A program made the translations under genes and the position numbers. 64,000 nucleotides of DNA, taken from contig NZ_PDNV01000001.1 of assembly GCF_002849615.1 (NCBI RefSeq), forward strand, positions 124,001 through 188,000, read 5' to 3'. Origin of the DNA: Pollutimonas nitritireducens. GTDB lineage: Bacteria > Pseudomonadota > Gammaproteobacteria > Burkholderiales > Burkholderiaceae_B. Under the pieces are notes generated by a model. That model ran no database searches. It was not told the origin of the DNA and saw nothing but the letters and a program-made list of their open reading frames with translations. Shown here in pieces: positions 1 to 64,000 of the stretch; position 1 is the first letter of the stretch, and every line of letters begins with the position of its first letter.

Positions 1-179
1 TTGTGCGCGACATTACCAACCATGGCGTCACCGTCCTGCTGGTAGAGCAAAACGTCTACCGAACCCTGCGGCTGGCCGATCGGGGCTATGTACTCGAGAA
101 TGGCGCCATTGTCATAAGCGGCACCGGCGAAGAACTGTTGGGCAACGCGCATATCAAGAAAGCATACCTGGGTCACTAA
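1..179 (+). CDS. Branched-chain amino-acid type ABC transporter ATP-binding protein (LivF-like), C-terminal end
   Basis: This is the 3' end of a gene that begins before the window. Reading from base 3 it gives a 58-residue tail containing VTVLLVEQN, then LADRGYVLENG and GEELLGN, and ends in AYLGH and TAA. The LLVEQN and YVLENG segments are the typical end of LivF/LivG-family ATPases: the H-loop region sits just upstream and the tail ends in a YLG motif. The expected role is ATP hydrolysis for a high-affinity importer of amino acids or small organic acids. The next gene starts 21 bases downstream on the same strand, so the two may share a transcript. Confidence 0.85.
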   Translation, partial: VRDITNHGVTVLLVEQNVYRTLRLADRGYVLENGAIVISGTGEELLGNAHIKKAYLGH

Positions 180-200
180 TCCGTCAACGAGAATCAATAT

Positions 201-1199
201 ATGGCTTCTACATTCAAGTTCATCGATCATGGCAAGGGCGGCGCATCCGCCTGCATGCAAATTGGCGTCCGCGACCGACCACAGCCTACGGGCCGGCAGG
301 TCCTTATCGAGGTGCATTATGCGGGCGTAAATCGGCCCGACGTCCTGCAACGGTCTGGCCTCTATCCGCCCCCGCCGGGGGCTTCGTCCTACTTGGGGCT
401 GGAAGTTTCCGGCATGATCGCGGTGATCGGTCCCGACGTGCAAGACCGCAAGGTAGGTGACGCAGTCTGCGCCCTGACGCCGGGGGGCGGCTACGCCGAG
501 TATTGCATCGCGGACGAACGCCACTGCCTGCCCATACCGAAAGGGATGGACATGCTCAGTGCGGCGTGCATTCCCGAAAATTACTTTACGGTCTGGACCA
601 ATGTGTTCGAGCGCGGCAAATTACACCACGGTGAAAAGTTCCTGGCTCATGGCGGTTCCAGCGGCATAGGCCTGACAGCCATCCAGCTTGCCCGCGAATT
701 CGGCGCCGAAGTCTGGACCACCGTCGGCAATCAGGAAAAGGCCGACGCCTGCAAAAAGGCCGGTGCCGCGCATACCATTCTGTACAAGGAGCAGGACTTC
801 CAGGATGTCATCCTGAAGGCCACTAAGGGCTACGGCATGGATGTCATTCTGGATATGGTCGGCGGTGAGTATATCAACAAGAACATCCATACCCTGGCGC
901 TTAATGGACGGCTGGTGCAGATCGCTTTTCTTGAAGGAAGCAAAAGCCACGTTGATGCCCTGCCCATCATGACCAAGCGTCTGACCTTCACCGGTTCGAC
1001 ACTGCGTCCACGTAGCGACGAAGACAAGGAACAAATAGCGCAAGCGTTGTGCGAGCACGTTGTTCCGCTGATGGAGCAAGGCCGGTGTACGCCCATCGTC
1101 CATGCCGTCTTTCCCCTGCACGAGGCATCAAAAGCGCACGACCTTATGGAAAGCAGCCGGCATATCGGCAAAATTGCACTACAGATCAAGGACGCGTGA
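201..1199 (+). CDS. Zinc-independent NAD(P)H:quinone oxidoreductase-like protein (PIG3/QOR family, MDR superfamily)
   Basis: A 332-residue medium-chain dehydrogenase/reductase. The N-terminal GroES-like half carries AGVNRPDVLQRSGLYPPPPG, the signature of the PIG3/QOR group. The C-terminal Rossmann half has the nucleotide motif HGGSSGIGLTAIQLA near residues 150-165. No structural or catalytic zinc cysteines are seen, consistent with NADPH-dependent reduction of quinones or enones in the cytoplasm. The stop codon overlaps the ATG of the following SDR gene by one base (TGATG), which indicates translational coupling. The exact substrate cannot be told from sequence; the LivF-type transporter upstream suggests a catabolic cluster. 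Confidence 0.85.
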   Translation: MASTFKFIDHGKGGASACMQIGVRDRPQPTGRQVLIEVHYAGVNRPDVLQRSGLYPPPPGASSYLGLEVSGMIAVIGPDVQDRKVGDAVCALTPGGGYAEYCIADERHCLPIPKGMDMLSAACIPENYFTVWTNVFERGKLHHGEKFLAHGGSSGIGLTAIQLAREFGAEVWTTVGNQEKADACKKAGAAHTILYKEQDFQDVILKATKGYGMDVILDMVGGEYINKNIHTLALNGRLVQIAFLEGSKSHVDALPIMTKRLTFTGSTLRPRSDEDKEQIAQALCEHVVPLMEQGRCTPIVHAVFPLHEASKAHDLMESSRHIGKIALQIKDA

Positions 1200-1960
1200 T
1201 GAGATTCAATAATAAAGTCGCGCTGGTAACCGGCGCCCTGGGCGGCATCGGTTCGGCGATCGTAGGGGCGCTGCTTGCCGAGGGTGCCCGAGTGGGTCTG
1301 GTCGACGTCAATGCCGAAGCGGGCAAGCGCTTCGACAAGGAATTGAGTGCAGCCGGTCACCAGGTGACGTATGTAAACGCCAATGTATCCAGCTTCGCCG
1401 AATGCGAAGCCGCGTTCACTGCCATCAAGGCCCAGCTCGGCGAGGTCGATATTTTGGTCAACAATGTGGGGATTTCACCAAAGCGGGACGGCCGCGCACT
1501 GAAAGTATGGGAGATGCCCCCTGAAGAATGGGACACCGTCGTTTCAGTCAACCTGAGCAGCATGTTCTACATGACCCGCCTGGCAACTCCAGACATGATC
1601 AAAAAGCGCGAAGGTCGCATCATCAACATGTCGTCAGTCGCCGGTAAAGCATACTGCGATATCGTCGCGGCGCATTATGCGGCTACCAAAGCGGCATTGA
1701 TCGGCGCAACGCGCCACTGGGCGGGTGAACTGGGCGAATATAACGTGACGGTCAATGCCCTGGCGCCGGGACGCATCAGCACGCCGCTATTGAAGATGGT
1801 GCCACAAGAAACCAACGACGCCGTCGCACAGGTTACGGCACTTAAGCGCCTGGGTACGCCCGAAGAAGTGGCCGACGCCTGCGTGTTTTTTGCCTCTGAC
1901 CAGGCTCGATTTGTTACCGGCCAGACCCTGGATGTTGCCGGCGGGTGGCTAATGACCTAG
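1199..1960 (+). CDS. SDR family NAD(P)-dependent oxidoreductase
   Basis: A 253-residue classical short-chain dehydrogenase. It has the cofactor glycine motif TGALGGIG near residues 11-18, the structural NNVG motif, the catalytic serine in NMSSVAGK, and the Tyr/Lys pair in HYAATKAA. It ends in the family-typical VTGQTLDVAGGW. The start was set at the ATG that overlaps the TGA of the preceding gene, not at an upstream in-frame codon inside that gene, because the Rossmann fold begins seven residues later. Function is inferred as oxidation or reduction of a hydroxyl/keto group in the same pathway as its coupled neighbour; 3-hydroxyacyl substrates are possible but unproven. Confidence 0.85.
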   Translation: MRFNNKVALVTGALGGIGSAIVGALLAEGARVGLVDVNAEAGKRFDKELSAAGHQVTYVNANVSSFAECEAAFTAIKAQLGEVDILVNNVGISPKRDGRALKVWEMPPEEWDTVVSVNLSSMFYMTRLATPDMIKKREGRIINMSSVAGKAYCDIVAAHYAATKAALIGATRHWAGELGEYNVTVNALAPGRISTPLLKMVPQETNDAVAQVTALKRLGTPEEVADACVFFASDQARFVTGQTLDVAGGWLMT

Positions 1961-2127
1961 CGTGCTGGTCATGCATATTTCGAAGGTCGGCATGTAAGGT
2001 TTACTAAACTTTACATATTAAATATCCAGGTAGGCCGTAACTCACCTGATCTTTTCTCTCCTCCAGCCGTAAACATCCGTAGAAACCCTAGCTAATCATA
2101 GCAAGGACATCTCCAACGGAACTCCGG

Positions 2128-3771
2128 ATGAACAATTTCAATATCGGCACTCGACTGACTGCCGCTTTCGCCTTCATGCTCCTGCTTGTCACCATCGTTT
2201 CCGGTATAGGGGTATGGCGCATGCAGGCATCCCAAGCGATGACCGACAACATCATTGATGTGCGTCTGAAAAATGAGCGCGCTATTTCCGAGTGGAATAA
2301 GGCGATTGCCCTGAACGGCGTTCGTACCATGGCTGCTGCCAAGACCACCGACCCCGCAGTGGCGCGGTACTTCGAAGAAGATATGGCCAAGACAAGCGCC
2401 GTTGTGAACACATTGCAGGAGGCGATACGCTCCAATGTCACGGACGCCGGCGGTATCGAGCTGTTCAAGGTAATCTTGCAGAAACGCGCCCAATACCGCG
2501 ACGCGCGCGCTGTCGCGCTCGAGCAAAAAGCCAAGGGCAACCTTCAGGCCGCGATGCAATTCTTCGATCGGGACATGCCTGGTTTGCAGGGAGCCTACTT
2601 GGAAAGCGTCGATAAATTGCTCGCCTATCAGCAGGAGCTGATCAACAGCGATGCCGCGCGGCTCGACTCCAATAATGAATTCGGGCGAAACCTGCTCATA
2701 GGCGTCGCCATCCTGGCAGTATTGGCCGGCCTTGCGCTCGCGCTGCTTATCACCCGGTCCATCACGAACCCGTTGCAACGCGCGCTGCGGCTGGCCCAGA
2801 CCGTGTCCTCGCGCGACCTTACGAGCTCGGTCGTAATTCAAGGCAAGGACGAGACCAGCAAGCTGTTGCATGCGCTGAAACAGATGAATGACAGTCTCAC
2901 CAGCGTGGTGCTCGACGTTCGCAGTGGTGCCAACTCCATTGCTACGGCATCGAGCCAAATCGCTGCGGGCAACCTGGACCTTTCCTCGCGCACCGAAGAA
3001 CAAGCCAGTTCGTTGGCCGAGACGGCGGCGACCATGGAGCAACTCACCACCACAGTAAAGCAGAATGCCGACAATGCGCAGCAAGCCTGTACGTTGGCGG
3101 AAACGGCCGCACAGGTCGCGGTAAAGGGCGGCGACGTGGTGGCTCAGGTTGTACAGACCATGGGCGCCATCACAAGCTCGTCCAGGAAGGTGGCCGAAAT
3201 CATCGGTGTGATCGACAGCATTGCCTTTCAGACCAACATCCTTGCGCTCAACGCGGCGGTGGAGGCGGCAAGGGCAGGCGAGCAAGGAAGAGGATTTGCC
3301 GTCGTGGCGTCCGAAGTGCGATCACTGGCACAGCGTAGTGCATCGGCCGCCAAGGAAATCAAGGGCTTGATCGACGCGTCTGTTTCGACAACCGAGGCAG
3401 GCAACACGCTGGCTGCGCAAGCGGGTGCAACGATGACCGAGACAGTCGCCAGCATCAAGCGGGTGACCGACATCATGGCCGAAATCACTTCCGCCAGCCA
3501 TGAACAGAGCGTGGGTATCGACGAAGTCAACAAAGCCGTGGGACAGATGGACCAGGTTACCCAGCAAAATGCGGCCCTGGTGGAAGAAGCGGCGGCGGCA
3601 TCAGCCAGCCTTCAGGAACAGGCCTCCAGCCTGGCCGGGGTAGTCGCCACCTTCAAGCTCACTGCCCAGGCCAGCGCCGTGGCCAGTACAGGTCGAACGA
3701 GTGCTCCGAGTACAGCAGGCCGGCGACCGACTGTGGCACAAGCGGCTTGGAATCTACCAAAATTATCCTGA
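2128..3771 (+). CDS. Methyl-accepting chemotaxis protein (four-helix-bundle sensor, Tar/Tsr class)
   Basis: A 547-residue transmembrane chemoreceptor. TM1 is at about residues 10-32, followed by a periplasmic helical ligand domain of the 4HB_MCP type. TM2 lies near residues 189-210 and then a HAMP domain. The highly conserved signalling hairpin ([20 protein letters not shown] and then [19 protein letters not shown]) falls at about 365-405. Glu/Gln-rich methylation helices flank the tip. The C-terminus lacks a CheR-tethering NWETF-type pentapeptide. It would form trimers of dimers with CheW and CheA at the inner membrane. The ligand cannot be read from sequence. The upstream 167 bases hold no promoter I can call with confidence. 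Confidence 0.93.
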
Positions 3772-3825
3772 AGCCCACATTAATATAGCTTGGAGAATTA
3801 TTCAGGGCCGACTCATTAACACTTG

Positions 3826-3851
3826 CGCCGATCCGAGAAGGTCGGCGTTTT
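3826..3851 (+). terminator. Rho-independent terminator after the chemoreceptor gene
   Basis: Arms CGCCGATC (3826-3833) and GGTCGGCG (3840-3847) form an 8-bp stem with one G-T wobble and a six-base loop, followed directly by TTTT. It lies between the convergent chemoreceptor and LysR genes. Confidence 0.65.
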
Positions 3852-3863
3852 GTGTTCAAGTAC

Positions 3864-4745
3864 CTACTCATCCCCGACCAACTGTTGCGCCTCTTTCAAG
3901 AATGCGCCTAACGCCTTCTTTTCATTGTCCCGGCGCATCACTCCATAGACGTCTGCCTCCACGATGGTGTCGGTGAGCTTGCATGAAACGATCGCCGGGA
4001 TTCGAGCACGGGTCGATTGTGGCACGATGGCGATGCCGAGGCCTGCAGCAACCAAATACAGTTGTGCTGGCACTTCTTCAACTGTTTGTGCGATATCAGG
4101 TATGAATCCCGCTTCGGCACAGCGCTCGAAAATGCGTTTCGCAAAAGGTGAGCCGTCACGACGTAGCAGGACAAACCGTTCTTTACTCAGTTCGGCGATT
4201 CGCAGCTCCTGACGGCTCGCCAGCCGATGCCCAAGTGGAAGCGCCACAACAGCCGGATCGTGCCACAATGGCAGACTGCACAAAAGTCTGTCATCTATTG
4301 CAGCCCTCGATATGCTGACATCAATCCGACGCTCGAGAAGCGCCTCGACCTGATCGACCGGACGCATTTCATTAAGCGTTACCTGAACGCTCGGATGCGT
4401 ACGGGAATACTTGAAAATGAGGCGAGGCAGCGGACCAAGAAAATGCGAGCTCGACAAACCGACCTCAATACGGCCAGCCAATCCTTGCTCCAAGGCGCGC
4501 ACGCGAATGGTGGCGCGTTTTATTCGATCAAGGGTGGTGCGAGTGTCGATCAAAAAGACGCGTCCAGGTTCCGTGAGTTCCACGCGTCTGCTGGAGCGTT
4601 CAAACAACTTCACCCCAAGCTCTGCTTCCAACTGGGCAATTTGCTGACTCAGTGGCGGCTGAGAGATATTCAAGCGATCAGCCGCCCGAGTGAAATTGAG
4701 CTCCTCGGCCAAGACGACAAAATAGCGAAGCTGACGTAAGTTCAA
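3864..4745 (-). CDS. LysR-family transcriptional regulator
   Basis: A 293-residue LTTR. The N-terminal winged HTH is complete (RQLRYFVVLAEELNFTRAA then LNISQPPLSQQIAQLE, residues 3-40). It is followed by the linker helix and a periplasmic-binding-like effector domain from about residue 90. The opening of the protein resembles the CatR/BenM/CbnR subgroup, which senses aromatic-catabolism intermediates such as muconate. It is the last gene of the minus-strand TRAP/hydratase operon, with only 5 bases between the hydratase stop and its start. It is therefore probably co-transcribed with, and a regulator of, that operon. This is unusual for LTTRs, which are mostly divergent from their targets. Confidence 0.92.
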   Translation of the reverse strand: MNLRQLRYFVVLAEELNFTRAADRLNISQPPLSQQIAQLEAELGVKLFERSSRRVELTEPGRVFLIDTRTTLDRIKRATIRVRALEQGLAGRIEVGLSSSHFLGPLPRLIFKYSRTHPSVQVTLNEMRPVDQVEALLERRIDVSISRAAIDDRLLCSLPLWHDPAVVALPLGHRLASRQELRIAELSKERFVLLRRDGSPFAKRIFERCAEAGFIPDIAQTVEEVPAQLYLVAAGLGIAIVPQSTRARIPAIVSCKLTDTIVEADVYGVMRRDNEKKALGAFLKEAQQLVGDE

Positions 4746-4750
4746 GAGGA

Positions 4751-6703
4751 TTATTCGTTTTCAGCCGGTCGACGCTGGTTAATTACGCCGCCGGCCTTCA
4801 ATATTGTCAACTGACGGGTCGATAAAGCATGCCGTAGTTTAATGATCGGCTGGTTCGCACTACTTGTGCGAGCATGCACCTCTTCGCCAGCGGCCAATTG
4901 CTCATGTAAGTCGTTGATAGTAAACAAGGTATCTTGTTCGAATGTTGCATAGTCCAAAGGGTTATCGAATACCAGGGGCAGTATGCCAAAGCTGATCAGG
5001 TTCTGCCAATGAATGCGGGCAAATTCTTGTGCTACAACGACTCGCAAACCCAATAAGGCCGGGACGAGCGCCGCATTCTCGCGGCTGGAACCTTGGCCGT
5101 AATTTTTTCCGCCGATAATTACATGCCCGCCGGTACGGACATGACTCGATGCACGCTCATAATACGTTGGATCGATGGGCTCGAAGGCGAACTTCGCCGT
5201 TTCGTACACGTTGCTCCAGTAAGGTAATACTCTTCCGCCAGCGGGAATGATATCGTCAGTGGAAATATTGTCTCCAACAATAAGCAGCACTGGAATCGCA
5301 AGGCTATCCGGCAGTGGATCGATGCGCGGAAGAGATGGCGTGTTTTCCGTTTTTTTCAACGACTTCTTGCGAGCCTCCGCAATCGGTAGCGGCGAAATGA
5401 ACACCGACTCGTTACTACTAATGCGCATCGGATCTTCAATGCGCGGGTACGGTACGTCCAGGCTGCGTGGGTCAGTTATGGCGCCGTGCAGCGCCGACGC
5501 CGCCGCCGTTTCGGGGCTGCACAGGAACACACAATCTTCGCGCGTACCGGAGCGGCCGGGAAAGTTGCGCGGAACCGTGCGTAGGCTATTGCGACCAGCC
5601 GCTGGCGCTTGGCCCATTCCTATGCAACCGTTGCATCCGGCTTGGTGTAAGCGCGCTCCAGCTTGAATGAGCTGACCAAGCTCTTTTGTTTCCGCCAGCA
5701 ATTGAAGTACTTGCCGGGATGATGGATTTATATCCAGCGACACGCCGGGGGCTATGCTGCTGTTTTTCATTATGGCGGCCACCACCGCGAAATCCCGGTA
5801 GCCCGGATTACCTGAGGATCCGATGTAAGCTTGATAAATAGGCTGTCCTACGACATCTTTTACCGGAACAACACGGTCCGGGCTGGACGGCAGAGCGATA
5901 AGCGGCTCCAGTTTATCCAGGTCGATAATATCGTGCATGTCATATGGGCAACCCTCATCCCTCTGCAAAGGCCGCCAATCCCGTTCACGGCCACGTGAAC
6001 GTAAAAAGCGAAGCGTTGCATCATCGCTCGGGAATACCGTCGTCGTGGCTCCCAATTCGGTACCCATATTGGCCATTACATGCCGGTCCATAGCGGAAAG
6101 GCAAGAGAGCCCTGGCCCGTAATATTCAACTATCGTATCTTTCCCACCACTCACTCCGTATCGGCGAAGCATCTCAAGAGCAATGTCCTTGGCTGACACC
6201 CAATCAGGCAAGGATCCTTCAAGCCTGACGCCTAAAATACGCGGCATCGAAATATAGAGAGGCTCGCCCGCCATGGCCAGCGCGACCTCTATTCCTCCCG
6301 CACCAATAGCCAACATACCCATGGAGCCCGCGGCAGTGGTATGGCTATCGCAACCAATCAAAGACTGACCTGGAATGCCGAAGCGCTCCATATGCACGGG
6401 ATGGCTGATCCCGTTACCCGGACCGCTGTACCAGATACCAAAACGCTCGCAGGCGCTTTGAAGGAACAGATGCGAATCAGCATTCAAGTGGTCTTGCTGA
6501 ACCAGAGAATGGTCAATATACTGGACCGTAGGCTGGGTTTTGACCCGATCTATTCCCATTGCCTCAAGCTCGAGCATGACGAGGGTTCCTAGCACGTCTT
6601 GAAGCAAAGCCTGGTCCATATGCAACGCAATTTCCCCTCCGGGGACCAGTTGCCCGTCTACCAGCTTGGAACGAAGCAGTTTGGTGCTTAAATTTTCTTT
6701 CAT
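4751..6703 (-). CDS. Aconitase-superfamily hydratase, single-chain (Aquifex-type aconitase/LeuCD-like)
   Basis: A 650-residue protein joining an aconitase/LeuC-like catalytic part (about 1-430) and a C-terminal swivel/LeuD-like part (about 470-640). Catalytic-type motifs present are CDSHTTAAGSMG (118-129), the swivel-domain GDNISTDDIIPAG, and the YGQGSSREN substrate loop. Two of the three usual [4Fe-4S] cysteines are seen (AGCNGCIGMG, C357 and C360). The first, expected in a GSCTN motif, reads GSSGN with serine at 297. The length fits the short aconitase group rather than the ~890-residue AcnA. Its ATG directly abuts the dctM stop, so it is translated with a TRAP transporter. Substrate is unknown; citrate, maleate/citraconate or a related dicarboxylate are all possible. 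Confidence 0.82.
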   Translation of the reverse strand: MKENLSTKLLRSKLVDGQLVPGGEIALHMDQALLQDVLGTLVMLELEAMGIDRVKTQPTVQYIDHSLVQQDHLNADSHLFLQSACERFGIWYSGPGNGISHPVHMERFGIPGQSLIGCDSHTTAAGSMGMLAIGAGGIEVALAMAGEPLYISMPRILGVRLEGSLPDWVSAKDIALEMLRRYGVSGGKDTIVEYYGPGLSCLSAMDRHVMANMGTELGATTTVFPSDDATLRFLRSRGRERDWRPLQRDEGCPYDMHDIIDLDKLEPLIALPSSPDRVVPVKDVVGQPIYQAYIGSSGNPGYRDFAVVAAIMKNSSIAPGVSLDINPSSRQVLQLLAETKELGQLIQAGARLHQAGCNGCIGMGQAPAAGRNSLRTVPRNFPGRSGTREDCVFLCSPETAAASALHGAITDPRSLDVPYPRIEDPMRISSNESVFISPLPIAEARKKSLKKTENTPSLPRIDPLPDSLAIPVLLIVGDNISTDDIIPAGGRVLPYWSNVYETAKFAFEPIDPTYYERASSHVRTGGHVIIGGKNYGQGSSRENAALVPALLGLRVVVAQEFARIHWQNLISFGILPLVFDNPLDYATFEQDTLFTINDLHEQLAAGEEVHARTSSANQPIIKLRHALSTRQLTILKAGGVINQRRPAENE

Positions 6704-8002
6704 CTACATAAGCCCCGGGAGCCAGAGCGCTATTTGAGGAAACAATGACAGAATAAGAATCGCCAGTGCCTCGACAAGCACGAACGGCAAAGCTCCCCGG
6801 ATGATATCGTTCAAAGAAAGCTGCGGCGCAATCCCCTTGATAACGTAAAGATTCAAGCCCACAGGTGGGGTAATGACCGCCATTTCACACGTTATGATCA
6901 GGACGACTCCGAACCATATCGGGCTGAATCCCAACGCCACGATAACGGGAAGCAGGATAGGCGTGGTAATGAGGATGACGGACACGATATCCAGGAACAT
7001 CCCGATGACCAACAGGAAGATCAATACCAGTAACAGCACGATCCACGCCGGTTGAGTCAGGTCAGAGACCCAACTGATCAACATTTGCGGAATCATGAGC
7101 CGTGTCATGATGTAGCCGAACAATAAGGCAGAGATCAGAATAAGCAATATCATTCCGCTCGTGACGATAGTGGCTCGAAAAATATCTATCGTCGTTGCTA
7201 CGTTGAGTTCTCTATAGAACAGCGCTACAAGAAAAGCTCCCATGGCACCTAGACCCGATGCTTCTGTGGGCGTTGCGATGCCGAAATAAATGGTACCCAG
7301 CACCAGGAGTATCAACAGAATGGGAACCCAGACTTCTTTCAACGCCCGAAGGCGCTGCGACCAGTCTATTTGCGCGGATTCCTTTGGCGCCATTCCCGGG
7401 CGCAGTTTAATCAACACTGACAGGTACAGCATCATCAGCCCGGTCAATAATAATCCAGGCAAAATAGCAGCTGTGAATAGCTTTCCAATCGATTGATCTG
7501 CCATCTCCCCATAGAGAACAAAGCCGATGCTTGGGGGGATTAGAAGAGCAAGGGATCCGGCAGCAGCGACAGAGCCGCCAGCCAGTCCAGCATCGTAGTT
7601 GCGTTTCAACATTTCAGGAATCGCTACGCGGCCTATGGTAGCGGCTCCTGCGACGCTGACGCCGCTCATCGCGCCAAAGACGGCGGAGCTGCCAACGCTA
7701 GCTACGGCAAGACTCCCCGGCAATCGATTCATCCATAAATAAAATAGCGTATAGAGACGTCCGCCGATGCTGGTGCGCGCCATTACCTCGCCCATAAGAA
7801 TGAAAAGCGGAATACAAATAAGTGAATAGCTTGCCAGGCCGCGATGAAGAATCGATGGTATGACGTTAAGCCCGTCTGTGCCTCCATGCAAGAACATGCC
7901 CAGCATGCTGGATACGCCGAGCGACGCGAAAATAGGAACGCCAAGCGCCAGCAGCAACGCGAACAAGGCCAGTATCAGCCCGAAGATAGATACGGGATCC
8001 AA
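6704..8002 (-). CDS. dctM: TRAP transporter large permease subunit (DctM family)
   Basis: A 432-residue, very hydrophobic protein with about 12 predicted membrane helices. It opens with ILALFALLLALGVPIFASLG and carries the DctM-typical segments GEVMARTSIGGRLY, SGVSVAGAATIGRVAIPEM and IPPSIGFVLYGEM. It forms the Na+-driven elevator part of a tripartite ATP-independent transporter for organic acids. It starts one base downstream of the dctQ stop and ends immediately before the hydratase ATG, a tightly packed operon. Confidence 0.93.
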   Translation of the reverse strand: MDPVSIFGLILALFALLLALGVPIFASLGVSSMLGMFLHGGTDGLNVIPSILHRGLASYSLICIPLFILMGEVMARTSIGGRLYTLFYLWMNRLPGSLAVASVGSSAVFGAMSGVSVAGAATIGRVAIPEMLKRNYDAGLAGGSVAAAGSLALLIPPSIGFVLYGEMADQSIGKLFTAAILPGLLLTGLMMLYLSVLIKLRPGMAPKESAQIDWSQRLRALKEVWVPILLILLVLGTIYFGIATPTEASGLGAMGAFLVALFYRELNVATTIDIFRATIVTSGMILLILISALLFGYIMTRLMIPQMLISWVSDLTQPAWIVLLLVLIFLLVIGMFLDIVSVILITTPILLPVIVALGFSPIWFGVVLIITCEMAVITPPVGLNLYVIKGIAPQLSLNDIIRGALPFVLVEALAILILSLFPQIALWLPGLM

Positions 8003-8003
8003 T

Positions 8004-8522
8004 TCAGTTTTCCTTATTCGGTGTTTCAGCGTCTGGTAGCGCCGTCTGCATAAGCCGGCGTAACGCTACTGCGCCCAACAAAAGGGCGCCAAGAGGTATC
8101 AAGGTATAAATGATCCATAAGGGAAACTTCAACAGCGAAGCAGATCGGTAACCCCGTTCGATAGAAGTAAGCACGACGTTGGATCCGGACCAAATAAGAA
8201 CGGCGCAGAACACGAGGATGGTAAGTTCCGAAGTGGCATTGGCGATTCTCTTCCACCTTCCTGTCAGTCGTAGGTTCAACGCTTCCATGCTCACGTGTCG
8301 ATCAACCTGATGCACCCATCCTACAGCCGCCCAAGCGACCACCAAAAGAATATACGTACTCACTTCAACAGCATAAACACTGGGGCTACGAAATACGTAT
8401 CGCGCGATGACCGCATAGACTGTTATCAACATGAGCGCCAATAGCGCTGCTTCGGATATCAGGACGGCAATACGATTTATGCCTTCCGAGACCCGGAAAA
8501 ACCGCTGAGAAAAGGGGCGCAT
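8004..8522 (-). CDS. dctQ: TRAP transporter small permease subunit (DctQ family)
   Basis: A 172-residue inner-membrane protein with four predicted helices. The first spans the VLISEAALLALMLITVYAVIARYVF region, followed by the conserved VEVSTYILLVVAWAAVGWVHQVDRHVSMEAL stretch in two pieces typical of DctQ. It scaffolds DctM. It sits between the binding protein gene (54 bases upstream, across a strong hairpin) and dctM (one base downstream). Confidence 0.9.
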   Translation of the reverse strand: MRPFSQRFFRVSEGINRIAVLISEAALLALMLITVYAVIARYVFRSPSVYAVEVSTYILLVVAWAAVGWVHQVDRHVSMEALNLRLTGRWKRIANATSELTILVFCAVLIWSGSNVVLTSIERGYRSASLLKFPLWIIYTLIPLGALLLGAVALRRLMQTALPDAETPNKEN

Positions 8523-8539
8523 AAATGCTCTAAGTTAAA

Positions 8540-8565
8540 AGGCATGTGCCAGGAGGCACATGCCT
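8540..8565 (-). terminator. Intra-operon hairpin between dctP and dctQ (attenuator/partial terminator)
   Basis: A perfect 11-bp stem (AGGCATGTGCC with GGCACATGCCT) and a four-base loop. On the minus strand it is followed by TTTTAA. It sits 12 bases after the dctP stop. It would let the binding protein be made in excess over the membrane subunits, either by partial termination or by protecting the dctP mRNA 3' end. Confidence 0.7.
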
Positions 8566-8577
8566 AAACGAAATTTA

Positions 8578-9585
8578 CTAATTTTTAGTCTTTTCGACGA
8601 TCTCGAGATAGCGCGGACCATCCGGCACTAGCTTGACCCATTCTTCGATGGCAGGTGCTGTCGCATCGCGCATAGCCTGTAGCGCATCCGCCTCGACGCG
8701 GTGCACTTTCACGCCTTTAGCTTCGTAAGTTCCGACCGCTTCCTTGACGAAGGCTGCGACCTGATCAAATTGATCGTTATCTCGTTCCTTGGCTGCCTTA
8801 CGAAGGATTTCCTGAATATCCGGTGGAAGCGAGTCCCACTTCTTTCGGTTAATGGAAAGTATCGACGTATCCACACCGAAGTTCGCCAGAGACAAATGCT
8901 TGGTGACCTCATACAAGCTTCGCCCGATGCCGGTCAGCAACGGCCGTGGAGTACCGTCGATTACACCGCGATCAAAAGCCAGATACAGTTCCGATGACGG
9001 CATACCAGTGGGCGAACCACCCATGAGCTGTAGCGCACGCGCATCCAGAGAGCCAGTCGTGGCCCATACTTTGCCTTTAAAGTCGTCGACACTCAATATC
9101 GGTTTTTCCCGCGTATAGAATTCGTAAGGATCGAACGGCGCGATTCCCAAAATTACAGTGTCATGCTGTTCTTTAAGGTCTTTAGTGATGCCAAGATCCA
9201 GCAACCCCTCGTTCAACGCTCGACGCAGATGCGGCACATCCTGGAACAGGAAAGGGAGTGTAAAAATATTGAGCGCCGGCATGGTACCGCTTAAATACGT
9301 GCCAGTCATGTTCACCATATCCACGTCACCGCGTGACAAGGCAGCGAGCTCTTCATAGCCATCGAACAATTGCCCAGAGTGAAACACGTTGATTTTCACC
9401 CGGCCATTACTTTCTTTATGTACGGTCTCAACAAACTTTTCTATAGGCTTCCACACGTATTCATACGAAGGCGGCAAGTAAGTCGAGAACGTGAGCTGGA
9501 TGGGCTTTTCTGCGGCAGCAGTAGTGCCCATGCCCATGCCCATGCACAGGGCTATCGCCGCAGTAATTAACCAATGCTTTTTCAT
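8578..9585 (-). CDS. dctP: TRAP transporter substrate-binding protein (DctP family)
   Basis: A 335-residue periplasmic binding protein. It has a Sec signal peptide (MKKHWLITAAIALCMGMGMG, cleavage probably after TAAA-E near residue 25). DctP-family features follow: SGQLFDGYEELAALSRGDVDM, the LPFLFQD segment, and the GMPSSELYLAFDRGVIDG ligand-carboxylate region. Clear SD (AGGAGGAGC) precedes the ATG. It captures an organic acid for the DctQM permease. The closest-looking relatives bind small carboxylates, but the ligand cannot be assigned. The signal peptide includes a hexanucleotide repeat coding for Met-Gly. Confidence 0.92.
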   Translation of the reverse strand: MKKHWLITAAIALCMGMGMGTTAAAEKPIQLTFSTYLPPSYEYVWKPIEKFVETVHKESNGRVKINVFHSGQLFDGYEELAALSRGDVDMVNMTGTYLSGTMPALNIFTLPFLFQDVPHLRRALNEGLLDLGITKDLKEQHDTVILGIAPFDPYEFYTREKPILSVDDFKGKVWATTGSLDARALQLMGGSPTGMPSSELYLAFDRGVIDGTPRPLLTGIGRSLYEVTKHLSLANFGVDTSILSINRKKWDSLPPDIQEILRKAAKERDNDQFDQVAAFVKEAVGTYEAKGVKVHRVEADALQAMRDATAPAIEEWVKLVPDGPRYLEIVEKTKN

Positions 9586-9682
9586 AGTGCTCCTCCTGGA
9601 TTTTCTGTCATAAGAACGATGGTGACGGATTCTGACGGGTTCATAAGAGCCGCAGCAATAAGCTATACCGCCGGTGAATCAC

Positions 9683-10324
9683 TTAATTGAGCGCCGATGG
9701 AGTAACCATATCGTTAAGAATGCCTAGCATGGCATCGAGCTGAAAAACCTCGGCATATTTGCTGGACATGTCTATAAGGTTGCTCTCGTGCTGCGCAGCG
9801 GAGCGGTCAGTCACGCAGTCCCGGACAACAAATGGTGGGAAACCATATTGCATCGCGTCGACGACGCTCGCCCGAACACAGCCGCTAGTCGTGCATCCGG
9901 CAACAATGAGCATGTCGCATCGCGCAGACGCGAGAATGCCAGCCAGTGCTGTTCCGAAAAACGCTGAAGCTTGCGTCTTCTCGAGTATGAGGTCTACGGC
10001 TGCATCGTAGTGCAGACGCGGATCAAGCTCGCACGGAGGCGTGCCGCGCACCAACGAGGATAGCGATCCACACTTTTGTCCCCAGCAACCAAGATCGGCC
10101 ATATTGGCGCTGTATCCGACTACCGAGAAAATGACAGGACCGATACCGCGCATCGCATCGATCAAGGCGTTCGTCGCCGTAACGGCACTTGAACAGTCGG
10201 ACGCGAGCGGGCTCACCGCTGTTTCAGTAAACCCGCGTTGAAAGTCAATGACGAGCAGTGCGGGCTTTCGTCCTTGCACAAGTGTGCCGTTGAATCCGCT
10301 ACGTACGTTAGCATCGTCTCTCAT
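9683..10324 (-). CDS. Isochorismatase-family cysteine amidohydrolase (N-carbamoylsarcosine amidase / maleamate amidohydrolase-like)
   Basis: A 213-residue cysteine hydrolase. The triad is visible: Asp27 (LLVIDFQRGFT), Lys116 (LEKTQASAFFGT) and Cys149 (CTTSGCVRAS). The TTSGCVRAS motif plus the downstream VVRDCVTDR and HESNLIDMSSKYAEV segments resemble N-carbamoylsarcosine amidohydrolases and NicF-type maleamate amidohydrolases more than isochorismatases. Expected reaction: hydrolysis of a small amide to an acid and ammonia. It is the first gene of the TRAP/hydratase operon, with SD GGAGACAAG before its ATG. Nicotinate-type ring-cleavage genes are not in the window, so the maleamate role is only a hypothesis. 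Confidence 0.82.
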   Translation of the reverse strand: MRDDANVRSGFNGTLVQGRKPALLVIDFQRGFTETAVSPLASDCSSAVTATNALIDAMRGIGPVIFSVVGYSANMADLGCWGQKCGSLSSLVRGTPPCELDPRLHYDAAVDLILEKTQASAFFGTALAGILASARCDMLIVAGCTTSGCVRASVVDAMQYGFPPFVVRDCVTDRSAAQHESNLIDMSSKYAEVFQLDAMLGILNDMVTPSALN

Positions 10325-10337
10325 CTTGTCTCCGTTC

Positions 10338-10423
10338 TTCGAATAGTCTTTAAGGAATTATGGCTCGTATATGCTATAGCTTCCAATATTGTTTTAGTCT
10401 TGATCCAGACTTTTTTCGAATAG
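10338..10423 (-). promoter_or_regulatory. Putative promoter/regulator region of the amidohydrolase-TRAP-hydratase operon
   Basis: The 241-base gap upstream of the amidohydrolase gene is AT-richer than its surroundings. It contains a 9-base direct repeat (TTCGAATAG at 10338-10346 and 10415-10423) and an 8-base palindrome GCTATAGC (10373-10380) between them. I cannot place a convincing -35/-10 pair. The repeats and palindrome are candidate binding sites for the LysR protein of this operon. Confidence 0.3.
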
Positions 10424-10565
10424 GTTTGGGAGTCCGCAGCCTCGCTTCTGCTACAGCCTTGCTTATCATGCGACTAAGCGTAACGCATCAGCTAACTTGA
10501 CCAACGCTGCAACAGCGCAGGCACCACGCATCGGTTGGCGTGGGCCTGACCGGCAACCTGGGACG

Positions 10566-11738
10566 CTATCTACGCACCGACTCCGCGTGGGATCGCAGCA
10601 ATTGCCCAGCGATGATGAGCTTCTGGATTTCGCTGGTGCCCTCATAAATGCGCAAGGCACGGATCTCGCGATACAGCCGTTCAACCGGATTGCCGGACAC
10701 CACGCCCAGGCCGCCGAATAATTGCACGGCTTTATCGATTACGTGCTGCGCTTCTTCGGTGGCGAACAGCTTGGCCATGGCGGCGACCCTTGAAGTCCGC
10801 CCGCCCACTACATCCTTGACCCAGGCAGCGCGGTAGACGAGCAAGGCGGCGGCGTCGACGGCCGTGGCCATGTCAGCCAGCTTGTCCTGCGTAAGCTGGA
10901 AACTGCCGAGGCTGGCGCCGGATATTTGGCGCTGCGTGACCCTCAGCAGGGTGTGATCCAGCGCGCGGCGCGCCATTCCGACAGCCGACGCGCCCACGCT
11001 GGAACGGAATACATCCAGGACGCTCATGGCGATCTTGAATCCGTCTCCTTCCTGGCCCACTAGCGCGTCGGCAGGCACCCGGCAATCAGTAAACCGAAGC
11101 GAACCCAAAGGATGCGGCGCAATGACGTCTATGCTTGCGCTGACGGAAAAACCGGGAGTATGGGCGGCAACGATAAAACAGGATAAGCCCTGGGCGCCCG
11201 ACGCTTCCCGCGTCCTGGCAAACACCACGTACTGATGGGCCAGACCGGCATTCGATATCCACGTCTTCTCGCCGTTGATGACCCAGTCGTCACCGTCTTT
11301 GTGCGCGGCGGTCAACATTTCAGCGGGATTGGAGCCCGCTTCTTCTTCGGACAGGGCGAACGCGGCGATGCGATCACCCGCGATCACGCCCGGCAGCCAC
11401 TCCCGGCGTTGCTCGTCGTTGCCGAACAGCGTAATAGCCGCCGTTCCCAAGCCCTGCATCGCGAAGGCAAATTCCGCCAGGCCGGAGCGGCGCGCCAGCA
11501 TATCGCGGACAAGACACAAGCTGCGCGAGTCGAGCCGTCCGTCCAGCGACGCGGCATGCTCGAGCCAGCCACCGGCGCCCAGGGTCTTCACCATCTGCGG
11601 GGCGATTGCGTACACATCGGCGCCGTCGTGTTCCTGCTGGATCAGTGATTGGAGGTCTTGGTCTGCAAAGCGCTCCAGCCCCTTGAGTTCACGATGCCGG
11701 GCATCGAAGAATGGCCACTCCAGTGTCTCGTCGAACAT
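10566..11738 (-). CDS. Acyl-CoA dehydrogenase family protein
   Basis: A 390-residue FAD-dependent acyl-CoA dehydrogenase. It shows FALSEEEAGSNP and NGEKTWISNAG in the middle beta domain, and the C-terminal helical domain ending in RIYEGTSEIQKLIIAG, whose Glu is the usual position of the catalytic base in this family. The start was moved to the ATG at 11738 because AGAGGAAAT precedes it at good spacing; an upstream in-frame ATG would add 21 residues without an SD. It would introduce an alpha-beta double bond into an acyl-CoA and pass electrons to ETF. It stands apart from its neighbours, so the substrate is unknown. Confidence 0.88.
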   Translation of the reverse strand: MFDETLEWPFFDARHRELKGLERFADQDLQSLIQQEHDGADVYAIAPQMVKTLGAGGWLEHAASLDGRLDSRSLCLVRDMLARRSGLAEFAFAMQGLGTAAITLFGNDEQRREWLPGVIAGDRIAAFALSEEEAGSNPAEMLTAAHKDGDDWVINGEKTWISNAGLAHQYVVFARTREASGAQGLSCFIVAAHTPGFSVSASIDVIAPHPLGSLRFTDCRVPADALVGQEGDGFKIAMSVLDVFRSSVGASAVGMARRALDHTLLRVTQRQISGASLGSFQLTQDKLADMATAVDAAALLVYRAAWVKDVVGGRTSRVAAMAKLFATEEAQHVIDKAVQLFGGLGVVSGNPVERLYREIRALRIYEGTSEIQKLIIAGQLLRSHAESVRR

Positions 11739-12091
11739 ATTTCCTCTTTCGTTTTTCGGGCCGGCGGCTTCGAGCCAGTACCGAGGCGCGCTGTGTCGCA
11801 TCGGGCATAAGGCTTATCGGGTTGAGGAATGGCGGCCTGATTGGGCGGCAAGCGCAATACGCGCCATTTCCTGTAGTTTGGACCGCTGGAAGAGCGTGGC
11901 CCGACTCCTTCCGTGAACTGCAGGAAGTATAGAACCTAAAGCTAGACTATAGAACCGGGGTAACTACTGCTTGTCGCCATTGCAGGGCCCTGACCCTGGT
12001 CACGGTCCCGACGCTTACATTCGCGATCATGATGCTGCCGCGATGCAGGAGGGGCCAGCCCGCATCGCAGTGGCAAGCAGCCTCAGGCGTA
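11739..12091. other. Gene-free interval upstream of the acyl-CoA dehydrogenase
   Basis: About 350 bases with no ORF I can support on either strand. The only structure I see is the TATAGAACC direct repeat annotated separately. It presumably contains the promoter of the acyl-CoA dehydrogenase gene. Confidence 0.5.
11928..11956. repeat. Nine-base direct repeat with 20-base period
   Basis: TATAGAACC occurs at 11928-11936 and again at 11948-11956, start-to-start 20 bases, i.e. about two helical turns. It lies 190 bases upstream of the acyl-CoA dehydrogenase start and could be a tandem activator or repressor site for that gene. Confidence 0.4.
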
Positions 12092-12448
12092 CTAGTTGCC
12101 GCCCTTCTTCTTTTCTGTCTTATCCTGATCGGCACTCGTGCCCGGAGGCGTCGCATTCTTGGGTGCTATATCCACAGGCACTCCGCCTATACGTTTGCTG
12201 GCTTCAGTACTATCTGTCGCGCCGTCAGCCGATTTTTCGCCCGACTTCATGCCTTCGCCCATCGTAGTGCCCGCCGTACCGCTCTTGCCCGAACTGGCGC
12301 TGGTGCCGCCCAGGCTTTCCGTTTTAGGCGTCGGCGCCGTGGAAGGTGCCTGCGTACTTGAACCGCTACTCGTACTGCCCTGCCCATACACCGTTGAAAC
12401 CACGGCGAACGGCAAGGAACAGATCGCAATCGCTAAAAGCTTTTTCAT
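12092..12448 (-). CDS. Small exported low-complexity protein, function unknown
   Basis: A 118-residue protein with a Sec signal peptide (MKKLLAIAICSLPFAVVSTV, cleavage likely near VYG-Q at residue 22). A mature part rich in Ser, Thr, Gly, Lys and Pro follows, with no predicted fold; it ends in KTEKKKGGN. The SD GGAGATCACC before the ATG supports expression. A small hairpin (TGGGTC/GACCCA, 12474-12488) lies upstream of the start. I do not recognise a family. Such periplasmic disordered proteins are common in Alcaligenaceae as hypothetical proteins. Confidence 0.6.
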   Translation of the reverse strand: MKKLLAIAICSLPFAVVSTVYGQGSTSSGSSTQAPSTAPTPKTESLGGTSASSGKSGTAGTTMGEGMKSGEKSADGATDSTEASKRIGGVPVDIAPKNATPPGTSADQDKTEKKKGGN

Positions 12449-12592
12449 GGTGATCTCCTGGTAGACGACCGAATGGGTCCCTGACCCACGAGCAATTCCT
12501 GTGCCCCGGTCGGCACCCTGGGAAGCCGGCCCGGTAGCCCTGTTTGCACGAACTCACGAAACACCCGTCGCCCCGGCATCTGCGGCCATCAC

Positions 12593-12925
12593 CTACTGCC
12601 CCGACAACGCCCAAACCGCCACACCAATCGCTACCATGGCAACCACCACCGCTCCCACCGCAAGTCGCCTCAAAAACATGATCTGTTGCTGCAACTGCGC
12701 AGCAGCCTTATCGACCCCTTCGATCGTCTCCTTTAACTGCAGGGCCAGCCCCTTCACCGCCTCCGCATTGTGGCTTACCGCCGCCTGGAGTTCACGAATC
12801 TGTTGCGGCACCACTTCTTCCAGTTTTCCACCCGGCGGCTTGGTCGTGAACATCGGCACCGCTGCGGAAACGATCTGCGTAATATAAGGAAGCGCCACCT
12901 TCAGCACTGGAAGAAAAGCTGCCAT
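12593..12925 (-). CDS. Small membrane-anchored coiled-coil protein, function unknown
   Basis: A 110-residue protein. The N-terminal 25 residues are hydrophobic (LPVLKVALPYITQIVSAAVP). The middle (about 38-82) is a predicted amphipathic coiled coil rich in Gln, Ala and Leu (RELQAAVSHNAEAVKGLALQ). It ends in a clear transmembrane helix (LAVGAVVVAMVAIGVAVWAL), so it is probably a C-tail-anchored protein. It lies 13 bases after the GFA gene stop and may be in that operon. No family recognised. Confidence 0.6.
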   Translation of the reverse strand: MAAFLPVLKVALPYITQIVSAAVPMFTTKPPGGKLEEVVPQQIRELQAAVSHNAEAVKGLALQLKETIEGVDKAAAQLQQQIMFLRRLAVGAVVVAMVAIGVAVWALSGQ

Positions 12926-12938
12926 GAATTATTCCTGT

Positions 12939-13430
12939 TCAACTCGATGTCAGTCCCAAACGCCCATGCCAATCGGCAATCGACTCGTCTGGAAAACCAT
13001 CGAACAATTTATCGCCTGGCCCCGCCTGCACTTCGACCCATGACGCCTTCGAACCCAGTAGCAAGTGAGTATGCTCAGGCGGTACTGGAAGCGGGGTATC
13101 TATGGCGGAAGCAAACGGGTGGATCAGCTCGGGCCATTCCGGGCTGAACAGCCAGAGCGCGCTTCCGCAACGTTTGCAAAAATGCCGTTCGGCACTGCTG
13201 GTGCGAGCCGCTTGCTGACCAGGCTCTTGAAGCTTGGCATGATACACCGACACATTGGCGCCGCCCCTGACATGCATCGTTTCGGCGTCTCCGGACAGGT
13301 TGATGGAATAGCCGCCGCCGCCTTGCGTCTTGCGGCATATCGAACAGTAGCAACGTTGATAGGGATAAGGCCCCGAACTTGAAACCGTGAACCTCACGGC
13401 GCCGCAATGGCATGATCCTTCGAGTTGCAT
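12939..13430 (-). CDS. GFA-fold (CENP-V/glutathione-dependent formaldehyde-activating) zinc protein
   Basis: A 163-residue Mss4-like fold protein. It has the characteristic zinc cysteines: GSCHCGAVRF at the N-terminus, CYCSICRK around residues 29-34, and HFCKRCGSALW near residues 82-92. Proteins of this group are often annotated as glutathione-dependent formaldehyde-activating enzymes, but most members have no proven activity. The start was set at the ATG of MQLEGSCHCG, where the domain begins; an upstream in-frame ATG would lie inside the preceding small gene. That preceding gene stops 7 bases before it, so they are likely co-transcribed. Confidence 0.82.
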   Translation of the reverse strand: MQLEGSCHCGAVRFTVSSSGPYPYQRCYCSICRKTQGGGGYSINLSGDAETMHVRGGANVSVYHAKLQEPGQQAARTSSAERHFCKRCGSALWLFSPEWPELIHPFASAIDTPLPVPPEHTHLLLGSKASWVEVQAGPGDKLFDGFPDESIADWHGRLGLTSS

Positions 13431-13437
13431 CGCGTAC

Positions 13438-13623
13438 TCACTTTTCTTTTTTGTTCTCGCCACCCTCATGCTTGCCACTTTCCGGGCTAGGGTCTTGCAA
13501 GAACTTGCTCAGGTATTCGTCCTCACGCTGGGGACGGTCGTCCGCGGGATCCGGCACGACTTTATTTTTCGAGTCGTCCGCTTCCGGATTCTTTGGATGT
13601 GACGTCTTGGATTGATCGGGCAT
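13438..13623 (-). CDS. Small hydrophilic hypothetical protein
   Basis: A 61-residue, highly charged protein (MPDQSKTSHPKNPEADD, then DDRPQREDEYLSKFLQDP, ending in GGENKKEK). It has no hydrophobic segment and is predicted to be disordered apart from one short helix. I chose the ATG at 13623 because GGAGG sits seven bases before it. It stops 7 bases before the GFA-fold gene. The composition is not that of a frameshift shadow, and the SD supports a real gene. Function unknown. Confidence 0.55.
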   Translation of the reverse strand: MPDQSKTSHPKNPEADDSKNKVVPDPADDRPQREDEYLSKFLQDPSPESGKHEGGENKKEK

Positions 13624-13663
13624 GACTGGCCTCCGCATAAGATCATGTATTCAATCTGGCGAG

Positions 13664-14224
13664 TCAGCAAGTGAGGTGCCTGGTGGGCAGACGGGCCAGG
13701 ATCTCGTAACGTGACCCGCCTTCGGCCGGGCGCGAAGCCACCAATACGCAGTGCTCCGGCCTCCACGTCAAGGGAGGCCGCGCAAGTGCATCGAGCCCGC
13801 ATGGCCCGGCCTTGCGCAGCAATGAGACGTGCGGCCTGAATACGGATGCCGGACGTTCCCAGCCGGCGGTCTCCAGGTGCGACCACAGCGTGGCGTAGGC
13901 CTCGTCCAGCCACGGGATGCGGTCATCATCATCGGCGGAGGGTCCTGCCCAAACCACGCGCGGACCAGCGAAGCGCCCGAAGCGCTTCAATTGCAGCATG
14001 CCGACCGGCATGGACCAATCCGGTGCCGCGCGCACGAGTTCCCGTGTCCGCTCTTGCGGCGTATTGCCCAGGAACGCCAAGGTCAGGTGCAGGTTTTCAG
14101 GCCGCATCAAGCGGCCTCCGCATAGTGCATGGGCGTCACGCGCCCACGCCATGATCTCGTCAGCCGTTGCGGCCGAAGGCCACAAGGCGAAGAACAGGCG
14201 GCGCGAGTCTGGATTCATAGTCAT
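13664..14224 (-). CDS. thpR: RNA 2',3'-cyclic phosphodiesterase (ThpR/LigT family)
   Basis: A 186-residue 2H phosphoesterase. Both HxTx/HxSx motifs are present: HLTL at residues 46-49 and HVSL at 132-135. The family opening RRLFFALWPS is also seen. It would hydrolyse 2',3'-cyclic phosphates on RNA ends to 2'-phosphates, in the cytoplasm. Its usual length is about 180 residues. It lies 40 bases upstream of the small charged protein gene on the same strand. Confidence 0.9.
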   Translation of the reverse strand: MTMNPDSRRLFFALWPSAATADEIMAWARDAHALCGGRLMRPENLHLTLAFLGNTPQERTRELVRAAPDWSMPVGMLQLKRFGRFAGPRVVWAGPSADDDDRIPWLDEAYATLWSHLETAGWERPASVFRPHVSLLRKAGPCGLDALARPPLTWRPEHCVLVASRPAEGGSRYEILARLPTRHLTC

Positions 14225-14290
14225 GCCTCATCGTTTCAGTCGGGCGCCCCCGGCTCCCGAACATAGACGACTGTGCCGTCCTTATTGCTG

Positions 14291-15409
14291 CTACCGCATA
14301 CCGAAACTGGTTTCCCCAAAAACCCTGTTCTTGCCTGCGGGCAATGCGCGCCAGTATTGGGACGGGCCTTGCACCTGTCCGCCGAGTTCGGCGGCGGCAT
14401 GCCAGGCCCAGCGCGGATCATAGAGCGCCGCCCGGCCCAAGGCGACCATGTCGGCCTTGCCCTGCGTGATGATGTCCTGGGCTTGCTGTGCGGAGGTGAT
14501 CAGGCCGACGGCTATGGTGGGCAAACCGACCTCGCGCTTCAAAGTTTCGGCGAGGGGGACCTGGTAGCCTGGGCCCACGGGAATTTGCTGCTCGGGCGAT
14601 ACACCGCCGCTGGACACATCGATCCAGTCAGCACCCAACTGCTTCACACGCAATGCAAATTCGACCGTCTGGTCCAGGGTCCAGCTTGGTACCGAGTCCA
14701 CCCAATCCGTGGCGGATACGCGTATGCCCAGGGCCATTCCGTCGGGAATCGCGGCACGGACGTCCTGGAAAACCTCAAGCGGAAAACGCATGCGGTTTTC
14801 CAGTATTCCACCGTACTCATCGCTGCGCTGGTTCGAGATCGGCGACAGGAACTGATGCAACAGGTAGCCGTGCGCGGCGTGCAGTTCTATGGCGTCCAGG
14901 CCCAGGCGTACCGCGCGCCGGGCCGCGTCGACGAATGCCTTCTTGATGCCAGCCAAGTCCTCGACGGTCAGTGCGCGCGGCGGCGGCTCGCTGTGTTTGT
15001 GCGCCAATGCGGACGGCGCCACCGGAAGCCAGCCCCCTTTATCCTGCGCGATCAGCTGGCCGCCGTCCCAGGGAGCGGCGCTGGAGCCTTTGCGCCCGGC
15101 GTGCCCTAATTGAATCGCCAGCCGAATGCCCGACGTGGCGCGCAGCACCTTGACGACGGCGGCCAATGCCGCTTCGTTATCGTCGTTCCATAGTCCCAGG
15201 CATCCGGGCGTGATGCGCCCTTCTGCAGTCACCGCAGTCGCTTCGATGCACAACAGTCCGGCGCCGCCCAGCGCAAGGCTGGACAGGTGCGCCATATGCC
15301 AACTGGTGGCGTTTCCATCAACCGCCGAGTACTGGCACATGGGCGAAATAACGATACGGTTGGCCAGCGCGACGTTGCGCAACTTGATAGGATCGAAAAG
15401 CTCGGACAT
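14291..15409 (-). CDS. NADH:flavin oxidoreductase, old yellow enzyme family (YqjM/NamA-like)
   Basis: A 372-residue FMN-dependent TIM-barrel enzyme. Motifs include ISPMCQYSAVDG near the N-terminus (the Cys that tunes FMN in the YqjM group), QLGHAGRKGS, HAAHGYLLHQFLSP, and EYGGILENRMRFPLEV. It reduces activated C=C bonds of enones and nitro compounds with NAD(P)H. The start at MSELFDPIKL was chosen because AAGGGAGACTA precedes that ATG; an upstream ATG would add 28 residues without an SD. It is divergent from the M20 hydrolase gene across 164 bases. Confidence 0.92.
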   Translation of the reverse strand: MSELFDPIKLRNVALANRIVISPMCQYSAVDGNATSWHMAHLSSLALGGAGLLCIEATAVTAEGRITPGCLGLWNDDNEAALAAVVKVLRATSGIRLAIQLGHAGRKGSSAAPWDGGQLIAQDKGGWLPVAPSALAHKHSEPPPRALTVEDLAGIKKAFVDAARRAVRLGLDAIELHAAHGYLLHQFLSPISNQRSDEYGGILENRMRFPLEVFQDVRAAIPDGMALGIRVSATDWVDSVPSWTLDQTVEFALRVKQLGADWIDVSSGGVSPEQQIPVGPGYQVPLAETLKREVGLPTIAVGLITSAQQAQDIITQGKADMVALGRAALYDPRWAWHAAAELGGQVQGPSQYWRALPAGKNRVFGETSFGMR

Positions 15410-15573
15410 TAGTCTCCCTTGGTGTTGGGGCAGGAAAAAGGTTACATACTTAATAAAAAAGAAATGGATGGTCGCGGTTGCCACTGCGGGCATACCCCAA
15501 CGTCAACCCATTGACGTTCGAACCGGCACTTCGCTAACATCGGCGATTACCCCTGCCATCGGAGATTTCCGCA

Positions 15574-16722
15574 GTGAAACCCCAGTCCCTGGCCATGATA
15601 ACCAAGCTTGTCGGTTTTGATACCGTATCACACAACTCAAACCTACAACTCATTCACTATATACGGGACTATCTTGCCGATCATGGCGTGCAAAGCCATC
15701 TGGTCGGCAACCCCGAGGGGACCAAGGCAAATCTGTTCGCTACGGTCGGTCCGAATGTCGAAGGCGGCATCGTCCTGTCCGGCCATACCGATGTCGTGCC
15801 GGTCGATGGGCAACCCTGGGACACTGACCCTTTCGTCATCGAACAAAAAGACGGCCGCCTGTACGGGCGTGGCACCAGCGACATGAAGGCGTTTTCAGCC
15901 GTGGCCTTGGCCATGGTCCCCGACATGCTCAAGAAAGGCCTGAAGCGCCCCATCCATTTTGCACTCAGTTATGACGAGGAGATCGGATGCTTTGGCGCTC
16001 CCTCCATGATAGCCAGGCTGGTCACCGATATTGCCAAACCCGGCGCGGTCATCGTCGGCGAACCCACCAGCATGCGCCCGATCGTGGCACACAAAGGCAT
16101 TGCCGCCCTGCGTACCACCATTGTGGGCCATGAAGCACACTCCAGCCAGGTGCAGCGCGGCGTAAGCGCCGTAACCACCGCTGCACGGCTCATCACTTTC
16201 ATCGACGACATGATGGCCGGCAACAAGGCCAGCGCCGACCCTGACTGCCGCTTCGAGCCGCCTTATACCACCCTGCATGTCGGTGTTGTGCACGGCGGTA
16301 CCGCGCTCAACATTATTTCCCGCGAATGCTCTTTCGTCTGGGACATACGCGCGCTGCCTGGTGACGATTGGCGCAGCTACCTGGACCGGTTCCAGCAGTA
16401 TGCCGATACCCTGCTGCCGGCCATGCGCGCGATAGCGCCGGCGGCGTCCATCACGACAGAAATCATGGCAGACGCTCCGCCCTTGCAGGACAAAGGCGGG
16501 GCCGCCCAGGAACTCATCTTCAGCTTGTGCGGCCACACACATGGCGATGTGGTTCCGTATGCGGCCGAGGCGGGACAATTCCAGGAAAGCGGCTTCTCTG
16601 TCGTACTCTGCGGTCCCGGCTCCATCGACCAGGCGCACCAGCCTAACGAATACATCGACATATCGCAGGTGACCGCCTGCGAAAAATTCCTGGAAGAGGT
16701 CACTGATCAATTATCACGGTAG
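15574..16722 (+). CDS. M20 family metallohydrolase, acetylornithine deacetylase (ArgE)-like
   Basis: A 382-residue zinc aminoacylase/deacetylase starting with GTG behind GGAGATTTCC. Metal and catalytic motifs are present: SGHTDVVPVDGQPW (metal His and Asp), GRGTSDMKAF, SYDEEIGCFGA (general base Glu), the lid-domain segment VGEPTSMRPIVAHKGI, and the last metal His in QAHQPNEYI. Sequence features match ArgE of the acetylornithine deacetylase group (TIGR01892-type). However, it precedes a peptide-type ABC importer with only a 66-base gap, so in this locus it may hydrolyse an imported N-acyl amino acid or dipeptide rather than serve arginine synthesis. Confidence 0.88.
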   Translation: MKPQSLAMITKLVGFDTVSHNSNLQLIHYIRDYLADHGVQSHLVGNPEGTKANLFATVGPNVEGGIVLSGHTDVVPVDGQPWDTDPFVIEQKDGRLYGRGTSDMKAFSAVALAMVPDMLKKGLKRPIHFALSYDEEIGCFGAPSMIARLVTDIAKPGAVIVGEPTSMRPIVAHKGIAALRTTIVGHEAHSSQVQRGVSAVTTAARLITFIDDMMAGNKASADPDCRFEPPYTTLHVGVVHGGTALNIISRECSFVWDIRALPGDDWRSYLDRFQQYADTLLPAMRAIAPAASITTEIMADAPPLQDKGGAAQELIFSLCGHTHGDVVPYAAEAGQFQESGFSVVLCGPGSIDQAHQPNEYIDISQVTACEKFLEEVTDQLSR

Positions 16723-16788
16723 TTCTGTTGAACGCATGGCAGTCCTGTTACACGCGGCATTCCTATAAAACCAGCGCAGGAGATCAGC

Positions 16789-18393
16789 ATGAAATTCAAG
16801 CAACTCATCAAACACACCGCAATTGCGGCCACACTCGCCATGAGCGTCGGTTTATCGCAATCGGTGGACGCCAAAACACTGCGATGGGCCTATCAGGGCG
16901 ACATGATGTCACTGGATCCCATGGCACTGAACGAAACGTTCACCTTGGGGTTTCAGAGCTGGTTTTATGAAACGCTGACTGCTTACGATAAGGATCTGAA
17001 GCTGGTTCCCATGCTGGCCGAGAAATGGGAGAATCCCGAACCTACAAAATGGATCTTCCACCTGCGCAAGGGTGTCACCTTCCATGATGGCAGTCCCTTC
17101 ACCGCCGACGACGTGATCTTTTCATGGAAACGCAGCCAGACGGCAGGCTCGGACATGAAAGCATACGGAGCAAAGGCGGCCGACATCAAGAAAATCGACG
17201 ACCACACGATCGAGGTCACCACTCCTACACCCAACCCGATCCTGCCTCGTGACTGGACTTTCCTCTACATCATGAGCAAGCCGTGGGCCGAAAAGAACAA
17301 GACGGTCGAAGCCACCAACGTCAAGGGTGGCGAAAGCAATTATGCCAACCTGCATGAAAATGGTACCGGACCTTTCATGGTGGTTGATCGCGCTCCTGAC
17401 GTCAAGACGACACTCAAGCGCTATGACGGGTACTGGAACAAGAATATGCCCACGAACGTGACCGAGGTCGTATTCCAGCCCATCACCCAGGAATCGACCC
17501 GCGTCGCCGCCCTGATTTCAGGCGAAATGGACATTGTCATACCTGTACCGGTGCAAGACTGGCCGCGCCTGGAAAAAGAGCCCAATGTCCAGGTCATGAA
17601 CGAACCCGAGGCCCGCACTGTCTTCATCGGTATGGATCAACACCGCGACGAGCTGCTCTTCTCCAATGTCAAAGGCAAGAATCCGTTCCAGGACCAACGT
17701 GTCCGCCAGGCCGTCAATCTGGCCGTCGATACGCGGGTCATCAACCAGAAAATCATGCGCGGCGCAGCGAATCCCCTGGGCACGCTCATCGCCGACAAAA
17801 TCAACGGCTACGATTCTTCATTTGGTGCGCCCTACAAGACCGACGTCGAAAAAGCCAAGAAACTATTGGTCGAAGCCGGCTACCCTGATGGCTTCAGCGT
17901 GCAGCTCGACTGCCCTAACGACCGCTATGTCAACGACGAGAAAGTGTGCCAGGCGGTTGCCAGCATGCTGGCTCGCGTAGGCATCAAGATCGACCTCCTG
18001 GCGCAAACCAAGTCCAAGTATTTTGCCAAGATCCTGCTGCAGGCGGGCAACAACACCAGCATGTATATGCTGGGATGGACGCCCAGTTCCATTGATGCGG
18101 CCAACGCGCTGACTAACCTGGTCGGATGCCGCGACGCGAAGACTGCGACAGGCCAGTTCAATTTGGGCGGCTACTGCAACAAGGAAATCGATGCCTTGAC
18201 CGCCAAGATCGACGTCGAAACAGACCAGGCCAAGCGCAATGCCATGATCAAGGAAGCGTTCACCATGTTGCACAACGACTTCGGCTACCTGCCATTGCAC
18301 CAGCAGCCGATGTCATGGGGTGTGCGCAAGGGAATCACGGTAGCCCAACGTGCCGACGACGTGCTCGACATCCGCAACGTGGTCATGCCTTGA
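16789..18393 (+). CDS. Peptide/nickel-type ABC transporter substrate-binding protein (SBP_bac_5)
   Basis: A 534-residue periplasmic binding protein. The signal peptide is MKFKQLIKHTAIAATLAMSV, with cleavage near VDA-K. Family-5 motifs follow: LRWAYQGDMMSLDPMALNET, LAEKWENPEPTKWIFHLRKG and VTFHDGSPFTADDVIFSWKR (split across the text). SD GGAGATCAGC precedes the ATG. It delivers oligopeptides or similar ligands to the permeases encoded just downstream. Ligand unknown. Confidence 0.93.
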   Translation: MKFKQLIKHTAIAATLAMSVGLSQSVDAKTLRWAYQGDMMSLDPMALNETFTLGFQSWFYETLTAYDKDLKLVPMLAEKWENPEPTKWIFHLRKGVTFHDGSPFTADDVIFSWKRSQTAGSDMKAYGAKAADIKKIDDHTIEVTTPTPNPILPRDWTFLYIMSKPWAEKNKTVEATNVKGGESNYANLHENGTGPFMVVDRAPDVKTTLKRYDGYWNKNMPTNVTEVVFQPITQESTRVAALISGEMDIVIPVPVQDWPRLEKEPNVQVMNEPEARTVFIGMDQHRDELLFSNVKGKNPFQDQRVRQAVNLAVDTRVINQKIMRGAANPLGTLIADKINGYDSSFGAPYKTDVEKAKKLLVEAGYPDGFSVQLDCPNDRYVNDEKVCQAVASMLARVGIKIDLLAQTKSKYFAKILLQAGNNTSMYMLGWTPSSIDAANALTNLVGCRDAKTATGQFNLGGYCNKEIDALTAKIDVETDQAKRNAMIKEAFTMLHNDFGYLPLHQQPMSWGVRKGITVAQRADDVLDIRNVVMP

Positions 18394-18411
18394 ACCATCC
18401 GTAACCAGGAC

Positions 18412-19383
18412 ATGCTTAATTTCATTGCCCAACGGGTGCTCCAGTCGATCTTCGTCATGCTCGCCGTAGGGCTCATTGCTTTTGCAATGTTCCGCTACGT
18501 CGGCGACCCCATCAATAACATGGTGGGCCAGGACACAACCCTGGAACAACGCGCCGAGATGCGTAAGCAACTAGGACTGGACGACCCGTTCCTGGTCCAG
18601 TACGTCCGATTCATCGGCAATGCGGCACAGGGCGATTTTGGCGTTTCCTACCGCCAGCGCCGCCCGGTCAGCGATCTTATTGAAAGCCGCCTGCCCGCCA
18701 CGCTCGAACTTTCCCTGGTCTCCGCCCTTATGGCCTTGTTCCTGGGTATTCCCATGGGCATTTATACGGCCCTGAAACGCAATGGTGTGTTGTCGCGCAG
18801 TTTCATGGCCTTGTCACTCATAGGTATATCGCTCCCCACCTTTCTGATTGGTATCCTGATGATCCTGGTCTTCGGCGTCATGCTGCGCTGGCTGCCCAGT
18901 TTCGGACGCGGCGACGTCGTGCAACTGGGATGGTGGTCCACCGGCTTCCTGACCAAGAGCGGCTGGCAATCACTGATCATGCCTGCCTTCACACTCGCAC
19001 TGTTCCAGATGACGCTCATCATGCGGCTGGTGCGGGCTGAAATGCTGGAGGTCATGCAGGCCGACTTCATCAAGTTCGCACGGGCGCGCGGTCTGCCTGA
19101 CCGCCTGATCAATTTCCGCCATGCGCTGAAAAATACCCTGGTGCCCGTGATAACGATCACCGGACTGCAATTAGGGTCGATCATTGCTTTTTCCATCATT
19201 ACGGAAACTGTGTTCCAGTGGCCTGGCATGGGCCTGCTGTTCATCCAGTCGATCGGCGCGGTCGACATACCCGTGATGGCAGCCTACCTCTTATTGATCG
19301 CGTTCTTTTTCGTGATCATTAATCTCATTGTCGATCTATTGTATTTCGCTGTCGACCCACGACTGCGGGTACAGAAAGCCTAG
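18412..19383 (+). CDS. ABC transporter permease, DppB/OppB family
   Basis: A 323-residue inner-membrane permease with six predicted helices. It opens with the conserved MLNFIAQRVLQSIFVMLAVG. It contains the inner-membrane EAA loop (RLVRAEMLEVMQADFIKFAR then ARGLPDRLINFRHALKN) that contacts the ATPase, and ends in FAVDPRLR. It pairs with the DppC-like protein encoded 13 bases downstream. Confidence 0.94.
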   Translation: MLNFIAQRVLQSIFVMLAVGLIAFAMFRYVGDPINNMVGQDTTLEQRAEMRKQLGLDDPFLVQYVRFIGNAAQGDFGVSYRQRRPVSDLIESRLPATLELSLVSALMALFLGIPMGIYTALKRNGVLSRSFMALSLIGISLPTFLIGILMILVFGVMLRWLPSFGRGDVVQLGWWSTGFLTKSGWQSLIMPAFTLALFQMTLIMRLVRAEMLEVMQADFIKFARARGLPDRLINFRHALKNTLVPVITITGLQLGSIIAFSIITETVFQWPGMGLLFIQSIGAVDIPVMAAYLLLIAFFFVIINLIVDLLYFAVDPRLRVQKA

Positions 19384-19396
19384 AAGGTATCAATCG

Positions 19397-20314
19397 ATGG
19401 CCCAGAATGCCTTCTCGCGCCTGTATCACAGCGATATCGTCTACAGCTTCAGCCGGTCGCCCACCGCCATCATTTCGGCTGCCGTCGCGTTCATCATCAT
19501 CGTTGGCGCGCTGGGGGCGCCTCTCTTCGCGCCGCATAATCCATTCGACCTGTCCACGCTGGATCTGCTCGACGCCAATATTCCGCCGGCATGGTCGGCC
19601 AACGGCGACCCACGCTTCCTCCTGGGCACTGACGACCAGGGCCGCGACATGCTTTCGGCGATCCTGTACGGCTCGCGCATCTCGCTGTTTGTGGGCTTTG
19701 CGTCGGTGCTGTTTTCGCTGGTCATCGGCGTGTCTCTGGGACTGATCAGTGGCTATGTGGGCGGCCGTGTCGATAGCGTGATCATGCGCATTGCCGACGT
19801 GCAACTGTCGTTTCCCGCGATACTCATTGCACTGCTGATAGACGGAATCGCGCGCGGCTTGCTGCCTCGCGACTCCCAGGACAGCCTTTCGCTGTATGTG
19901 CTCATATTCGCCATCGGCATTTCGGGTTGGGTGCAGTACGCTCGCACCGTGCGCGGCGCCACCATGGTCGAGCGCAACAAGGAATATGTGCAGGCCGCGC
20001 GCCTGATCGGCATGCGCCCGTTCATGGTGTTGCGCCGTCATATCCTGCCCAACGTGATGGGGCCAGTCCTGGTCATTGCCACCATACATCTGGCCGTGGC
20101 CATCATTACCGAGGCGACCTTGTCTTTCCTGGGCGTAGGCATCCCACCCACGACGCCCTCGCTGGGCACGCTCATCCGCATTGGCAACAGTTATCTGTTC
20201 TCGGGCGACTGGTGGATCTCCATTTTCCCGGGTATCGCGCTGGTCTTGCTGGCCTTGTCGGTCAATCTGCTGGGCGATTGGCTGCGCGATGCGCTCAATC
20301 CCAAGCTCCGCTAA
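19397..20314 (+). CDS. ABC transporter permease, DppC/OppC family
   Basis: A 305-residue permease with the DppC N-terminal cytoplasmic helix and six predicted TM helices. Family motifs: FLLGTDDQGRDMLSAILYGSR, LISGYVGGRVDSVIMRIADV (in part), and the EAA-type loop VQAARLIGMRPFMVLRRHILPN. It ends in LGDWLRDALNPKLR. The start at 19397 follows AGAAGGTATC; an upstream in-frame ATG would overlap the dppB-like gene. Confidence 0.93.
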   Translation: MAQNAFSRLYHSDIVYSFSRSPTAIISAAVAFIIIVGALGAPLFAPHNPFDLSTLDLLDANIPPAWSANGDPRFLLGTDDQGRDMLSAILYGSRISLFVGFASVLFSLVIGVSLGLISGYVGGRVDSVIMRIADVQLSFPAILIALLIDGIARGLLPRDSQDSLSLYVLIFAIGISGWVQYARTVRGATMVERNKEYVQAARLIGMRPFMVLRRHILPNVMGPVLVIATIHLAVAIITEATLSFLGVGIPPTTPSLGTLIRIGNSYLFSGDWWISIFPGIALVLLALSVNLLGDWLRDALNPKLR

Positions 20315-20323
20315 GGCATACCC

Positions 20324-22060
20324 ATGGCACTGTTGGACATTGAGAATCTGCGCATCGAGTTTTCCAGCCGACGCGGTAATGTGGTGGCAATCCAGGACGT
20401 TAGCCTGTCACTGGAAAAAGGCGAGATCCTGGGTGTGGTCGGTGAATCGGGCGCCGGCAAATCCACCATAGGCAACGCGGTGATCGGACTGCTCGAAGCC
20501 CCCGGCAAGATGACAGGTGGCGCCGTGCTGCTGAATGGAGAACGTATCGACAAACTGTCTGCGGCGGCATTCCGGCTGGTGCGCGGCCGGCGCATAGGAA
20601 TGATTTTCCAGGATCCCCTTACATCCCTGGATCCCCTGCAGACCATCGGCCAACAACTCGTCGAAACCATGCAGGTGCATCTGCAACTTACTCAGCAACA
20701 AGCCTCGGCACGGGCGATTGAGCTCCTGGAAAGTGTGGGCATCGAACAGGCCCGCATACGCCTGCAACACTACCCTCACCAGTTCTCGGGCGGCATGCGG
20801 CAACGCGTGGTCATTGCGCTGGCCTTGTGTTGTGAACCGGAAGTCATCATTGCCGACGAACCCACCACGGCGCTGGACGTCTCGATCCAGGCACAGATAC
20901 TTGACCTCTTGCGCAAGCTCTGCAAAGAGAAGCAAGTTGGCATGATCCTGATCACGCACGACATGGGCGTCATCGCCGAAGTGACCGATCGCGTCGCTGT
21001 CCTGTACCGCGGCAAGCTGGTCGAGGAAGGCCCCACCAGGCGTTTGCTGAGCAATCCGCAACACCTCTATACCAAAAGCCTGATTTCAGCGGTACCACGT
21101 TCAGATATCAAGCTGCGACGCTTTCCCATGGTCACCTACATCGAGGACGTGATTGCGCCGTCCCTGCGAAGCAACCTGGCGACCGCGACCCGCTGGATGG
21201 GCGAGCACCGCGACTATGGCGCCAGCTCGGACAGGCCGCTGTTGCAGGTCGAAAACCTGAGCATGCGGTTCGTGCTGAAGAATGCCTTTCGCAAACGAAA
21301 TCGCGTCATGCTGGACGCGGTGAAAAACGTCAGCTTCTCCATCAAGGCCGGCGAAGTATTCGGTCTGGTCGGTGAATCCGGCTCCGGCAAGTCGACCATC
21401 GCACGCCTGATCGCGGGCTTGTATCAAACCACCAACGGCTCGGTCATTTTCAACGACGTCAATGTCACGCAACTGACCGATGCGAAAACCACGAATGCTT
21501 TCCGGCGACAGATCCAGATGGTGTTCCAGGACCCTTTCTCGTCCCTGAACCCGCGTATGCGCATCCTGGACATCGTGGCAGAACCCATACGCTTTCACAA
21601 ACTGGCCAGGACCGAAGCCCTGACGCGGCAAATCGTCAGCGGCCTGCTCGACTACGTGGGCCTGGGCGACCAGGCACTGTTGCGTTTTCCACACGAATTT
21701 TCCGGCGGCCAGCGACAGCGGATATGCATTGCCCGTGCGCTTGCCACCCGACCGCGCTTCCTCATTTGCGATGAACCTACATCGGCGCTCGACGTATCCA
21801 TACAGGCGCAAATTCTCAATCTGCTGAAAGACCTCCAGGAATCGTTGGGGCTGACGATATTGTTCATCAGCCACGACCTGCCCGTCATACGCCAGATGTG
21901 CGATCGCGTAGGCGTCATGCGCCACGGAGAACTGTTGGAAGTCGCTGACACCGAGGCGCTGTTTTCCAATGCGCGGCATGACTACAGCAAGCATCTACTT
22001 TCCTTGATGCCCAGCCTGGATTTCCTCTCGCGCGATGGGCTGCAGGTCGAAGCGGGGTAG
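20324..22060 (+). CDS. Fused dual ATP-binding protein of the peptide ABC transporter (DppD-DppF type)
   Basis: A 578-residue protein with two complete ABC ATPase domains in one chain. The first (about 1-260) has Walker A GESGAGKST, signature FSGGMRQRV and Walker B VIIADEPT. The second (about 305-570) has Walker A GESGSGKST, signature FSGGQRQRI and Walker B FLICDEPT. Each domain has its own switch His (LITHDMG and FISHDLP). Separate DppD and DppF proteins are more usual; fused forms such as YejF and GsiA are known. It completes the importer downstream of the M20 hydrolase. No terminator is obvious after it. Confidence 0.93.
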   Translation: MALLDIENLRIEFSSRRGNVVAIQDVSLSLEKGEILGVVGESGAGKSTIGNAVIGLLEAPGKMTGGAVLLNGERIDKLSAAAFRLVRGRRIGMIFQDPLTSLDPLQTIGQQLVETMQVHLQLTQQQASARAIELLESVGIEQARIRLQHYPHQFSGGMRQRVVIALALCCEPEVIIADEPTTALDVSIQAQILDLLRKLCKEKQVGMILITHDMGVIAEVTDRVAVLYRGKLVEEGPTRRLLSNPQHLYTKSLISAVPRSDIKLRRFPMVTYIEDVIAPSLRSNLATATRWMGEHRDYGASSDRPLLQVENLSMRFVLKNAFRKRNRVMLDAVKNVSFSIKAGEVFGLVGESGSGKSTIARLIAGLYQTTNGSVIFNDVNVTQLTDAKTTNAFRRQIQMVFQDPFSSLNPRMRILDIVAEPIRFHKLARTEALTRQIVSGLLDYVGLGDQALLRFPHEFSGGQRQRICIARALATRPRFLICDEPTSALDVSIQAQILNLLKDLQESLGLTILFISHDLPVIRQMCDRVGVMRHGELLEVADTEALFSNARHDYSKHLLSLMPSLDFLSRDGLQVEAG

Positions 22061-22251
22061 TTCCATCAGTATGGCGCGCTTCCCGGGGCGTTACACCATC
22101 GTGATTGTTTAACGTTTGGACACCAAAATAACAGTGATGGGCTGGACGCTTTCGGGCGGCCTCCCTATGATGGATGCATCCAGGCTCTACCAAACCTGGC
22201 CCAGAAATGTTTCATCGTGCACCTTCCATCAACTTTATAGGATAAACCTCC

Positions 22252-22500
22252 ATGGGCATTATCGGCATGATCGTAGTGGGTTTCATTGTCGGACTGATCG
22301 CGAGGGCAATCATGCCGGGCGAGCAGAAGTTCGGAATCATTTTGACCATCATCCTGGGGATCGTAGGCGCCGTCGTTGCGGGGTATCTGGGCAGCGCATT
22401 AGGTTTATATCAAGCCGGTGAAGGCGTGGGCTGGATCGCGTCCATCATAGGTGCGATTATCGTGCTGTTCATCTATGGGTTGATTGTCAAGAAACGCTGA
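22252..22500 (+). CDS. GlsB/YeaQ/YmgE family stress-response membrane protein
   Basis: An 82-residue, three-helix small membrane protein of the transglycosylase-associated family. The conserved features are GLIARAIMPGEQKFG after the first helix and GAVVAGYLGSALGLY around the second. Members are induced by general or acid/osmotic stress in many bacteria, but their molecular role is unknown. It is a monocistronic gene: the 191 bases upstream hold no gene and a strong terminator follows 49 bases after the stop. Confidence 0.85.
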   Translation: MGIIGMIVVGFIVGLIARAIMPGEQKFGIILTIILGIVGAVVAGYLGSALGLYQAGEGVGWIASIIGAIIVLFIYGLIVKKR

Positions 22501-22548
22501 CCGCGTTTGCCTCATGCCGTTTTGTGGGGCGCGCGCAGACAGGTCGTT

Positions 22549-22588
22549 CAGAGGCACTCCGATACGTCGGAGTGCCTCTGCTTTTGTC
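22549..22588 (+). terminator. Strong Rho-independent terminator
   Basis: A perfect 14-bp stem (CAGAGGCACTCCGA, 22549-22562, with TCGGAGTGCCTCTG, 22567-22580), a TACG tetraloop, then CTTTTGTCT. It ends the small membrane protein transcript and insulates the following operon. Confidence 0.9.
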
Positions 22589-22628
22589 TACAATAGGACA
22601 TCCGCTCAGCCCGCCGCCTGGAGGCATC

Positions 22629-22997
22629 ATGGACGAATCTCGATACCGGACCGAATACACGCCGCGCCGTTTTTGGCACAAGCTGGGACCGCTTGCGCAG
22701 TCGGCCGGCCGCGGCACACTGGAAAAGGCGCTCTATCTCTACTATGCCGTGCAAAATGACCACACGCCGAAATGGGCAAAACGTGTCATATATGGCGCGC
22801 TGGGTTATTTCATCCTGCCGCTGGATGCCATACCCGACCTTGCCCCTCTCATCGGTTATACCGATGACCTCAGCGTCATGGCCGCCGCTCTGGCAACGGT
22901 AGCGTTCTACATCACCCCGGAAGTCAAGGAGCAGGCCCACCGCAAACTTGATATATGGTTCCGCAAGCCCGGCTCCCGCGCCTACACGGATGCCTGA
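22629..22997 (+). CDS. YkvA family protein (DUF1232)
   Basis: A 122-residue protein with the DUF1232 core YGALGYFILPLDAIPDLAP followed by GYTDDLSVMAAALATV. The core is a pair of short hydrophobic helices around an IPDxxP turn. The function of the family is unknown; an inner-membrane association is predicted. The start at 22629 is behind GGAGG at seven bases; a longer in-frame reading would run back into the terminator. Its last 8 bases overlap the start of the DUF2868 gene (ATGCCTGA), so translation is probably coupled. Confidence 0.85.
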   Translation: MDESRYRTEYTPRRFWHKLGPLAQSAGRGTLEKALYLYYAVQNDHTPKWAKRVIYGALGYFILPLDAIPDLAPLIGYTDDLSVMAAALATVAFYITPEVKEQAHRKLDIWFRKPGSRAYTDA

Positions 22998-24456
22998 CGG
23001 GCGGTCACAGGCACGGCCATATGTGCCCGGCTTTGTCGATTACTGGCAAGCCGAGACGCTGCGCCTGCGCGAAGCCCTCTGCGGCCCGCTCGAGGACGCC
23101 AGCGAGGTCCGCCACGTCCGCGCGCAGGCAGCCAGCCACCCGCAGAAAATCCTGTTGCGCGCGCGACTGCTTGCCAAGCGCGAGGGTATCGACCAACTCA
23201 TAGCCAAATGGATACAGGGCGCCAGGCTGACATTGCTGGGCCTCGTGATCGCCGCACTTCTGGCCGGCGCAGCGGCCGCTTCCGGCGCATTGGGCGATGG
23301 CAGCCGCCCTGTCAATATATTGCTGGCGCTCACCGCTCTGCTGGGTCTGAATTTACTGGCGTTCGTGTTCTGGCTAGCCAGCTTTCTTGTGCATTCGGGC
23401 ACCAGCGGTTCTTACCTCGGCGAAATATGGCTATGGCTGACGAGCAAGCTGGCGCGAGGGCCCGATGCCGCCCTGATCCCTCGGGCATTCGTCGAAGTGC
23501 TGGGGCGCAACAACACCTTGCGCTGGATGCTGGGCGCCATCAGCCACGGCCTCTGGGCCGTCGCGCTGTCGGGCATGCTGCTTACCCTGCTGGCCATGCT
23601 GTCCGCCCGGCGCTATGGATTCAATTGGGAAACAACTCTGCTGTCGGCCGACACGTTCGTGGCCGTCACCGCCGCGCTGGGCTGGCTGCCCTCCTTACTG
23701 GGCTTTGCCGTACCGTCTGAAGCCGTCGTGCGTGCCAGCAACGGTTTGCTGGTGCTGCCGGAATCGGCACGCGTCCTGTGGTCGAGCTGGCTGATAGGCT
23801 GCGTAGTCACCTACGGTCTCATCCCTCGCGTACTGGGCCTGGCCCTGGCCATCGTCATGGGTCGCCGAAACCGGGCCGCCATCGGTCTTGATGAAAGTCT
23901 GCCGGGCTATGTCGAACTGCGCTCCCGCCTTTCACCCCCCAGCGTCAGGATGGGCACCGATGCGCCTGACGGGCCCCAATTCCAATCCCGGATTTACGCA
24001 CGCCATCCGGGCCGATCCGAGCCGGATCAGTTGTTGCTGGCCGGCATCGAGCTCGCGCCCGATACCCCTTGGCCGCCAGCCATTCTTCCTGACGGCGTTA
24101 TCGATCTGGGGGTAATCGACACGCGCCTGCAACGCAGCACACTGCTGGACCAGCTGCAGCAACACCCGCCGCTGCGGCTGCTCGCCATCTGCGATCCACA
24201 ACAGACCCCTGACCGCGGGACTATCGCCCTGCTGGCCGAGCTGGCCAGTCTGGCCGCGCAAACGCACATCGTACTGCCCGCCAGTCACGCAAGCGATGAT
24301 GCGCTGGTATCACGGGCCGCGGCGTGGCGCGATCGCCTTGCCGCGGCCGGATTCGCGGCGGAGCAACTGCACACAGACGCGGGCCCGGGATTGGCCTGGT
24401 TGGCCGGGCCGCTGTGCACCGCCACCGATGCAGGAGCCTCGCATGCCCACTCCTGA
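22990..24456 (+). CDS. DUF2868 domain-containing membrane protein
   Basis: A 488-residue protein. An N-terminal cytoplasmic part (about 1-65) is followed by several hydrophobic helices: LTLLGLVIAALLAGAAAASG, LLALTALLGLNLLAFVFWLA, a pair near residues 180-240, and one near 265-285. A soluble C-terminal domain of about 190 residues follows. This architecture matches the DUF2868 family, which is regularly found next to DUF3482 GTPases. It starts inside the YkvA stop and overlaps the GTPase gene by 14 bases at its own end. It may be the membrane partner of that GTPase; no activity is known. Confidence 0.8.
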   Translation: MPDGRSQARPYVPGFVDYWQAETLRLREALCGPLEDASEVRHVRAQAASHPQKILLRARLLAKREGIDQLIAKWIQGARLTLLGLVIAALLAGAAAASGALGDGSRPVNILLALTALLGLNLLAFVFWLASFLVHSGTSGSYLGEIWLWLTSKLARGPDAALIPRAFVEVLGRNNTLRWMLGAISHGLWAVALSGMLLTLLAMLSARRYGFNWETTLLSADTFVAVTAALGWLPSLLGFAVPSEAVVRASNGLLVLPESARVLWSSWLIGCVVTYGLIPRVLGLALAIVMGRRNRAAIGLDESLPGYVELRSRLSPPSVRMGTDAPDGPQFQSRIYARHPGRSEPDQLLLAGIELAPDTPWPPAILPDGVIDLGVIDTRLQRSTLLDQLQQHPPLRLLAICDPQQTPDRGTIALLAELASLAAQTHIVLPASHASDDALVSRAAAWRDRLAAAGFAAEQLHTDAGPGLAWLAGPLCTATDAGASHAHS

Positions 24457-25858
24457 CGCTCCACTGAGACTGGCCGTTGTCGGTCACACCAACACCGGAA
24501 AAACATCACTGCTGCGCACGCTGACCCGTGATCCGGACTTTGGTGTGGTCGAGGACAGCCCCGGCACCACACGTCACGTGGAAGGCGCTCGCCTGCTGGT
24601 TGATGGTTCAGTCGCTGTGGAACTCTATGACACACCGGGCATGGAAGATGGCATCGCCTTGCTGGACTATCTTGATCAGCTGGCAAGGCCGGCCGAGCGT
24701 ATCGACGGACCCGAGCGCATACGCCGCTTTCTGGCCAGTCCTGAAAGCGGCCGCCGGTTCGAGCAGGAAGCGCGCGTGCTGAAGAAGCTTCTGGACTGCC
24801 ACGCAGGCCTGTACGTCGTGGACGTGCGCGACCCGGTGCTGGGCAAGCATAAAGATGAACTGGCCATACTTGCCAGCTGCGGGCATCCTCTTGTGCCGGT
24901 ACTGAACTTCACACACAGTCCCCAGCAACGGCTGGCCATGTGGCGCGAAGCACTTGCGCGGCTCGGTCTGCACGTCAGTGTCGAATTCGATACCGTTGCG
25001 CCTGCGCTCGATGGCGAAACCCAGCTATACGAAAAGCTGGCGTTGGTCCTCGACGGCCACGCGGGTCCGCTGCAGGCGCTCAAGCACGACGTGGCACAAC
25101 AGCGCGACGTGCGCCGACGCGACGCCATGCGCATGATTGCCGAACTGCTCATCGATGTTGCCGCCTTCCACCTGGCCAGCGAGCCCGGACAGGAAGCTAT
25201 CGAGGCAAGCACCCAGGCCTTGCGCAGGAAGGTGCGGGAGCGCGAGAATCTGTGTGTGCAGGCTTTGCTGAAACGCTATAACTTCAACCCGCGCGATTTT
25301 CCGGCGTACGCGCTGCCGCTGGAAGGCGAACGCTGGGGCATGGACCTGTTTCATCCCCAGGCACTCAAGGACGTCGGCATCCACGTCAGCAAAGGCATGG
25401 CTGCCGGCGCCATGGCCGGCGCGACGCTGGACGTATTCACCGCCGGCATCAGTCTGGGCGCGGCGACCTTGGTGGGAGCCGCCGCGGGCGGCCTGTGGCA
25501 GGGCGCTGACAAGCTGGGCAAGCGTGTCGTCGGGCGCTTGAAGGGGTACCAGGAACTAAGCGTGGGTGACGGCGTATTGCGCTTGCTGGCCATACGCCAG
25601 TTGGCGCTGGTGCACGCTCTCGAGCGGCGCGGCCATGCCGCTCAGGGGCCAATACGGCTGGACAGCGTGCGTGGCGACACTGCCATCGCGTCCAATGATG
25701 GGTCGCTCGAGACCTGGCGCAACGACAAGCTTGCGCCAGAGCTGCTGGAGGCGCGCAGCCAGCCGCAATGGTCCAGCCTTGGCACACATTACGATGCCGG
25801 AGCACGGCGCCCGCAGGCCATCCGTACGCTTGCCGAGAGCCTGTTCAAAGAAGTGTAG
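24443..25858 (+). CDS. GTPase with C-terminal DUF3482 domain
   Basis: A 471-residue protein with an N-terminal TrmE/Era-like small GTPase domain. G1/P-loop is VGHTNTGKTSLLRTL (about residues 11-25), G2 Thr lies in EDSPGTTRHVEGA, and G3 is ELYDTPG. The usual NKxD G4 motif is not clear (VLNFTHS occupies that place). The C-terminal DUF3482 part includes a glycine/alanine-rich hydrophobic stretch (GMAAGAMAGATLDVFTAGIS near residues 320-345) likely to touch the membrane. AGGAG precedes the ATG. It probably acts with the DUF2868 protein encoded upstream; role unknown. Confidence 0.83.
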   Translation: MPTPDAPLRLAVVGHTNTGKTSLLRTLTRDPDFGVVEDSPGTTRHVEGARLLVDGSVAVELYDTPGMEDGIALLDYLDQLARPAERIDGPERIRRFLASPESGRRFEQEARVLKKLLDCHAGLYVVDVRDPVLGKHKDELAILASCGHPLVPVLNFTHSPQQRLAMWREALARLGLHVSVEFDTVAPALDGETQLYEKLALVLDGHAGPLQALKHDVAQQRDVRRRDAMRMIAELLIDVAAFHLASEPGQEAIEASTQALRRKVRERENLCVQALLKRYNFNPRDFPAYALPLEGERWGMDLFHPQALKDVGIHVSKGMAAGAMAGATLDVFTAGISLGAATLVGAAAGGLWQGADKLGKRVVGRLKGYQELSVGDGVLRLLAIRQLALVHALERRGHAAQGPIRLDSVRGDTAIASNDGSLETWRNDKLAPELLEARSQPQWSSLGTHYDAGARRPQAIRTLAESLFKEV

Positions 25859-26351
25859 GATCGTTGGGCAAGTCGTTGGTGTTGATGTAGCCTTGCGCCA
25901 AAGGCGGACAGCGCGCACGCAATATCACCTCGATGTCGTCGATTGCCGCCAGTATGCCCGATGCATATTCCTTGCTGCGCAGCCGCGTCCTGAGATTGGC
26001 GCAGACGTTTTCCCACATGTCGTCGGTGGCGGCAATTGCGCGGTCGCTGACGATTTCAATGCGGTGCTTGTCGAGCGCCAGGTAAAGCAGCACTCCGGTG
26101 TTCAGCGGAGTGTCCCAGACGCGCAAGCGACCGAACACTTCCAATGAGCGACAGCGGCTGTCGGGTTCATGTGCCGGACTCACGGCTTCGATGGCCACCA
26201 CCAATTCGCCCGTGTGATCGAGTTCGCTTTGTTTGATCCGACTGGCGATCTGCGCGAGGACCTCTGGCGTAAAGTGCCTGCGCCGCAGCCACTGGCCCTC
26301 AACGGTGGACCAGCCAGTCATTTGCTTCCACTTCCCACCCTCTTGACGCAC
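25845..26351 (-). CDS. TPM-domain protein (TLP18.3/Psb32/MOLO-1 phosphatase-like)
   Basis: A protein of about 168 residues with a single TPM-type domain: SELDHTGELVVAIEA, then LEVFGRLRVWDTPLNTGVLLY and KHRIEIVSDRAIAA. No signal peptide or TM helix is obvious. No ATG stands at a good place; I chose GTG 26351 because AGGGGG lies six bases upstream, but GTG 26375 or ATG 26321 are alternatives. It is the last gene of the LemA-TPM-TPM operon. Its 3' end overlaps the convergent GTPase gene by 14 bases. The biochemical function of bacterial members is unsettled. Confidence 0.75.
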   Translation of the reverse strand: MRQEGGKWKQMTGWSTVEGQWLRRRHFTPEVLAQIASRIKQSELDHTGELVVAIEAVSPAHEPDSRCRSLEVFGRLRVWDTPLNTGVLLYLALDKHRIEIVSDRAIAATDDMWENVCANLRTRLRSKEYASGILAAIDDIEVILRARCPPLAQGYINTNDLPNDPTLL

Positions 26352-26381
26352 GTCATCCCCCTGATTTTTTAACACTACCCA

Positions 26382-27338
26382 TCACCAACTACCCGAAGCA
26401 CCGCCACCGCCGCTGCCACCGCCGCCGCCTCCGAACCCACCACCGCCGCCAAAACCGCCGCCCCCTCCAAAGCCGCCGCCTGCGCCGAAACCGCCCAGGC
26501 CGCCACCCAGGCCGCCGATGACACCACCGCGACGCGAAGCACGGGCCCCACTGCCACGGCCACCAGCTCCGAACATGCGCCCTATGCTGCTCAGGAAAAA
26601 CGCCACGACGGCGGCAAGAAGGCTGAAGCCTATGCTGCCGAACATGAGGAAGACGAAAACGCCGGCCACCAGAGCAGCAAACCCAGCGGGCATCAATAAA
26701 GTCATGAAAGCCAGCGGCGCAAGCATGACCACGGGAGAGTCATCGTCCGACGCGGATTCGGTGCCGGCCACCGGCGCGGGCAAGGGCTCGCCGTCCACCA
26801 GCTTGACCAGACTTTCCACTCCGGCAATCACACCACCCGCATAGTCGTCTTGCTTGAATCGAGGCGTGACCTGTTCGCGGATGATCCGCCCAGCGAGCAG
26901 GTCGGGTACGGCGCCCTCCAGCCCATAGCCGACTTCGATGCGCAAGCGACGGTCATCTTTTGCCACTACAAAGAGAATGCCGTCGTCGACCTTCTCGCGG
27001 CCGAGGCGCCATTGATCGAACACCCGACGAGCATAACCTTCTATCGTGTCTTCACCCGTCGTGGGAACGATCAGCACGGCAATTTGCGCACCTTTGCGCT
27101 GCTCGAGGTCGGCCAGCAACTGCTCGAGACGGGCACGGGTATTGGGATCCAGCGTACCGGTGCTATCGGTGACGCGGTTTTCAAGGGCGGGAACCGGCGC
27201 CTGTGCAGCGTGTGCGCCCCCAGCGAACGCGAGCGTCAGCAACGCCAGCCCCAACCCGAACCATAAAGCCAGTGACATGGCCATGGCCTTGCTGCGGGAA
27301 CCGCACAACACTAAAAATCCGGTCGCCGATACGGCCAT
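26382..27338 (-). CDS. Membrane-anchored TPM-domain protein with Gly-rich tail (YgcG family)
   Basis: A 318-residue protein. A signal-type hydrophobic segment lies near residues 20-44. Next comes a periplasmic TPM domain (VTDSTGTLDPNTRARLEQLL through VDDGILFVVAKDDRRLRIEV and GYGLEGAVPDLLAG). One or two TM helices follow around residues 203-252. It ends in an extreme Gly/Phe/Ser tail of about 50 residues built from GGGGGF units, ending GASGSW. This is the standard YgcG layout. AAGGATGAACC precedes the ATG. The tail DNA (26395-26500) is a run of imperfect GGC/CCG repeats. Role unknown; co-occurs with LemA. Confidence 0.85.
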   Translation of the reverse strand: MAVSATGFLVLCGSRSKAMAMSLALWFGLGLALLTLAFAGGAHAAQAPVPALENRVTDSTGTLDPNTRARLEQLLADLEQRKGAQIAVLIVPTTGEDTIEGYARRVFDQWRLGREKVDDGILFVVAKDDRRLRIEVGYGLEGAVPDLLAGRIIREQVTPRFKQDDYAGGVIAGVESLVKLVDGEPLPAPVAGTESASDDDSPVVMLAPLAFMTLLMPAGFAALVAGVFVFLMFGSIGFSLLAAVVAFFLSSIGRMFGAGGRGSGARASRRGGVIGGLGGGLGGFGAGGGFGGGGGFGGGGGFGGGGGGSGGGGASGSW

Positions 27339-27388
27339 GGTTCATCCTTGCGCAATGATACTAAAACAATGAAAACCAGGACTTGGCA

Positions 27389-28003
27389 TTAGGGTTTCGC
27401 CGTTTCCGGCACCGAAAATTTCACTTCGGGATCCTTGGTGATTTCTTCCTGCCTGGAAACCCCATAGTTTTCAATGGTGTCATAACCAAAAATCTTGGCG
27501 GTGATAAGCGTTGGAAACTGGCGCACGATCAGGTTGTATTCCTGTACGGCTTGGACATAGCGTCCACGCTCGGTCGCAATACGATTTTCGGTGCCTTCAA
27601 GCTGGGTCATCAGATCGCGAAAAAGCGCGTCGCTTTTCAGCTGCGGATAGTTTTCCGACACGGCAATGAGGCGTGACAGCGCCGATGATAATTGCCCCTG
27701 CGCTTCGTTGAAGCGAGCCATGACTTCGGGATTCTGGAGGTCGTTTGCGCTGATCTGGATACTGCCGACCTTGGATCGCGCCTCGGTGACCTGCGTGAGG
27801 ACGGCGCGCTCGTTGACCATGTAGGCATTGACCGAATTGACCAGCTTGGGAACCAATTCGGCACGACGTTCATACTGGTTCAGCGTCTGGGACCATGCCG
27901 ATTTGACCTGTTCGTCCAGACGTTGGATGTCGTTGTAGCCGCAGCCGGCCAGCAACAGGGACAGGCAGGGCAGGAGAATTAACAGCAATATACGTTTCAT
28001 CAT
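27389..28003 (-). CDS. LemA family lipoprotein
   Basis: A protein of about 204 residues with a lipoprotein signal (LLAGC lipobox within the first 20 residues) and the LemA helical core: VKSAWSQTLNQYERRAELVP, LVNSVNAYM, and the conserved NLIVRQFPTLITAKIFGY. It starts at either of two adjacent ATGs (28003 or 28000) directly before KRILLLILL. It is first in an operon with the two TPM proteins. LemA function is unknown; the YgcG/LemA pairing is conserved in many bacteria. Confidence 0.9.
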   Translation of the reverse strand: MMKRILLLILLPCLSLLLAGCGYNDIQRLDEQVKSAWSQTLNQYERRAELVPKLVNSVNAYMVNERAVLTQVTEARSKVGSIQISANDLQNPEVMARFNEAQGQLSSALSRLIAVSENYPQLKSDALFRDLMTQLEGTENRIATERGRYVQAVQEYNLIVRQFPTLITAKIFGYDTIENYGVSRQEEITKDPEVKFSVPETAKP

Positions 28004-28276
28004 CGGAATCCCGGAAAGGCAACAACACAAATTACAGCAGTTTGTACAGGCTTTGCCAATATGCCTGAAATAACGATCTCGTGCGCACAAAATTAAATGG
28101 AATACGCAATGCCCTAGCTTTTACGTTACAATACTGGATTACGTGTCGCACCAGTCAACACGTGTCTTGCAAGCCATTCTGTTCTTGCCTGAGCTTTTTC
28201 GCTCTCAACTTCTTTTATCGTCTGCCTAGATTGGTATCTCTCGACTCGAGCGATAGGCTGTCGCTGGAGTTATTTC

Positions 28277-29698
28277 TTGAATACCCAAATTACATTTGCC
28301 TCCCTAGGGCTGGCAGAACCCCTTCTGCGTGCTGTTACCGATACCGGCTATGTGCACCCCACGCCCATTCAGGCCCAGGCCATTCCCCAAGTCATGTTGG
28401 GCGGTGATCTCTTGGCCGCTGCCCAGACCGGCACCGGCAAGACGGCAGGCTTCACCCTGCCCATTCTGCACCGCATGCTGCAATCCGCCCCGCAGAATCG
28501 CAAGGCCGGCCAGCCCCGCGTGCTGATCCTGACGCCCACACGGGAACTGACGGCACAGGTCGAAGAGTCTGTGCGTACCTATAGCCAGCATACGTCGATC
28601 GTTTCAATGGTCATGTTCGGCGGCGTCAATATCAATCCGCAGATCAAGGCGCTGCGCAAGTCCCTGGACATTCTGGTGGCCACCCCGGGCCGCCTGCTGG
28701 ATCACGCTCAACAGAAGACCGTCGATTTGTCGGCCGTCGAAATCCTGGTCCTCGATGAAGCGGACCGCATGCTGGACATGGGCTTCATCCGCGACATCCG
28801 CCGCATCATTGCATTGCTTCCCCGCACTCGCCAGAACCTATTGTTCTCGGCTACGTTTTCGGACGAAATCCGCGAACTCTCCAAAGGCGTGCTGACCAAC
28901 CCCATCGAAATTTCGGTCGCGCGCCGCAACACCGCGTCAGAACTGGTCAAGCAAACCATGGTGATGACTGAACAGTCGCACAAGCGCGATCTGCTCAGTT
29001 ACATCATCCGCGAAAGCGGCTGGCACCAAACGCTTGTGTTCACCCGCACCAAGCATGGCGCAAATCGTCTTGCCGAGAAACTCGTGAAAGATGGACTTGC
29101 CGCCGCGGCCATCCATGGCAACAAGAGCCAGGCTGCCCGCACACGCGCACTGGCCGAGTTCAAAGACGGGAAAGTTGCGGTTCTGGTGGCCACTGACATC
29201 GCGGCACGCGGTATCGATATCGATCAGTTGCCGCATGTTGTCAACTTTGAGCTGCCCAACATTCCCGAAGATTATGTGCACCGCATCGGCCGCACAGGCC
29301 GCGCAGGCAGTGAAGGTTCGGCACTGTCGCTGGTCGACAAGACTGAAATCAAGTACCTGAATGCCATCGAGAAGGTAATCAAGCGTCCTATCGAGCGTAC
29401 GACGATCGAAGGATGGTCGGTGGACATGGTGAAAGCCGAACCCGCGCATGTACGTGCCGACGACGACCGCCCGCGCCGCTCGAATGCGCCCCGCAAAAGC
29501 GGTGGAAACGCTGGCGCGAGGCCTGCCGGTCGCGCCGGTGATGCCCGCCGCTCCACAGGTGGTCGCTCCGAAAGCGGCGCAGGCCGGCCCGCTGGTTCCG
29601 CCCGCACGGCCGCTGGCGCCTCGACAGGACAGCCGCGTCACCGTAGCGGCCCTTCGCGCAACGGCGACGGACAGCGCTCTGCCTTGCTGGGGAAATAA
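28277..29698 (+). CDS. rhlE: DEAD-box RNA helicase, RhlE-like
   Basis: A 473-residue ATP-dependent RNA helicase. All core motifs are in order: the Q motif region ([14 protein letters not shown]), Walker [33 protein letters not shown], the [12 protein letters not shown] motif, and [10 protein letters not shown]. The basic Gly/Arg/Ser-rich tail (from about residue 390) is typical of RhlE. The start is a TTG at 28277, supported by TGGAG eight bases upstream and by the domain beginning ([12 protein letters not shown]). It remodels structured RNA, for example in ribosome assembly or mRNA decay. The gene has a long apparent 5' leader. Confidence 0.92.
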
Positions 29699-29741
29699 GG
29701 CGTAATATCTCAGCCTTCGACACCACGGCCGACACTGCGCA

Positions 29742-30371
29742 ATGTCTCTCAATACCTGGTTTGCATTTTTTGCCGCCTCCTGGGCAATTTCTTTTTCGCC
29801 CGGGCCAGGCGCCATTGCCGCCATGGCATCCGGCCTGAAATACGGTTTCAAGCGTGGTTACTGGACGACCATCGGCCTTATCCTGGGCATACTCGTCCAG
29901 TTCGTGTTGGTGGCAGTTGGTCTGGGTGCCTTGCTGGCCGCGTCAGAGCTGGCGTTCAGCGTAGTGAAATGGCTGGGCGTCGGCTACTTGATCTACCTCG
30001 GGTGGCGACAATTTCGCACCGACTCCGCTCCCGTGGCGGTCGAAGCCGGCCAACCCGAATCGTTCCGCATTCGCGACCTCGTCGCGCGGGGCTGCTTGAT
30101 CAATATCACCAATCCCAAGGGCACCGTCTTCTTGCTGGCGGTCGTCCCACAATTTCTGGATCTGTCGCAGCCCTTGACGCTCCAGTATGTTGTAATAGCT
30201 GCCACCTTGTGCTTTACCGACCTGGTGGCGATGGGGTGCTACACCACGCTGGCTGCTCGCATGTTGAAGCTCCTGCGAAGCCCACGGCACATCCGCTGGC
30301 TTAATCGCACCTTCGGCGCCTTGTTCATACTGGCCGGTACGGTTCTGGCCTCGTTCAGTCACCATAAATAA
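29742..30371 (+). CDS. LysE family translocator (RhtB-type exporter)
   Basis: A 209-residue inner-membrane protein with six predicted helices. It has the family motif FSPGPGAIAAMASGLKYGFK near the N-terminus and the RGCLINITNPKGTVFLLAVV segment in the middle. It exports amino acids or small metabolites by proton antiport. It lies 43 bases after the helicase gene on the same strand. Substrate not predictable. Confidence 0.9.
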   Translation: MSLNTWFAFFAASWAISFSPGPGAIAAMASGLKYGFKRGYWTTIGLILGILVQFVLVAVGLGALLAASELAFSVVKWLGVGYLIYLGWRQFRTDSAPVAVEAGQPESFRIRDLVARGCLINITNPKGTVFLLAVVPQFLDLSQPLTLQYVVIAATLCFTDLVAMGCYTTLAARMLKLLRSPRHIRWLNRTFGALFILAGTVLASFSHHK

Positions 30372-30435
30372 GCTGTTGTGCTGCGACGGGCGGCGGAACC
30401 TCAGCCTCCTCGGCGACACACGTTAAAATCAGACC

Positions 30436-32043
30436 ATGAGCATTACCCAAGAAGTCGCACGACGACGCACATTTGCAATCATTTCCCACCCCGACGCTGG
30501 CAAAACCACCCTGACGGAAAAGCTGTTGCTGTTCGCAGGCGCCATCCAGATTGCCGGCAGCGTCAAGGCCCGCAAAGCCAGTCGCCATGCCTCCTCCGAC
30601 TGGATGGAAATCGAAAAGCAGCGCGGCATTTCGGTAGCCTCGTCGGTCATGCAGATGGAATACCGCGACTGCGTGATCAACTTGCTCGACACGCCCGGCC
30701 ACCAGGATTTCTCCGAAGACACTTATCGCGTGCTCACCGCGGTGGATGCAGCGCTCATGGTGATCGACGCCGCCAATGGTGTCGAGCCCCAAACTCTGCG
30801 CCTCCTGCAAGTCTGTCGGGCCCGCAATACACCCATCATCACTTTCATCAACAAGCTCGACCGTGAGGTTCAGGAACCCCTCAATCTGCTTTCCGAGATT
30901 GAATCGCACCTGGGGATGGATGCCGTGCCGTTTTCCTGGCCGGTAGGCATGGGCAGATCGTTTGGAGGCGTGTTCGACATCCGCCGCAACCGCATGCGCG
31001 TGTTTCGCGCCGGGCAAGAACGCCGTGGCGACAGCGACGATCTTATCGAAGGACTGGACAATCCGGCTATTGCCGAAAAATTTGGCGATGCATTCGTGAA
31101 GGCCAACGAAGAGATCGAACTCATCAACGCCGCAGCCCCCGCCTTTGATGCCGATGCTTTCCTGGCGGGCAAGCAGACCCCGGTTTTCTTTGGCTCGGCC
31201 ATCAATAATTTCGGTGTACAGGAAGTCCTGGACGCCTTGGTGGATTTCGCTCCCAAGCCGGGTTCACGCACCGCCCTACAACGCGAAGTGCAGCCGGACG
31301 AGCCCAAGTTCAGCGGAGTCGTCTTCAAGGTGCAGGCCAACATGGACCCGGCCCATCGTGACCGCGTCGCGTTCATACGCGTCAGTTCGGGACGGTTCGA
31401 ACGCGGCATGCGCTTGAAGATTTCCCGCACCGGCAAGGAAATGCGCCCCAACAACGTGGTGTCGTTTCTGTCGCAGAGGCGCGAGCTGCTGGACGAGGCC
31501 TATGCCGGCGACGTCATTGGCATTCCCAACCACGGGGTGCTGCACCTGGGCGACGTACTGACCGAAGGCGAGAACCTGCAGTTCACCGGCCTGCCATTTT
31601 TCGCGCCTGAGCTCTTTCAAGCCGTGGAAGTCAAAGATCCTCTGCGCATCAAGCAATTGCGTATCGGACTGACGCAGCTGGGCGAAGAAGGCGCCATCCA
31701 GGTATTCCGGCCGGAAGCCGCGGGCGGCGCGCTATTGCTGGGCGCGATCGGCCAGCTGCAGTTCGAAGTCGTCGCGCACCGGCTCAAGACCGAATACGGT
31801 GTCGAGGCGCGCCTCATGCCATCGCGTTACAACATGGCACGTTGGATTACAGCCTCGGACCCGAAAGTATTGCGAAAATTCATGGACGCCAATGCCGCGA
31901 ACATCGCCTACGATGTGGTCGACGCGGTGGCGTTCCTAGCAAGTTCGCCGGCACAGCTGCGCGTTGCGCAAGAGCTCTATCCGGGGATCGAATTCCACGC
32001 CATGCGTGAACACGGTGGTCAGGTTTTTGGGCAAAATGCATAA
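30436..32043 (+). CDS. prfC: Peptide chain release factor 3
   Basis: A 535-residue translational GTPase of normal RF3 length. G1 is SHPDAGKTTLTEK, the switch region contains EKQRGISVASSVMQ, G3 is DTPGHQDFSEDTYR and G4 is NKLDRE. Domain II and the C-terminal EF-G-like domain III (ITASDPKVLRKF near the end) follow. It recycles RF1/RF2 from the ribosome after termination. A GC palindrome followed by a T-run 2 bases after the stop probably terminates the transcript. Confidence 0.96.
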   Translation: MSITQEVARRRTFAIISHPDAGKTTLTEKLLLFAGAIQIAGSVKARKASRHASSDWMEIEKQRGISVASSVMQMEYRDCVINLLDTPGHQDFSEDTYRVLTAVDAALMVIDAANGVEPQTLRLLQVCRARNTPIITFINKLDREVQEPLNLLSEIESHLGMDAVPFSWPVGMGRSFGGVFDIRRNRMRVFRAGQERRGDSDDLIEGLDNPAIAEKFGDAFVKANEEIELINAAAPAFDADAFLAGKQTPVFFGSAINNFGVQEVLDALVDFAPKPGSRTALQREVQPDEPKFSGVVFKVQANMDPAHRDRVAFIRVSSGRFERGMRLKISRTGKEMRPNNVVSFLSQRRELLDEAYAGDVIGIPNHGVLHLGDVLTEGENLQFTGLPFFAPELFQAVEVKDPLRIKQLRIGLTQLGEEGAIQVFRPEAAGGALLLGAIGQLQFEVVAHRLKTEYGVEARLMPSRYNMARWITASDPKVLRKFMDANAANIAYDVVDAVAFLASSPAQLRVAQELYPGIEFHAMREHGGQVFGQNA

Positions 32044-32044
32044 A

Positions 32045-32069
32045 CGGCCGTACGGCCGCCTGCTTTTTT
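32045..32069 (+). terminator. Probable terminator after prfC
   Basis: The perfect palindrome CGGCCGTACGGCCG (32045-32058) can fold into a short GC hairpin. It is followed by CCTG and then TTTTTT. The loop must be small, so efficiency is uncertain. Confidence 0.55.
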
Positions 32070-32118
32070 ACCAAGGGCTCAGCTTATATACTGGGCTTTC
32101 TTTCCCAGACAGAGGGTA

Positions 32119-32769
32119 ATGATGTCCTGGCGTTTCATATTTGCAATTCTACTTGTCGCCGCCGGTGTTTCCGCCTGGGGCGGATTGCGGCTGGGCGACT
32201 GGCTCGTGTCACATGGCCCTATCGCTCCACCCATCGAAGATCCAACCACGATCGTAACAACACCTGTGCTCGACGCCAATGGCCTGCCCTTCGTCGCCCA
32301 GCCGCCGCAGCCGCTGGTCAACGGGCAGCAGGGCGTGCTCAGCCCGCCCGACCAGATCGCCTGGGAAATCCCCGATCGTTCACTGGATGAAACCAAGAAG
32401 TCAGCGGCCATCGAGCTGGCCACGACCACCATTACCATGCAGGAAGCGATAGAGATCGCCGAGTCGGGAACCGGCCAGTCCTTTCAGGGAATCGCCGATG
32501 TAGGCGATCTGGTACTGGGTGCTGGCGGAGGGGGTCAATTGCAACCGGTGGAAATGACTCCGCCACCACCACCGCCGCCGCCCATTGCAGGCGCGCCAGC
32601 CGCGGGTGGCAACCAGGCCTGGCAAGCCAGCCTGCGGCAGGACTTGCAGGCGTGCAGCGCCCAGAGCTTCTTCGACAGGCCCAGTTGCGCCTGGACGGCC
32701 CGCAATAAATATTGCGAGCCCAACAATGCCTGGGGCCGCGCGCCCGATTGCCCGGCTAAAAGCTTCTAA
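32119..32769 (+). CDS. Membrane-anchored exported protein with Cys-rich C-terminus, function unknown
   Basis: A 216-residue protein. The N-terminal hydrophobic helix (WRFIFAILLVAAGVSAWGG) is a signal anchor or signal peptide. The middle is acidic/polar with one helical part (KKSAAIELATTTITMQEAIE) and a run of eight prolines near residues 149-156. The last 45 residues carry four cysteines in the pattern C-x10-C-x8-C-x13-C with YCEPNNAWGRAPDCP. This ending recurs in uncharacterised exported proteins of Burkholderiales, as far as I recall. A start at the second ATG (32122) is equally possible. It converges on bfr with 8 bases between stops. Confidence 0.7.
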   Translation: MMSWRFIFAILLVAAGVSAWGGLRLGDWLVSHGPIAPPIEDPTTIVTTPVLDANGLPFVAQPPQPLVNGQQGVLSPPDQIAWEIPDRSLDETKKSAAIELATTTITMQEAIEIAESGTGQSFQGIADVGDLVLGAGGGGQLQPVEMTPPPPPPPPIAGAPAAGGNQAWQASLRQDLQACSAQSFFDRPSCAWTARNKYCEPNNAWGRAPDCPAKSF

Positions 32770-32777
32770 GGTCTGGC

Positions 32778-33257
32778 CTAGTCGCTCAGTTCGCCCATCT
32801 GGGACTGCAGGTAGTTTTGCAGTCCCACTTTTTCGACCAGCTCCATCTGGGTTTCCAGCCAGTCGATGTGTTCCTCGGTATCGTTCAAGATGTCCTGGAA
32901 CAGGTCGCGTGAAACGTAGTCGCGCACACTTTCGCAGTAGGCCATGGCTTCTTTTACGGTTTCCTGGGCGCTGCTTTCCAGTCGGTGATCACAGGACAGG
33001 ATCTCCGGCACATTCTCCCCGATCAACAGCTTGTGGAGGTCTTGTAAATTGGGCAAACCATCGAGCATGAAGATCCGTTCCATCAAGCGATCGGCGTGTT
33101 TCATTTCACCTATCGATTCGTCGTACTCGTGCTTGCCAAGCTTGTCGAACCCCCAGTGGTTGAGCATGCGCGCATGGAGAAAATACTGATTGATCGCGGT
33201 GAGTTCGTTTTTAAGTTGCGCATTCAAATACTGAATAACGGTTTTATCGCCTTTCAT
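32778..33257 (-). CDS. bfr: Bacterioferritin
   Basis: A 159-residue ferritin-like subunit of a 24-mer iron-storage shell. Haem ligand Met52 is present (EMKHAD). Ferroxidase-centre residues Glu18, Glu51, His54, Glu94 and His130 are in place. The sixth ligand, Glu127 in E. coli Bfr, is Thr here (DTEEH in place of DEEEH). The rest aligns without gaps to the E. coli protein ([42 protein letters not shown]). SD AGGAG lies eight bases before the ATG. The bfd gene is 203 bases upstream on the same strand. Confidence 0.95.
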
Positions 33258-33460
33258 GGCCTACTCCTGAGCAAAGGTGAGGATCGATAACAGCATCGGG
33301 TGCGCGCGCCCGGCATACCATGTAGCGGCCGCGGCTGATCCGTCCATAAGGCTAACACGCCGACAGACGATTTACGGCAAGGCGCAAGACTATAGGGTCG
33401 CGAATTTGGACACTATGCGGCAGGACTTAAGGATGGGAATGGAATCTGGGGCCGGAAGTG

Positions 33461-33739
33461 TCAAGCCCGGCGAACCGCCACGGAAACCATGGGGGTGACA
33501 GCACGCGTAAGCCCCGAGTCGTTGGCCGCAGCGGTGACCACGGCACCGGCCTCTTGGGTGACGGTAGCCTGACCGGCATAACGCCCGCCCGGCAGGTACT
33601 CATTAGCGGTCTCGGCGCAGCAACCACAACTTGTGGCCACCCCGAGCTGACCTTGCAGGTCGGCCATGGAGGAAGCCCCGTCCGCTACAGCGGCCTGTAC
33701 TTGACGCTCGGTGATGGCGTTACAGATGCAAATGAACAT
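33461..33739 (-). CDS. bfd: Bacterioferritin-associated ferredoxin, (2Fe-2S)-binding
   Basis: A 92-residue protein whose first 50 residues match Bfd: CIC (Cys4, Cys6) and CGCC (Cys38, Cys41) give the C-x-C...C-x2-C cluster ligands in a helical BFD fold (ERQVQAAVADGASSMADL). Bfd reduces ferric iron in bacterioferritin to release it. Typical Bfd has 60-75 residues; here an extra Ala/Val/Thr-rich tail of about 35 residues follows. A Fur-box-like site overlaps the start region, consistent with induction when iron is low. Confidence 0.88.
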   Translation of the reverse strand: MFICICNAITERQVQAAVADGASSMADLQGQLGVATSCGCCAETANEYLPGGRYAGQATVTQEAGAVVTAAANDSGLTRAVTPMVSVAVRRA

Positions 33740-33757
33740 GAGAACAATTATTATCTA
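33738..33757 (-). promoter_or_regulatory. Fur-box-like operator at the bfd start
   Basis: The plus-strand bases ATGAGAACAATTATTATCT, just upstream of and touching the bfd ATG on the other strand, resemble a Fur box (GAGAAT-type half followed by ATTATC). By hand, 12 of 19 positions match the classical consensus. Iron-loaded Fur would block bfd transcription. Confidence 0.5.
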
Positions 33758-33864
33758 GATGCCGAAAAAAATCAATCTCGATTCACAAATATTTATCCGG
33801 AAGTCCACGCCGCCTGCCCCGCCCACCCTTTCCATCCCTCCTGCGACATGCCACCAGTCTTGAC

Positions 33865-35286
33865 TCAGGCTCCTTGGGACGGTGTTTCGAGGGCTGCCCG
33901 CGCTTTGCGCAAAATGGCAGGTTCGATTCCAGCTGCTTCCCGGTACTTTGCCACGGTGCGTCGTGCGATCACCACACCATGCTCGGCCAGGCGCAGGGCG
34001 ATCTGGCTGTCAGACAGGGGTTTCTTGCTTGATTCCTCACCCACGAGCTTGATGATCAGCGAGCGCACTGCCGTGGCCGATGTCGATTCTCCATCGTCGG
34101 TGAGCAGCGCCCCGCCGAAGAAACGCTTGAGCTCGATGACACCCCAGGGACTCTGCAGATACTTCTGCCGTGTTGCGCGGGATACGGTGGATTCGTGCAG
34201 AACCAGTTCCTGGGCGATGTCGCGCAATAGCAACGGACGCATGGCGCTCAGGCCTTTCTCGAAATAGTCCTGCTGCCTGTCGACGATGGCCTGCGTGACG
34301 CGCAAGATCGTGACGAAGCGCTGGTTCAGGCTTTTGATCAGCCCCTGGGCCTGCTGGAGCTGGCCCTGCATCGCCGGCGCCGCAGCCGCCTGGTCCAGCA
34401 GGCTTTCATAAACCGAGTTGATGCGCAGCTTGGGTACGACGGCGGGATTCAGGCTGGCCTGCCAACGGTGTTTCACCTTGCGCACAATCACATCCGGTGT
34501 GACGTAGTCGGCCAGCGAGGTCGCCCAATTGCGCGCCGGACGAGGCTCGAGCTGTAGAAGCAGGGCGTGCGCGGCCCGCAGCGTGGTCTGGTCGCAACCC
34601 AGCGCGTCGCGCAGCCGGGCCAGGTTGCCGGAAGCCAGCACTGCTAGCTGATCGCGGGCAATCTGCACGGCACAGGCAAGGATCTCGGGTGCCGCCCGAG
34701 GCTCGCCCTCGAGCTGCAAGTGCTGGAGCTGAAGGCAAAGACAGTCCGACAGCGACAATGCCCCTACGCCAGGCGGATCGAAGGACTGCAACAGACGTAG
34801 GGCGCCACGCAGCTCATCGAGTTCGATGTTCAGCTCGGCCGGCAAATATTGCAGAATATCTTCCAGCGGGGTGGGCAGGTAGCCGTTGGCGTCGAGCTCA
34901 TCGATAAGAAGCGATACGAGGGCACAATCGCGCGGCTGGGCCCGGGTCATGTGCAACTGCTGAAGAAGATGGTCCTGCAGCGTCTCGGCCAGGGCCGACT
35001 CTGGACGCATGGCGTCGTCGTCGGAGTTATTATTGCTGGCCCGATTGGCCGCACCCAGAACTGTCCAGCGTTCTTCCAGTGCCTGGCTGTCATCGGCTAC
35101 CGCATCGACAGCAACGGTGTCATACTCCTCTTCTTGCTCGAGCATGGGATTTTCAAGCAGTGCCTCGGCCAGCTCTAGCTCCATTTCCTGCGCGGACAGC
35201 TGCAGGAATCGTATTGACTGCTGCAGCTGAGGAGTCAATGCCAATTGTTGATGCTGACGAAGTTCTAAAGACTGACGCGATTGCAT
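33865..35286 (-). CDS. rpoN: RNA polymerase sigma-54 factor
   Basis: A 473-residue sigma-54. The Gln/Leu-rich region I (LELRQHQQLALTPQLQQSIR) contacts enhancer-binding proteins. An acidic region II follows. The core-binding domain includes SFDPPGVGALSLSDCL, and the C-terminal DNA-binding part ends with the RpoN box ARRTVAKYRE near residue 452. The start was set at MQSRQSLELRQ; an upstream ATG would add 12 residues and overlap the divergent gene. It lacks the lptB/hpf/ptsN neighbours usual for rpoN and instead follows 125 bases upstream of bfd. Confidence 0.94.
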   Translation of the reverse strand: MQSRQSLELRQHQQLALTPQLQQSIRFLQLSAQEMELELAEALLENPMLEQEEEYDTVAVDAVADDSQALEERWTVLGAANRASNNNSDDDAMRPESALAETLQDHLLQQLHMTRAQPRDCALVSLLIDELDANGYLPTPLEDILQYLPAELNIELDELRGALRLLQSFDPPGVGALSLSDCLCLQLQHLQLEGEPRAAPEILACAVQIARDQLAVLASGNLARLRDALGCDQTTLRAAHALLLQLEPRPARNWATSLADYVTPDVIVRKVKHRWQASLNPAVVPKLRINSVYESLLDQAAAAPAMQGQLQQAQGLIKSLNQRFVTILRVTQAIVDRQQDYFEKGLSAMRPLLLRDIAQELVLHESTVSRATRQKYLQSPWGVIELKRFFGGALLTDDGESTSATAVRSLIIKLVGEESSKKPLSDSQIALRLAEHGVVIARRTVAKYREAAGIEPAILRKARAALETPSQGA

Positions 35287-35301
35287 TTTAAAATAAGTTA
35301 T

Positions 35302-35868
35302 ATGAAACCAAATAACCAACATCCTACCCGCCAGGACGCAGCCTTATTGCGTAAAACGCTACTTAAGCTTACGGCAGCCCAGAAAACACTGTGTGTCGTC
35401 GTCGTGATCCTGGTAGCCCTTGTCTGGTACAAGCTGCTCAACCGCTTGGTTGCTTTCGGTCGAGACATTGATTATGGCGGTTTACACACCTTAGGTGTCC
35501 AGACTATTGCCCTGCTGAAACAATACAACCCTTTCTTCTGGTGGGCTGTCGTAGCATTGTGCACACTTATTATTGCCTATTTCCTGTACGTCTTCGTACA
35601 GGGCACGCAGCGGCGGGTGCGTGTCAAGCAAGTCAGTGAAGAAACCGTGGCCATGCTGGCCCAGCAATTATCCGAACCCGCCCTTGAAGTGCTGCGCTGG
35701 GCATGGACCGATCGCCGCAACCCCATTACCGTGGGCGACCTGCAACGGACCGCGCGTGAAATCGGCCACGGCAGGGCCGCCAAAATAACATTGGTGCGCC
35801 GGCATGCCGCCTTGATCGCCCCACCTTCCATCACCCCCCGCCCCGAAAAAACCTTGCCAGAAGTCTGA
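35302..35868 (+). CDS. Two-helix membrane protein, function unknown
   Basis: A 188-residue protein. An N-terminal cytoplasmic stretch precedes TM1 (LCVVVVILVALVWYKLL, about residues 29-46). A short external loop leads to TM2 (FFWWAVVALCTLIIAYFLYV, about 76-95). The C-terminal half is a soluble basic domain with LAQQLSEPALEVLRWAWTDR. That part looks like a small helical or winged-helix-like fold, but I do not recognise a family. Its ATG is only 15 bases from the rpoN ATG on the opposite strand, so each promoter must lie within the other's coding sequence or be very compact. Confidence 0.72.
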   Translation: MKPNNQHPTRQDAALLRKTLLKLTAAQKTLCVVVVILVALVWYKLLNRLVAFGRDIDYGGLHTLGVQTIALLKQYNPFFWWAVVALCTLIIAYFLYVFVQGTQRRVRVKQVSEETVAMLAQQLSEPALEVLRWAWTDRRNPITVGDLQRTAREIGHGRAAKITLVRRHAALIAPPSITPRPEKTLPEV

Positions 35869-35889
35869 AAATATGGTTGACTGTAGGGT

Positions 35890-36033
35890 ATGAGATCCGA
35901 ACACGCCATTCCCCATAACACCCGTTCCCGCAGCGTCGCTGCCGGCGGGTCGTTACGTGTTCAGGGCGTTGTACGCCCCACCCCCGCTGCGCTCGCCCTA
36001 TCGCTGCTACTACCGATCGGTTGCCGGACCTAG
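35890..36033 (+). CDS. Candidate leucine-rich leader peptide of leuA (attenuation control)
   Basis: A 47-codon ORF, too short for most gene callers, beginning ATG AGA TCC and ending at TAG 36031-36033. Near its end it reads AALALSLLLPIGCRT, with five Leu codons within seven codons: CTC, CTA, CTG, CTA, CTA. Three are the normally rare CTA. Clustered codons for the pathway's end product just before an amino-acid biosynthesis gene are the hallmark of transcription-attenuation leaders (compare E. coli leuL). The SD is weak (AGGGT very close to the ATG). The next 130 bases up to leuA contain inverted repeats. Confidence 0.6.
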   Translation: MRSEHAIPHNTRSRSVAAGGSLRVQGVVRPTPAALALSLLLPIGCRT

Positions 36034-36082
36034 CGTCTCGTGGCAGTTCGGCAGCCTGTTCCAGCCACATCTCCTACCTTCA

Positions 36083-36127
36083 ATTCACCGTTTTGAATGC
36101 GCTCCGTCCTTTGACGCTCCGGTGAAT
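36083..36127 (+). promoter_or_regulatory. Stem-loop in the leuA leader, possible attenuator element
   Basis: Inverted repeat ATTCACCG (36083-36090) and CGGTGAAT (36120-36127) around a 29-base loop that itself can pair GCG with CGC. Further upstream in the leader, GCAGC/GCTGC (35930-35942) and GGGCG/CGCCC (35964-35978) also form small hairpins. No U-tract follows the last stem, so a classical terminator is not evident. Confidence 0.4.
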
Positions 36128-36164
36128 ACGCCTTCAACGATTCAAATAAGCAAACAGGTGCCCA

Positions 36165-37856
36165 ATGATTTCGAACCCATCTGACAAATACCGTCCGTTT
36201 GTACCGTTCACGCGCGATTTTTCCGAGCGAACCTGGCCTAGCAAGCGCATCACCCATCCACCCATCTGGATGAGCACAGATCTTCGGGACGGCAATCAGT
36301 CCCTCATCGAACCCATGAGCGTGGACCGCAAGCTGCGCTTCTTCGAGCAATTGGTGAAAATCGGGTTCAAGGAAATCGAAGTGGGTTTCCCATCGGCGTC
36401 GCAGACTGACTTCGATTTCGTCCGCAAGCTTGTCGACGAAAACCGCATCCCCGATGACGTTACCATCATCGTCCTGACGCAATCCCGCGAAGACTTGATT
36501 CGCCGCACAGTCGAATCGGCGGCCGGCGCCAAACAGGCCATAGTCCACCTGTACAACGCATGTGCTCCGGCATTTCGCAAGATCGTCTTCAATATGAGCA
36601 AGGAAGAAGTCAAGCAAATAGCCATCGACGGCACCCGTCTGGTCAAGGAATGCACCGGCCAGCATCCCCAGACATCATGGCGCTATGAGTACTCGCCTGA
36701 AGTCTTCAGCACCACCGAACCCGAGTTTGCACTGGATGTCTGCAACGCTGTCACCGACGTGTGGCAGCCCACGTCCGAATCCAAGATCATTTTCAACCTG
36801 CCCGCCACGATAGAAGCTACCACACCCAATCTGTACGCGGACCAGGTCGAATGGATGCATAACAATCTCAAGCAGCGCGACTGCATCGTGCTCAGCGTGC
36901 ACCCGCATAACGACCGAGGCACGGCGGTGGCAGCTGCCGAATTTTCCGTGATGGCGGGAGCTGATCGGATCGAGGGCTGCCTGTTCGGCAATGGCGAACG
37001 CACGGGAAATGTCGACCTGGTCACCCTTGCACTGAACCTGTACACGCAAGGCATACATCCCGGGCTGAACTTCTCCGACATCGACGAAGTGCGCCGCTGT
37101 GTGGAGTATTGCAATCAGTTGCCTGTACACCCCCGTCATCCTTATGCTGGCGACCTGGTCTTCACCGCCTTTTCGGGCTCGCACCAGGATGCCATCAAGA
37201 AAGGTTTTGCCCAGCAAAAACCCGACACCTTGTGGGAAGTACCGTACCTGCCCATCGATCCGGCCGACCTGGGCCGCAGCTACGACGCCGTCATACGTGT
37301 CAACAGCCAGTCCGGCAAGGGCGGCGTGTCCTACCTGCTCGAACAGGAACACGGCCTGGTATTGCCACGCCGCCTGCAAATCGAGTTCAGCCGCGCCATT
37401 CAGCGCGTCACCGATGAAACAGGATCCGAAGTTACCGCCTCGAAGGTGTTCGACGTATTCACCGAAGAATACCTGGATCGCGATCAGCCATGGAAACTGA
37501 TTCGGCACCGTATCACGGGCAATCCCAAGGCGAATCCCGGCCAGCAGTTCGCCATTGAAGTGGAACTCGAGGAAAACGGTGAAGTACGCCATCTGACCGG
37601 CGAGGGCGACGGTGCCATTTCGGCGTTCGTGGCCGCATTGGACGCCGATGTCCGGATCATGGATTATCACGAGCATGCTATTGGCACCGGCACCAACACT
37701 CGCGCGGCTTCCTATGTGGAACTGCGGGTTGGCGATTCGCCCACGGGCTTTGGCGTGGGCATTCATGGCGATATCGTGACCGCATCTTTCCTGGCGATAC
37801 TGGGAGCAGTCAACCGGCATGCCGTCAATACACCGGCAGAGGCACTGGCTGGATAG
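36165..37856 (+). CDS. leuA: 2-isopropylmalate synthase (long, yeast-type LeuA)
   Basis: A 563-residue enzyme that condenses acetyl-CoA with 2-ketoisovalerate, the first committed step of leucine synthesis. The HMGL-like TIM barrel has the catalytic/metal motif DLRDGNQSL near residues 39-47, [16 protein letters not shown], and the metal-binding [14 protein letters not shown]. The C-terminal part (about 440-563) is the leucine-binding regulatory domain ([16 protein letters not shown]). The opening [20 protein letters not shown] is typical of the yeast-type subgroup found in many proteobacteria. It lies behind a candidate leader peptide and ends before a strong terminator. Confidence 0.96.
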
Positions 37857-37920
37857 AAAAACCAGTAGCACGCGCCGGTGCGCCGGACCGCCGGACCGCC
37901 GGTGGGACATAACGAAGGTC

Positions 37921-37966
37921 AGAGAGGGCAAGTTGCATTGGGTATGCAACTTGCCCTCTCTGTTTT
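37921..37966 (+). terminator. Very stable hairpin terminator between leuA and the next gene
   Basis: A perfect 18-bp stem (AGAGAGGGCAAGTTGCAT with ATGCAACTTGCCCTCTCT), five-base loop TGGGT, then GTTTTC. It ends only 25 bases before the ATG of the following gene, so it may act as terminator for leuA and as a 5' structure for the downstream gene. Confidence 0.85.
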
Positions 37967-37990
37967 CACCTTCATTTATGGAGAACCAAA

Positions 37991-38266
37991 ATGGACGAAT
38001 CCACAACGCTGGATAAAACCGTAAGTAGCGGGAGGTCGTTGATCCAATCGATTAAGGAAGCCGACGCGCAGCGCGACGACTTCCCCGGAGAGCATCTTAT
38101 TGTTTTGGGTTCCGGACTGCTCCTGCTATGGGCGGCCGCACGCAGCCGTTCAACGCTGGGACGCGTCCTGGCGGGCGCGGTCGGAAGTGCGGCCATCGGC
38201 CGGGCCGCCAGCGGGACTGGCGGAATAGCACGCGTCGCCCGCGTGCTGAACGGAGGGCGACGCTGA
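37991..38266 (+). CDS. Small hypothetical membrane-associated protein
   Basis: A 91-residue protein. The first 35 residues are polar (SLIQSIKEADAQRDDFPGEH). One hydrophobic helix follows (LIVLGSGLLLLWAAARS), then a Gly/Ala/Arg-rich end (LGRVLAGAVGSAAIGRAASG and a basic tail). GGAG lies eight bases before the ATG. I do not recognise a family. It precedes the manganese catalase gene on the same strand and might be expressed with it under stress. Confidence 0.62.
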   Translation: MDESTTLDKTVSSGRSLIQSIKEADAQRDDFPGEHLIVLGSGLLLLWAAARSRSTLGRVLAGAVGSAAIGRAASGTGGIARVARVLNGGRR

Positions 38267-38400
38267 AGTTTTGGCCCTATTCATCCGCAGCGCCAGCGGC
38301 ATACGGCTTGCTAGTCGTTTCGACTGCATGGTTTCCTTTCTGGCGACGCTTGAAAAACCCTTGCGGATATTACTCAAACGTTAATTCCAAGGAGCACCTT

Positions 38401-39297
38401 ATGTTTGTCCACAATAAGCGGCTGCAGTACACAGTACGTGTCAGCGAATCCAACCCCGGTTTGGCAAATCTGATGCTTGAACAGTTTGGTGGTCCACAAG
38501 GCGAGTTGGCGGCGGCCTGTCGCTATTTCACGCAGGCACTGGGGGAAGACGATCCGGGACGCAAGGACATGTTGCTGGATATTGCGACCGAAGAGCTCAG
38601 CCACCTGGAGATCATCGGGACTATTGTCGCCATGCTGAACAAGGGGGCCAAGGGCCGGCTGGCTGAAGGCAACGAAGCAGAAGCTGAGCTTTACCGGTCC
38701 ATCACTGGCGCCGGCAATGACTCGCATGTCACCCAAGTTCTATACGGCGGTGGTCCTCCCTTGGTCAATTCCGCGGGAGTACCCTGGTCCGCCGCCTATA
38801 TCGATACCATCGGCGAGCCGACAGCCGACTTGCGCTCGAATATTGCCGCCGAAGCCCGTGCCAAGATTGTCTATGAAAGGTTGATCAATGTGACCGACGA
38901 CCCGGGAATCAAGGATGCGCTGGGCTTTCTGATGACACGCGAAGCGGCCCATCTTAAATCGTTCGAAAAAGCTCTGTATGCGATCAGTCCGAATTTCCCG
39001 CCGGGCAAGATGCCGGTCGATCCGGCGTACGCCACCAAGTACTTCAACATGTCCCAGGGGGACGGCGACATGCGCGGTTCGTGGAATAGCGACGAGAACT
39101 TCGACTACGTGACGGACGGCGACCAGGAAGTTCCCGCTGATGACGATGACGGCCTGCCGACAGTGGCGCTTAGCGAAAATGACAAGTCCACGCTGGACGC
39201 CATGGCGCTGCGCACGCAGTCCGACCCCAAGGTGAATCCTGTGACTGGAGTGGAACTCGGCGAAGAAGATGGAGCGGCACTGGATAAAGGAGTCTAG
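38401..39297 (+). CDS. Manganese catalase (non-haem, ferritin-like fold)
   Basis: A 298-residue dimanganese catalase that disproportionates hydrogen peroxide. Metal ligands expected for the family are in place: Glu35 (GPQGELAAA), Glu65 and His68 (EELSHLE), Glu151 (EARAKIVYE) and His184 (REAAHLKSFEKAL). The acidic C-terminal tail is typical. AAGGAG precedes the ATG at good spacing; an upstream in-frame reading of 91 more codons has no support. A strong terminator follows 19 bases after the stop. Confidence 0.94.
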   Translation: MFVHNKRLQYTVRVSESNPGLANLMLEQFGGPQGELAAACRYFTQALGEDDPGRKDMLLDIATEELSHLEIIGTIVAMLNKGAKGRLAEGNEAEAELYRSITGAGNDSHVTQVLYGGGPPLVNSAGVPWSAAYIDTIGEPTADLRSNIAAEARAKIVYERLINVTDDPGIKDALGFLMTREAAHLKSFEKALYAISPNFPPGKMPVDPAYATKYFNMSQGDGDMRGSWNSDENFDYVTDGDQEVPADDDDGLPTVALSENDKSTLDAMALRTQSDPKVNPVTGVELGEEDGAALDKGV

Positions 39298-39316
39298 GGC
39301 GCACCGCCTGCTGTCG

Positions 39317-39345
39317 ACAAAGGCCCCGTCAGGGGCCTTTGTCAT
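39317..39345 (+). terminator. Rho-independent terminator after the manganese catalase gene
   Basis: An 11-bp perfect stem (ACAAAGGCCCC, 39317-39327, with GGGGCCTTTGT, 39332-39342) and a GTCA loop. The T-run is short (within the stem end and CATATTTC), but the stem is very strong. Confidence 0.8.
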
Positions 39346-39384
39346 ATTTCTATTGTAATAATGGTGCAATGGACGGTGCTTAAT

Positions 39385-39400
39385 ATGAAAACGTTTTCAT
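39385..39400 (+). promoter_or_regulatory. LacI-family-type operator at the start of the ABC operon
   Basis: ATGAAAACGTTTTCAT is a perfect 16-bp palindrome with the central CG dyad typical of LacI/GalR-family sites; it fits the TGWAANCGNTNWCA pattern. It overlaps the first two bases of the ATG at 39399. TAATAT (39381-39386), a -10-like element, overlaps its left edge. Binding would block transcription of the sugar-type importer. No lacI-family gene is in the window. Confidence 0.65.
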
Positions 39401-40484
39401 GTTCAAGCCCACTATGTCTTCCATCACTCTCGATAACATCAGCAAGCAATATGGTGGCGCGCCGCCCGCTGTAGACCGTGTCAGCTTTACGGTGGAGGTT
39501 GGAACGTTTACGGTCCTGCTTGGGCCGTCAGGCTGCGGGAAATCAACCACGCTCAGAATGATCGCCGGCCTCGATGAGCCAACATCGGGACGTATCCATA
39601 TCGGTGAACGCGACGTTACAGAATTGGCGCCCGCGCAGCGCAGGATTGCGATGGTGTTTCAGTCTTACGCCTTGTTCCCGCATTTATCGGTCAAGGAAAA
39701 TATTCTGTTCGGGTTGCGGGTACGCAAGGAACCCAGGTCCGACTACGCGAGCCGACTGCAACAGGTGTCCGAGTTGCTGGGGCTGGAAAAGTTGCTGGAT
39801 CGCAAGCCTTCACAGTTATCCGGTGGCCAGCAGCAGCGCGTCGCGCTGGGGCGGGCCGTCATCTCGAAAGCGCCCGTTTGCCTTATGGACGAGCCTCTGT
39901 CCAACCTGGACGCACAACTGCGGCATGAAATGCGTCGCGAGATTCGCGCGCTTCAGCAAAGCCTCGGCATCACCATGGTGTATGTCACGCACGATCAGAC
40001 TGAAGCCATGAGCATGGCAGATCGCGTGGTGCTTCTCAATGGCGGTCGAATCGAGCAGAACGACACGCCGGACACTCTTTATGCCCAACCCGCCACCGAA
40101 TTCTCTGCGCGTTTCATCGGTACGCCGCCCATGAACCTGCTGAAGCTGGACGCCCGAACCGGCGGCATCCAGGGTCGAGAGGATGCCGGACCGCTAAGCG
40201 GCATCGCCCCCGGCGCCGCGAAGGTGGGCCTGCGGCCAGAGCATATATCCATCCATGACAACGGCGGCTTCCCAGCCACCGTCGTGAACGTGGAGTATTT
40301 CGGTGCCGACTCCATTGTCATTTGCAAAGTCGGCGCCAACAGCGGAATTGCCGTACGGGCCGCCGGCCATCTGCGCGCCAACACCGGCACCAGCATCAGG
40401 CTTCACTGGAAAAACACGAATCAACATTTCTTTGACGCCTCGGGCAAAACGCTGACGCGCGCGCCCCTTACTCTTACTTCTTGA
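39399..40484 (+). CDS. Sugar/glycerol-3-phosphate type ABC transporter ATP-binding protein (UgpC/MalK-like)
   Basis: A 361-residue ATPase. Walker A GPSGCGKSTT, Q-loop FQSYALFPHL, signature LSGGQQQRVALGRA, Walker B VCLMDEPLSNLDAQ and switch His (VTHDQTEAM) are all present. A C-terminal TOBE-type regulatory domain starts near residue 240 (GLRPEHISI). The ATG at 39399 overlaps a palindromic operator and has no SD. ATG 39414 (MSSITLDNISKQYGG) may be the true start, also without a good SD. It is first in an operon with a binding protein and two permeases. Confidence 0.92.
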   Translation: MFKPTMSSITLDNISKQYGGAPPAVDRVSFTVEVGTFTVLLGPSGCGKSTTLRMIAGLDEPTSGRIHIGERDVTELAPAQRRIAMVFQSYALFPHLSVKENILFGLRVRKEPRSDYASRLQQVSELLGLEKLLDRKPSQLSGGQQQRVALGRAVISKAPVCLMDEPLSNLDAQLRHEMRREIRALQQSLGITMVYVTHDQTEAMSMADRVVLLNGGRIEQNDTPDTLYAQPATEFSARFIGTPPMNLLKLDARTGGIQGREDAGPLSGIAPGAAKVGLRPEHISIHDNGGFPATVVNVEYFGADSIVICKVGANSGIAVRAAGHLRANTGTSIRLHWKNTNQHFFDASGKTLTRAPLTLTS

Positions 40485-40496
40485 CAGGAAAAAACC

Positions 40497-41792
40497 ATGC
40501 AACGCACTTTTTCGAAAGCCCTGGCGCTGACCCTTGCCGGCGCGTTTTATGCGGCCCCAGCCTGGTCCCGGGACAAGCCTGTGGAACTCGAATTCTATTA
40601 CCCCGTGGCCGTCGGCGGCCCGATCACCAAGATCGTCGACGACATGGTCGACAGGTTTGAAAAAGACCATCCAAACATCGACATCAAGTCGGTTTATGCG
40701 GGCTCCTACCAGGATTCGGTGGCCAAGGCACTGACCGCCCATAAAGGCGGGAATGCACCGCAGCTGGCAGTTCTGCTGTCCACCGACATGTTCACGCTGA
40801 TAGATGAGGGCGCTGTCATTCCGTTTGACCCACTCGTACAGACGGAGGACGACAAGAAGTGGCATGCCGGGTTCTATAAAGGCTTTATGGCCAACAGCCA
40901 GACGGGCGGCAAGACCTGGGGCATCCCGTTCCAGCGTTCGACCATCGTGATGTATTACAACAAAGACTTGTACAAGGCTGCCGGCCTGGATCCCGAGCGT
41001 CCCGCGGCAAGCTGGGCCGAGCTGGTGAGCCATGCCGAAAAGCTGACCAAGACAGACGGCTCGGGCCAGGTCACCCAGTGGGGACTGGAAATTCCTTCCG
41101 GCGGAAGCTTTGCCTACTGGCTGTTTCAGGCACTGACGACGCCGAACGATGCCATCCTGATGAACCAGGAAGGCAATGAGGTGTATCTGGACAAGCCGGC
41201 CGTCATTGAATCCTTGCAGTTCTGGCACGACCTGGCCTACAAGCACAAGGTCATGCCTCCCGGCACCATAGACTGGGGCACCACGCCCAAGGATTTCCTG
41301 GTCGGCAAGACAGCGATTATGTGGACAACCACCGGAAACCTGACCAACGTGCGCAAGAACGCCAAGTTCGACTTTGGCGTGGCACCCATGCCCAAGGCCA
41401 AGCGCGGCGGAAGCCCCACCGGGGGCGGCAATTTCTATTTGTTCAAGTCAGCCACGCCCGAGCAGCAAAAAGCGGCCTACACCTTCGTCAAGTGGATGAC
41501 CAGTCCGGAAAACGCCGCCGCCTGGAGCATCGATACGGGATATGTTGCGGTCACCCCTGCGGCCTGGGAGACCGAACAGATGATAAACCATGTCAAGAAA
41601 GTGCCTGCCGCTGCCGTCGCCCGGGATCAACTCGACGTCAGCGTGGCCGAGTTTTCGACCCATGACAACCAGCGCGTCACCAAGCTGCTCAATGACAACA
41701 TCCAGGCTGTCCTGACCAATTCCAAGTCGGCCGACCAGGCCATGAAAGACGCACAGCGCGATGCAAATCGCTTGCTGCGTTCTTATAAGTGA
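40497..41792 (+). CDS. Extracellular solute-binding protein family 1 (UgpB-like)
   Basis: A 431-residue periplasmic protein. The signal peptide covers about the first 22 residues (ALALTLAGAFYAAPAWS, cleavage before RDKP). The mature part follows family-1 binding proteins and resembles UgpB in several segments: KDHPNIDIKSVYAGSYQ, PFQRSTIVMYYNKDLYKAAG, MWTTTGNLTNVRKNAKFDFG and PENAAAWSIDTGYVAVT. Probable ligand is a glycerol-3-phosphate-like ester or sugar; this cannot be settled from sequence. ACAGGAAAAAACC precedes the ATG. Confidence 0.92.
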   Translation: MQRTFSKALALTLAGAFYAAPAWSRDKPVELEFYYPVAVGGPITKIVDDMVDRFEKDHPNIDIKSVYAGSYQDSVAKALTAHKGGNAPQLAVLLSTDMFTLIDEGAVIPFDPLVQTEDDKKWHAGFYKGFMANSQTGGKTWGIPFQRSTIVMYYNKDLYKAAGLDPERPAASWAELVSHAEKLTKTDGSGQVTQWGLEIPSGGSFAYWLFQALTTPNDAILMNQEGNEVYLDKPAVIESLQFWHDLAYKHKVMPPGTIDWGTTPKDFLVGKTAIMWTTTGNLTNVRKNAKFDFGVAPMPKAKRGGSPTGGGNFYLFKSATPEQQKAAYTFVKWMTSPENAAAWSIDTGYVAVTPAAWETEQMINHVKKVPAAAVARDQLDVSVAEFSTHDNQRVTKLLNDNIQAVLTNSKSADQAMKDAQRDANRLLRSYK

Positions 41793-41794
41793 AC

Positions 41795-42670
41795 ATGAAA
41801 GTATCGCTACATGCGGTGTATGGCTGGCTGCTTCTGCTGCCGGCCATCGTGTTGCTTGCCGCCTTCACGCACTATCCCGCGCTGGCGACGCTTTGGCACA
41901 GCTTCTTTACGACGCCCAAGGCAGGCAGGCCGGCTTCCTTCGCCGGCTTGGATAACTACGCGGCGATGCGCGACGACCCGGTGTTCTGGCAAGCGCTATG
42001 GAATAACCTGTTTTTCGCGCTGGGCACCATACCGACATCGGTCGCCATTGCGCTGATCATGGCCTTGTGGGTGAATCGCAAGCTGGCCGGGCGTAGTCTC
42101 TTGCGCCTGGCCTATTTCACTCCCACCATCCTGCCCATGGTCGCCGTGGCCAATATCTGGCTATTCTTCTACACCCCGCAATATGGTCTTGTGGACCAGA
42201 TCGCCGGCGTGTTCAATTTACCAGGCATGAACTGGCTGGGGAATCGGACAACGGCACTGCCGGCGCTTATGTTAGTGACCATCTGGAAAGAGGCCGGCTT
42301 CTTCATGATCTTCTACCTGGCCGCGCTGCAGCAGATCCCCCCTTCGTTGCGCGAAGCCGCCCTGCTGGAAGGCGCTAGCCGCTGGCAGTACTTCTCGCGC
42401 ATATTGCTGCCACTGCTGATGCCGACCACACTGTTTGTCCTGATCAACGCGCTGATCAATGCGTTCCGCATGGTCGACCACGTTCTGGTCATGACCAAGG
42501 GCGGCCCGGACAATGCCAGCACGCTCCTGTTGTTCTACATCTATGAGGTGGGTTTCAGCTACTGGGACACGTCATACGCCGCAACACTTTCGGTCGTCCT
42601 GCTGCTGATCCTGTCCATTACCGCTATCCTGAAATTCCAATGGCTGGACCGCCGGACCCACTACCAATGA
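41795..42670 (+). CDS. Sugar-type ABC transporter permease (UgpA/MalF-like)
   Basis: A 291-residue permease with six predicted helices. The N-terminal helix is GWLLLLPAIVLLAAFTHYPA. The EAA loop reads REAALLEGASRWQYFSRILLP, the contact site for the ATPase. A GTG at 41789 overlaps the stop of the binding-protein gene and is an alternative start adding two residues. The end overlaps the next gene by four bases (ATGA). Confidence 0.93.
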   Translation: MKVSLHAVYGWLLLLPAIVLLAAFTHYPALATLWHSFFTTPKAGRPASFAGLDNYAAMRDDPVFWQALWNNLFFALGTIPTSVAIALIMALWVNRKLAGRSLLRLAYFTPTILPMVAVANIWLFFYTPQYGLVDQIAGVFNLPGMNWLGNRTTALPALMLVTIWKEAGFFMIFYLAALQQIPPSLREAALLEGASRWQYFSRILLPLLMPTTLFVLINALINAFRMVDHVLVMTKGGPDNASTLLLFYIYEVGFSYWDTSYAATLSVVLLLILSITAILKFQWLDRRTHYQ

Positions 42671-43467
42671 CCCATAAACTCGACACTGTCGGCGCCTGGC
42701 TCCTGGGCATACTGTGGTTCCTGCCGCTGGCGTATACCTTGTGGGCCGCCTTCCATCCCTCGGCCTACTCCACTCACTTCGACCTTGCGGCGCCGCTGAC
42801 ACTGGAGAACTTCGTGGCGGCGTGGAGCATGGCGCCGTTCGGCCGCTATTTCCTGAACACCTTCATTCTTGTCACCATGGTGCTGGTGGCCCAGTTCATC
42901 CTCTCGACTCTCGCGGCGTATGCGTTCGCGCGCTTTGAATTCCGCGGGCGCGACGTCGTCTTCATGCTGGTCCTGCTTCAATTGATGATCATGCCGGACG
43001 TACTGATCGTAGAGAACTACCGCCTGATGTCCTGGCTGGGCGTGCGCGACACGATTTTTGCCGTGGGCCTGCCCTATTTTGCCTCGGCCTTTGGCATATT
43101 CCTTTTGCGCCAGACCTTCAAGACCATACCCCGCGAACTTGAAGAAGCCGCGCGCGTCGAAGGCGCCAGCCGCTGGCAGATCCTCCTGAAGGTGTATGTG
43201 CCGCTGGCCAAGCCGATTTACGTGGCCTATGGACTCGTGTCGGTCAGCTACCACTGGAACAACTTCCTGTGGCCATTGATCATCACCAATTCCGTGGAAT
43301 CACGGCCATTGACGGTGGGGCTGCAGGTATTCGCCTCGACGGACCAGGGCATAGACTGGTCCATCATCACGGCGGCGACTCTACTGAGCGCCGCCCCTCT
43401 TTTGATTGCCTTCCTGTTGTTCCAGCGGCAATTCGTTCAGTCGTTCATGCGGGCCGGCATACGATAG
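42667..43467 (+). CDS. Sugar-type ABC transporter permease (UgpE/MalG-like)
   Basis: A 266-residue permease with six predicted helices. It opens with WLLGILWFLPLAYTLWAAFH and has the EAA loop ELEEAARVEGASRWQILLKV. The middle segment VLLQLMIMPDVLIVENYRLM is typical of UgpE. Start chosen at the ATG that overlaps the previous stop (ATGA). It is the last gene of the operon; no glycerophosphodiester phosphodiesterase (ugpQ) follows. Confidence 0.93.
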   Translation: MTHKLDTVGAWLLGILWFLPLAYTLWAAFHPSAYSTHFDLAAPLTLENFVAAWSMAPFGRYFLNTFILVTMVLVAQFILSTLAAYAFARFEFRGRDVVFMLVLLQLMIMPDVLIVENYRLMSWLGVRDTIFAVGLPYFASAFGIFLLRQTFKTIPRELEEAARVEGASRWQILLKVYVPLAKPIYVAYGLVSVSYHWNNFLWPLIITNSVESRPLTVGLQVFASTDQGIDWSIITAATLLSAAPLLIAFLLFQRQFVQSFMRAGIR

Positions 43468-43500
43468 CGGCCTGCTGTGGCCACCGTATCGCGCCCATGA

Positions 43501-43818
43501 CTAGTAGCCCACCACGAGTCCGGGGAGATCCACGGTTATTCGGGATTTTTCCAGCGCCATCGCCGCCTGACGGGCGAATTCGCGAGCCGTGTCGCCATCG
43601 TTAGCTAGTTCGACATAACCAAGCGCGTCCGCCACGCCGAGTATCTTGTCCAGCATCAATACCTTGCCACTGGCGCGCAAGGGTTCGCAACCCAAACGGG
43701 TCCATGTCGTTTCAAACCACTCGCGCGCCGCCGACGAGGCGGCGCCCCCCGGCTCGACATCGACCGCCAGCTCTACCGATTGTCGGGCGTTGAAAATTAC
43801 GGTGACCACACTGCGCAT
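43501..43818 (-). CDS. Small hypothetical protein
   Basis: A 105-residue cytoplasmic protein (MRSVVTVIFNARQSVELAVD, with EWFETTWTRLGCEPLRASG and MLDKILGVADALGYVELAND later). It has an alternating beta/helix pattern and no membrane segment. GGAG stands six bases before the ATG at 43818; an upstream ATG would add 14 residues without SD. It lies 34 bases past the convergent permease gene. I do not recognise a family. Confidence 0.6.
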   Translation of the reverse strand: MRSVVTVIFNARQSVELAVDVEPGGAASSAAREWFETTWTRLGCEPLRASGKVLMLDKILGVADALGYVELANDGDTAREFARQAAMALEKSRITVDLPGLVVGY

Positions 43819-43926
43819 AAGCACTCCATTCAAGCATTTGAAGACCATGACCAGGCGCAAGCGTACGCAAAGCCAGTCTCAGTGACTGTCATATGAATGA
43901 CAATGCCCCTTATCGCATCACGAGCG

Positions 43927-44274
43927 TTACCAGGTGGGCGCGGGTTCCCAGATGACATCGGCATCCTGCTCGCGCGAGAGCCGCAACATGGCCAGCAAGG
44001 GAAAGGCACGGCGCCGGAAGCTTACCGGCTGCGCAATAGGGTGCTCTTTCGAATCGTTGTCATCGGTGTGGTCGTCGGGATATTCAGATTCGACGTCGGC
44101 GGCAATGGCGGCTTCGATGCCTTTGATCGCAGCGTCGAGCTGGTCGCGTGTAATAACACCGCGCTCGGGCAGCGTATCGGTATAGGGCTTGCCAGCAGCC
44201 CGAAGAATAGGCAGAGCATGTTTCGAGAACATGAGCACTTCGGCAGCGGCCTTAGAGTGAAAGACAACTAACAT
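43927..44274 (-). CDS. DUF1840 domain-containing protein
   Basis: A 115-residue protein. The opening MLVVFHSKAAAEVLMFSKHA is the DUF1840 signature, followed by GVITRDQLDAAIKGIEAAI and a C-terminal part with FRRRAFPLLAMLRLSREQDADVIWE. The family is small and mainly betaproteobacterial, with unknown function. GGGAAACCGAAT precedes the ATG. Confidence 0.82.
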   Translation of the reverse strand: MLVVFHSKAAAEVLMFSKHALPILRAAGKPYTDTLPERGVITRDQLDAAIKGIEAAIAADVESEYPDDHTDDNDSKEHPIAQPVSFRRRAFPLLAMLRLSREQDADVIWEPAPTW

Positions 44275-44380
44275 ATTCGGTTTCCCTCAATAGACACATC
44301 CATACACTACCCTAACTTCCGAATGCTGCCAAGCGGCACCATGGCGAGACCTGTTTCATTGGACTCGAGGTCGAATCGTA

Positions 44381-47300
44381 ATGCGGAGACTGTCATGTTG
44401 TCTGCTCGTCCTGCTGGCATTGCCCGGCGTGCCTTACACCCGGGCGGCGGGCACTTGCGGCCCCTCGCTGCTGGGCCAGCCCTGCGCCACGGGCGGCCTT
44501 GCCGTGGCAAGCCGCCCCGAGCCCACTCTGAACCTGGGCGCCGGCAACCCCATACACATTGTCACTGGCAATAAATACCAGCAGGAAACCGACCTCCCTG
44601 CCAACCTAAGCACTCCCGGTATCGAGATCGTGCGCCACTACAACGCGCTGGACCGCCGCGCATCAACCGTGGGGATAGGATGGCAGCTTTCCTACGACAC
44701 CCGGCTTGCCTACGCAGGCGACCGCTGGCAGATCATTCAGGCAGACGGAAGCCGTGTCGATTTCTTCGTCACTGCGGGCAAACCCACCGCCAATCAGTAT
44801 GGAAAGCTGGAGTCCGTCGGCAAGGATAGGGTATGGACATGGCCCACCGGCAGGCAGTTGTGGTTCAACACAAGCGGCCACCTGGTGCGTCTGGCCGCGG
44901 GGCGGCACCTCGCGCTGAATATTGAACGAAATGTCCAGCCCGGGCCGCTGGAAGGAACAATAAGCAAGGTCAGCAACCAGCTGGGACACTCATTGTCATT
45001 TTCCTATCATGTCAGCGACGGGCGGGCGTATCTCGCCCATATCGACACCGCACTGGGACGCTTTCGATACCAGCACGAACCTTCCGCTACCGGCTCGTCG
45101 GGCCTGCAGCGTCTGACACAGCTGACCCGGCCGGATGGCATGCAAAGGCGCTACCTGTACGAACCGGCGTTGCAAGCAGGAAATGTCGGGGCGATCACCG
45201 GCATCGAGACCCTCTCAACCGACGCGTCGCAGGCGATACGCAGCCACAGCTGGGGCTACGATGACCGGGGAAGAGCAGTACTGTCCGTACACGGCGCGCC
45301 GTCAAGCCAGGTGGACAGGATCAACGTCCGTTATGTGCGGCAGGCCACGACGCAGCAAACCGGACTTACCGTCGTCACCAACGCCGATCAGCAGGAAACG
45401 CGTTTTGAAACAGCAATAAACGGCGGGCGTTTCGTCCTGACCAGCGTGACCGGGGCAGGATGCACGGGCTGCGCCCCGGTCGGAAGCACGGCGCGCTACG
45501 ACCAGGATGGCAGGCTCACCACAATCAACGGCACACGCTTGGCGCGAGACGCCGCCGGCCGCATCCTCAGGCTGGCACCGCAACGTAGCGGTTGGCCAGA
45601 GCTGGCCTTGCATTATGATTCCCGGGGCCTTCGCAGCGCTTGGCATTCCAATTCAACAGGCACCGAGCGCATCCTCTACAACACCGACTCCCTGCCGGCG
45701 CAGCGCATCTGGGCCAACGCGGACAGCGTGCATTACCAGTACGACGCACTGCGCCGCCCGATCCGGCTGCTTGAAACGAATAAAAACGGCACACTGAAAA
45801 CAACCCTGCGTTGGCGCGCAGACCGTTTGACGCATATACGCCACCCCAACGAAACAGAATCACGCCGGTACGATCGCGCGGGCCACCTGATCCACCGGAA
45901 GGTCGAGCGCCCGTCACAGTCGACCATGCCGCTGCGGTATTCCGAATCATTCAACTACGACGCGCAACACCGTCTGACACACCACCATTTACCCGAGGGC
46001 GGTTCGCTGGCCTATCGGTGGGGCGCCGACAGCCGTTTGCTGGGCATTACCTGGCACGATGCGCAAGGCATGGCACACACCGTGATAGAAAGTAAACCGG
46101 GAAATGCGGGCTATTGCCACGGGAATGGCCTATGTGTGCTTAGCACCAACGACAGCCAGGGGCAGGCCAGCCAATTAGCCGTATACCAGGGCGACCAGGC
46201 ACTATGGTCATTGGCCCATGCCTACGACCAACAAGGCCGCCTGCGGCACGAACAGTACCAGACAAAAGTTCCAGGCGCGCACACCATGAACTGGCACTAT
46301 GCCTACGACAAGAACAGCCGGCTTATCGGGGCTCAGGCCAGGCCAACATCCGATCCCAGTCCGGTCAGCAGCGGCACCCGCCTCTGGTATGCCTGGAACG
46401 ATGATGGATCGCTGGCGGCAAGGCGTAGCCATGGCGTCACGCACAGGCCTTTCATCCGTCGCGATGCGTCCGGTCTGCCGGTGGCGTCTGGCGATACCGT
46501 GCTTGAATACGGCCCAAATCGTCGCCTCGTCGCCGTGCATCGCCCGGGAAAGGCGCCAACCCATTATCAGCACAATGCCTTCGGGCACCGTATCGCCCAG
46601 CAAAGCGAACATGGCACTATCCACTATCTTTATCTGAACAATCGACTGGTTGCCGAATCCCGTCCAGGTCCGGTAGCCGAAAACGTCAAGGCCAACACCA
46701 CACTCACCATCACCCGCCGCTATATCTATGCCCACCATGTGCCGGTCGGCTTTATCGATTATCCAGACACAAGCCTGGGTACGGGTTCCGCACAGCTTTT
46801 CGCCGTCCATGCCGATTTTCTTGGTGCACCGCGCCTGGTGACCGACGCACGCCAAGCAATGCGCTGGCTGGCCAGTTATAGTCCAACAGGCGCCGCCACT
46901 CGCCTGGCTGGCGACCTTGAACTGGATCTGCGGCTGCCCGGGCAGGTTTTCGATCGCGCCACGGGCTGGCACGATAATGTCATGCGCACCTACGCGCCCG
47001 AAATCGGGCAGTACCTCGAACCCGATCCGCTGGGGCCCATACCCGGCAACCAGGCATTCGGCTACGCCGACCAGCAGCCGCGCCGCTATGTCGATCCGCT
47101 GGGACTGGTGCTTTTCGCCTTCGATGGAACCCGCAATGGACCTGAAACGCTTAGCAATGTGTGGAAGCTCAGCCAGGCGTACACAGACGGACCGGTCTAC
47201 TACCATACCGGGCCTGGCAATTCCATGTACCTGGACTGGGACGGCGTCACCGGCCGGGATGCCCCGCAAATCATCGAAAACCAGTGGCAATCCTTGCTGA

Positions 47301-48103
47301 ATACACTGGAACGTGCCGGCGACCGCAGGCAACAGGTGCCGATAGACATCATCGGCTATTCGCGCGGCGCCGCACTTGCCCGGCATTTTGGAAACCTGAT
47401 CAACCAGCATACCCGCGACGGACTATTCTCCTATCGCGACGGTGCCAGGCGGTCCGTGTCCGCCTGCGTGGACCTGCGCTTCATGGGCTTGTTCGACACC
47501 GTGGCGCAATTCGGCATTGCCGGTTCGCATGACGCCAACTACGACCTGACCATCGCGCCAGCCTGGGCCTGGGTCGCGCACGCTGTCGCCTTGCATGAAC
47601 GGCGCTGGATGTATCCGCTCACCATCGCGAGCGATGGCGGGGGCTATAACCTTGTCGAGGCACCGTTCATAGGTGCCCATGCCGATATCGGCGGAGGTGC
47701 CATGCGCAGGGATGATGGCCGGCCTTCCGTACGTGGCGACCTTGCGGACGTAACCCTCAACTGGATGCTGTGGCAGGCACGCGCCGCCTCGCTGCGCTTC
47801 GGCACCCTGGCGGAAGGTGACCGTGAAATTTCCGATCCCATCCTGCACGATGGGCGCTCTTCCATCGCCCGAACCATACAGAATGGCGACCGCCGCATCG
47901 ATCAGGCCGATGGCTCCTTACTGCTCGACTATCAGGATGATCATGGCCAAATAGGACATACTCAGCGAGCCGCCACCGAGTCCATGATCGCCCGGCCGGA
48001 AAACTGGCGGACGCTGGATACCAGCGAAGTCGGTACGGTCGACATGTCGGGCTACGCGCAGTGGCTGCACGATGAACTGGGCTGGCAGGCAGTTCCTTCC
48101 TGA
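44381..48103 (+). CDS. Exported RHS-repeat protein with C-terminal DUF2235 (Tle1-like) lipase domain
   Basis: A 1240-residue protein. The Sec signal peptide is about residues 1-22 (RRLSCCLLVLLALPGVPYTRA). A DUF6531-type N-terminal segment follows (GAGNPIHIVTGNKYQQETDL). Then come many RHS/YD repeats (YDDRGRAVLSVHG, YQYDALRRPIRLLETN, YDRAGHLIHRK). The RHS-associated core ends at about 867-907 with RTYAPEIGQYLEPDPLG and YVDPLGL. The last 335 residues are a DUF2235 alpha/beta-hydrolase: FAFDGTRNGPETLSNVWKL, nucleophile elbow GYSRGAALARHFGN (Ser about 993), MGLFDTVAQFG and FIGAHADIGGGA (Asp about 1100). It is probably a phospholipase toxin in an RHS shell. No PAAR, VgrG or immunity gene is visible nearby. 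Confidence 0.88.
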   Translation: MRRLSCCLLVLLALPGVPYTRAAGTCGPSLLGQPCATGGLAVASRPEPTLNLGAGNPIHIVTGNKYQQETDLPANLSTPGIEIVRHYNALDRRASTVGIGWQLSYDTRLAYAGDRWQIIQADGSRVDFFVTAGKPTANQYGKLESVGKDRVWTWPTGRQLWFNTSGHLVRLAAGRHLALNIERNVQPGPLEGTISKVSNQLGHSLSFSYHVSDGRAYLAHIDTALGRFRYQHEPSATGSSGLQRLTQLTRPDGMQRRYLYEPALQAGNVGAITGIETLSTDASQAIRSHSWGYDDRGRAVLSVHGAPSSQVDRINVRYVRQATTQQTGLTVVTNADQQETRFETAINGGRFVLTSVTGAGCTGCAPVGSTARYDQDGRLTTINGTRLARDAAGRILRLAPQRSGWPELALHYDSRGLRSAWHSNSTGTERILYNTDSLPAQRIWANADSVHYQYDALRRPIRLLETNKNGTLKTTLRWRADRLTHIRHPNETESRRYDRAGHLIHRKVERPSQSTMPLRYSESFNYDAQHRLTHHHLPEGGSLAYRWGADSRLLGITWHDAQGMAHTVIESKPGNAGYCHGNGLCVLSTNDSQGQASQLAVYQGDQALWSLAHAYDQQGRLRHEQYQTKVPGAHTMNWHYAYDKNSRLIGAQARPTSDPSPVSSGTRLWYAWNDDGSLAARRSHGVTHRPFIRRDASGLPVASGDTVLEYGPNRRLVAVHRPGKAPTHYQHNAFGHRIAQQSEHGTIHYLYLNNRLVAESRPGPVAENVKANTTLTITRRYIYAHHVPVGFIDYPDTSLGTGSAQLFAVHADFLGAPRLVTDARQAMRWLASYSPTGAATRLAGDLELDLRLPGQVFDRATGWHDNVMRTYAPEIGQYLEPDPLGPIPGNQAFGYADQQPRRYVDPLGLVLFAFDGTRNGPETLSNVWKLSQAYTDGPVYYHTGPGNSMYLDWDGVTGRDAPQIIENQWQSLLNTLERAGDRRQQVPIDIIGYSRGAALARHFGNLINQHTRDGLFSYRDGARRSVSACVDLRFMGLFDTVAQFGIAGSHDANYDLTIAPAWAWVAHAVALHERRWMYPLTIASDGGGYNLVEAPFIGAHADIGGGAMRRDDGRPSVRGDLADVTLNWMLWQARAASLRFGTLAEGDREISDPILHDGRSSIARTIQNGDRRIDQADGSLLLDYQDDHGQIGHTQRAATESMIARPENWRTLDTSEVGTVDMSGYAQWLHDELGWQAVPS

Positions 48104-48271
48104 CCGCAGGCTCCCATGGCGGCGGTTTCCAACATGGACTGCAAGGCAGTACCCGGGAAATCACGCTATCATTTAGCCCTTCCCGGCGTCTTGCGTCCTT
48201 TCGGCGTTGCTCCCAACGACCGAACATGCCCTGCGCGGGCTATGCTCCTCTCTTTTCAAGTACTACGTCTT

Positions 48272-49957
48272 ATGCTTCCTGGGCAACAACAACAACTCAT
48301 CTCCCTGATACAGGCTGCCGTGGGCCATATCCTGCCCGAAGCCGCGCCATCCATTCTGCTTGAGCGTCCCAAGGTGGCAGCCCACGGCGACATCGCCTGC
48401 AACGTCGCCATGCAACTGGCCAAGCCATCCAAGCGCAATCCGCGCGAGTTGGCCCAGGAAATCGTTTCGGCGCTGCTGGCCGACCCCGCAACGTCATCCT
48501 TGATCAGTTCCGCGGAAATTGCAGGCCCTGGTTTCATCAATTTCAGACTATCCGCTACGGCGCGGCAGGCCGTGCTGCATGTCATTGCGCAGGAAGGAAT
48601 CCAGTTCGGCCACCGCAAGCCGAATCGCGAGAAATTGATGGTGGAATTCGTGTCGGCCAATCCAACGGGGCCCTTGCATGTGGGCCATTCCCGCCAGGCC
48701 GCACTCGGCGACTCCATGTGCCGCCTGTTTACGTCCCAGGGCTATGACGTCACTCGCGAGTTCTACTATAACGACGCCGGCAATCAGATCGATAACCTGG
48801 CCATCAGTGTCCAGGCACGCGCCAGGGATATCGCCCCCGATGCATCCGACTTTCCCGCCGATGGCTACAAGGGCGACTACATCATGGACATCGCCCGCGA
48901 CTTCCAGTCCGGCGCAACGGTGGTGGGCACCGACGGGGTGTCTGTCACCGCCACCAAGAATCTTGACAGCCTGGACGATATCCGCTTGTTCGCCGTCGCC
49001 TATCTGCGCCGCGAACAGGACCTGGACTTGCAGGCCTTTGGTCTCAAGTTCGATAACTATTATCTGGAAAGCTCGCTGTATACCAGCGGACGAGTCGAGA
49101 AAACCGTACAGGCGCTCATCGCCGCCGGCCATACCTACGAAAGCGAAGGCGCACTGTGGTTGCGCACGACAGAACTGGGCACGGGCGACGACAAGGATCG
49201 TGTCATGCGCAAGTCCGAAGGCGGCTATACCTACTTCGTTCCAGACGTCGCCTATCACGTCACCAAATGGGAACGGGGCTTTCACCGCGCGATCAACATC
49301 CAGGGCACCGACCATCACGGCACCATTGCACGCGTGCGCGCGGGACTGCAGGCACTCGAAATAGGAATTCCAAAAGACTTCCCGTCCTATGTTCTTCACA
49401 AGATGGTCAAGGTCGTGCGCGACGGTGCCGAGGTCAAAATATCGAAACGCGCTGGAAGCTATGTCACCATGCGCGATCTGATCGACTGGGTGGGACAAGA
49501 TGCAGTACGATTCTTCCTCAGCCAGCGGCGAGCCGACTCCGAATTTGTGTTCGATATCGATCTGGCCTTGTCGAAAAGCGAAGAAAACCCGGTGTACTAT
49601 ATTCAGTATGCGCACGCCCGGATTTGCTCCATGCTTGGCCAATCCGCCCACCTGGCAGACCAGATCGCCTTGGCGTCCATCGATAACCTAGTGGCACCGA
49701 CCGAATTTGCACTGATGCAGCGCCTTGCCGAATACCCCAACACGCTTGCCCTGGCCGCCCAGGAACTTGCACCTCACCATCTGGCTTTCTGGCTGCGTGA
49801 TTGCGCCGCCGATTTCCATGCCTGGTACAACGCCGAACGCGTCCTGGTAGACGACGACAAGCTGAAGCTTGCCCGCCTGCGGCTTGCCCACGCCACACGG
49901 CAAGTCATCGCCGGCGGCCTTGAATTACTTGGGGTCTCCGCCCCTGAAAGGATGTAA
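48272..49957 (+). CDS. argS: Arginyl-tRNA synthetase
   Basis: A 561-residue class I synthetase of normal length. It has the N-terminal Add-1 domain, the HIGH-type motif in [17 protein letters not shown], and the DALR anticodon-binding domain at the end ([20 protein letters not shown]). The KMSKS loop is degenerate ([10 protein letters not shown]), as is usual for ArgRS. The start at [14 protein letters not shown] was chosen because the Add-1 domain begins there; upstream in-frame ATGs lie in sequence without similarity. It attaches arginine to tRNA-Arg. The 168 bases upstream hold no gene. Confidence 0.96.
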
Positions 49958-49965
49958 CTCCCTTT

Positions 49966-50646
49966 ATGGCCCGCAACAGTCGCAAATCATCAAGCTCGAA
50001 ATCAGGCGGCAGTACCTTGTTCGGGGTACTGGTAGGCCTCATATTGGGCCTGGCCGCGGCCGTGGCCGTAGCGCTATTCGTCACCAAAGTGCCCATGCCT
50101 TTCGTGGACAAGGCCAGTCGCGATCCCGCCAAGACACTACTGCCCGACGTGCGCGATGCGCCCGATCCGAACCTGGGACTGTATGGCAAAAGCGGCGCTG
50201 CCGGCGTCTCGCCCACCGGCCCGACCGATACCGCGCCGGCCCCGTTGCCGGGCATCCCCCCGGCCAGCGGTCCGGCAGTCGGCACGGCCCCGAGTGCACC
50301 CGATAGTCTGGGCAACCTGATAGCCAGCCTCGGCAAGGCCGAACGGCCGGCCACCAAAGCGCCCGCCCCGGCAAAGCCGGTGCCCGGCACCGAGCCACCG
50401 CCTCCCGCTGCCAATAGCCAGACCTATTACCTTCAAGCCGGTGCCTTCCGGTCGGAAAACGATGCCGAAGCGGTCAAGGCCCGTATCCTCCTGATGGGCC
50501 TGCCTGTGCAGGTGCAAAAGGCGCAAGTGAATGGATCTACGATCAATCGCGTGCGCGTCGGTCCGTTCAAGGGTATCGATGAAATGAATCGCTCGCGGGC
50601 ACGGTTGGGCGAAGAGAAAATTGCGTCATCCGTGATCCGCCAGTAA
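49966..50646 (+). CDS. SPOR-domain membrane protein (FtsN-like)
   Basis: A 226-residue bitopic inner-membrane protein. A short basic N-terminus (RNSRKSSSSKSGG) is followed by one TM helix (LFGVLVGLILGLAAAVAVAL, about 18-39). A long Pro/Ala-rich periplasmic linker leads to a C-terminal SPOR domain (TYYLQAGAFRSENDAEAVKA to VRVGPFKGIDEMNRSRARL, about 150-224) that binds denuded peptidoglycan at the septum. It lies 8 bases after argS, an arrangement common in Betaproteobacteria. A role in cell division is inferred. Confidence 0.9.
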   Translation: MARNSRKSSSSKSGGSTLFGVLVGLILGLAAAVAVALFVTKVPMPFVDKASRDPAKTLLPDVRDAPDPNLGLYGKSGAAGVSPTGPTDTAPAPLPGIPPASGPAVGTAPSAPDSLGNLIASLGKAERPATKAPAPAKPVPGTEPPPPAANSQTYYLQAGAFRSENDAEAVKARILLMGLPVQVQKAQVNGSTINRVRVGPFKGIDEMNRSRARLGEEKIASSVIRQ

Positions 50647-50729
50647 ACCTGTCGACAGCGTGACGGGCCTGAACTTTTGCCCGTCGTCCCAGTCTTATGT
50701 GTACCTGTAATGTTCTGGAAAACAAATAT

Positions 50730-51356
50730 ATGTCGTTAAAAAACCTGTTTCTTCGTACCGTTGCTGTTATTGCCATCGGCTCCAGCGCACTCTTCGTGCC
50801 TGCCGCTCAGGCTCAAGACAAGGGCTATGTCACGGTTGAACCCGCTCAGCCTTCCGATACAACAGGCAAGATAGAAGTACTCGAGTTTTTCGCCTATAGC
50901 TGCCCGCATTGCAACACGCTCGAACCCATGGTCCAGACATGGGCCAAAACCCTGCCGGACAATGTCGTGCTCAAGCCGGTGCCAGTGGCATTCAACGCCA
51001 GCATGGCAGACCTCCAAAAGCTGTACTACTCGCTTGAAAGCCTGAACAGGCTCGACCTGCATCCTGAAGTTTTCAAGGCCATACATGGCGAGCGCAAACG
51101 CATTTACGACGCCAAGGGAATCACCGACTGGGTGGTGAGCAAGGGCGTGGACCGCAAGTCGTTCGAAGATGTGTTCAATTCCTTCGGCCTGCAGTCCAAG
51201 GTCACGCGCGCCAATGAACTGGCCAAGGCCTACAATATCGAAGGTACCCCCAGTATCGCGGTGGGAGGCAAGTATGTCACCTCGCCAACCCTGGCCAACA
51301 GCTATGAAGGCACCATCACCCAGGCACAGAAGCTGGTCGAGATGGTCAATGAATAA
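50730..51356 (+). CDS. dsbA: Thiol:disulfide interchange protein DsbA
   Basis: A 208-residue periplasmic oxidoreductase. The signal peptide ends near AQA-QD (residue 29). The active site is Cys58-Pro-His-Cys61 in [10 protein letters not shown], and the cis-Pro loop is [10 protein letters not shown]. It introduces disulfide bonds into exported proteins; the Cys-containing exported proteins of this window, e.g. at 32.1 kb, are possible clients. It follows the SPOR gene by 83 bases and converges with metC (15 bases between stops). Confidence 0.95.
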
Positions 51357-51371
51357 ACGACGAACGCAGCG

Positions 51372-52574
51372 TCAGGCGCGGGCGGCGGCGCGCTCCAGCG
51401 CCTGACTCAGGTCCGCAATCAAGTCCCGGGTAGACTCCAGGCCGATGTGCAGCCGGACGATCGCATTATCGCTTGGCGTCCAGTATCCGTGCACTTGCAG
51501 CGCGCCGTGGTCCACCAACTGGACCAGACTTTCAAAGCCGCCCCACGAGAATCCAATACCGAACAACGTCAAGGCGTCGACAAAGCGGCGTGCCGCGGCG
51601 TCGTCGAGCCGGAGCTCGACAGCAAGCATGCCGTTGGATCCGGTGCAGTCCCGCTGCCATATCGCGTGACCGGGGTCGGCCGGCAGGGCCGGGTGATAGA
51701 TGCGGACAACTTCGTGGCGCGAATTGAAAAAGTCGCATATTTCGAGGGCGTTCCGGGCGGTCTGCCGCATGCGTATCGGAAGCGTACGAACACCCCGTAT
51801 GGCCAGCCAGGCGTCATCGGCGCTGATGGAATACCCCATGGCATAGTGCGTGTCGTTGATGCGCTGTATCAAGGCCGGGTCCTTGGCCATGACAGCTCCG
51901 AGCATCAGGTCCGAGTGGCCACCGACGTATTTGGTCCCCGCCACGATGGAAATGTCTGCGCCCAGTTCCAGCGGACGATAGATGTAGCCCGATCCCCAGG
52001 TATTATCGACGGCCAGGATCAGGTCATGTTCCTGGGCGAAGGCCGCCAACGCGGGGATATCCAACATTTCGAATAACAACGATCCTGGGGACTCAACATA
52101 CAGGACTCGCGTATTGGGACGCAGCTGCGCCTTGAGTGCGTCAGGCGTTGCACGACAATACGTTGCTTCAATGCCCATGCGGCGCAGCACAACCTTGTCG
52201 AGATAGCGTACCGGTCCATACGAGCAGTCGGCCACGAGCACATGATCCTGGCTATTTAGCATGCTGAAAAAAGCCAGCGTAATAGCTGCGAGCCCGGACG
52301 AGGCGAGAAACGCCCGCTCGGCACCTTCAAGCGTGCAGAAGACATCCTCGAGCGCCGCATGCGTATCCATTCCGACGCGGCCATAGGTTACGCTGCGGTC
52401 ACCTTTGGCCTTGGCCTGCTGGGCGCGATGGAGCGCGTCGAGATCCTGAAAACGTACGGTGCTGGTGCGCATTGCGGGAAGGGCGACCGGCGCGGCCCCA
52501 TGGACAGGGTCAAATTCACCGATTCCAGTATGTTGCAGCAGTGTGTCAAGATCAGCGGGAATAGAATTGGCCAT
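51372..52574 (-). CDS. metC: Cystathionine beta-lyase
   Basis: A 400-residue PLP enzyme of the Cys/Met metabolism family. The PLP-binding Lys215 is in VAGTKYVGGHSDLMLG. The aldimine-stacking and phosphate-binding parts (VTYGRVGMDTHAALEDVF, ASSGLAAITLAF, VDNTWGSGYIYRP) are as in MetC. It cleaves cystathionine to homocysteine, pyruvate and ammonia. The protein is of normal length, on the opposite strand to dsbA and divergent from the LysE-type exporter gene. Confidence 0.9.
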   Translation of the reverse strand: MANSIPADLDTLLQHTGIGEFDPVHGAAPVALPAMRTSTVRFQDLDALHRAQQAKAKGDRSVTYGRVGMDTHAALEDVFCTLEGAERAFLASSGLAAITLAFFSMLNSQDHVLVADCSYGPVRYLDKVVLRRMGIEATYCRATPDALKAQLRPNTRVLYVESPGSLLFEMLDIPALAAFAQEHDLILAVDNTWGSGYIYRPLELGADISIVAGTKYVGGHSDLMLGAVMAKDPALIQRINDTHYAMGYSISADDAWLAIRGVRTLPIRMRQTARNALEICDFFNSRHEVVRIYHPALPADPGHAIWQRDCTGSNGMLAVELRLDDAAARRFVDALTLFGIGFSWGGFESLVQLVDHGALQVHGYWTPSDNAIVRLHIGLESTRDLIADLSQALERAAARA

Positions 52575-52637
52575 GGCGTATAGTTAGAAACTCGGATGGA
52601 GCAACGGGCTCAATCCTCAAGGATACCAAGAATCACC

Positions 52638-53264
52638 ATGTTGACCTTCGAAGTGGCGGTTTCGTTTTTCAGCATAGCCGTATTGCTGGCCCTGGCGCCT
52701 GGTCCCGACAATCTGTTTGTGCTGATGCAATCGGCCTTATGGGGACGCGCCGCGGGAATGTTGGTGGTGTTAGGGCTTTGCACTGGGCTGATCGGGCATA
52801 CCATTGCCGTGACGGCAGGATTGGCTGCCGTGTTCGCGGCATCGGAGGCCGCCTTCACGGTATTGAAACTGGCTGGCGCCGTTTACCTGCTCTATCTGGC
52901 CTGGGGCGCGTTCCATGCGCAAGCCGACGTGACGGATCAGGCAAGGCCAGCCAGACAAGGCAAGGCTCAGCTGTATCGTCGTGGCATCGTGATGAACCTG
53001 ACCAATCCCAAGGTATCGCTTTTCTTCCTGGCCTTTTTACCTCAATTCACCCATACCGCGCGCGGGTCAGTCGCGATGCAAACGCTGGCCCTGGGCGGGC
53101 TCTTCATGCTTGCAACGCTACTGGTGTTTGGCGCCATAGCACTGTGTTCCGACCTGCTGGGCGAGCGCATCCAGCGTTCGCAACGTGCACAACGGCTGCT
53201 TAACCGCATTGCTGGCGTCGTATTCCTGGGGCTGGCGCTACGGCTTGCCTATATGCAGCGCTGA
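52638..53264 (+). CDS. LysE family translocator (RhtB-like)
   Basis: A 208-residue membrane protein with about six helices. It carries the family motif LALAPGPDNLFVLMQSALWG near residues 14-35 and RRGIVMNLTNPKVSLFFLAF in the middle. It exports amino acids such as threonine or homoserine lactone analogues. It is divergent from metC, which hints at sulfur/threonine-family amino-acid efflux, though this is inference. Its last 27 bases overlap the convergent MBL gene. Confidence 0.9.
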   Translation: MLTFEVAVSFFSIAVLLALAPGPDNLFVLMQSALWGRAAGMLVVLGLCTGLIGHTIAVTAGLAAVFAASEAAFTVLKLAGAVYLLYLAWGAFHAQADVTDQARPARQGKAQLYRRGIVMNLTNPKVSLFFLAFLPQFTHTARGSVAMQTLALGGLFMLATLLVFGAIALCSDLLGERIQRSQRAQRLLNRIAGVVFLGLALRLAYMQR

Positions 53265-54371
53265 CGGGCTGGCCAGTGGGCTGGCCAGTGAATCGGCGCT
53301 CGCGCTCCGCGTGAATCGGATGATGCCGTCGTCGCCAATGCTGCGCGTAAGCTTTCCTTCGAAATACAAGGCATGCAAATGGGCCAGCGCTTCGCCCATG
53401 GCGAAGGTCAGCTGATGCAAGTCCAGCTTGCGCTTGAACATGACGGGAAGAATATCCGTCGTACTCATCGCTGAGCTACAGGCGTCCAGCACTTCGGCCA
53501 GGCGTTCAGCATGATGCAGGTGCTGCTGGCCAACGCGCTCATGCAAGCCCCTGAACGGACGGCCATGGGAAGGCAGCACCAGCGTGTCTTCCGGCAGGTC
53601 GTCGTAGGCGCGCAGGGAATTCAGGTACAGCGGCAGAGGGTTGCTGTCGGGTTCGTAATCGAACACGCTGATGTTGGTGGAAATGCGCGGCAAAACCATA
53701 TCGCCCGATATCAGCACGCGCAAAGTATCGCTGTACAAGGAAGCATGCTCGGGCGCATGCCCATAACCCACTATGATGCGCCAATCGCGACCACCTATCG
53801 AGACCCGGTCATCGTCCATGATGCGGTGAAAACGTGCTGGAACCTCGGGGACCAGGCCGGGGTAATAGTTGGAGCGTTCCCGTATCTTGTCTTGCGCCTC
53901 GGGATCGTTCAGGCCATGGCGGGTGAAATGGTCCACCGCCGACTGGCCATTGGGGCCGCCTGCCGCCATGCCGCCCACCGATGGACGCGACCACAGGCGG
54001 GCCACCGCATAGTCGGTCATGGTCATCCACAGGGGCGCGTTCCACTTGCGGCACAGCCAGTAGGCCAGGCCGATGTGATCGGGATGCATGTGCGTAACGA
54101 TGACACGCAACACCGGAAGGCCGTCCAGCGCATTCTCGAATACTTGCTCCCATAAGGCCTTGACGTCATCGCGCGACACCCCGCAATCAACGATGGTCCA
54201 ACCCTCGCGTCCATCGATCTTGTCGCGCAATAGCCAGAGATTGATATGGTCCAGGGCGAATGGCAATGGCATGCGTATCCAGCGGACGCCATCGGCAACA
54301 GTCAGGGCCGCCCCCGCGTCGGGCAGCGTATCGCCCCATGGGTAGGCCAGTTTTTGTTCATTCGGGTTCAT
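53238..54371 (-). CDS. MBL-fold metallo-hydrolase
   Basis: A 377-residue metallo-beta-lactamase-fold protein. The zinc motif THMHPDHIG is near residues 91-99; further metal ligands are in VGYGHAPEH and LISGDMVLP. A C-terminal helical extension of about 100 residues (LAEVLDACSSAMSTTDILPV) is seen in the larger subgroup that includes thioesterase-like and lactamase-like hydrolases. The end LASPLASP is encoded by a tandem 12-base repeat. It is divergent from liuR with the liu-type palindrome between them, so it may belong to that regulon. Confidence 0.87.
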   Translation of the reverse strand: MNPNEQKLAYPWGDTLPDAGAALTVADGVRWIRMPLPFALDHINLWLLRDKIDGREGWTIVDCGVSRDDVKALWEQVFENALDGLPVLRVIVTHMHPDHIGLAYWLCRKWNAPLWMTMTDYAVARLWSRPSVGGMAAGGPNGQSAVDHFTRHGLNDPEAQDKIRERSNYYPGLVPEVPARFHRIMDDDRVSIGGRDWRIIVGYGHAPEHASLYSDTLRVLISGDMVLPRISTNISVFDYEPDSNPLPLYLNSLRAYDDLPEDTLVLPSHGRPFRGLHERVGQQHLHHAERLAEVLDACSSAMSTTDILPVMFKRKLDLHQLTFAMGEALAHLHALYFEGKLTRSIGDDGIIRFTRSASADSLASPLASPSALHIGKP

Positions 54372-54424
54372 GCTGTGTCTCCATTCTTATCGCAGTATGC
54401 CTGATCGACGTATTATGGCATCAT

Positions 54425-54444
54425 AGTTTACGTTAACGTAAACT
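54425..54444. promoter_or_regulatory. LiuR-type palindromic operator upstream of liuR
   Basis: AGTTTACGTTAACGTAAACT is a perfect 20-bp palindrome, 13 bases before the liuR ATG and 53 bases before the divergent MBL gene start. Its core TTTACGTT-ACGTAAA recurs upstream of liuA. It is the expected autoregulatory site of the MerR-type LiuR. Confidence 0.75.
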
Positions 54445-54457
54445 GCCAACACCCGCC

Positions 54458-54856
54458 ATGACCAACCCTACCTGGACCATCTCCGAGCTCGCGCAAGAAT
54501 TTTCCATCACGCCGCGCACTATTCGCTTCTACGAGGACCAGGGCATTGTCAGCCCCACCCGTGACGGACGCAATCGTGTTTATCATCCTCGCGACCGCAC
54601 GCGGCTGAAGCTTGCACTGCGGGGCAAGCGCCTGGGCTTGCAACTCACCGAAATCCTCAGTCTGATCGACATGTACGACGGACCGGGAGCATCCATTGCA
54701 CAACTGGAGCACTACCTGCAGGTACTGGGCCAGCACCGCGATGCATTGAAACGCCAGCGCCAGGATATTGACCTTACGCTCAAGGAAATCGCACAGCAGG
54801 AAAAAACCTGCCGGGTGTTGCTCGAGCAGAAACACGCCGGCGCATCGAGCGCGTAG
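54458..54856 (+). CDS. liuR: MerR-family regulator of leucine/isovalerate catabolism
   Basis: A 132-residue MerR protein. The N-terminal HTH is [25 protein letters not shown], followed by the wing ([20 protein letters not shown]) and a C-terminal dimerisation coiled coil. No metal-binding Cys pair of the MerR/CueR type is seen, in line with an acyl-CoA-sensing regulator. It precedes isovaleryl-CoA dehydrogenase and shares its operator pattern, the standard context of LiuR. Confidence 0.88.
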
Positions 54857-54893
54857 CTGGCGGCGATCATCACACCCGCCTAACGACGCATTT

Positions 54894-54909
54894 ACGTTTA
54901 CGTAAACGT
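54894..54909 (+). promoter_or_regulatory. LiuR-type operator upstream of liuA
   Basis: ACGTTTACGTAAACGT is a perfect 16-bp palindrome. It overlaps a second one-shifted site TTTACGTTTACGTAAA (54891-54906) that matches the core of the liuR operator. A TAGAAT -10-like box at 54914-54919 stands 17 bases from TTTACG, so the operator lies inside the promoter, as in other MerR-family sites. Confidence 0.75.
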
Positions 54910-54981
54910 CATATAGAATTGTGCAAGACGAACGCCCGCTATCACAACGTGGCGTACCGTTTTCAAACTTGGAGACAAAAC

Positions 54982-56160
54982 ATGAATCTTCCCGGCCTCA
55001 ATTTCGACCTGGGTTCCGACCTCGACATGCTGCGCGACGCAGTCCATGACTTCGCCCAGGCCGAGATCGCGCCGCGCGCCGCCGAGATCGACCGCAGCGA
55101 CCAATTCCCCATGGATCTATGGCGCAAGTTCGGTGACCTGGGTCTCCTGGGCATGACCGTGGACGAAAGCTATGGCGGGGCGAATATGGGCTACCTGGCC
55201 CACATGATCGCCATGGAAGAAATTTCGCGGGCAAGCGCCTCGGTCGCACTGTCCTACGGCGCCCACTCCAATCTGTGCGTCAATCAACTGCACCGCAACG
55301 GCACCGCTGCACAAAAGGAGAAGTACTTGCCCAAGCTCGTTTCGGGCGAACACATTGGCGCACTGGCCATGAGCGAGCCAGGCGCCGGATCCGACGTCGT
55401 CAGCATGAAGCTGCGGGCCGATAAAAAGGGCGACCGCTATGTCCTGAATGGCAACAAGATGTGGATCACGAACGGGCCGGATGCGGACACGCTGGTGGTC
55501 TACGCCAAGACCGATCCAGCGGCAAAGCAGCGCGGCATCACCGCCTTCATCGTCGAGAAAGGCTACAAGGGATTTTCCATTGCCCAGAAGCTGGACAAGC
55601 TGGGCATGCGCGGCAGCCATACCGGTGAGCTGGTATTCCAGGACTGCGAAATACCCGAAGAAAACATACTGGGTGAGCTCAATGGCGGCGTAAAGGTGCT
55701 GATGAGCGGCCTGGACTACGAGCGCGCAGTACTGACGGGCGGGCCGCTGGGCATCATGCAGGCCGTCATGGACGTCGTCGTGCCGTATATTCATGATCGC
55801 AAGCAGTTCGGCCAATCCATCGGCGAATTCCAGCTTATTCAGGGAAAAGTCGCCGATCTGTACACCACGCTGCAGGCCAGCCGCGCCTTCTGCTACGCCG
55901 TGGGCAAGAACCTGGACAGGCTTGGTGCCGGCCACGGACGGGAAGTGCGCAAGGACTGTGCTGCCGTCATTCTGTATTGCGCCGAGAAAGCCACCTGGAT
56001 GGCTGGCGAAGGAATACAAATACTGGGCGGTAACGGCTACATTAACGATTACCCCACAGGACGCCTGTGGCGCGATGCCAAGCTTTATGAAATCGGTGCC
56101 GGCACAAGCGAAATCCGCCGCATGCTGATCGGCCGCGAGCTTTTCAACGAAACGGCTTGA
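54982..56160 (+). CDS. liuA: Isovaleryl-CoA dehydrogenase
   Basis: A 392-residue FAD enzyme that oxidises isovaleryl-CoA to 3-methylcrotonyl-CoA. Family motifs: [60 protein letters not shown] and [20 protein letters not shown]. The start at 54982 follows GGAGACAAAAC; an upstream ATG would add 21 residues within the promoter. It is the first structural gene of the liu operon. Confidence 0.94.
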
Positions 56161-56208
56161 CGCTCCCAAGGCCCAGTCGCCAGCGTCCAGCCGAACATAG
56201 GATGAGGC

Positions 56209-58092
56209 ATGATTTTCGTCGGTGATCATCAACGTATCGAACAGGTATCGCGCCGCGGGCTATCGCCAGACGCCGTGGCCCGGACCATGCTCGACGGTTT
56301 CGATCGCCATTATGCCTTGTTCCGCTATAGTGCCCAGCGCGCCAAGGCCCTGTTTGAATCGGGCGACTGGCGCGGTATCCAGCAGTTGTCGCGTGAACGC
56401 ATCGAGTACTACGACACGCGCGTGCACGAATGCGCCACGCTGCTGACAGCCGCGCTCAAAGACAGCGATGCCAGTCCAAGCGGTGCGTCTGCACAGCAAA
56501 GCCTGACACCGGCACAGATGGAATTCTGGCAATCCGTGAAGACCGGGTTCGTGGCCTTGCTGGCCGCCCACAGGCAACCCGAATGTGCGGAAACCTTCTT
56601 CAACTCGGTGTCATGCCGCTTGTTGCACCGGGACTATTTCCATAACGATTTCCTGTTCGTACGGCCCGCCATTGCCACCGAATACCTGGACAGCAGGTTG
56701 CCCTCGTACCGGGTCTATTATCCGGTCAGCGCCGGCCTGGAGAAGTCGCTCATCGCCATGGTGGCCGATTTCGGACTTGCCGCGCCTTTTGCCGATCTTC
56801 CCGCCGACACGCGCAAGGTCGCGCGCATGGCCTTGCGCCAGTTGCGGCGCGCCATTCCTGGCGACGCGGGCCAGCGCATAGCGCCGGACTGCCAGATCCA
56901 TGTGCTGAATTCGCTGTTTTTTCGAAATAAGGGCGCATACATCGTCGGGCGCCTGATCAACCAGGGTACGACCTATCCATTCGCGATTGCACTGTTGCGC
57001 GCGCCTTCGGGCCACATACGGCTTGACGCCTTGCTGCATGCCCCCGACGATCTGAGCACGCTGTTCAGTTTCACGCGCGCTTATTTCCTGGTCGACATGG
57101 AAACCCCGGCGGCCTACGTCCATTTCCTGAGTTCGCTGATACCGCGCAAGCCCAGCGCCGAGCTCTATACCGCCATCGGACTGCAAAAGCAGGGCAAGAC
57201 GCTTTTCTATCGCGACTTCCTGCATCATTTGTCACACTCCCATGATGCCTTCGATGTCGCACCCGGCATCCACGGCATGGTGATGATCGTTTTCACGTTG
57301 CCTTCTTACCCGTATGTGTTCAAGCTGATACGCGACCGCATTGCCAAAGACGGCATGGACCACGCCACCGTGCGACGAAAATACCAACTGGTGAAACGGC
57401 ACGACCGCGTGGGTCGCATGGCCGATACCTGGGAATACTCGCAAGTGGCCTTACCGCGGGCGCGCTGTTCAGACGCCCTGCTGGCCGAGCTGCGCGAACA
57501 GGTGCCCAGTCTTCTGGAAGAGCGCGACGACAGCATCCTGTTGAATCATGTCTATATCGAACGGCGCATGACGCCGCTCAACCTGTATTTGGCACGGGCG
57601 TCCGACAATGCCCTGGAAGCGGCCGTGCTCGGCTATGGCAACGCCATACGCGAACTGGCCGCCGCGAACATCTTTCCCGGCGACATGCTGTTCAAGAACT
57701 TTGGCGTCACCCGTCTTGGGCGAGTTGTATTCTATGACTATGACGAGATCCAGCACATGACAGAAATGAACTTTCGGCACATTCCCCCGGCGCCCAATGA
57801 AGAGGCCGAACTGGCCAGCGAACCCTGGTATCCGGTGGGTCCCAACGATGTCTTTCCGGAAGAATTCCGTTTCTTCCTGCTGGGCGACCCGCGTGTGCGG
57901 GCGGCATTCCTGGAACACCATGCCGACCTGCTGAATGCTGACTGGTGGCAAGGCTGCCGCGAACGCGCGGTCCAGGGCCGCATCGAAGATATTTTTCCCT
58001 ACCACCGGGACCGGCGCCTGGACGTAGCGGGTTCCAGTCTAACTGCCGGCACTCTTTCTTTTCCTTCAATTTCAGGAGCAAACCATGTCTGA
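56209..58092 (+). CDS. aceK: Isocitrate dehydrogenase kinase/phosphatase
   Basis: A 627-residue bifunctional AceK, longer than E. coli AceK (about 578). The N-terminal regulatory domain includes RDYFHNDFLFVRPA. The kinase-like domain has the region DVAPGIHGMVMIVFTLPSYP followed by YVFKLIRDRI, and VFYDYDEIQHMTEMNFR, which holds the metal-binding DYD. It phosphorylates isocitrate dehydrogenase to divert isocitrate into the glyoxylate shunt. It sits inside the liu operon, 48 bases after liuA, and overlaps the thiolase gene by 8 bases. No aceA or aceB is in the window. Confidence 0.95.
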   Translation: MIFVGDHQRIEQVSRRGLSPDAVARTMLDGFDRHYALFRYSAQRAKALFESGDWRGIQQLSRERIEYYDTRVHECATLLTAALKDSDASPSGASAQQSLTPAQMEFWQSVKTGFVALLAAHRQPECAETFFNSVSCRLLHRDYFHNDFLFVRPAIATEYLDSRLPSYRVYYPVSAGLEKSLIAMVADFGLAAPFADLPADTRKVARMALRQLRRAIPGDAGQRIAPDCQIHVLNSLFFRNKGAYIVGRLINQGTTYPFAIALLRAPSGHIRLDALLHAPDDLSTLFSFTRAYFLVDMETPAAYVHFLSSLIPRKPSAELYTAIGLQKQGKTLFYRDFLHHLSHSHDAFDVAPGIHGMVMIVFTLPSYPYVFKLIRDRIAKDGMDHATVRRKYQLVKRHDRVGRMADTWEYSQVALPRARCSDALLAELREQVPSLLEERDDSILLNHVYIERRMTPLNLYLARASDNALEAAVLGYGNAIRELAAANIFPGDMLFKNFGVTRLGRVVFYDYDEIQHMTEMNFRHIPPAPNEEAELASEPWYPVGPNDVFPEEFRFFLLGDPRVRAAFLEHHADLLNADWWQGCRERAVQGRIEDIFPYHRDRRLDVAGSSLTAGTLSFPSISGANHV

Positions 58093-59266
58093 CCCCATTG
58101 TTTTAGTATCGGTTGCGCGCACCCCCATGGGGGCGATGATGGGCAGCCTCTCCGGCCTGGCCGCGCATGAACTGGGCGCCATCGTCATCAAGGCGGCCAT
58201 CGAACGCGCCGGCATCCAGGGCGACGTCGTCAATGAAGTCATCATGGGCAACGTGCTGCAAGCCGGCCAGGGCCAGGCGCCCGCGCGCCAGGCTGCCCTG
58301 GGGGCCGGCCTGCCATTGTCCGTCGGTTGCACCACCATCCATAAAGTCTGCGGCTCGGGCCTCAAGGCGGCCATGTTCGGCCACGACATCATCATGGCCG
58401 GCAGCGCCGACGTCGTGGTGGCCGGGGGTCAGGAAAGCATGAGCAACGCCCCCTACCTGCTGCTGCGCGGTCGCCAGGGCTATCGCTATGGCCACTCCAC
58501 CGTTTACGATCACATGGCGCTCGACGGCCTGGAAGACGCTTACCAGCGCGGGACGGCCATGGGCGTATTCGCTGAAGACTGCGCGGCGAAATACACCTTT
58601 ACCCGCGAACAGCAGGATGCCTTCTCGCTTGAATCCCTGCGCCGCGCCCGCGCCGCCACCGAAGACGGCAGCTTCAAATGGGAGATCACGCCGGTCACCG
58701 TGGCAGGCCGCAAGGGCGATACCGTAATCGACACCGACGAAGGGCCAACCAAGGCCATGCCGGAAAAAGTGCCGACCCTCAAGCCCGCGTTCAAGAAAGA
58801 CGGTACCGTCACCGCGGCCAACTCCTCGTCCATCTCTGATGGTGCTGCCGCCATGGTCCTTATGCGCGAATCCACCGCCAAGAAGCTGGGCGCCACTCCC
58901 CTGGCCCGTATCGTTGCCCACACTCAGCATTCGCAGGAGCCGGCCTGGTTCACGACCGCTCCGGTCAGCGCCATCCAGAAGTTGCTGACCAAGACTGGCT
59001 GGAGCGCTGGGGACGTCGACCTGTATGAAATCAACGAAGCGTTCGCTGTCGTGACGATGGCAGCGATGACCGAACTGAAACTGCCCCACGAGAAAGTGAA
59101 TATCCATGGCGGTGCCACGGCACTGGGCCACCCCATCGGTGCTTCGGGTGCGCGCCTGCTTACCACGCTTGTCGGAGCTTTGCGTAAAACTGGCGGCAAG
59201 CGCGGTGTGGCCTCCCTGTGCATAGGCGGTGGCGAAGCCGTCGCCCTGGCTATCGAAATGGTCTAG
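58085..59266 (+). CDS. Acetyl-CoA C-acetyltransferase (thiolase)
   Basis: A 393-residue biosynthetic-type thiolase. The nucleophile Cys lies in IHKVCGSGLKAAM, the His in NIHGGATALGHPIGASGAR and the second Cys in SLCIGGGEAVALAIE. In this operon it would convert acetoacetyl-CoA, the end product of leucine breakdown, to acetyl-CoA. Its ATG lies inside the end of aceK. Confidence 0.93.
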   Translation: MSDPIVLVSVARTPMGAMMGSLSGLAAHELGAIVIKAAIERAGIQGDVVNEVIMGNVLQAGQGQAPARQAALGAGLPLSVGCTTIHKVCGSGLKAAMFGHDIIMAGSADVVVAGGQESMSNAPYLLLRGRQGYRYGHSTVYDHMALDGLEDAYQRGTAMGVFAEDCAAKYTFTREQQDAFSLESLRRARAATEDGSFKWEITPVTVAGRKGDTVIDTDEGPTKAMPEKVPTLKPAFKKDGTVTAANSSSISDGAAAMVLMRESTAKKLGATPLARIVAHTQHSQEPAWFTTAPVSAIQKLLTKTGWSAGDVDLYEINEAFAVVTMAAMTELKLPHEKVNIHGGATALGHPIGASGARLLTTLVGALRKTGGKRGVASLCIGGGEAVALAIEMV

Positions 59267-59290
59267 GAGCATGGTCCTCGGCCTGTACGT

Positions 59291-59329
59291 GGCGCCGCGG
59301 CTGGGCCGCGCGCCATCTCTTGCTTTTTA
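59291..59329 (+). promoter_or_regulatory. Possible intra-operon hairpin upstream of liuB
   Basis: GGCGC-C-GCGGC (59291-59301) can pair with GCCGC-GCGCC (59305-59314) with one bulge and a short loop. CTTTTT lies about ten bases later. It may attenuate liuB/liuD or stabilise upstream mRNA; it is not a clear terminator because the T-run is distant. Confidence 0.35.
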
Positions 59330-59342
59330 GGAATAGCAATCA

Positions 59343-60950
59343 ATGCCGGTAATCGAATCCCGGATCAATCCGCGGTCGCAAGCATTCGTGGACAATGCCC
59401 GCGTCATGCAGGAACAGGTCGATGACCTGCAACAAAAGCTATTGAAGACCGCAATGGGCGGCAGCGAGTCGGCGCGCGCAAAGCATCTTGCACGCGGCAA
59501 ACTGCTGCCTCGGGATCGGGTGGAACGGCTTCTGGATCCCGGTACGCCCTTCCTGGAGCTTTCCCCCATGGCAGCACACGATGTCTATGGCAACGAAGCG
59601 CCGGGCGCGGGGTTGATCACGGGAATCGGGCGTGTCTCGGGCATCGAATGCATGATCGTGTGCAATGACGCCACGGTCAAAGGCGGCACCTATTATCCGC
59701 TCACAGTAAAAAAGCACCTGCGCGCCCAGGAAATCGCACAGCAAAACAAATTGCCTTGTGTCTATCTGGTCGACTCCGGGGGCGCCAACCTGCCCAATCA
59801 GGACGAGGTGTTTCCTGATCGCGATCACTTCGGGCGCATTTTCTACAACCAGGCCGTCATGTCGGCCGCTGGCATAGGCCAGGTCGCCGTGGTGATGGGG
59901 TCATGCACCGCCGGCGGCGCCTACGTGCCGGCAATGAGCGATGAATCCATCATCGTCAAGAACCAGGGCACGATCTTCCTCGCCGGGCCGCCACTGGTCA
60001 AAGCGGCGACCGGTGAAGTGGTCAGCGCCGAAGACCTTGGCGGTGGCGACGTGCATACCCGCCTGTCGGGCGTGGCCGACCACCTGGCCAATAACGACCT
60101 GCATGCCCTGTATCTCGCGCGCAATGCGGTGGCCAGGCTGAATCATCAGAAGCCGGTGCAGTTGCGCCGCAAGGCTTTCGCCGAGCCGTTGTACGACCCG
60201 CAGGAGCTCAACGGCATCATTCCCGCCGACACCCGCAAGCCCTACGATGTGCGCGAGGTCATCGCGCGCATCGTCGACGGCTCCGAGTTCGACGAATTCA
60301 AGGCGCGCTTCGGCACCACGCTGGTCACTGGCTTCGCCCACATCCACGGCATGCCGGTTGGCATCATCGCCAACAACGGCGTGCTCTTTTCCGAGGCCGC
60401 GCAGAAAGGCACACACTTCATCGAACTGTGCTGCCAGCGCAAGATTCCATTGGTTTTCCTGCAGAACATCACCGGCTTCATGGTGGGCCGCAAATATGAA
60501 AACGAAGGCATTGCGCGCCATGGCGCAAAGATGGTCACCGCCGTATCCACTGCGGCCGTTCCCAAGTTCACCATACTCATAGGCGGATCCTTCGGTGCCG
60601 GAAACTACGGCATGTGCGGGCGTGCCTTCGGCCCGCGACTGTTGTTCCTGTGGCCCAACGCCCGTATTTCGGTCATGGGCGGCGAGCAGGCGGCCAGCGT
60701 GCTGGCTACAGTGCGCCGCGACGGCATCGAGGCCAGAGGCGGCCAATGGAGCACCGAGGACGAAGCGGAATTCAAGGCGCCCATACGCGCGCAATACGAA
60801 AAAGAAGGCCACCCTTACTATGCGACGGCGCGCTTGTGGGATGACGGCATCATCATGCCGGCCAATACCCGCCGGGTGCTCGCGCTAGGGCTGTCCGCCG
60901 CACTGAATGCCCCCATCGAGGACACACGTTTTGGCGTGTTCCGCATGTAA
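59343..60950 (+). CDS. liuB: Methylcrotonoyl-CoA carboxylase, carboxyltransferase (beta) subunit
   Basis: A 535-residue carboxyltransferase, the usual length. Motifs of the acyl-CoA carboxylase beta family: [39 protein letters not shown], and [20 protein letters not shown]. The [19 protein letters not shown] segment is typical of the methylcrotonyl-CoA branch. It carboxylates 3-methylcrotonyl-CoA to 3-methylglutaconyl-CoA with the biotin subunit encoded next. AGGAATAG precedes the ATG. Confidence 0.94.
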
Positions 60951-60965
60951 TCCCAAGGAGTCGAT

Positions 60966-62984
60966 GTGTTCACCACTTTACTGATTGCCAATCGGGGCGA
61001 AATTGCATGCCGGGTCGCCGCCAGCGCCCACCGCCTGGGCGTGCGCACCGTTGCCGTTTATTCCGACGCCGATGCCAATTCGCGTCATGTCGCCGCCTGC
61101 GATACGGCCGTGCATATTGGCGCGTCGGAACCCCGCGCCAGCTATCTGCGCGCGGACGTCATTCTCGATGCGGCCCACCGGACAGGTGCGCAGGCCATAC
61201 ATCCCGGTTATGGCTTTCTGTCGGAGAACGAAGGCTTTGCACAGGCCTGCGCTGATGCCGGAATTATCTTCGTCGGGCCGCCCGTCAGCGCCATTGCCGC
61301 CATGGGCAGCAAATCGGCAGCCAAGACGCTCATGGAGAAAGCGGGTGTGCCGCTCGTGCCCGGCTACCATGGCGACAACCAGGACCCTGGCTTTCTTCAG
61401 TCCCAGGCCGACATCATGGGATACCCAGTGCTCATCAAGGCAAGCGCCGGCGGGGGCGGAAAAGGCATGCGCATCGTGGAATCCAGTGCTGCCTTCGGCG
61501 ATGCACTGGCATCATGCAAGCGCGAAGCAGCCAGCAGCTTCGGCGACGAAAAGGTGCTTATCGAGCGTTATCTGCAAAAGCCGCGTCACATCGAGATCCA
61601 GGTCTTTGCCGATACGCAGGGCAACTGCCTGTACCTGTTCGAGCGCGATTGCTCGGTTCAGCGTCGCCACCAGAAAGTCATCGAAGAAGCGCCCGCCCCT
61701 GGCATGACCGCCGCACGCCGGCGTGCCATGGGCGAAGCCGCCGTGGCCGCCGCGCGCGCGGTGGGCTATGTAGGCGCCGGCACCGTCGAATTTATTGTCG
61801 AACCCGATGGCTGCTTCTACTTCATGGAAATGAACACACGGCTGCAGGTCGAGCACCCGGTCACCGAAATGATCACCGGCCATGACCTGGTCGAATGGCA
61901 GCTGCGCGTCGCGGCCGGCGAAGCCTTGCCCGTCACCCAGGAGCAACTTTCCATTACCGGGCATGCCATCGAGGCACGCATCTATGCCGAGAATCCCGAA
62001 AAGGGCTTCCTGCCTTCCATCGGGACACTGACCACGCTGAACTTTCCGCCTCATGCCGCCTTCCAGAACGGGGATATCCGGATCGATGGCGGGGTGCGGG
62101 CCGGCGACACCATTACACCGTTCTACGATCCCATGATCGCCAAGCTGATTGTGCGCGGGGCCGACCGCGACCAGGCACGGGCGCGCATGGTGCAGGCCCT
62201 GGGTGAGATCCAGGGCGTAGGTGTACAGACCAATATTGCCTTCCTGCGGAGGCTGATGGTGGACGAGGCCTTCGCCAGTGCGGACCTCGACACCGGCTTG
62301 ATCGACCGCCAACAAGATAGCCTTTTCCCTCCTGCGGCGCCTGTTCCCGACAGCACGCTTGCATTGGCAATAGCGGCCCTGTTGGCCAGGCAAGGACTGG
62401 CGCAATCAGCCGTTAAACAGAATACGGTGCACGTGGATCCGTGGGCCCAGGCGGATGGCTGGCGCATCAATGGCAGCTACCGACAGGTGTTTTCCCTGCT
62501 GGAACACGACGCTCTGCGCGATGTGCACATCACCCGTAGCGGCCAGGCATGGACTTACACCCACAATGACCAAGCCCAATCGTTCGAATGGCACACCGAA
62601 GCGCTTGCACCCCGCCAGTATCGGGTGCGCGTGCGGCTGGATAGCTCGGATGCCTCGGCCAACGTTGTGCTCCATGGTGAAAGCGTGCATGTATTTGCCG
62701 ATGGCGTCGTGCAAGTGCTGCACGTTCACGACGCCGTGGCGCATGCCCAGGAGGACTCCAACGAGCACAAAGGCGGCCTGACCGCCCCGATGCCCGGCAA
62801 GATCATATCCATCTCGGTCAGGGCCGGCGACAAGGTCAAGAGTGGCGATGCCCTGCTGGTCATGGAGGCCATGAAAATGGAACACACCATTCATGCGCCA
62901 TCGGACGGCACTGTCGAGGAATTGTTCTTCGACGTCGGCGATCAGGTCAGCGACGGCGCCGAACTGATCGCCCTGACGGACTAG
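60966..62984 (+). CDS. liuD: Methylcrotonoyl-CoA carboxylase, biotin-carboxylase/BCCP (alpha) subunit
   Basis: A 672-residue protein starting with GTG behind AAGGAG. The biotin carboxylase domain (1-450) has LLIANRGEIACRVAASAHRL, the ATP-grasp glycine loop KASAGGGGKGMRIV and MEMNTRLQVEHPVTEMITGHD. A middle linker domain follows, and a C-terminal biotinyl domain has the biotin Lys637 in VMEAMKMEH. It carries out the ATP-dependent carboxylation of biotin for liuB. No liuC or liuE gene follows. Confidence 0.95.
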   Translation: MFTTLLIANRGEIACRVAASAHRLGVRTVAVYSDADANSRHVAACDTAVHIGASEPRASYLRADVILDAAHRTGAQAIHPGYGFLSENEGFAQACADAGIIFVGPPVSAIAAMGSKSAAKTLMEKAGVPLVPGYHGDNQDPGFLQSQADIMGYPVLIKASAGGGGKGMRIVESSAAFGDALASCKREAASSFGDEKVLIERYLQKPRHIEIQVFADTQGNCLYLFERDCSVQRRHQKVIEEAPAPGMTAARRRAMGEAAVAAARAVGYVGAGTVEFIVEPDGCFYFMEMNTRLQVEHPVTEMITGHDLVEWQLRVAAGEALPVTQEQLSITGHAIEARIYAENPEKGFLPSIGTLTTLNFPPHAAFQNGDIRIDGGVRAGDTITPFYDPMIAKLIVRGADRDQARARMVQALGEIQGVGVQTNIAFLRRLMVDEAFASADLDTGLIDRQQDSLFPPAAPVPDSTLALAIAALLARQGLAQSAVKQNTVHVDPWAQADGWRINGSYRQVFSLLEHDALRDVHITRSGQAWTYTHNDQAQSFEWHTEALAPRQYRVRVRLDSSDASANVVLHGESVHVFADGVVQVLHVHDAVAHAQEDSNEHKGGLTAPMPGKIISISVRAGDKVKSGDALLVMEAMKMEHTIHAPSDGTVEELFFDVGDQVSDGAELIALTD

Positions 62985-63023
62985 ACACAATGTATTAGCC
63001 TGCCGAGCCTCAAGCGACGCGGG

Positions 63024-64000
63024 TTAACGACTTAAACCCCGGGCGCTGATGGGCCACAACGCTTCGACATGCTGGCCGCGCACCGCCACGATGCAGTCAT
63101 GCAGGTTAAAGGTGGGATCGCAATGCCCGGGTATCAGCCGCAGCTGCATACCGACTTCGGGGCGGCTGCGTCGGTTGTCGGCCAGCAATATGCAGTGCTC
63201 GTCGTGCACGGCCACGCAACGCAAATCGTGGCGGTCCGCGACTTGCGGCGCGCCGCTCTCGGCACTGGTGGATTTCAAGCCGAGATCGACCACCGCCCGG
63301 TCCGGCGTGGGCGTGCTCATGACTGTGCCAAGCAGAAACAGGCTATGCCGGAACGACAGGGCATTGCCCCAGTCGATGCCGGCATAGTCGGTGTCCATGA
63401 AAGCATAGGAACCGGCCTGTATCTCGGTATACACCTGGCTGGCCACATCGAATGCCGCCGTACCGGTGCCACCGCCACTGACGATCGGGCATTCAATTCC
63501 TGCCCTGGCGAAGGCATCAAGATAGCCGCGTATCGCGCGCACCGTCTTTTCGGCCGCCTTCTGCCGCTGATCCAGCGACCTTTTGTGCTGCACCCCGCCA
63601 TGGTAAGCCTGCAGGCCCACGAAAGTGATGTTGGGCAACTTCTGTACAAGGCGCGCCAGGGATATCGCCTCGTCAGGAGTTTGGACACCGCAGCGCTTTT
63701 GCCCGACGTCGATTTCAACCAGAACGCGCACGCTGGCCTCGTATTCCACCATCATCGAGGACAACGCTTCGACCGCGCGAACATTATCGACACAGACTGA
63801 CATGTGGGCCTGCCGTGCCAGCCGTGCCAGCAAAGCCAGCTTAGGGACGCCGATGACTTCATTGCTGATCAGGATATCGCGCACGCCCGCAGCCACAAAG
63901 GGTACGGCTTCAGATACTTTCTGGCAGCATATGCCGCTGGCGCCCAATGCCACCTGCCGGATTGCGATCTCGGGACACTTGTGGGCTTTGGCATGCGGTC
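63024..64000 (-). CDS. D-threonine aldolase / DSD1-like PLP enzyme (alanine-racemase fold), 5' end outside window
   Basis: The last 325 residues of a PLP-dependent fold-III enzyme. At the window edge the frame reads PHAKAHKCPEIA, the conserved segment that contains the PLP-binding Lys in D-threonine aldolase and D-serine dehydratase-like (DSD1) proteins. Later motifs: LGASGICCQKVSEA, GVRDILISNEV, VGLQAYHGGVQH, and SGGGTGTAAFDVA. The metal-binding ending (IPGHCDPTFNLHD) is typical of the group. Expected activity: aldol cleavage or dehydration of a beta-hydroxy D-amino acid. It converges with liuD, 39 bases apart. Confidence 0.88.
   Translation of the reverse strand, partial: PHAKAHKCPEIAIRQVALGASGICCQKVSEAVPFVAAGVRDILISNEVIGVPKLALLARLARQAHMSVCVDNVRAVEALSSMMVEYEASVRVLVEIDVGQKRCGVQTPDEAISLARLVQKLPNITFVGLQAYHGGVQHKRSLDQRQKAAEKTVRAIRGYLDAFARAGIECPIVSGGGTGTAAFDVASQVYTEIQAGSYAFMDTDYAGIDWGNALSFRHSLFLLGTVMSTPTPDRAVVDLGLKSTSAESGAPQVADRHDLRCVAVHDEHCILLADNRRSRPEVGMQLRLIPGHCDPTFNLHDCIVAVRGQHVEALWPISARGLSR

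Follow-up and report, generated by a model that had tools for sequence, protein, structure and literature searches.

A leucine-codon uORF and a pseudoknot upstream of leuA in Pollutimonas nitritireducens: a probable counterpart of the actinobacterial LEU element

The leuA leader and its parts

The window, that is, the whole 64,000-nucleotide stretch of Pollutimonas nitritireducens DNA analysed here (contig NZ_PDNV01000001.1, positions 124,001 to 188,000 of the forward strand), carries a leuA gene that had been taken for the yeast type from the letters alone; its product scores 800.8 bits against TIGR00970 (cut-off 697.4), which confirms the assignment. The gene is separated by 296 bases from the end of the ORF upstream of it, at 35868. 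This gap holds a uORF of 47 codons, in which a run of seven codons includes five for Leu (three of the five are CTA), followed by inverted repeats. All of these parts had been described in the sequence-only reading of the locus, and all are present (Table 1). The 47-aa product of the uORF is MRSEHAIPHNTRSRSVAAGGSLRVQGVVRPTPAALALSLLLPIGCRT.

The inverted repeats make up two helices in the order a1-b1-a2-b2, which defines an H-type pseudoknot with a helix A of 11 bp and a helix B of 5 bp. The 5' arm of helix A is formed by the last codons of the uORF itself. Model R1 of the leader finds it once in the genome of the organism.

Table 1. Parts of the leuA leader in window coordinates
Feature	Positions	Strand	Basis and remarks
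-35-like hexamer TTGCCA	35854..35859	+	recurrence by eye; promoter role putative
Conserved box ATATGGTTGACTG (family form ATATGTTTGACTA)	35871..35883	+	probable core promoter region
uORF, 47 codons and TAG (ATG...TAG)	35890..36033	+	probably leaderless, from box-to-ATG spacing
Leu run CTC-GCC-CTA-TCG-CTG-CTA-CTA	35992..36012	+	codon reading and relatives
a1, 5' arm of helix A, GGTTGCCGGAC	36019..36029	+	Gly-Cys-Arg codons and first two bases of the next codon
uORF stop TAG, within loop L1	36031..36033	+	alignment of relatives
b1, 5' arm of helix B, GTGGC	36040..36044	+	pairing and covariation
a2, 3' arm of helix A, GTTCGGCAGCC	36046..36056	+	pairing and covariation
b2, 3' arm of helix B, GCCAC	36064..36068	+	pairing and covariation
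Possible third hairpin, closed by TTCACCG/CGGTGAA	36084..36126	+	by eye, window and closest relatives
leuA Shine-Dalgarno (SD) region AACAGGTG	36153..36160	+	letters; SD pairing predicted
leuA, 2-isopropylmalate synthase, yeast type	36165..37856	+	TIGR00970 above cut-off; putatively controlled gene

Conservation in the family

A LeuA search of the window's family (presumably Burkholderiaceae) covered 121 genomes and gave matches in 119. Upstream stretches were taken in 110 cases (30 loci and 80 stretches), one of them with wrong coordinates, so that 109 were usable. A 21-nt core is found, with at most seven mismatches, in 105 of these 109 leaders and in 38 of 40 genera; it is lacking in L095, L099, L102 and L107. 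Nine extra leaders, two with the element and seven without, bring the total to 107 of 118, a count that stands apart from G069 with its partial leuA. The 11 leaders without the element belong to seven genomes of 0.8-1.7 Mb (g8, g39 and part of g24) and to g34, which accounts for four of them and in which the sole LeuA match is 56% identical. The small genomes, which keep leuA, are represented by the four leaders named above together with L243, L244 and L245.

Reading frame, leucine codons and start of the uORF

Conservation of the reading frame and of the Leu cluster in relatives had been set beforehand as a check, and both are kept. Over the ten codons before the core, 105 relatives have a mean of 5.24 Leu codons in the frame of the uORF, and either alternative frame has a mean of 0.67. 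At least four Leu codons occur within those ten in 100 of 105 leaders when read in the uORF frame, compared with 2/105 and 0/105 in the other two. Of 104 leaders, 102 have an uninterrupted stretch of 35 or more codons in the frame of the uORF; the corresponding numbers for the other frames are 47 and 68.

The choice of Leu codon is equally distinctive: CTA makes up 314 of the 550 Leu codons of the run in the 105 family leaders, and occupies the final Leu position of the run in 102 of them. The same codon accounts for none of 1169 Leu codons in leuA itself (30 loci), for 4 of 162 at uORF positions -11 to -30, and for 52 of the 1521 Leu codons read from 31 long ORFs of the window, a set that may include some non-genes. 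Enrichment of CTA in the run is a prediction of codon sensing, and pairing with the SD would leave it unaccounted for. The putative sensing half of the leader, i.e. the reading of its Leu codons, is well supported by these counts.

The end of the peptide is also conserved, as the sequence-only reading had anticipated: the uORF ends in IGCRA-stop in 63 of 105 leaders and in IGCRT-stop in nine. The stop position reads TAG in 100 and TCG in five, the stop being displaced in those five. Helix A is probably the main reason for the conserved -GCRA/T ending, since the peptide letters shift where the helix shifts (GHRA, GRRA, GCLA).

With up to three mismatches to ATATGTTTGACTA allowed, 80 of the 105 leaders carry the box of Table 1 ahead of the uORF; in 72 of them, a start codon in frame is found at 18-20 nt, counted from the start of the box. 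In most of the leaders displayed, a TTGC(C/A)A-like hexamer was seen by eye at a matching distance 5' of the box; a scan with the sigma-70 consensus returned no site at the window's putative promoter. The position of a -10 region fixes the approximate start of transcription. With the box as -10 region, transcription would start about at the ATG of the uORF, which is probably leaderless. Several leaders of g6 and g43 have their first ATG 36-77 nt from the box.

The pseudoknot inside the family

For covariation inside the family, 102 distinct leaders were aligned (alignment A1), the identical L044, L048 and L087 having been removed beforehand. Helix A is paired in 99.3% of cells, and four of its pairs show double changes, in nine cells that are partly common to close relatives and reflect about five independent events by eye. 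RNAalifold recovers helix A unprompted, minus one pair. Helix B is paired in 95.9% of cells, a figure depressed by rows misaligned at b2 (e.g. L070 and L086), and shows no double changes inside the family. When the two helices are taken together, none of 500 shuffles matches any of five covariation measures.

The dimensions of the knot vary little: loop L1 has 9-11 nt in 99 of 100 leaders, the gap between b1 and a2 is 1 nt in 94, and loop L3 has 4-12 nt in 99. Both these lengths and the duplex test described below refer to 100 of the 105 leaders, L091, L092, L098, L101 and L106 being left out as leaders in which the script did not place a2. Downstream of b2, the genus-mean z of the fold energy averages -1.07 and lies below -1 in 18 of 38 genera; at 36084-36126 the fold energy is weakly below that of shuffles in the window's genus (z -0.5 to -0.9). 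A third hairpin was considered as part of the model and dropped because of the weakness of this signal. By eye, some relatives have stems at similar places, with other sequences.

All Rfam matches in the window score far below the gathering scores, and in 11 loci none reaches gathering level. A ligand riboswitch is thought unlikely, because one arm codes for protein and the arms covary freely. The 11-bp length of helix A had also brought a frameshift or stop read-through element to mind as a possible reading.

Leaders outside the family

Model R1 matched 13 of 200 genomes of the order, eight of them outside the family, and 8 of 274 genomes of the class, seven besides the window's own. Apart from L123 and L130, all matches stand before leuA, L118 by way of its twin locus L146. 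A LeuA search of the order (64 of 200 genomes matched, and 25 loci outside the family were read) added L149 and L151. The set used for covariation outside the family comprises 14 leaders from nine other families, L125 being omitted as its letters are those of L126.

In this set, helix A is paired in 148 of 154 cells, 15 of which are changed on both sides relative to the family consensus. Helix B is paired in 68 of 70 cells, with 17 changed on both sides (variants include GCGAC/GTCGC, GCGGC/GCCGC and GCGCC/GGCGC), the b arms of the 14 leaders having been picked by hand beside a2, a choice that favours this helix. For either helix, none of 2000 permutations is as good. When these 14 leaders were given to a blind finder, it reproduced the arms of L134, L146 and L151, extended helix B in L119 and gave one of 4 bp in L127; for the remaining nine it gave other pairings for helix B or for both helices. 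Both helices covary once leaders outside the family are included. The covarying stems expected in the sequence-only reading are found in this form: helix A inside the family, and helices A and B together in the 14 leaders outside it.

In five leaders of three families (L119 of f35, L145 and L149 of f21, L125 and L126 of f135), the uORF continues beyond the pseudoknot to a TGA that overlaps the start of leuA (ATGTTGA). This overlap suggests translational coupling between the uORF and leuA, and fits poorly with the simplest sign of control.

Other arrangements before leuA were noticed by eye while these loci were read. A second type of Leu-rich leader peptide, ending like GLLRLAR-stop or GLLLRPAR..-stop, stands before yeast-type leuA without the pseudoknot core in L139, L143, L144, L147, L148, L150, L152, L153, L155 and L156; a comparison of L143 and L148 with Rfam gave no match. 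Tandem Leu-rich uORFs, the first of a GLLLR..R type and the second of the pseudoknot type, are seen in L145, L146, L149, L151 and L154 (f21 and f25), and the two of L151 are separated by a hairpin that the finder reports as terminator-like. Finally, L157 (f49) and L158 (f9) have Leu-rich uORFs followed by strong terminator hairpins before yeast-type leuA, and resemble classical attenuators.

Relation to known leader elements

The closest known system is the actinobacterial LEU element, not enterobacterial leuL. As described by Seliverstov et al. (2005; PMC1262725), the LEU element lies before actinobacterial leuA and consists of an ORF with a Leu run, a pseudoknot and a base stem between the Leu run and the SD; a protein was proposed as its regulator, and no intrinsic terminator was described. 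Parts of two further reports deal with such leaders, one giving four Leu codons for the leader peptide of leuA in Corynebacterium glutamicum (PMC4046766) and the other a ribosome-protected uORF before leuA in Mycobacterium abscessus (PMC4974804). Among open-access PMC papers, no report of the element outside Actinobacteria was found; the survey of proteobacterial attenuation by Vitreschak et al. (2004) might mention one.

For comparison, 80 actinobacterial leuA loci were fetched, and leaders were placed by script in 69 of them. In a blind search for pseudoknots, 58 of these 69 score above all ten of their shuffles, and most of the listed leaders read as Leu run, first arm, stop, GACCGGC, 0-1 nt, second arm and GCCGGTC. 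At loci such as L171, L182 and L190, a -10-like hexamer is seen by eye a few bases 5' of the GTG or ATG of the uORF.

As far as letters can tell, the window's leader shares the architecture of the LEU element, the likeness being one of the order of parts: model R1 matches none of the actinobacterial leaders, and its three matches in the 80 loci are at chance level. Both elements lie before leuA, have a Leu run in the uORF and build their pseudoknot with the uORF end. Both follow the order Leu run, a1, stop, b1, a2, b2, with a first stem of about 11 bp and mostly one nucleotide between b1 and a2, and an intrinsic terminator is absent from both descriptions. In contrast, the LEU b1/b2 helix GACCGGC/GCCGGTC has 7 bp where the window's GTGGC/GCCAC has 5, LEU Leu codons are CTC and CTT where those of the window's family are mainly CTA, and the base stem between Leu run and SD is unsupported in the window's genus (mean z -0.4). 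The LEU-type uORF may be leaderless in both groups.

In enterobacterial leuL, a leader peptide with Leu codons including CUA precedes leuA, and a terminator competes with an antiterminator. The window's leader likewise has putatively regulatory Leu codons, including CUA, before leuA, but it has no intrinsic terminator, its alternating stems are those of a pseudoknot, its leuA is of the yeast type and its uORF is probably leaderless. The Rfam Leu leader does not match it. The layout of leuL minus its terminator, as proposed in the sequence-only reading, gives way to a pseudoknot that overlaps the uORF stop in the manner of the LEU element. A more distant parallel is the repY-repZ leader of IncI plasmids such as ColIb-P9, in which translation of a leader peptide and its end point decide whether a pseudoknot forms. 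The end point of translation gates a pseudoknot in both cases (in the window, by proposal); repY-repZ serves plasmid replication control and involves an antisense RNA, and no kinship is claimed.

A proposed mechanism and its output

With a probability of about 0.7, the leader is a leucine-codon-sensing pseudoknot element that controls leuA, and the family's counterpart of the actinobacterial LEU element. A ribosome standing on the UAG would be expected to cover a1 and to reach b1, and one stalled on the run to leave most of a1 free. When charged tRNA-Leu is sufficient, the ribosome would reach the UAG and keep the pseudoknot from forming, its footprint lying over a1, the loop and the beginning of b1. 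When it is scarce, the ribosome would stall at the CUA codons just 5' of a1 and the pseudoknot would form. The change between the unformed and the formed pseudoknot would then switch leuA on under leucine shortage.

The output may lie at the leuA ribosome binding site, a reading drawn from fold models to which we would give slightly less than even odds. When the ribosome holds a1 and b1 open, GCCTGTT (36054-36060, the end of a2 and part of L3) may pair with AACAGGT of the SD. The fold models of the window's genus cover L001, L002 and L003. Predicted openness of the SD with the ribosome on the Leu run rather than at the stop is 0.61 against 0.32 in L001 and 0.50 against 0.33 in L002; in L003 it is 0.45 in both states. 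For two leaders of the genus, the difference between stall and stop is 0.23 with their own leader and 0.02 with swapped leaders.

Across the family, at up to three leaders per genus, moving the ribosome from stop to stall raises mean predicted SD openness by 0.043 (p 0.0002), and blocking the Leu run raises it by 0.045 (p 0.003). In both openness tests, own leaders have no advantage over swapped ones (p 0.45 for stop to stall and 0.80 for the blocked run; 65 leaders, 38 genera). Masking of the SD by a single part of the leader was also tried as a general rule and rejected, since duplex energies of own and swapped leaders do not differ significantly for the Leu run, a1, L1 with b1, or a2-b2. 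For the stretch 3' of b2, pairing is worse with the leader's own SD than with swapped ones (p 0.002; 100 of 105 leaders). SD masking, which had been suggested from the letters, is possible in the window's genus, as modelled for L001 and L002; L003 shows no such effect, and the swap tests over 38 genera are not significant. What is conserved is the putative sensing half of the leader; its output appears to vary from one lineage to another.

Alternative explanations

Among the alternatives, the one that survives best is that the position of the ribosome, or the pseudoknot, governs the access of Rho. It would suit the lack of an intrinsic terminator in the 105 leaders, and the composition after b2 is suggestive: in 81 leaders with b2 placed, the first 20 nt contain 14-16% G and 64-68% C+T, with G at 24-28% further on. 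Composition alone is weak evidence, however, and ribosomes that translate the uORF run as far as leuA in f21, f35 and f135, which should protect from Rho at plentiful leucine. Control by Rho is unlikely on balance.

Less likely again is the proposal made for the LEU element in 2005 (PMC1262725), that a protein binds the pseudoknot and the Leu run serves a base stem with the SD instead of codon sensing. In that paper, mutations of the Leu codons of Streptomyces leuA had some effect, unlike the expectation of classical attenuation, and its conclusion is that they leave regulation uninfluenced; these results are a point against leucine-codon sensing. In the family, pairing between the Leu run and the SD reaches z < -2 in 19 of 105 leaders, where about 2.6 are expected. 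The genus-mean z falls below -2 in g43, g30, g36, g12, g16 and g4, and blocking the run lifts predicted SD openness most in g16, g4 and g36. Against this, the mean z is only -0.4 in the window's own genus, the signal is lost when the target is widened (one of 38 genera at z < -1.5), and rare CTA codons are retained where pairing is unseen. The base stem is weak in Actinobacteria too, with 3 of 58 leaders at z < -2 and GGAG in the best partner in 42 of 58. A protein site is further at odds with helix letters that covary freely.

Arrest of the ribosome by the nascent -IGCRA-stop ending could draw on the conservation of that ending and of IGCRT-stop in the counts given above, yet the ending varies along with helix A and is read through in other families, which leaves this explanation very improbable. 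The least probable is classical transcription attenuation by an overlooked intrinsic terminator: f49 and f9 do have terminator-like hairpins after the Leu-rich uORFs of their yeast-type leuA genes, but the finder that detects those of L157 and L158 finds none between uORF stop and leuA in 105 leaders, and a scan of the window's plus strand found nothing, in line with the sequence-only reading, which saw no obvious U-tract terminator.

Implications

The presence in two distant groups of a pseudoknot that overlaps the end of a Leu-codon uORF raises the possibility, which we hold with some doubt, that ribosome-gated pseudoknots are a class that crosses phyla. In such a class, a ribosome on Leu codons would decide whether the knot forms, in place of a terminator or a ligand; the uORF would be leaderless, and the position of its stop would let the ribosome undo the knot as it terminates. 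The authors of the 2005 study could not reconcile the Streptomyces mutants with attenuation (PMC1262725). The window's family keeps its rare CTA codons where pairing between the run and the SD is not demonstrable, which separates codon sensing from base pairing, and this separation could settle how the actinobacterial LEU element works. With a second version in a distant group, one that has both rare-codon enrichment and covariation, the choice between codon sensing, base pairing and protein binding becomes directly testable. The element represents an RNA class absent from Rfam, and gives an account of how a large bacterial family may control its leucine synthesis.
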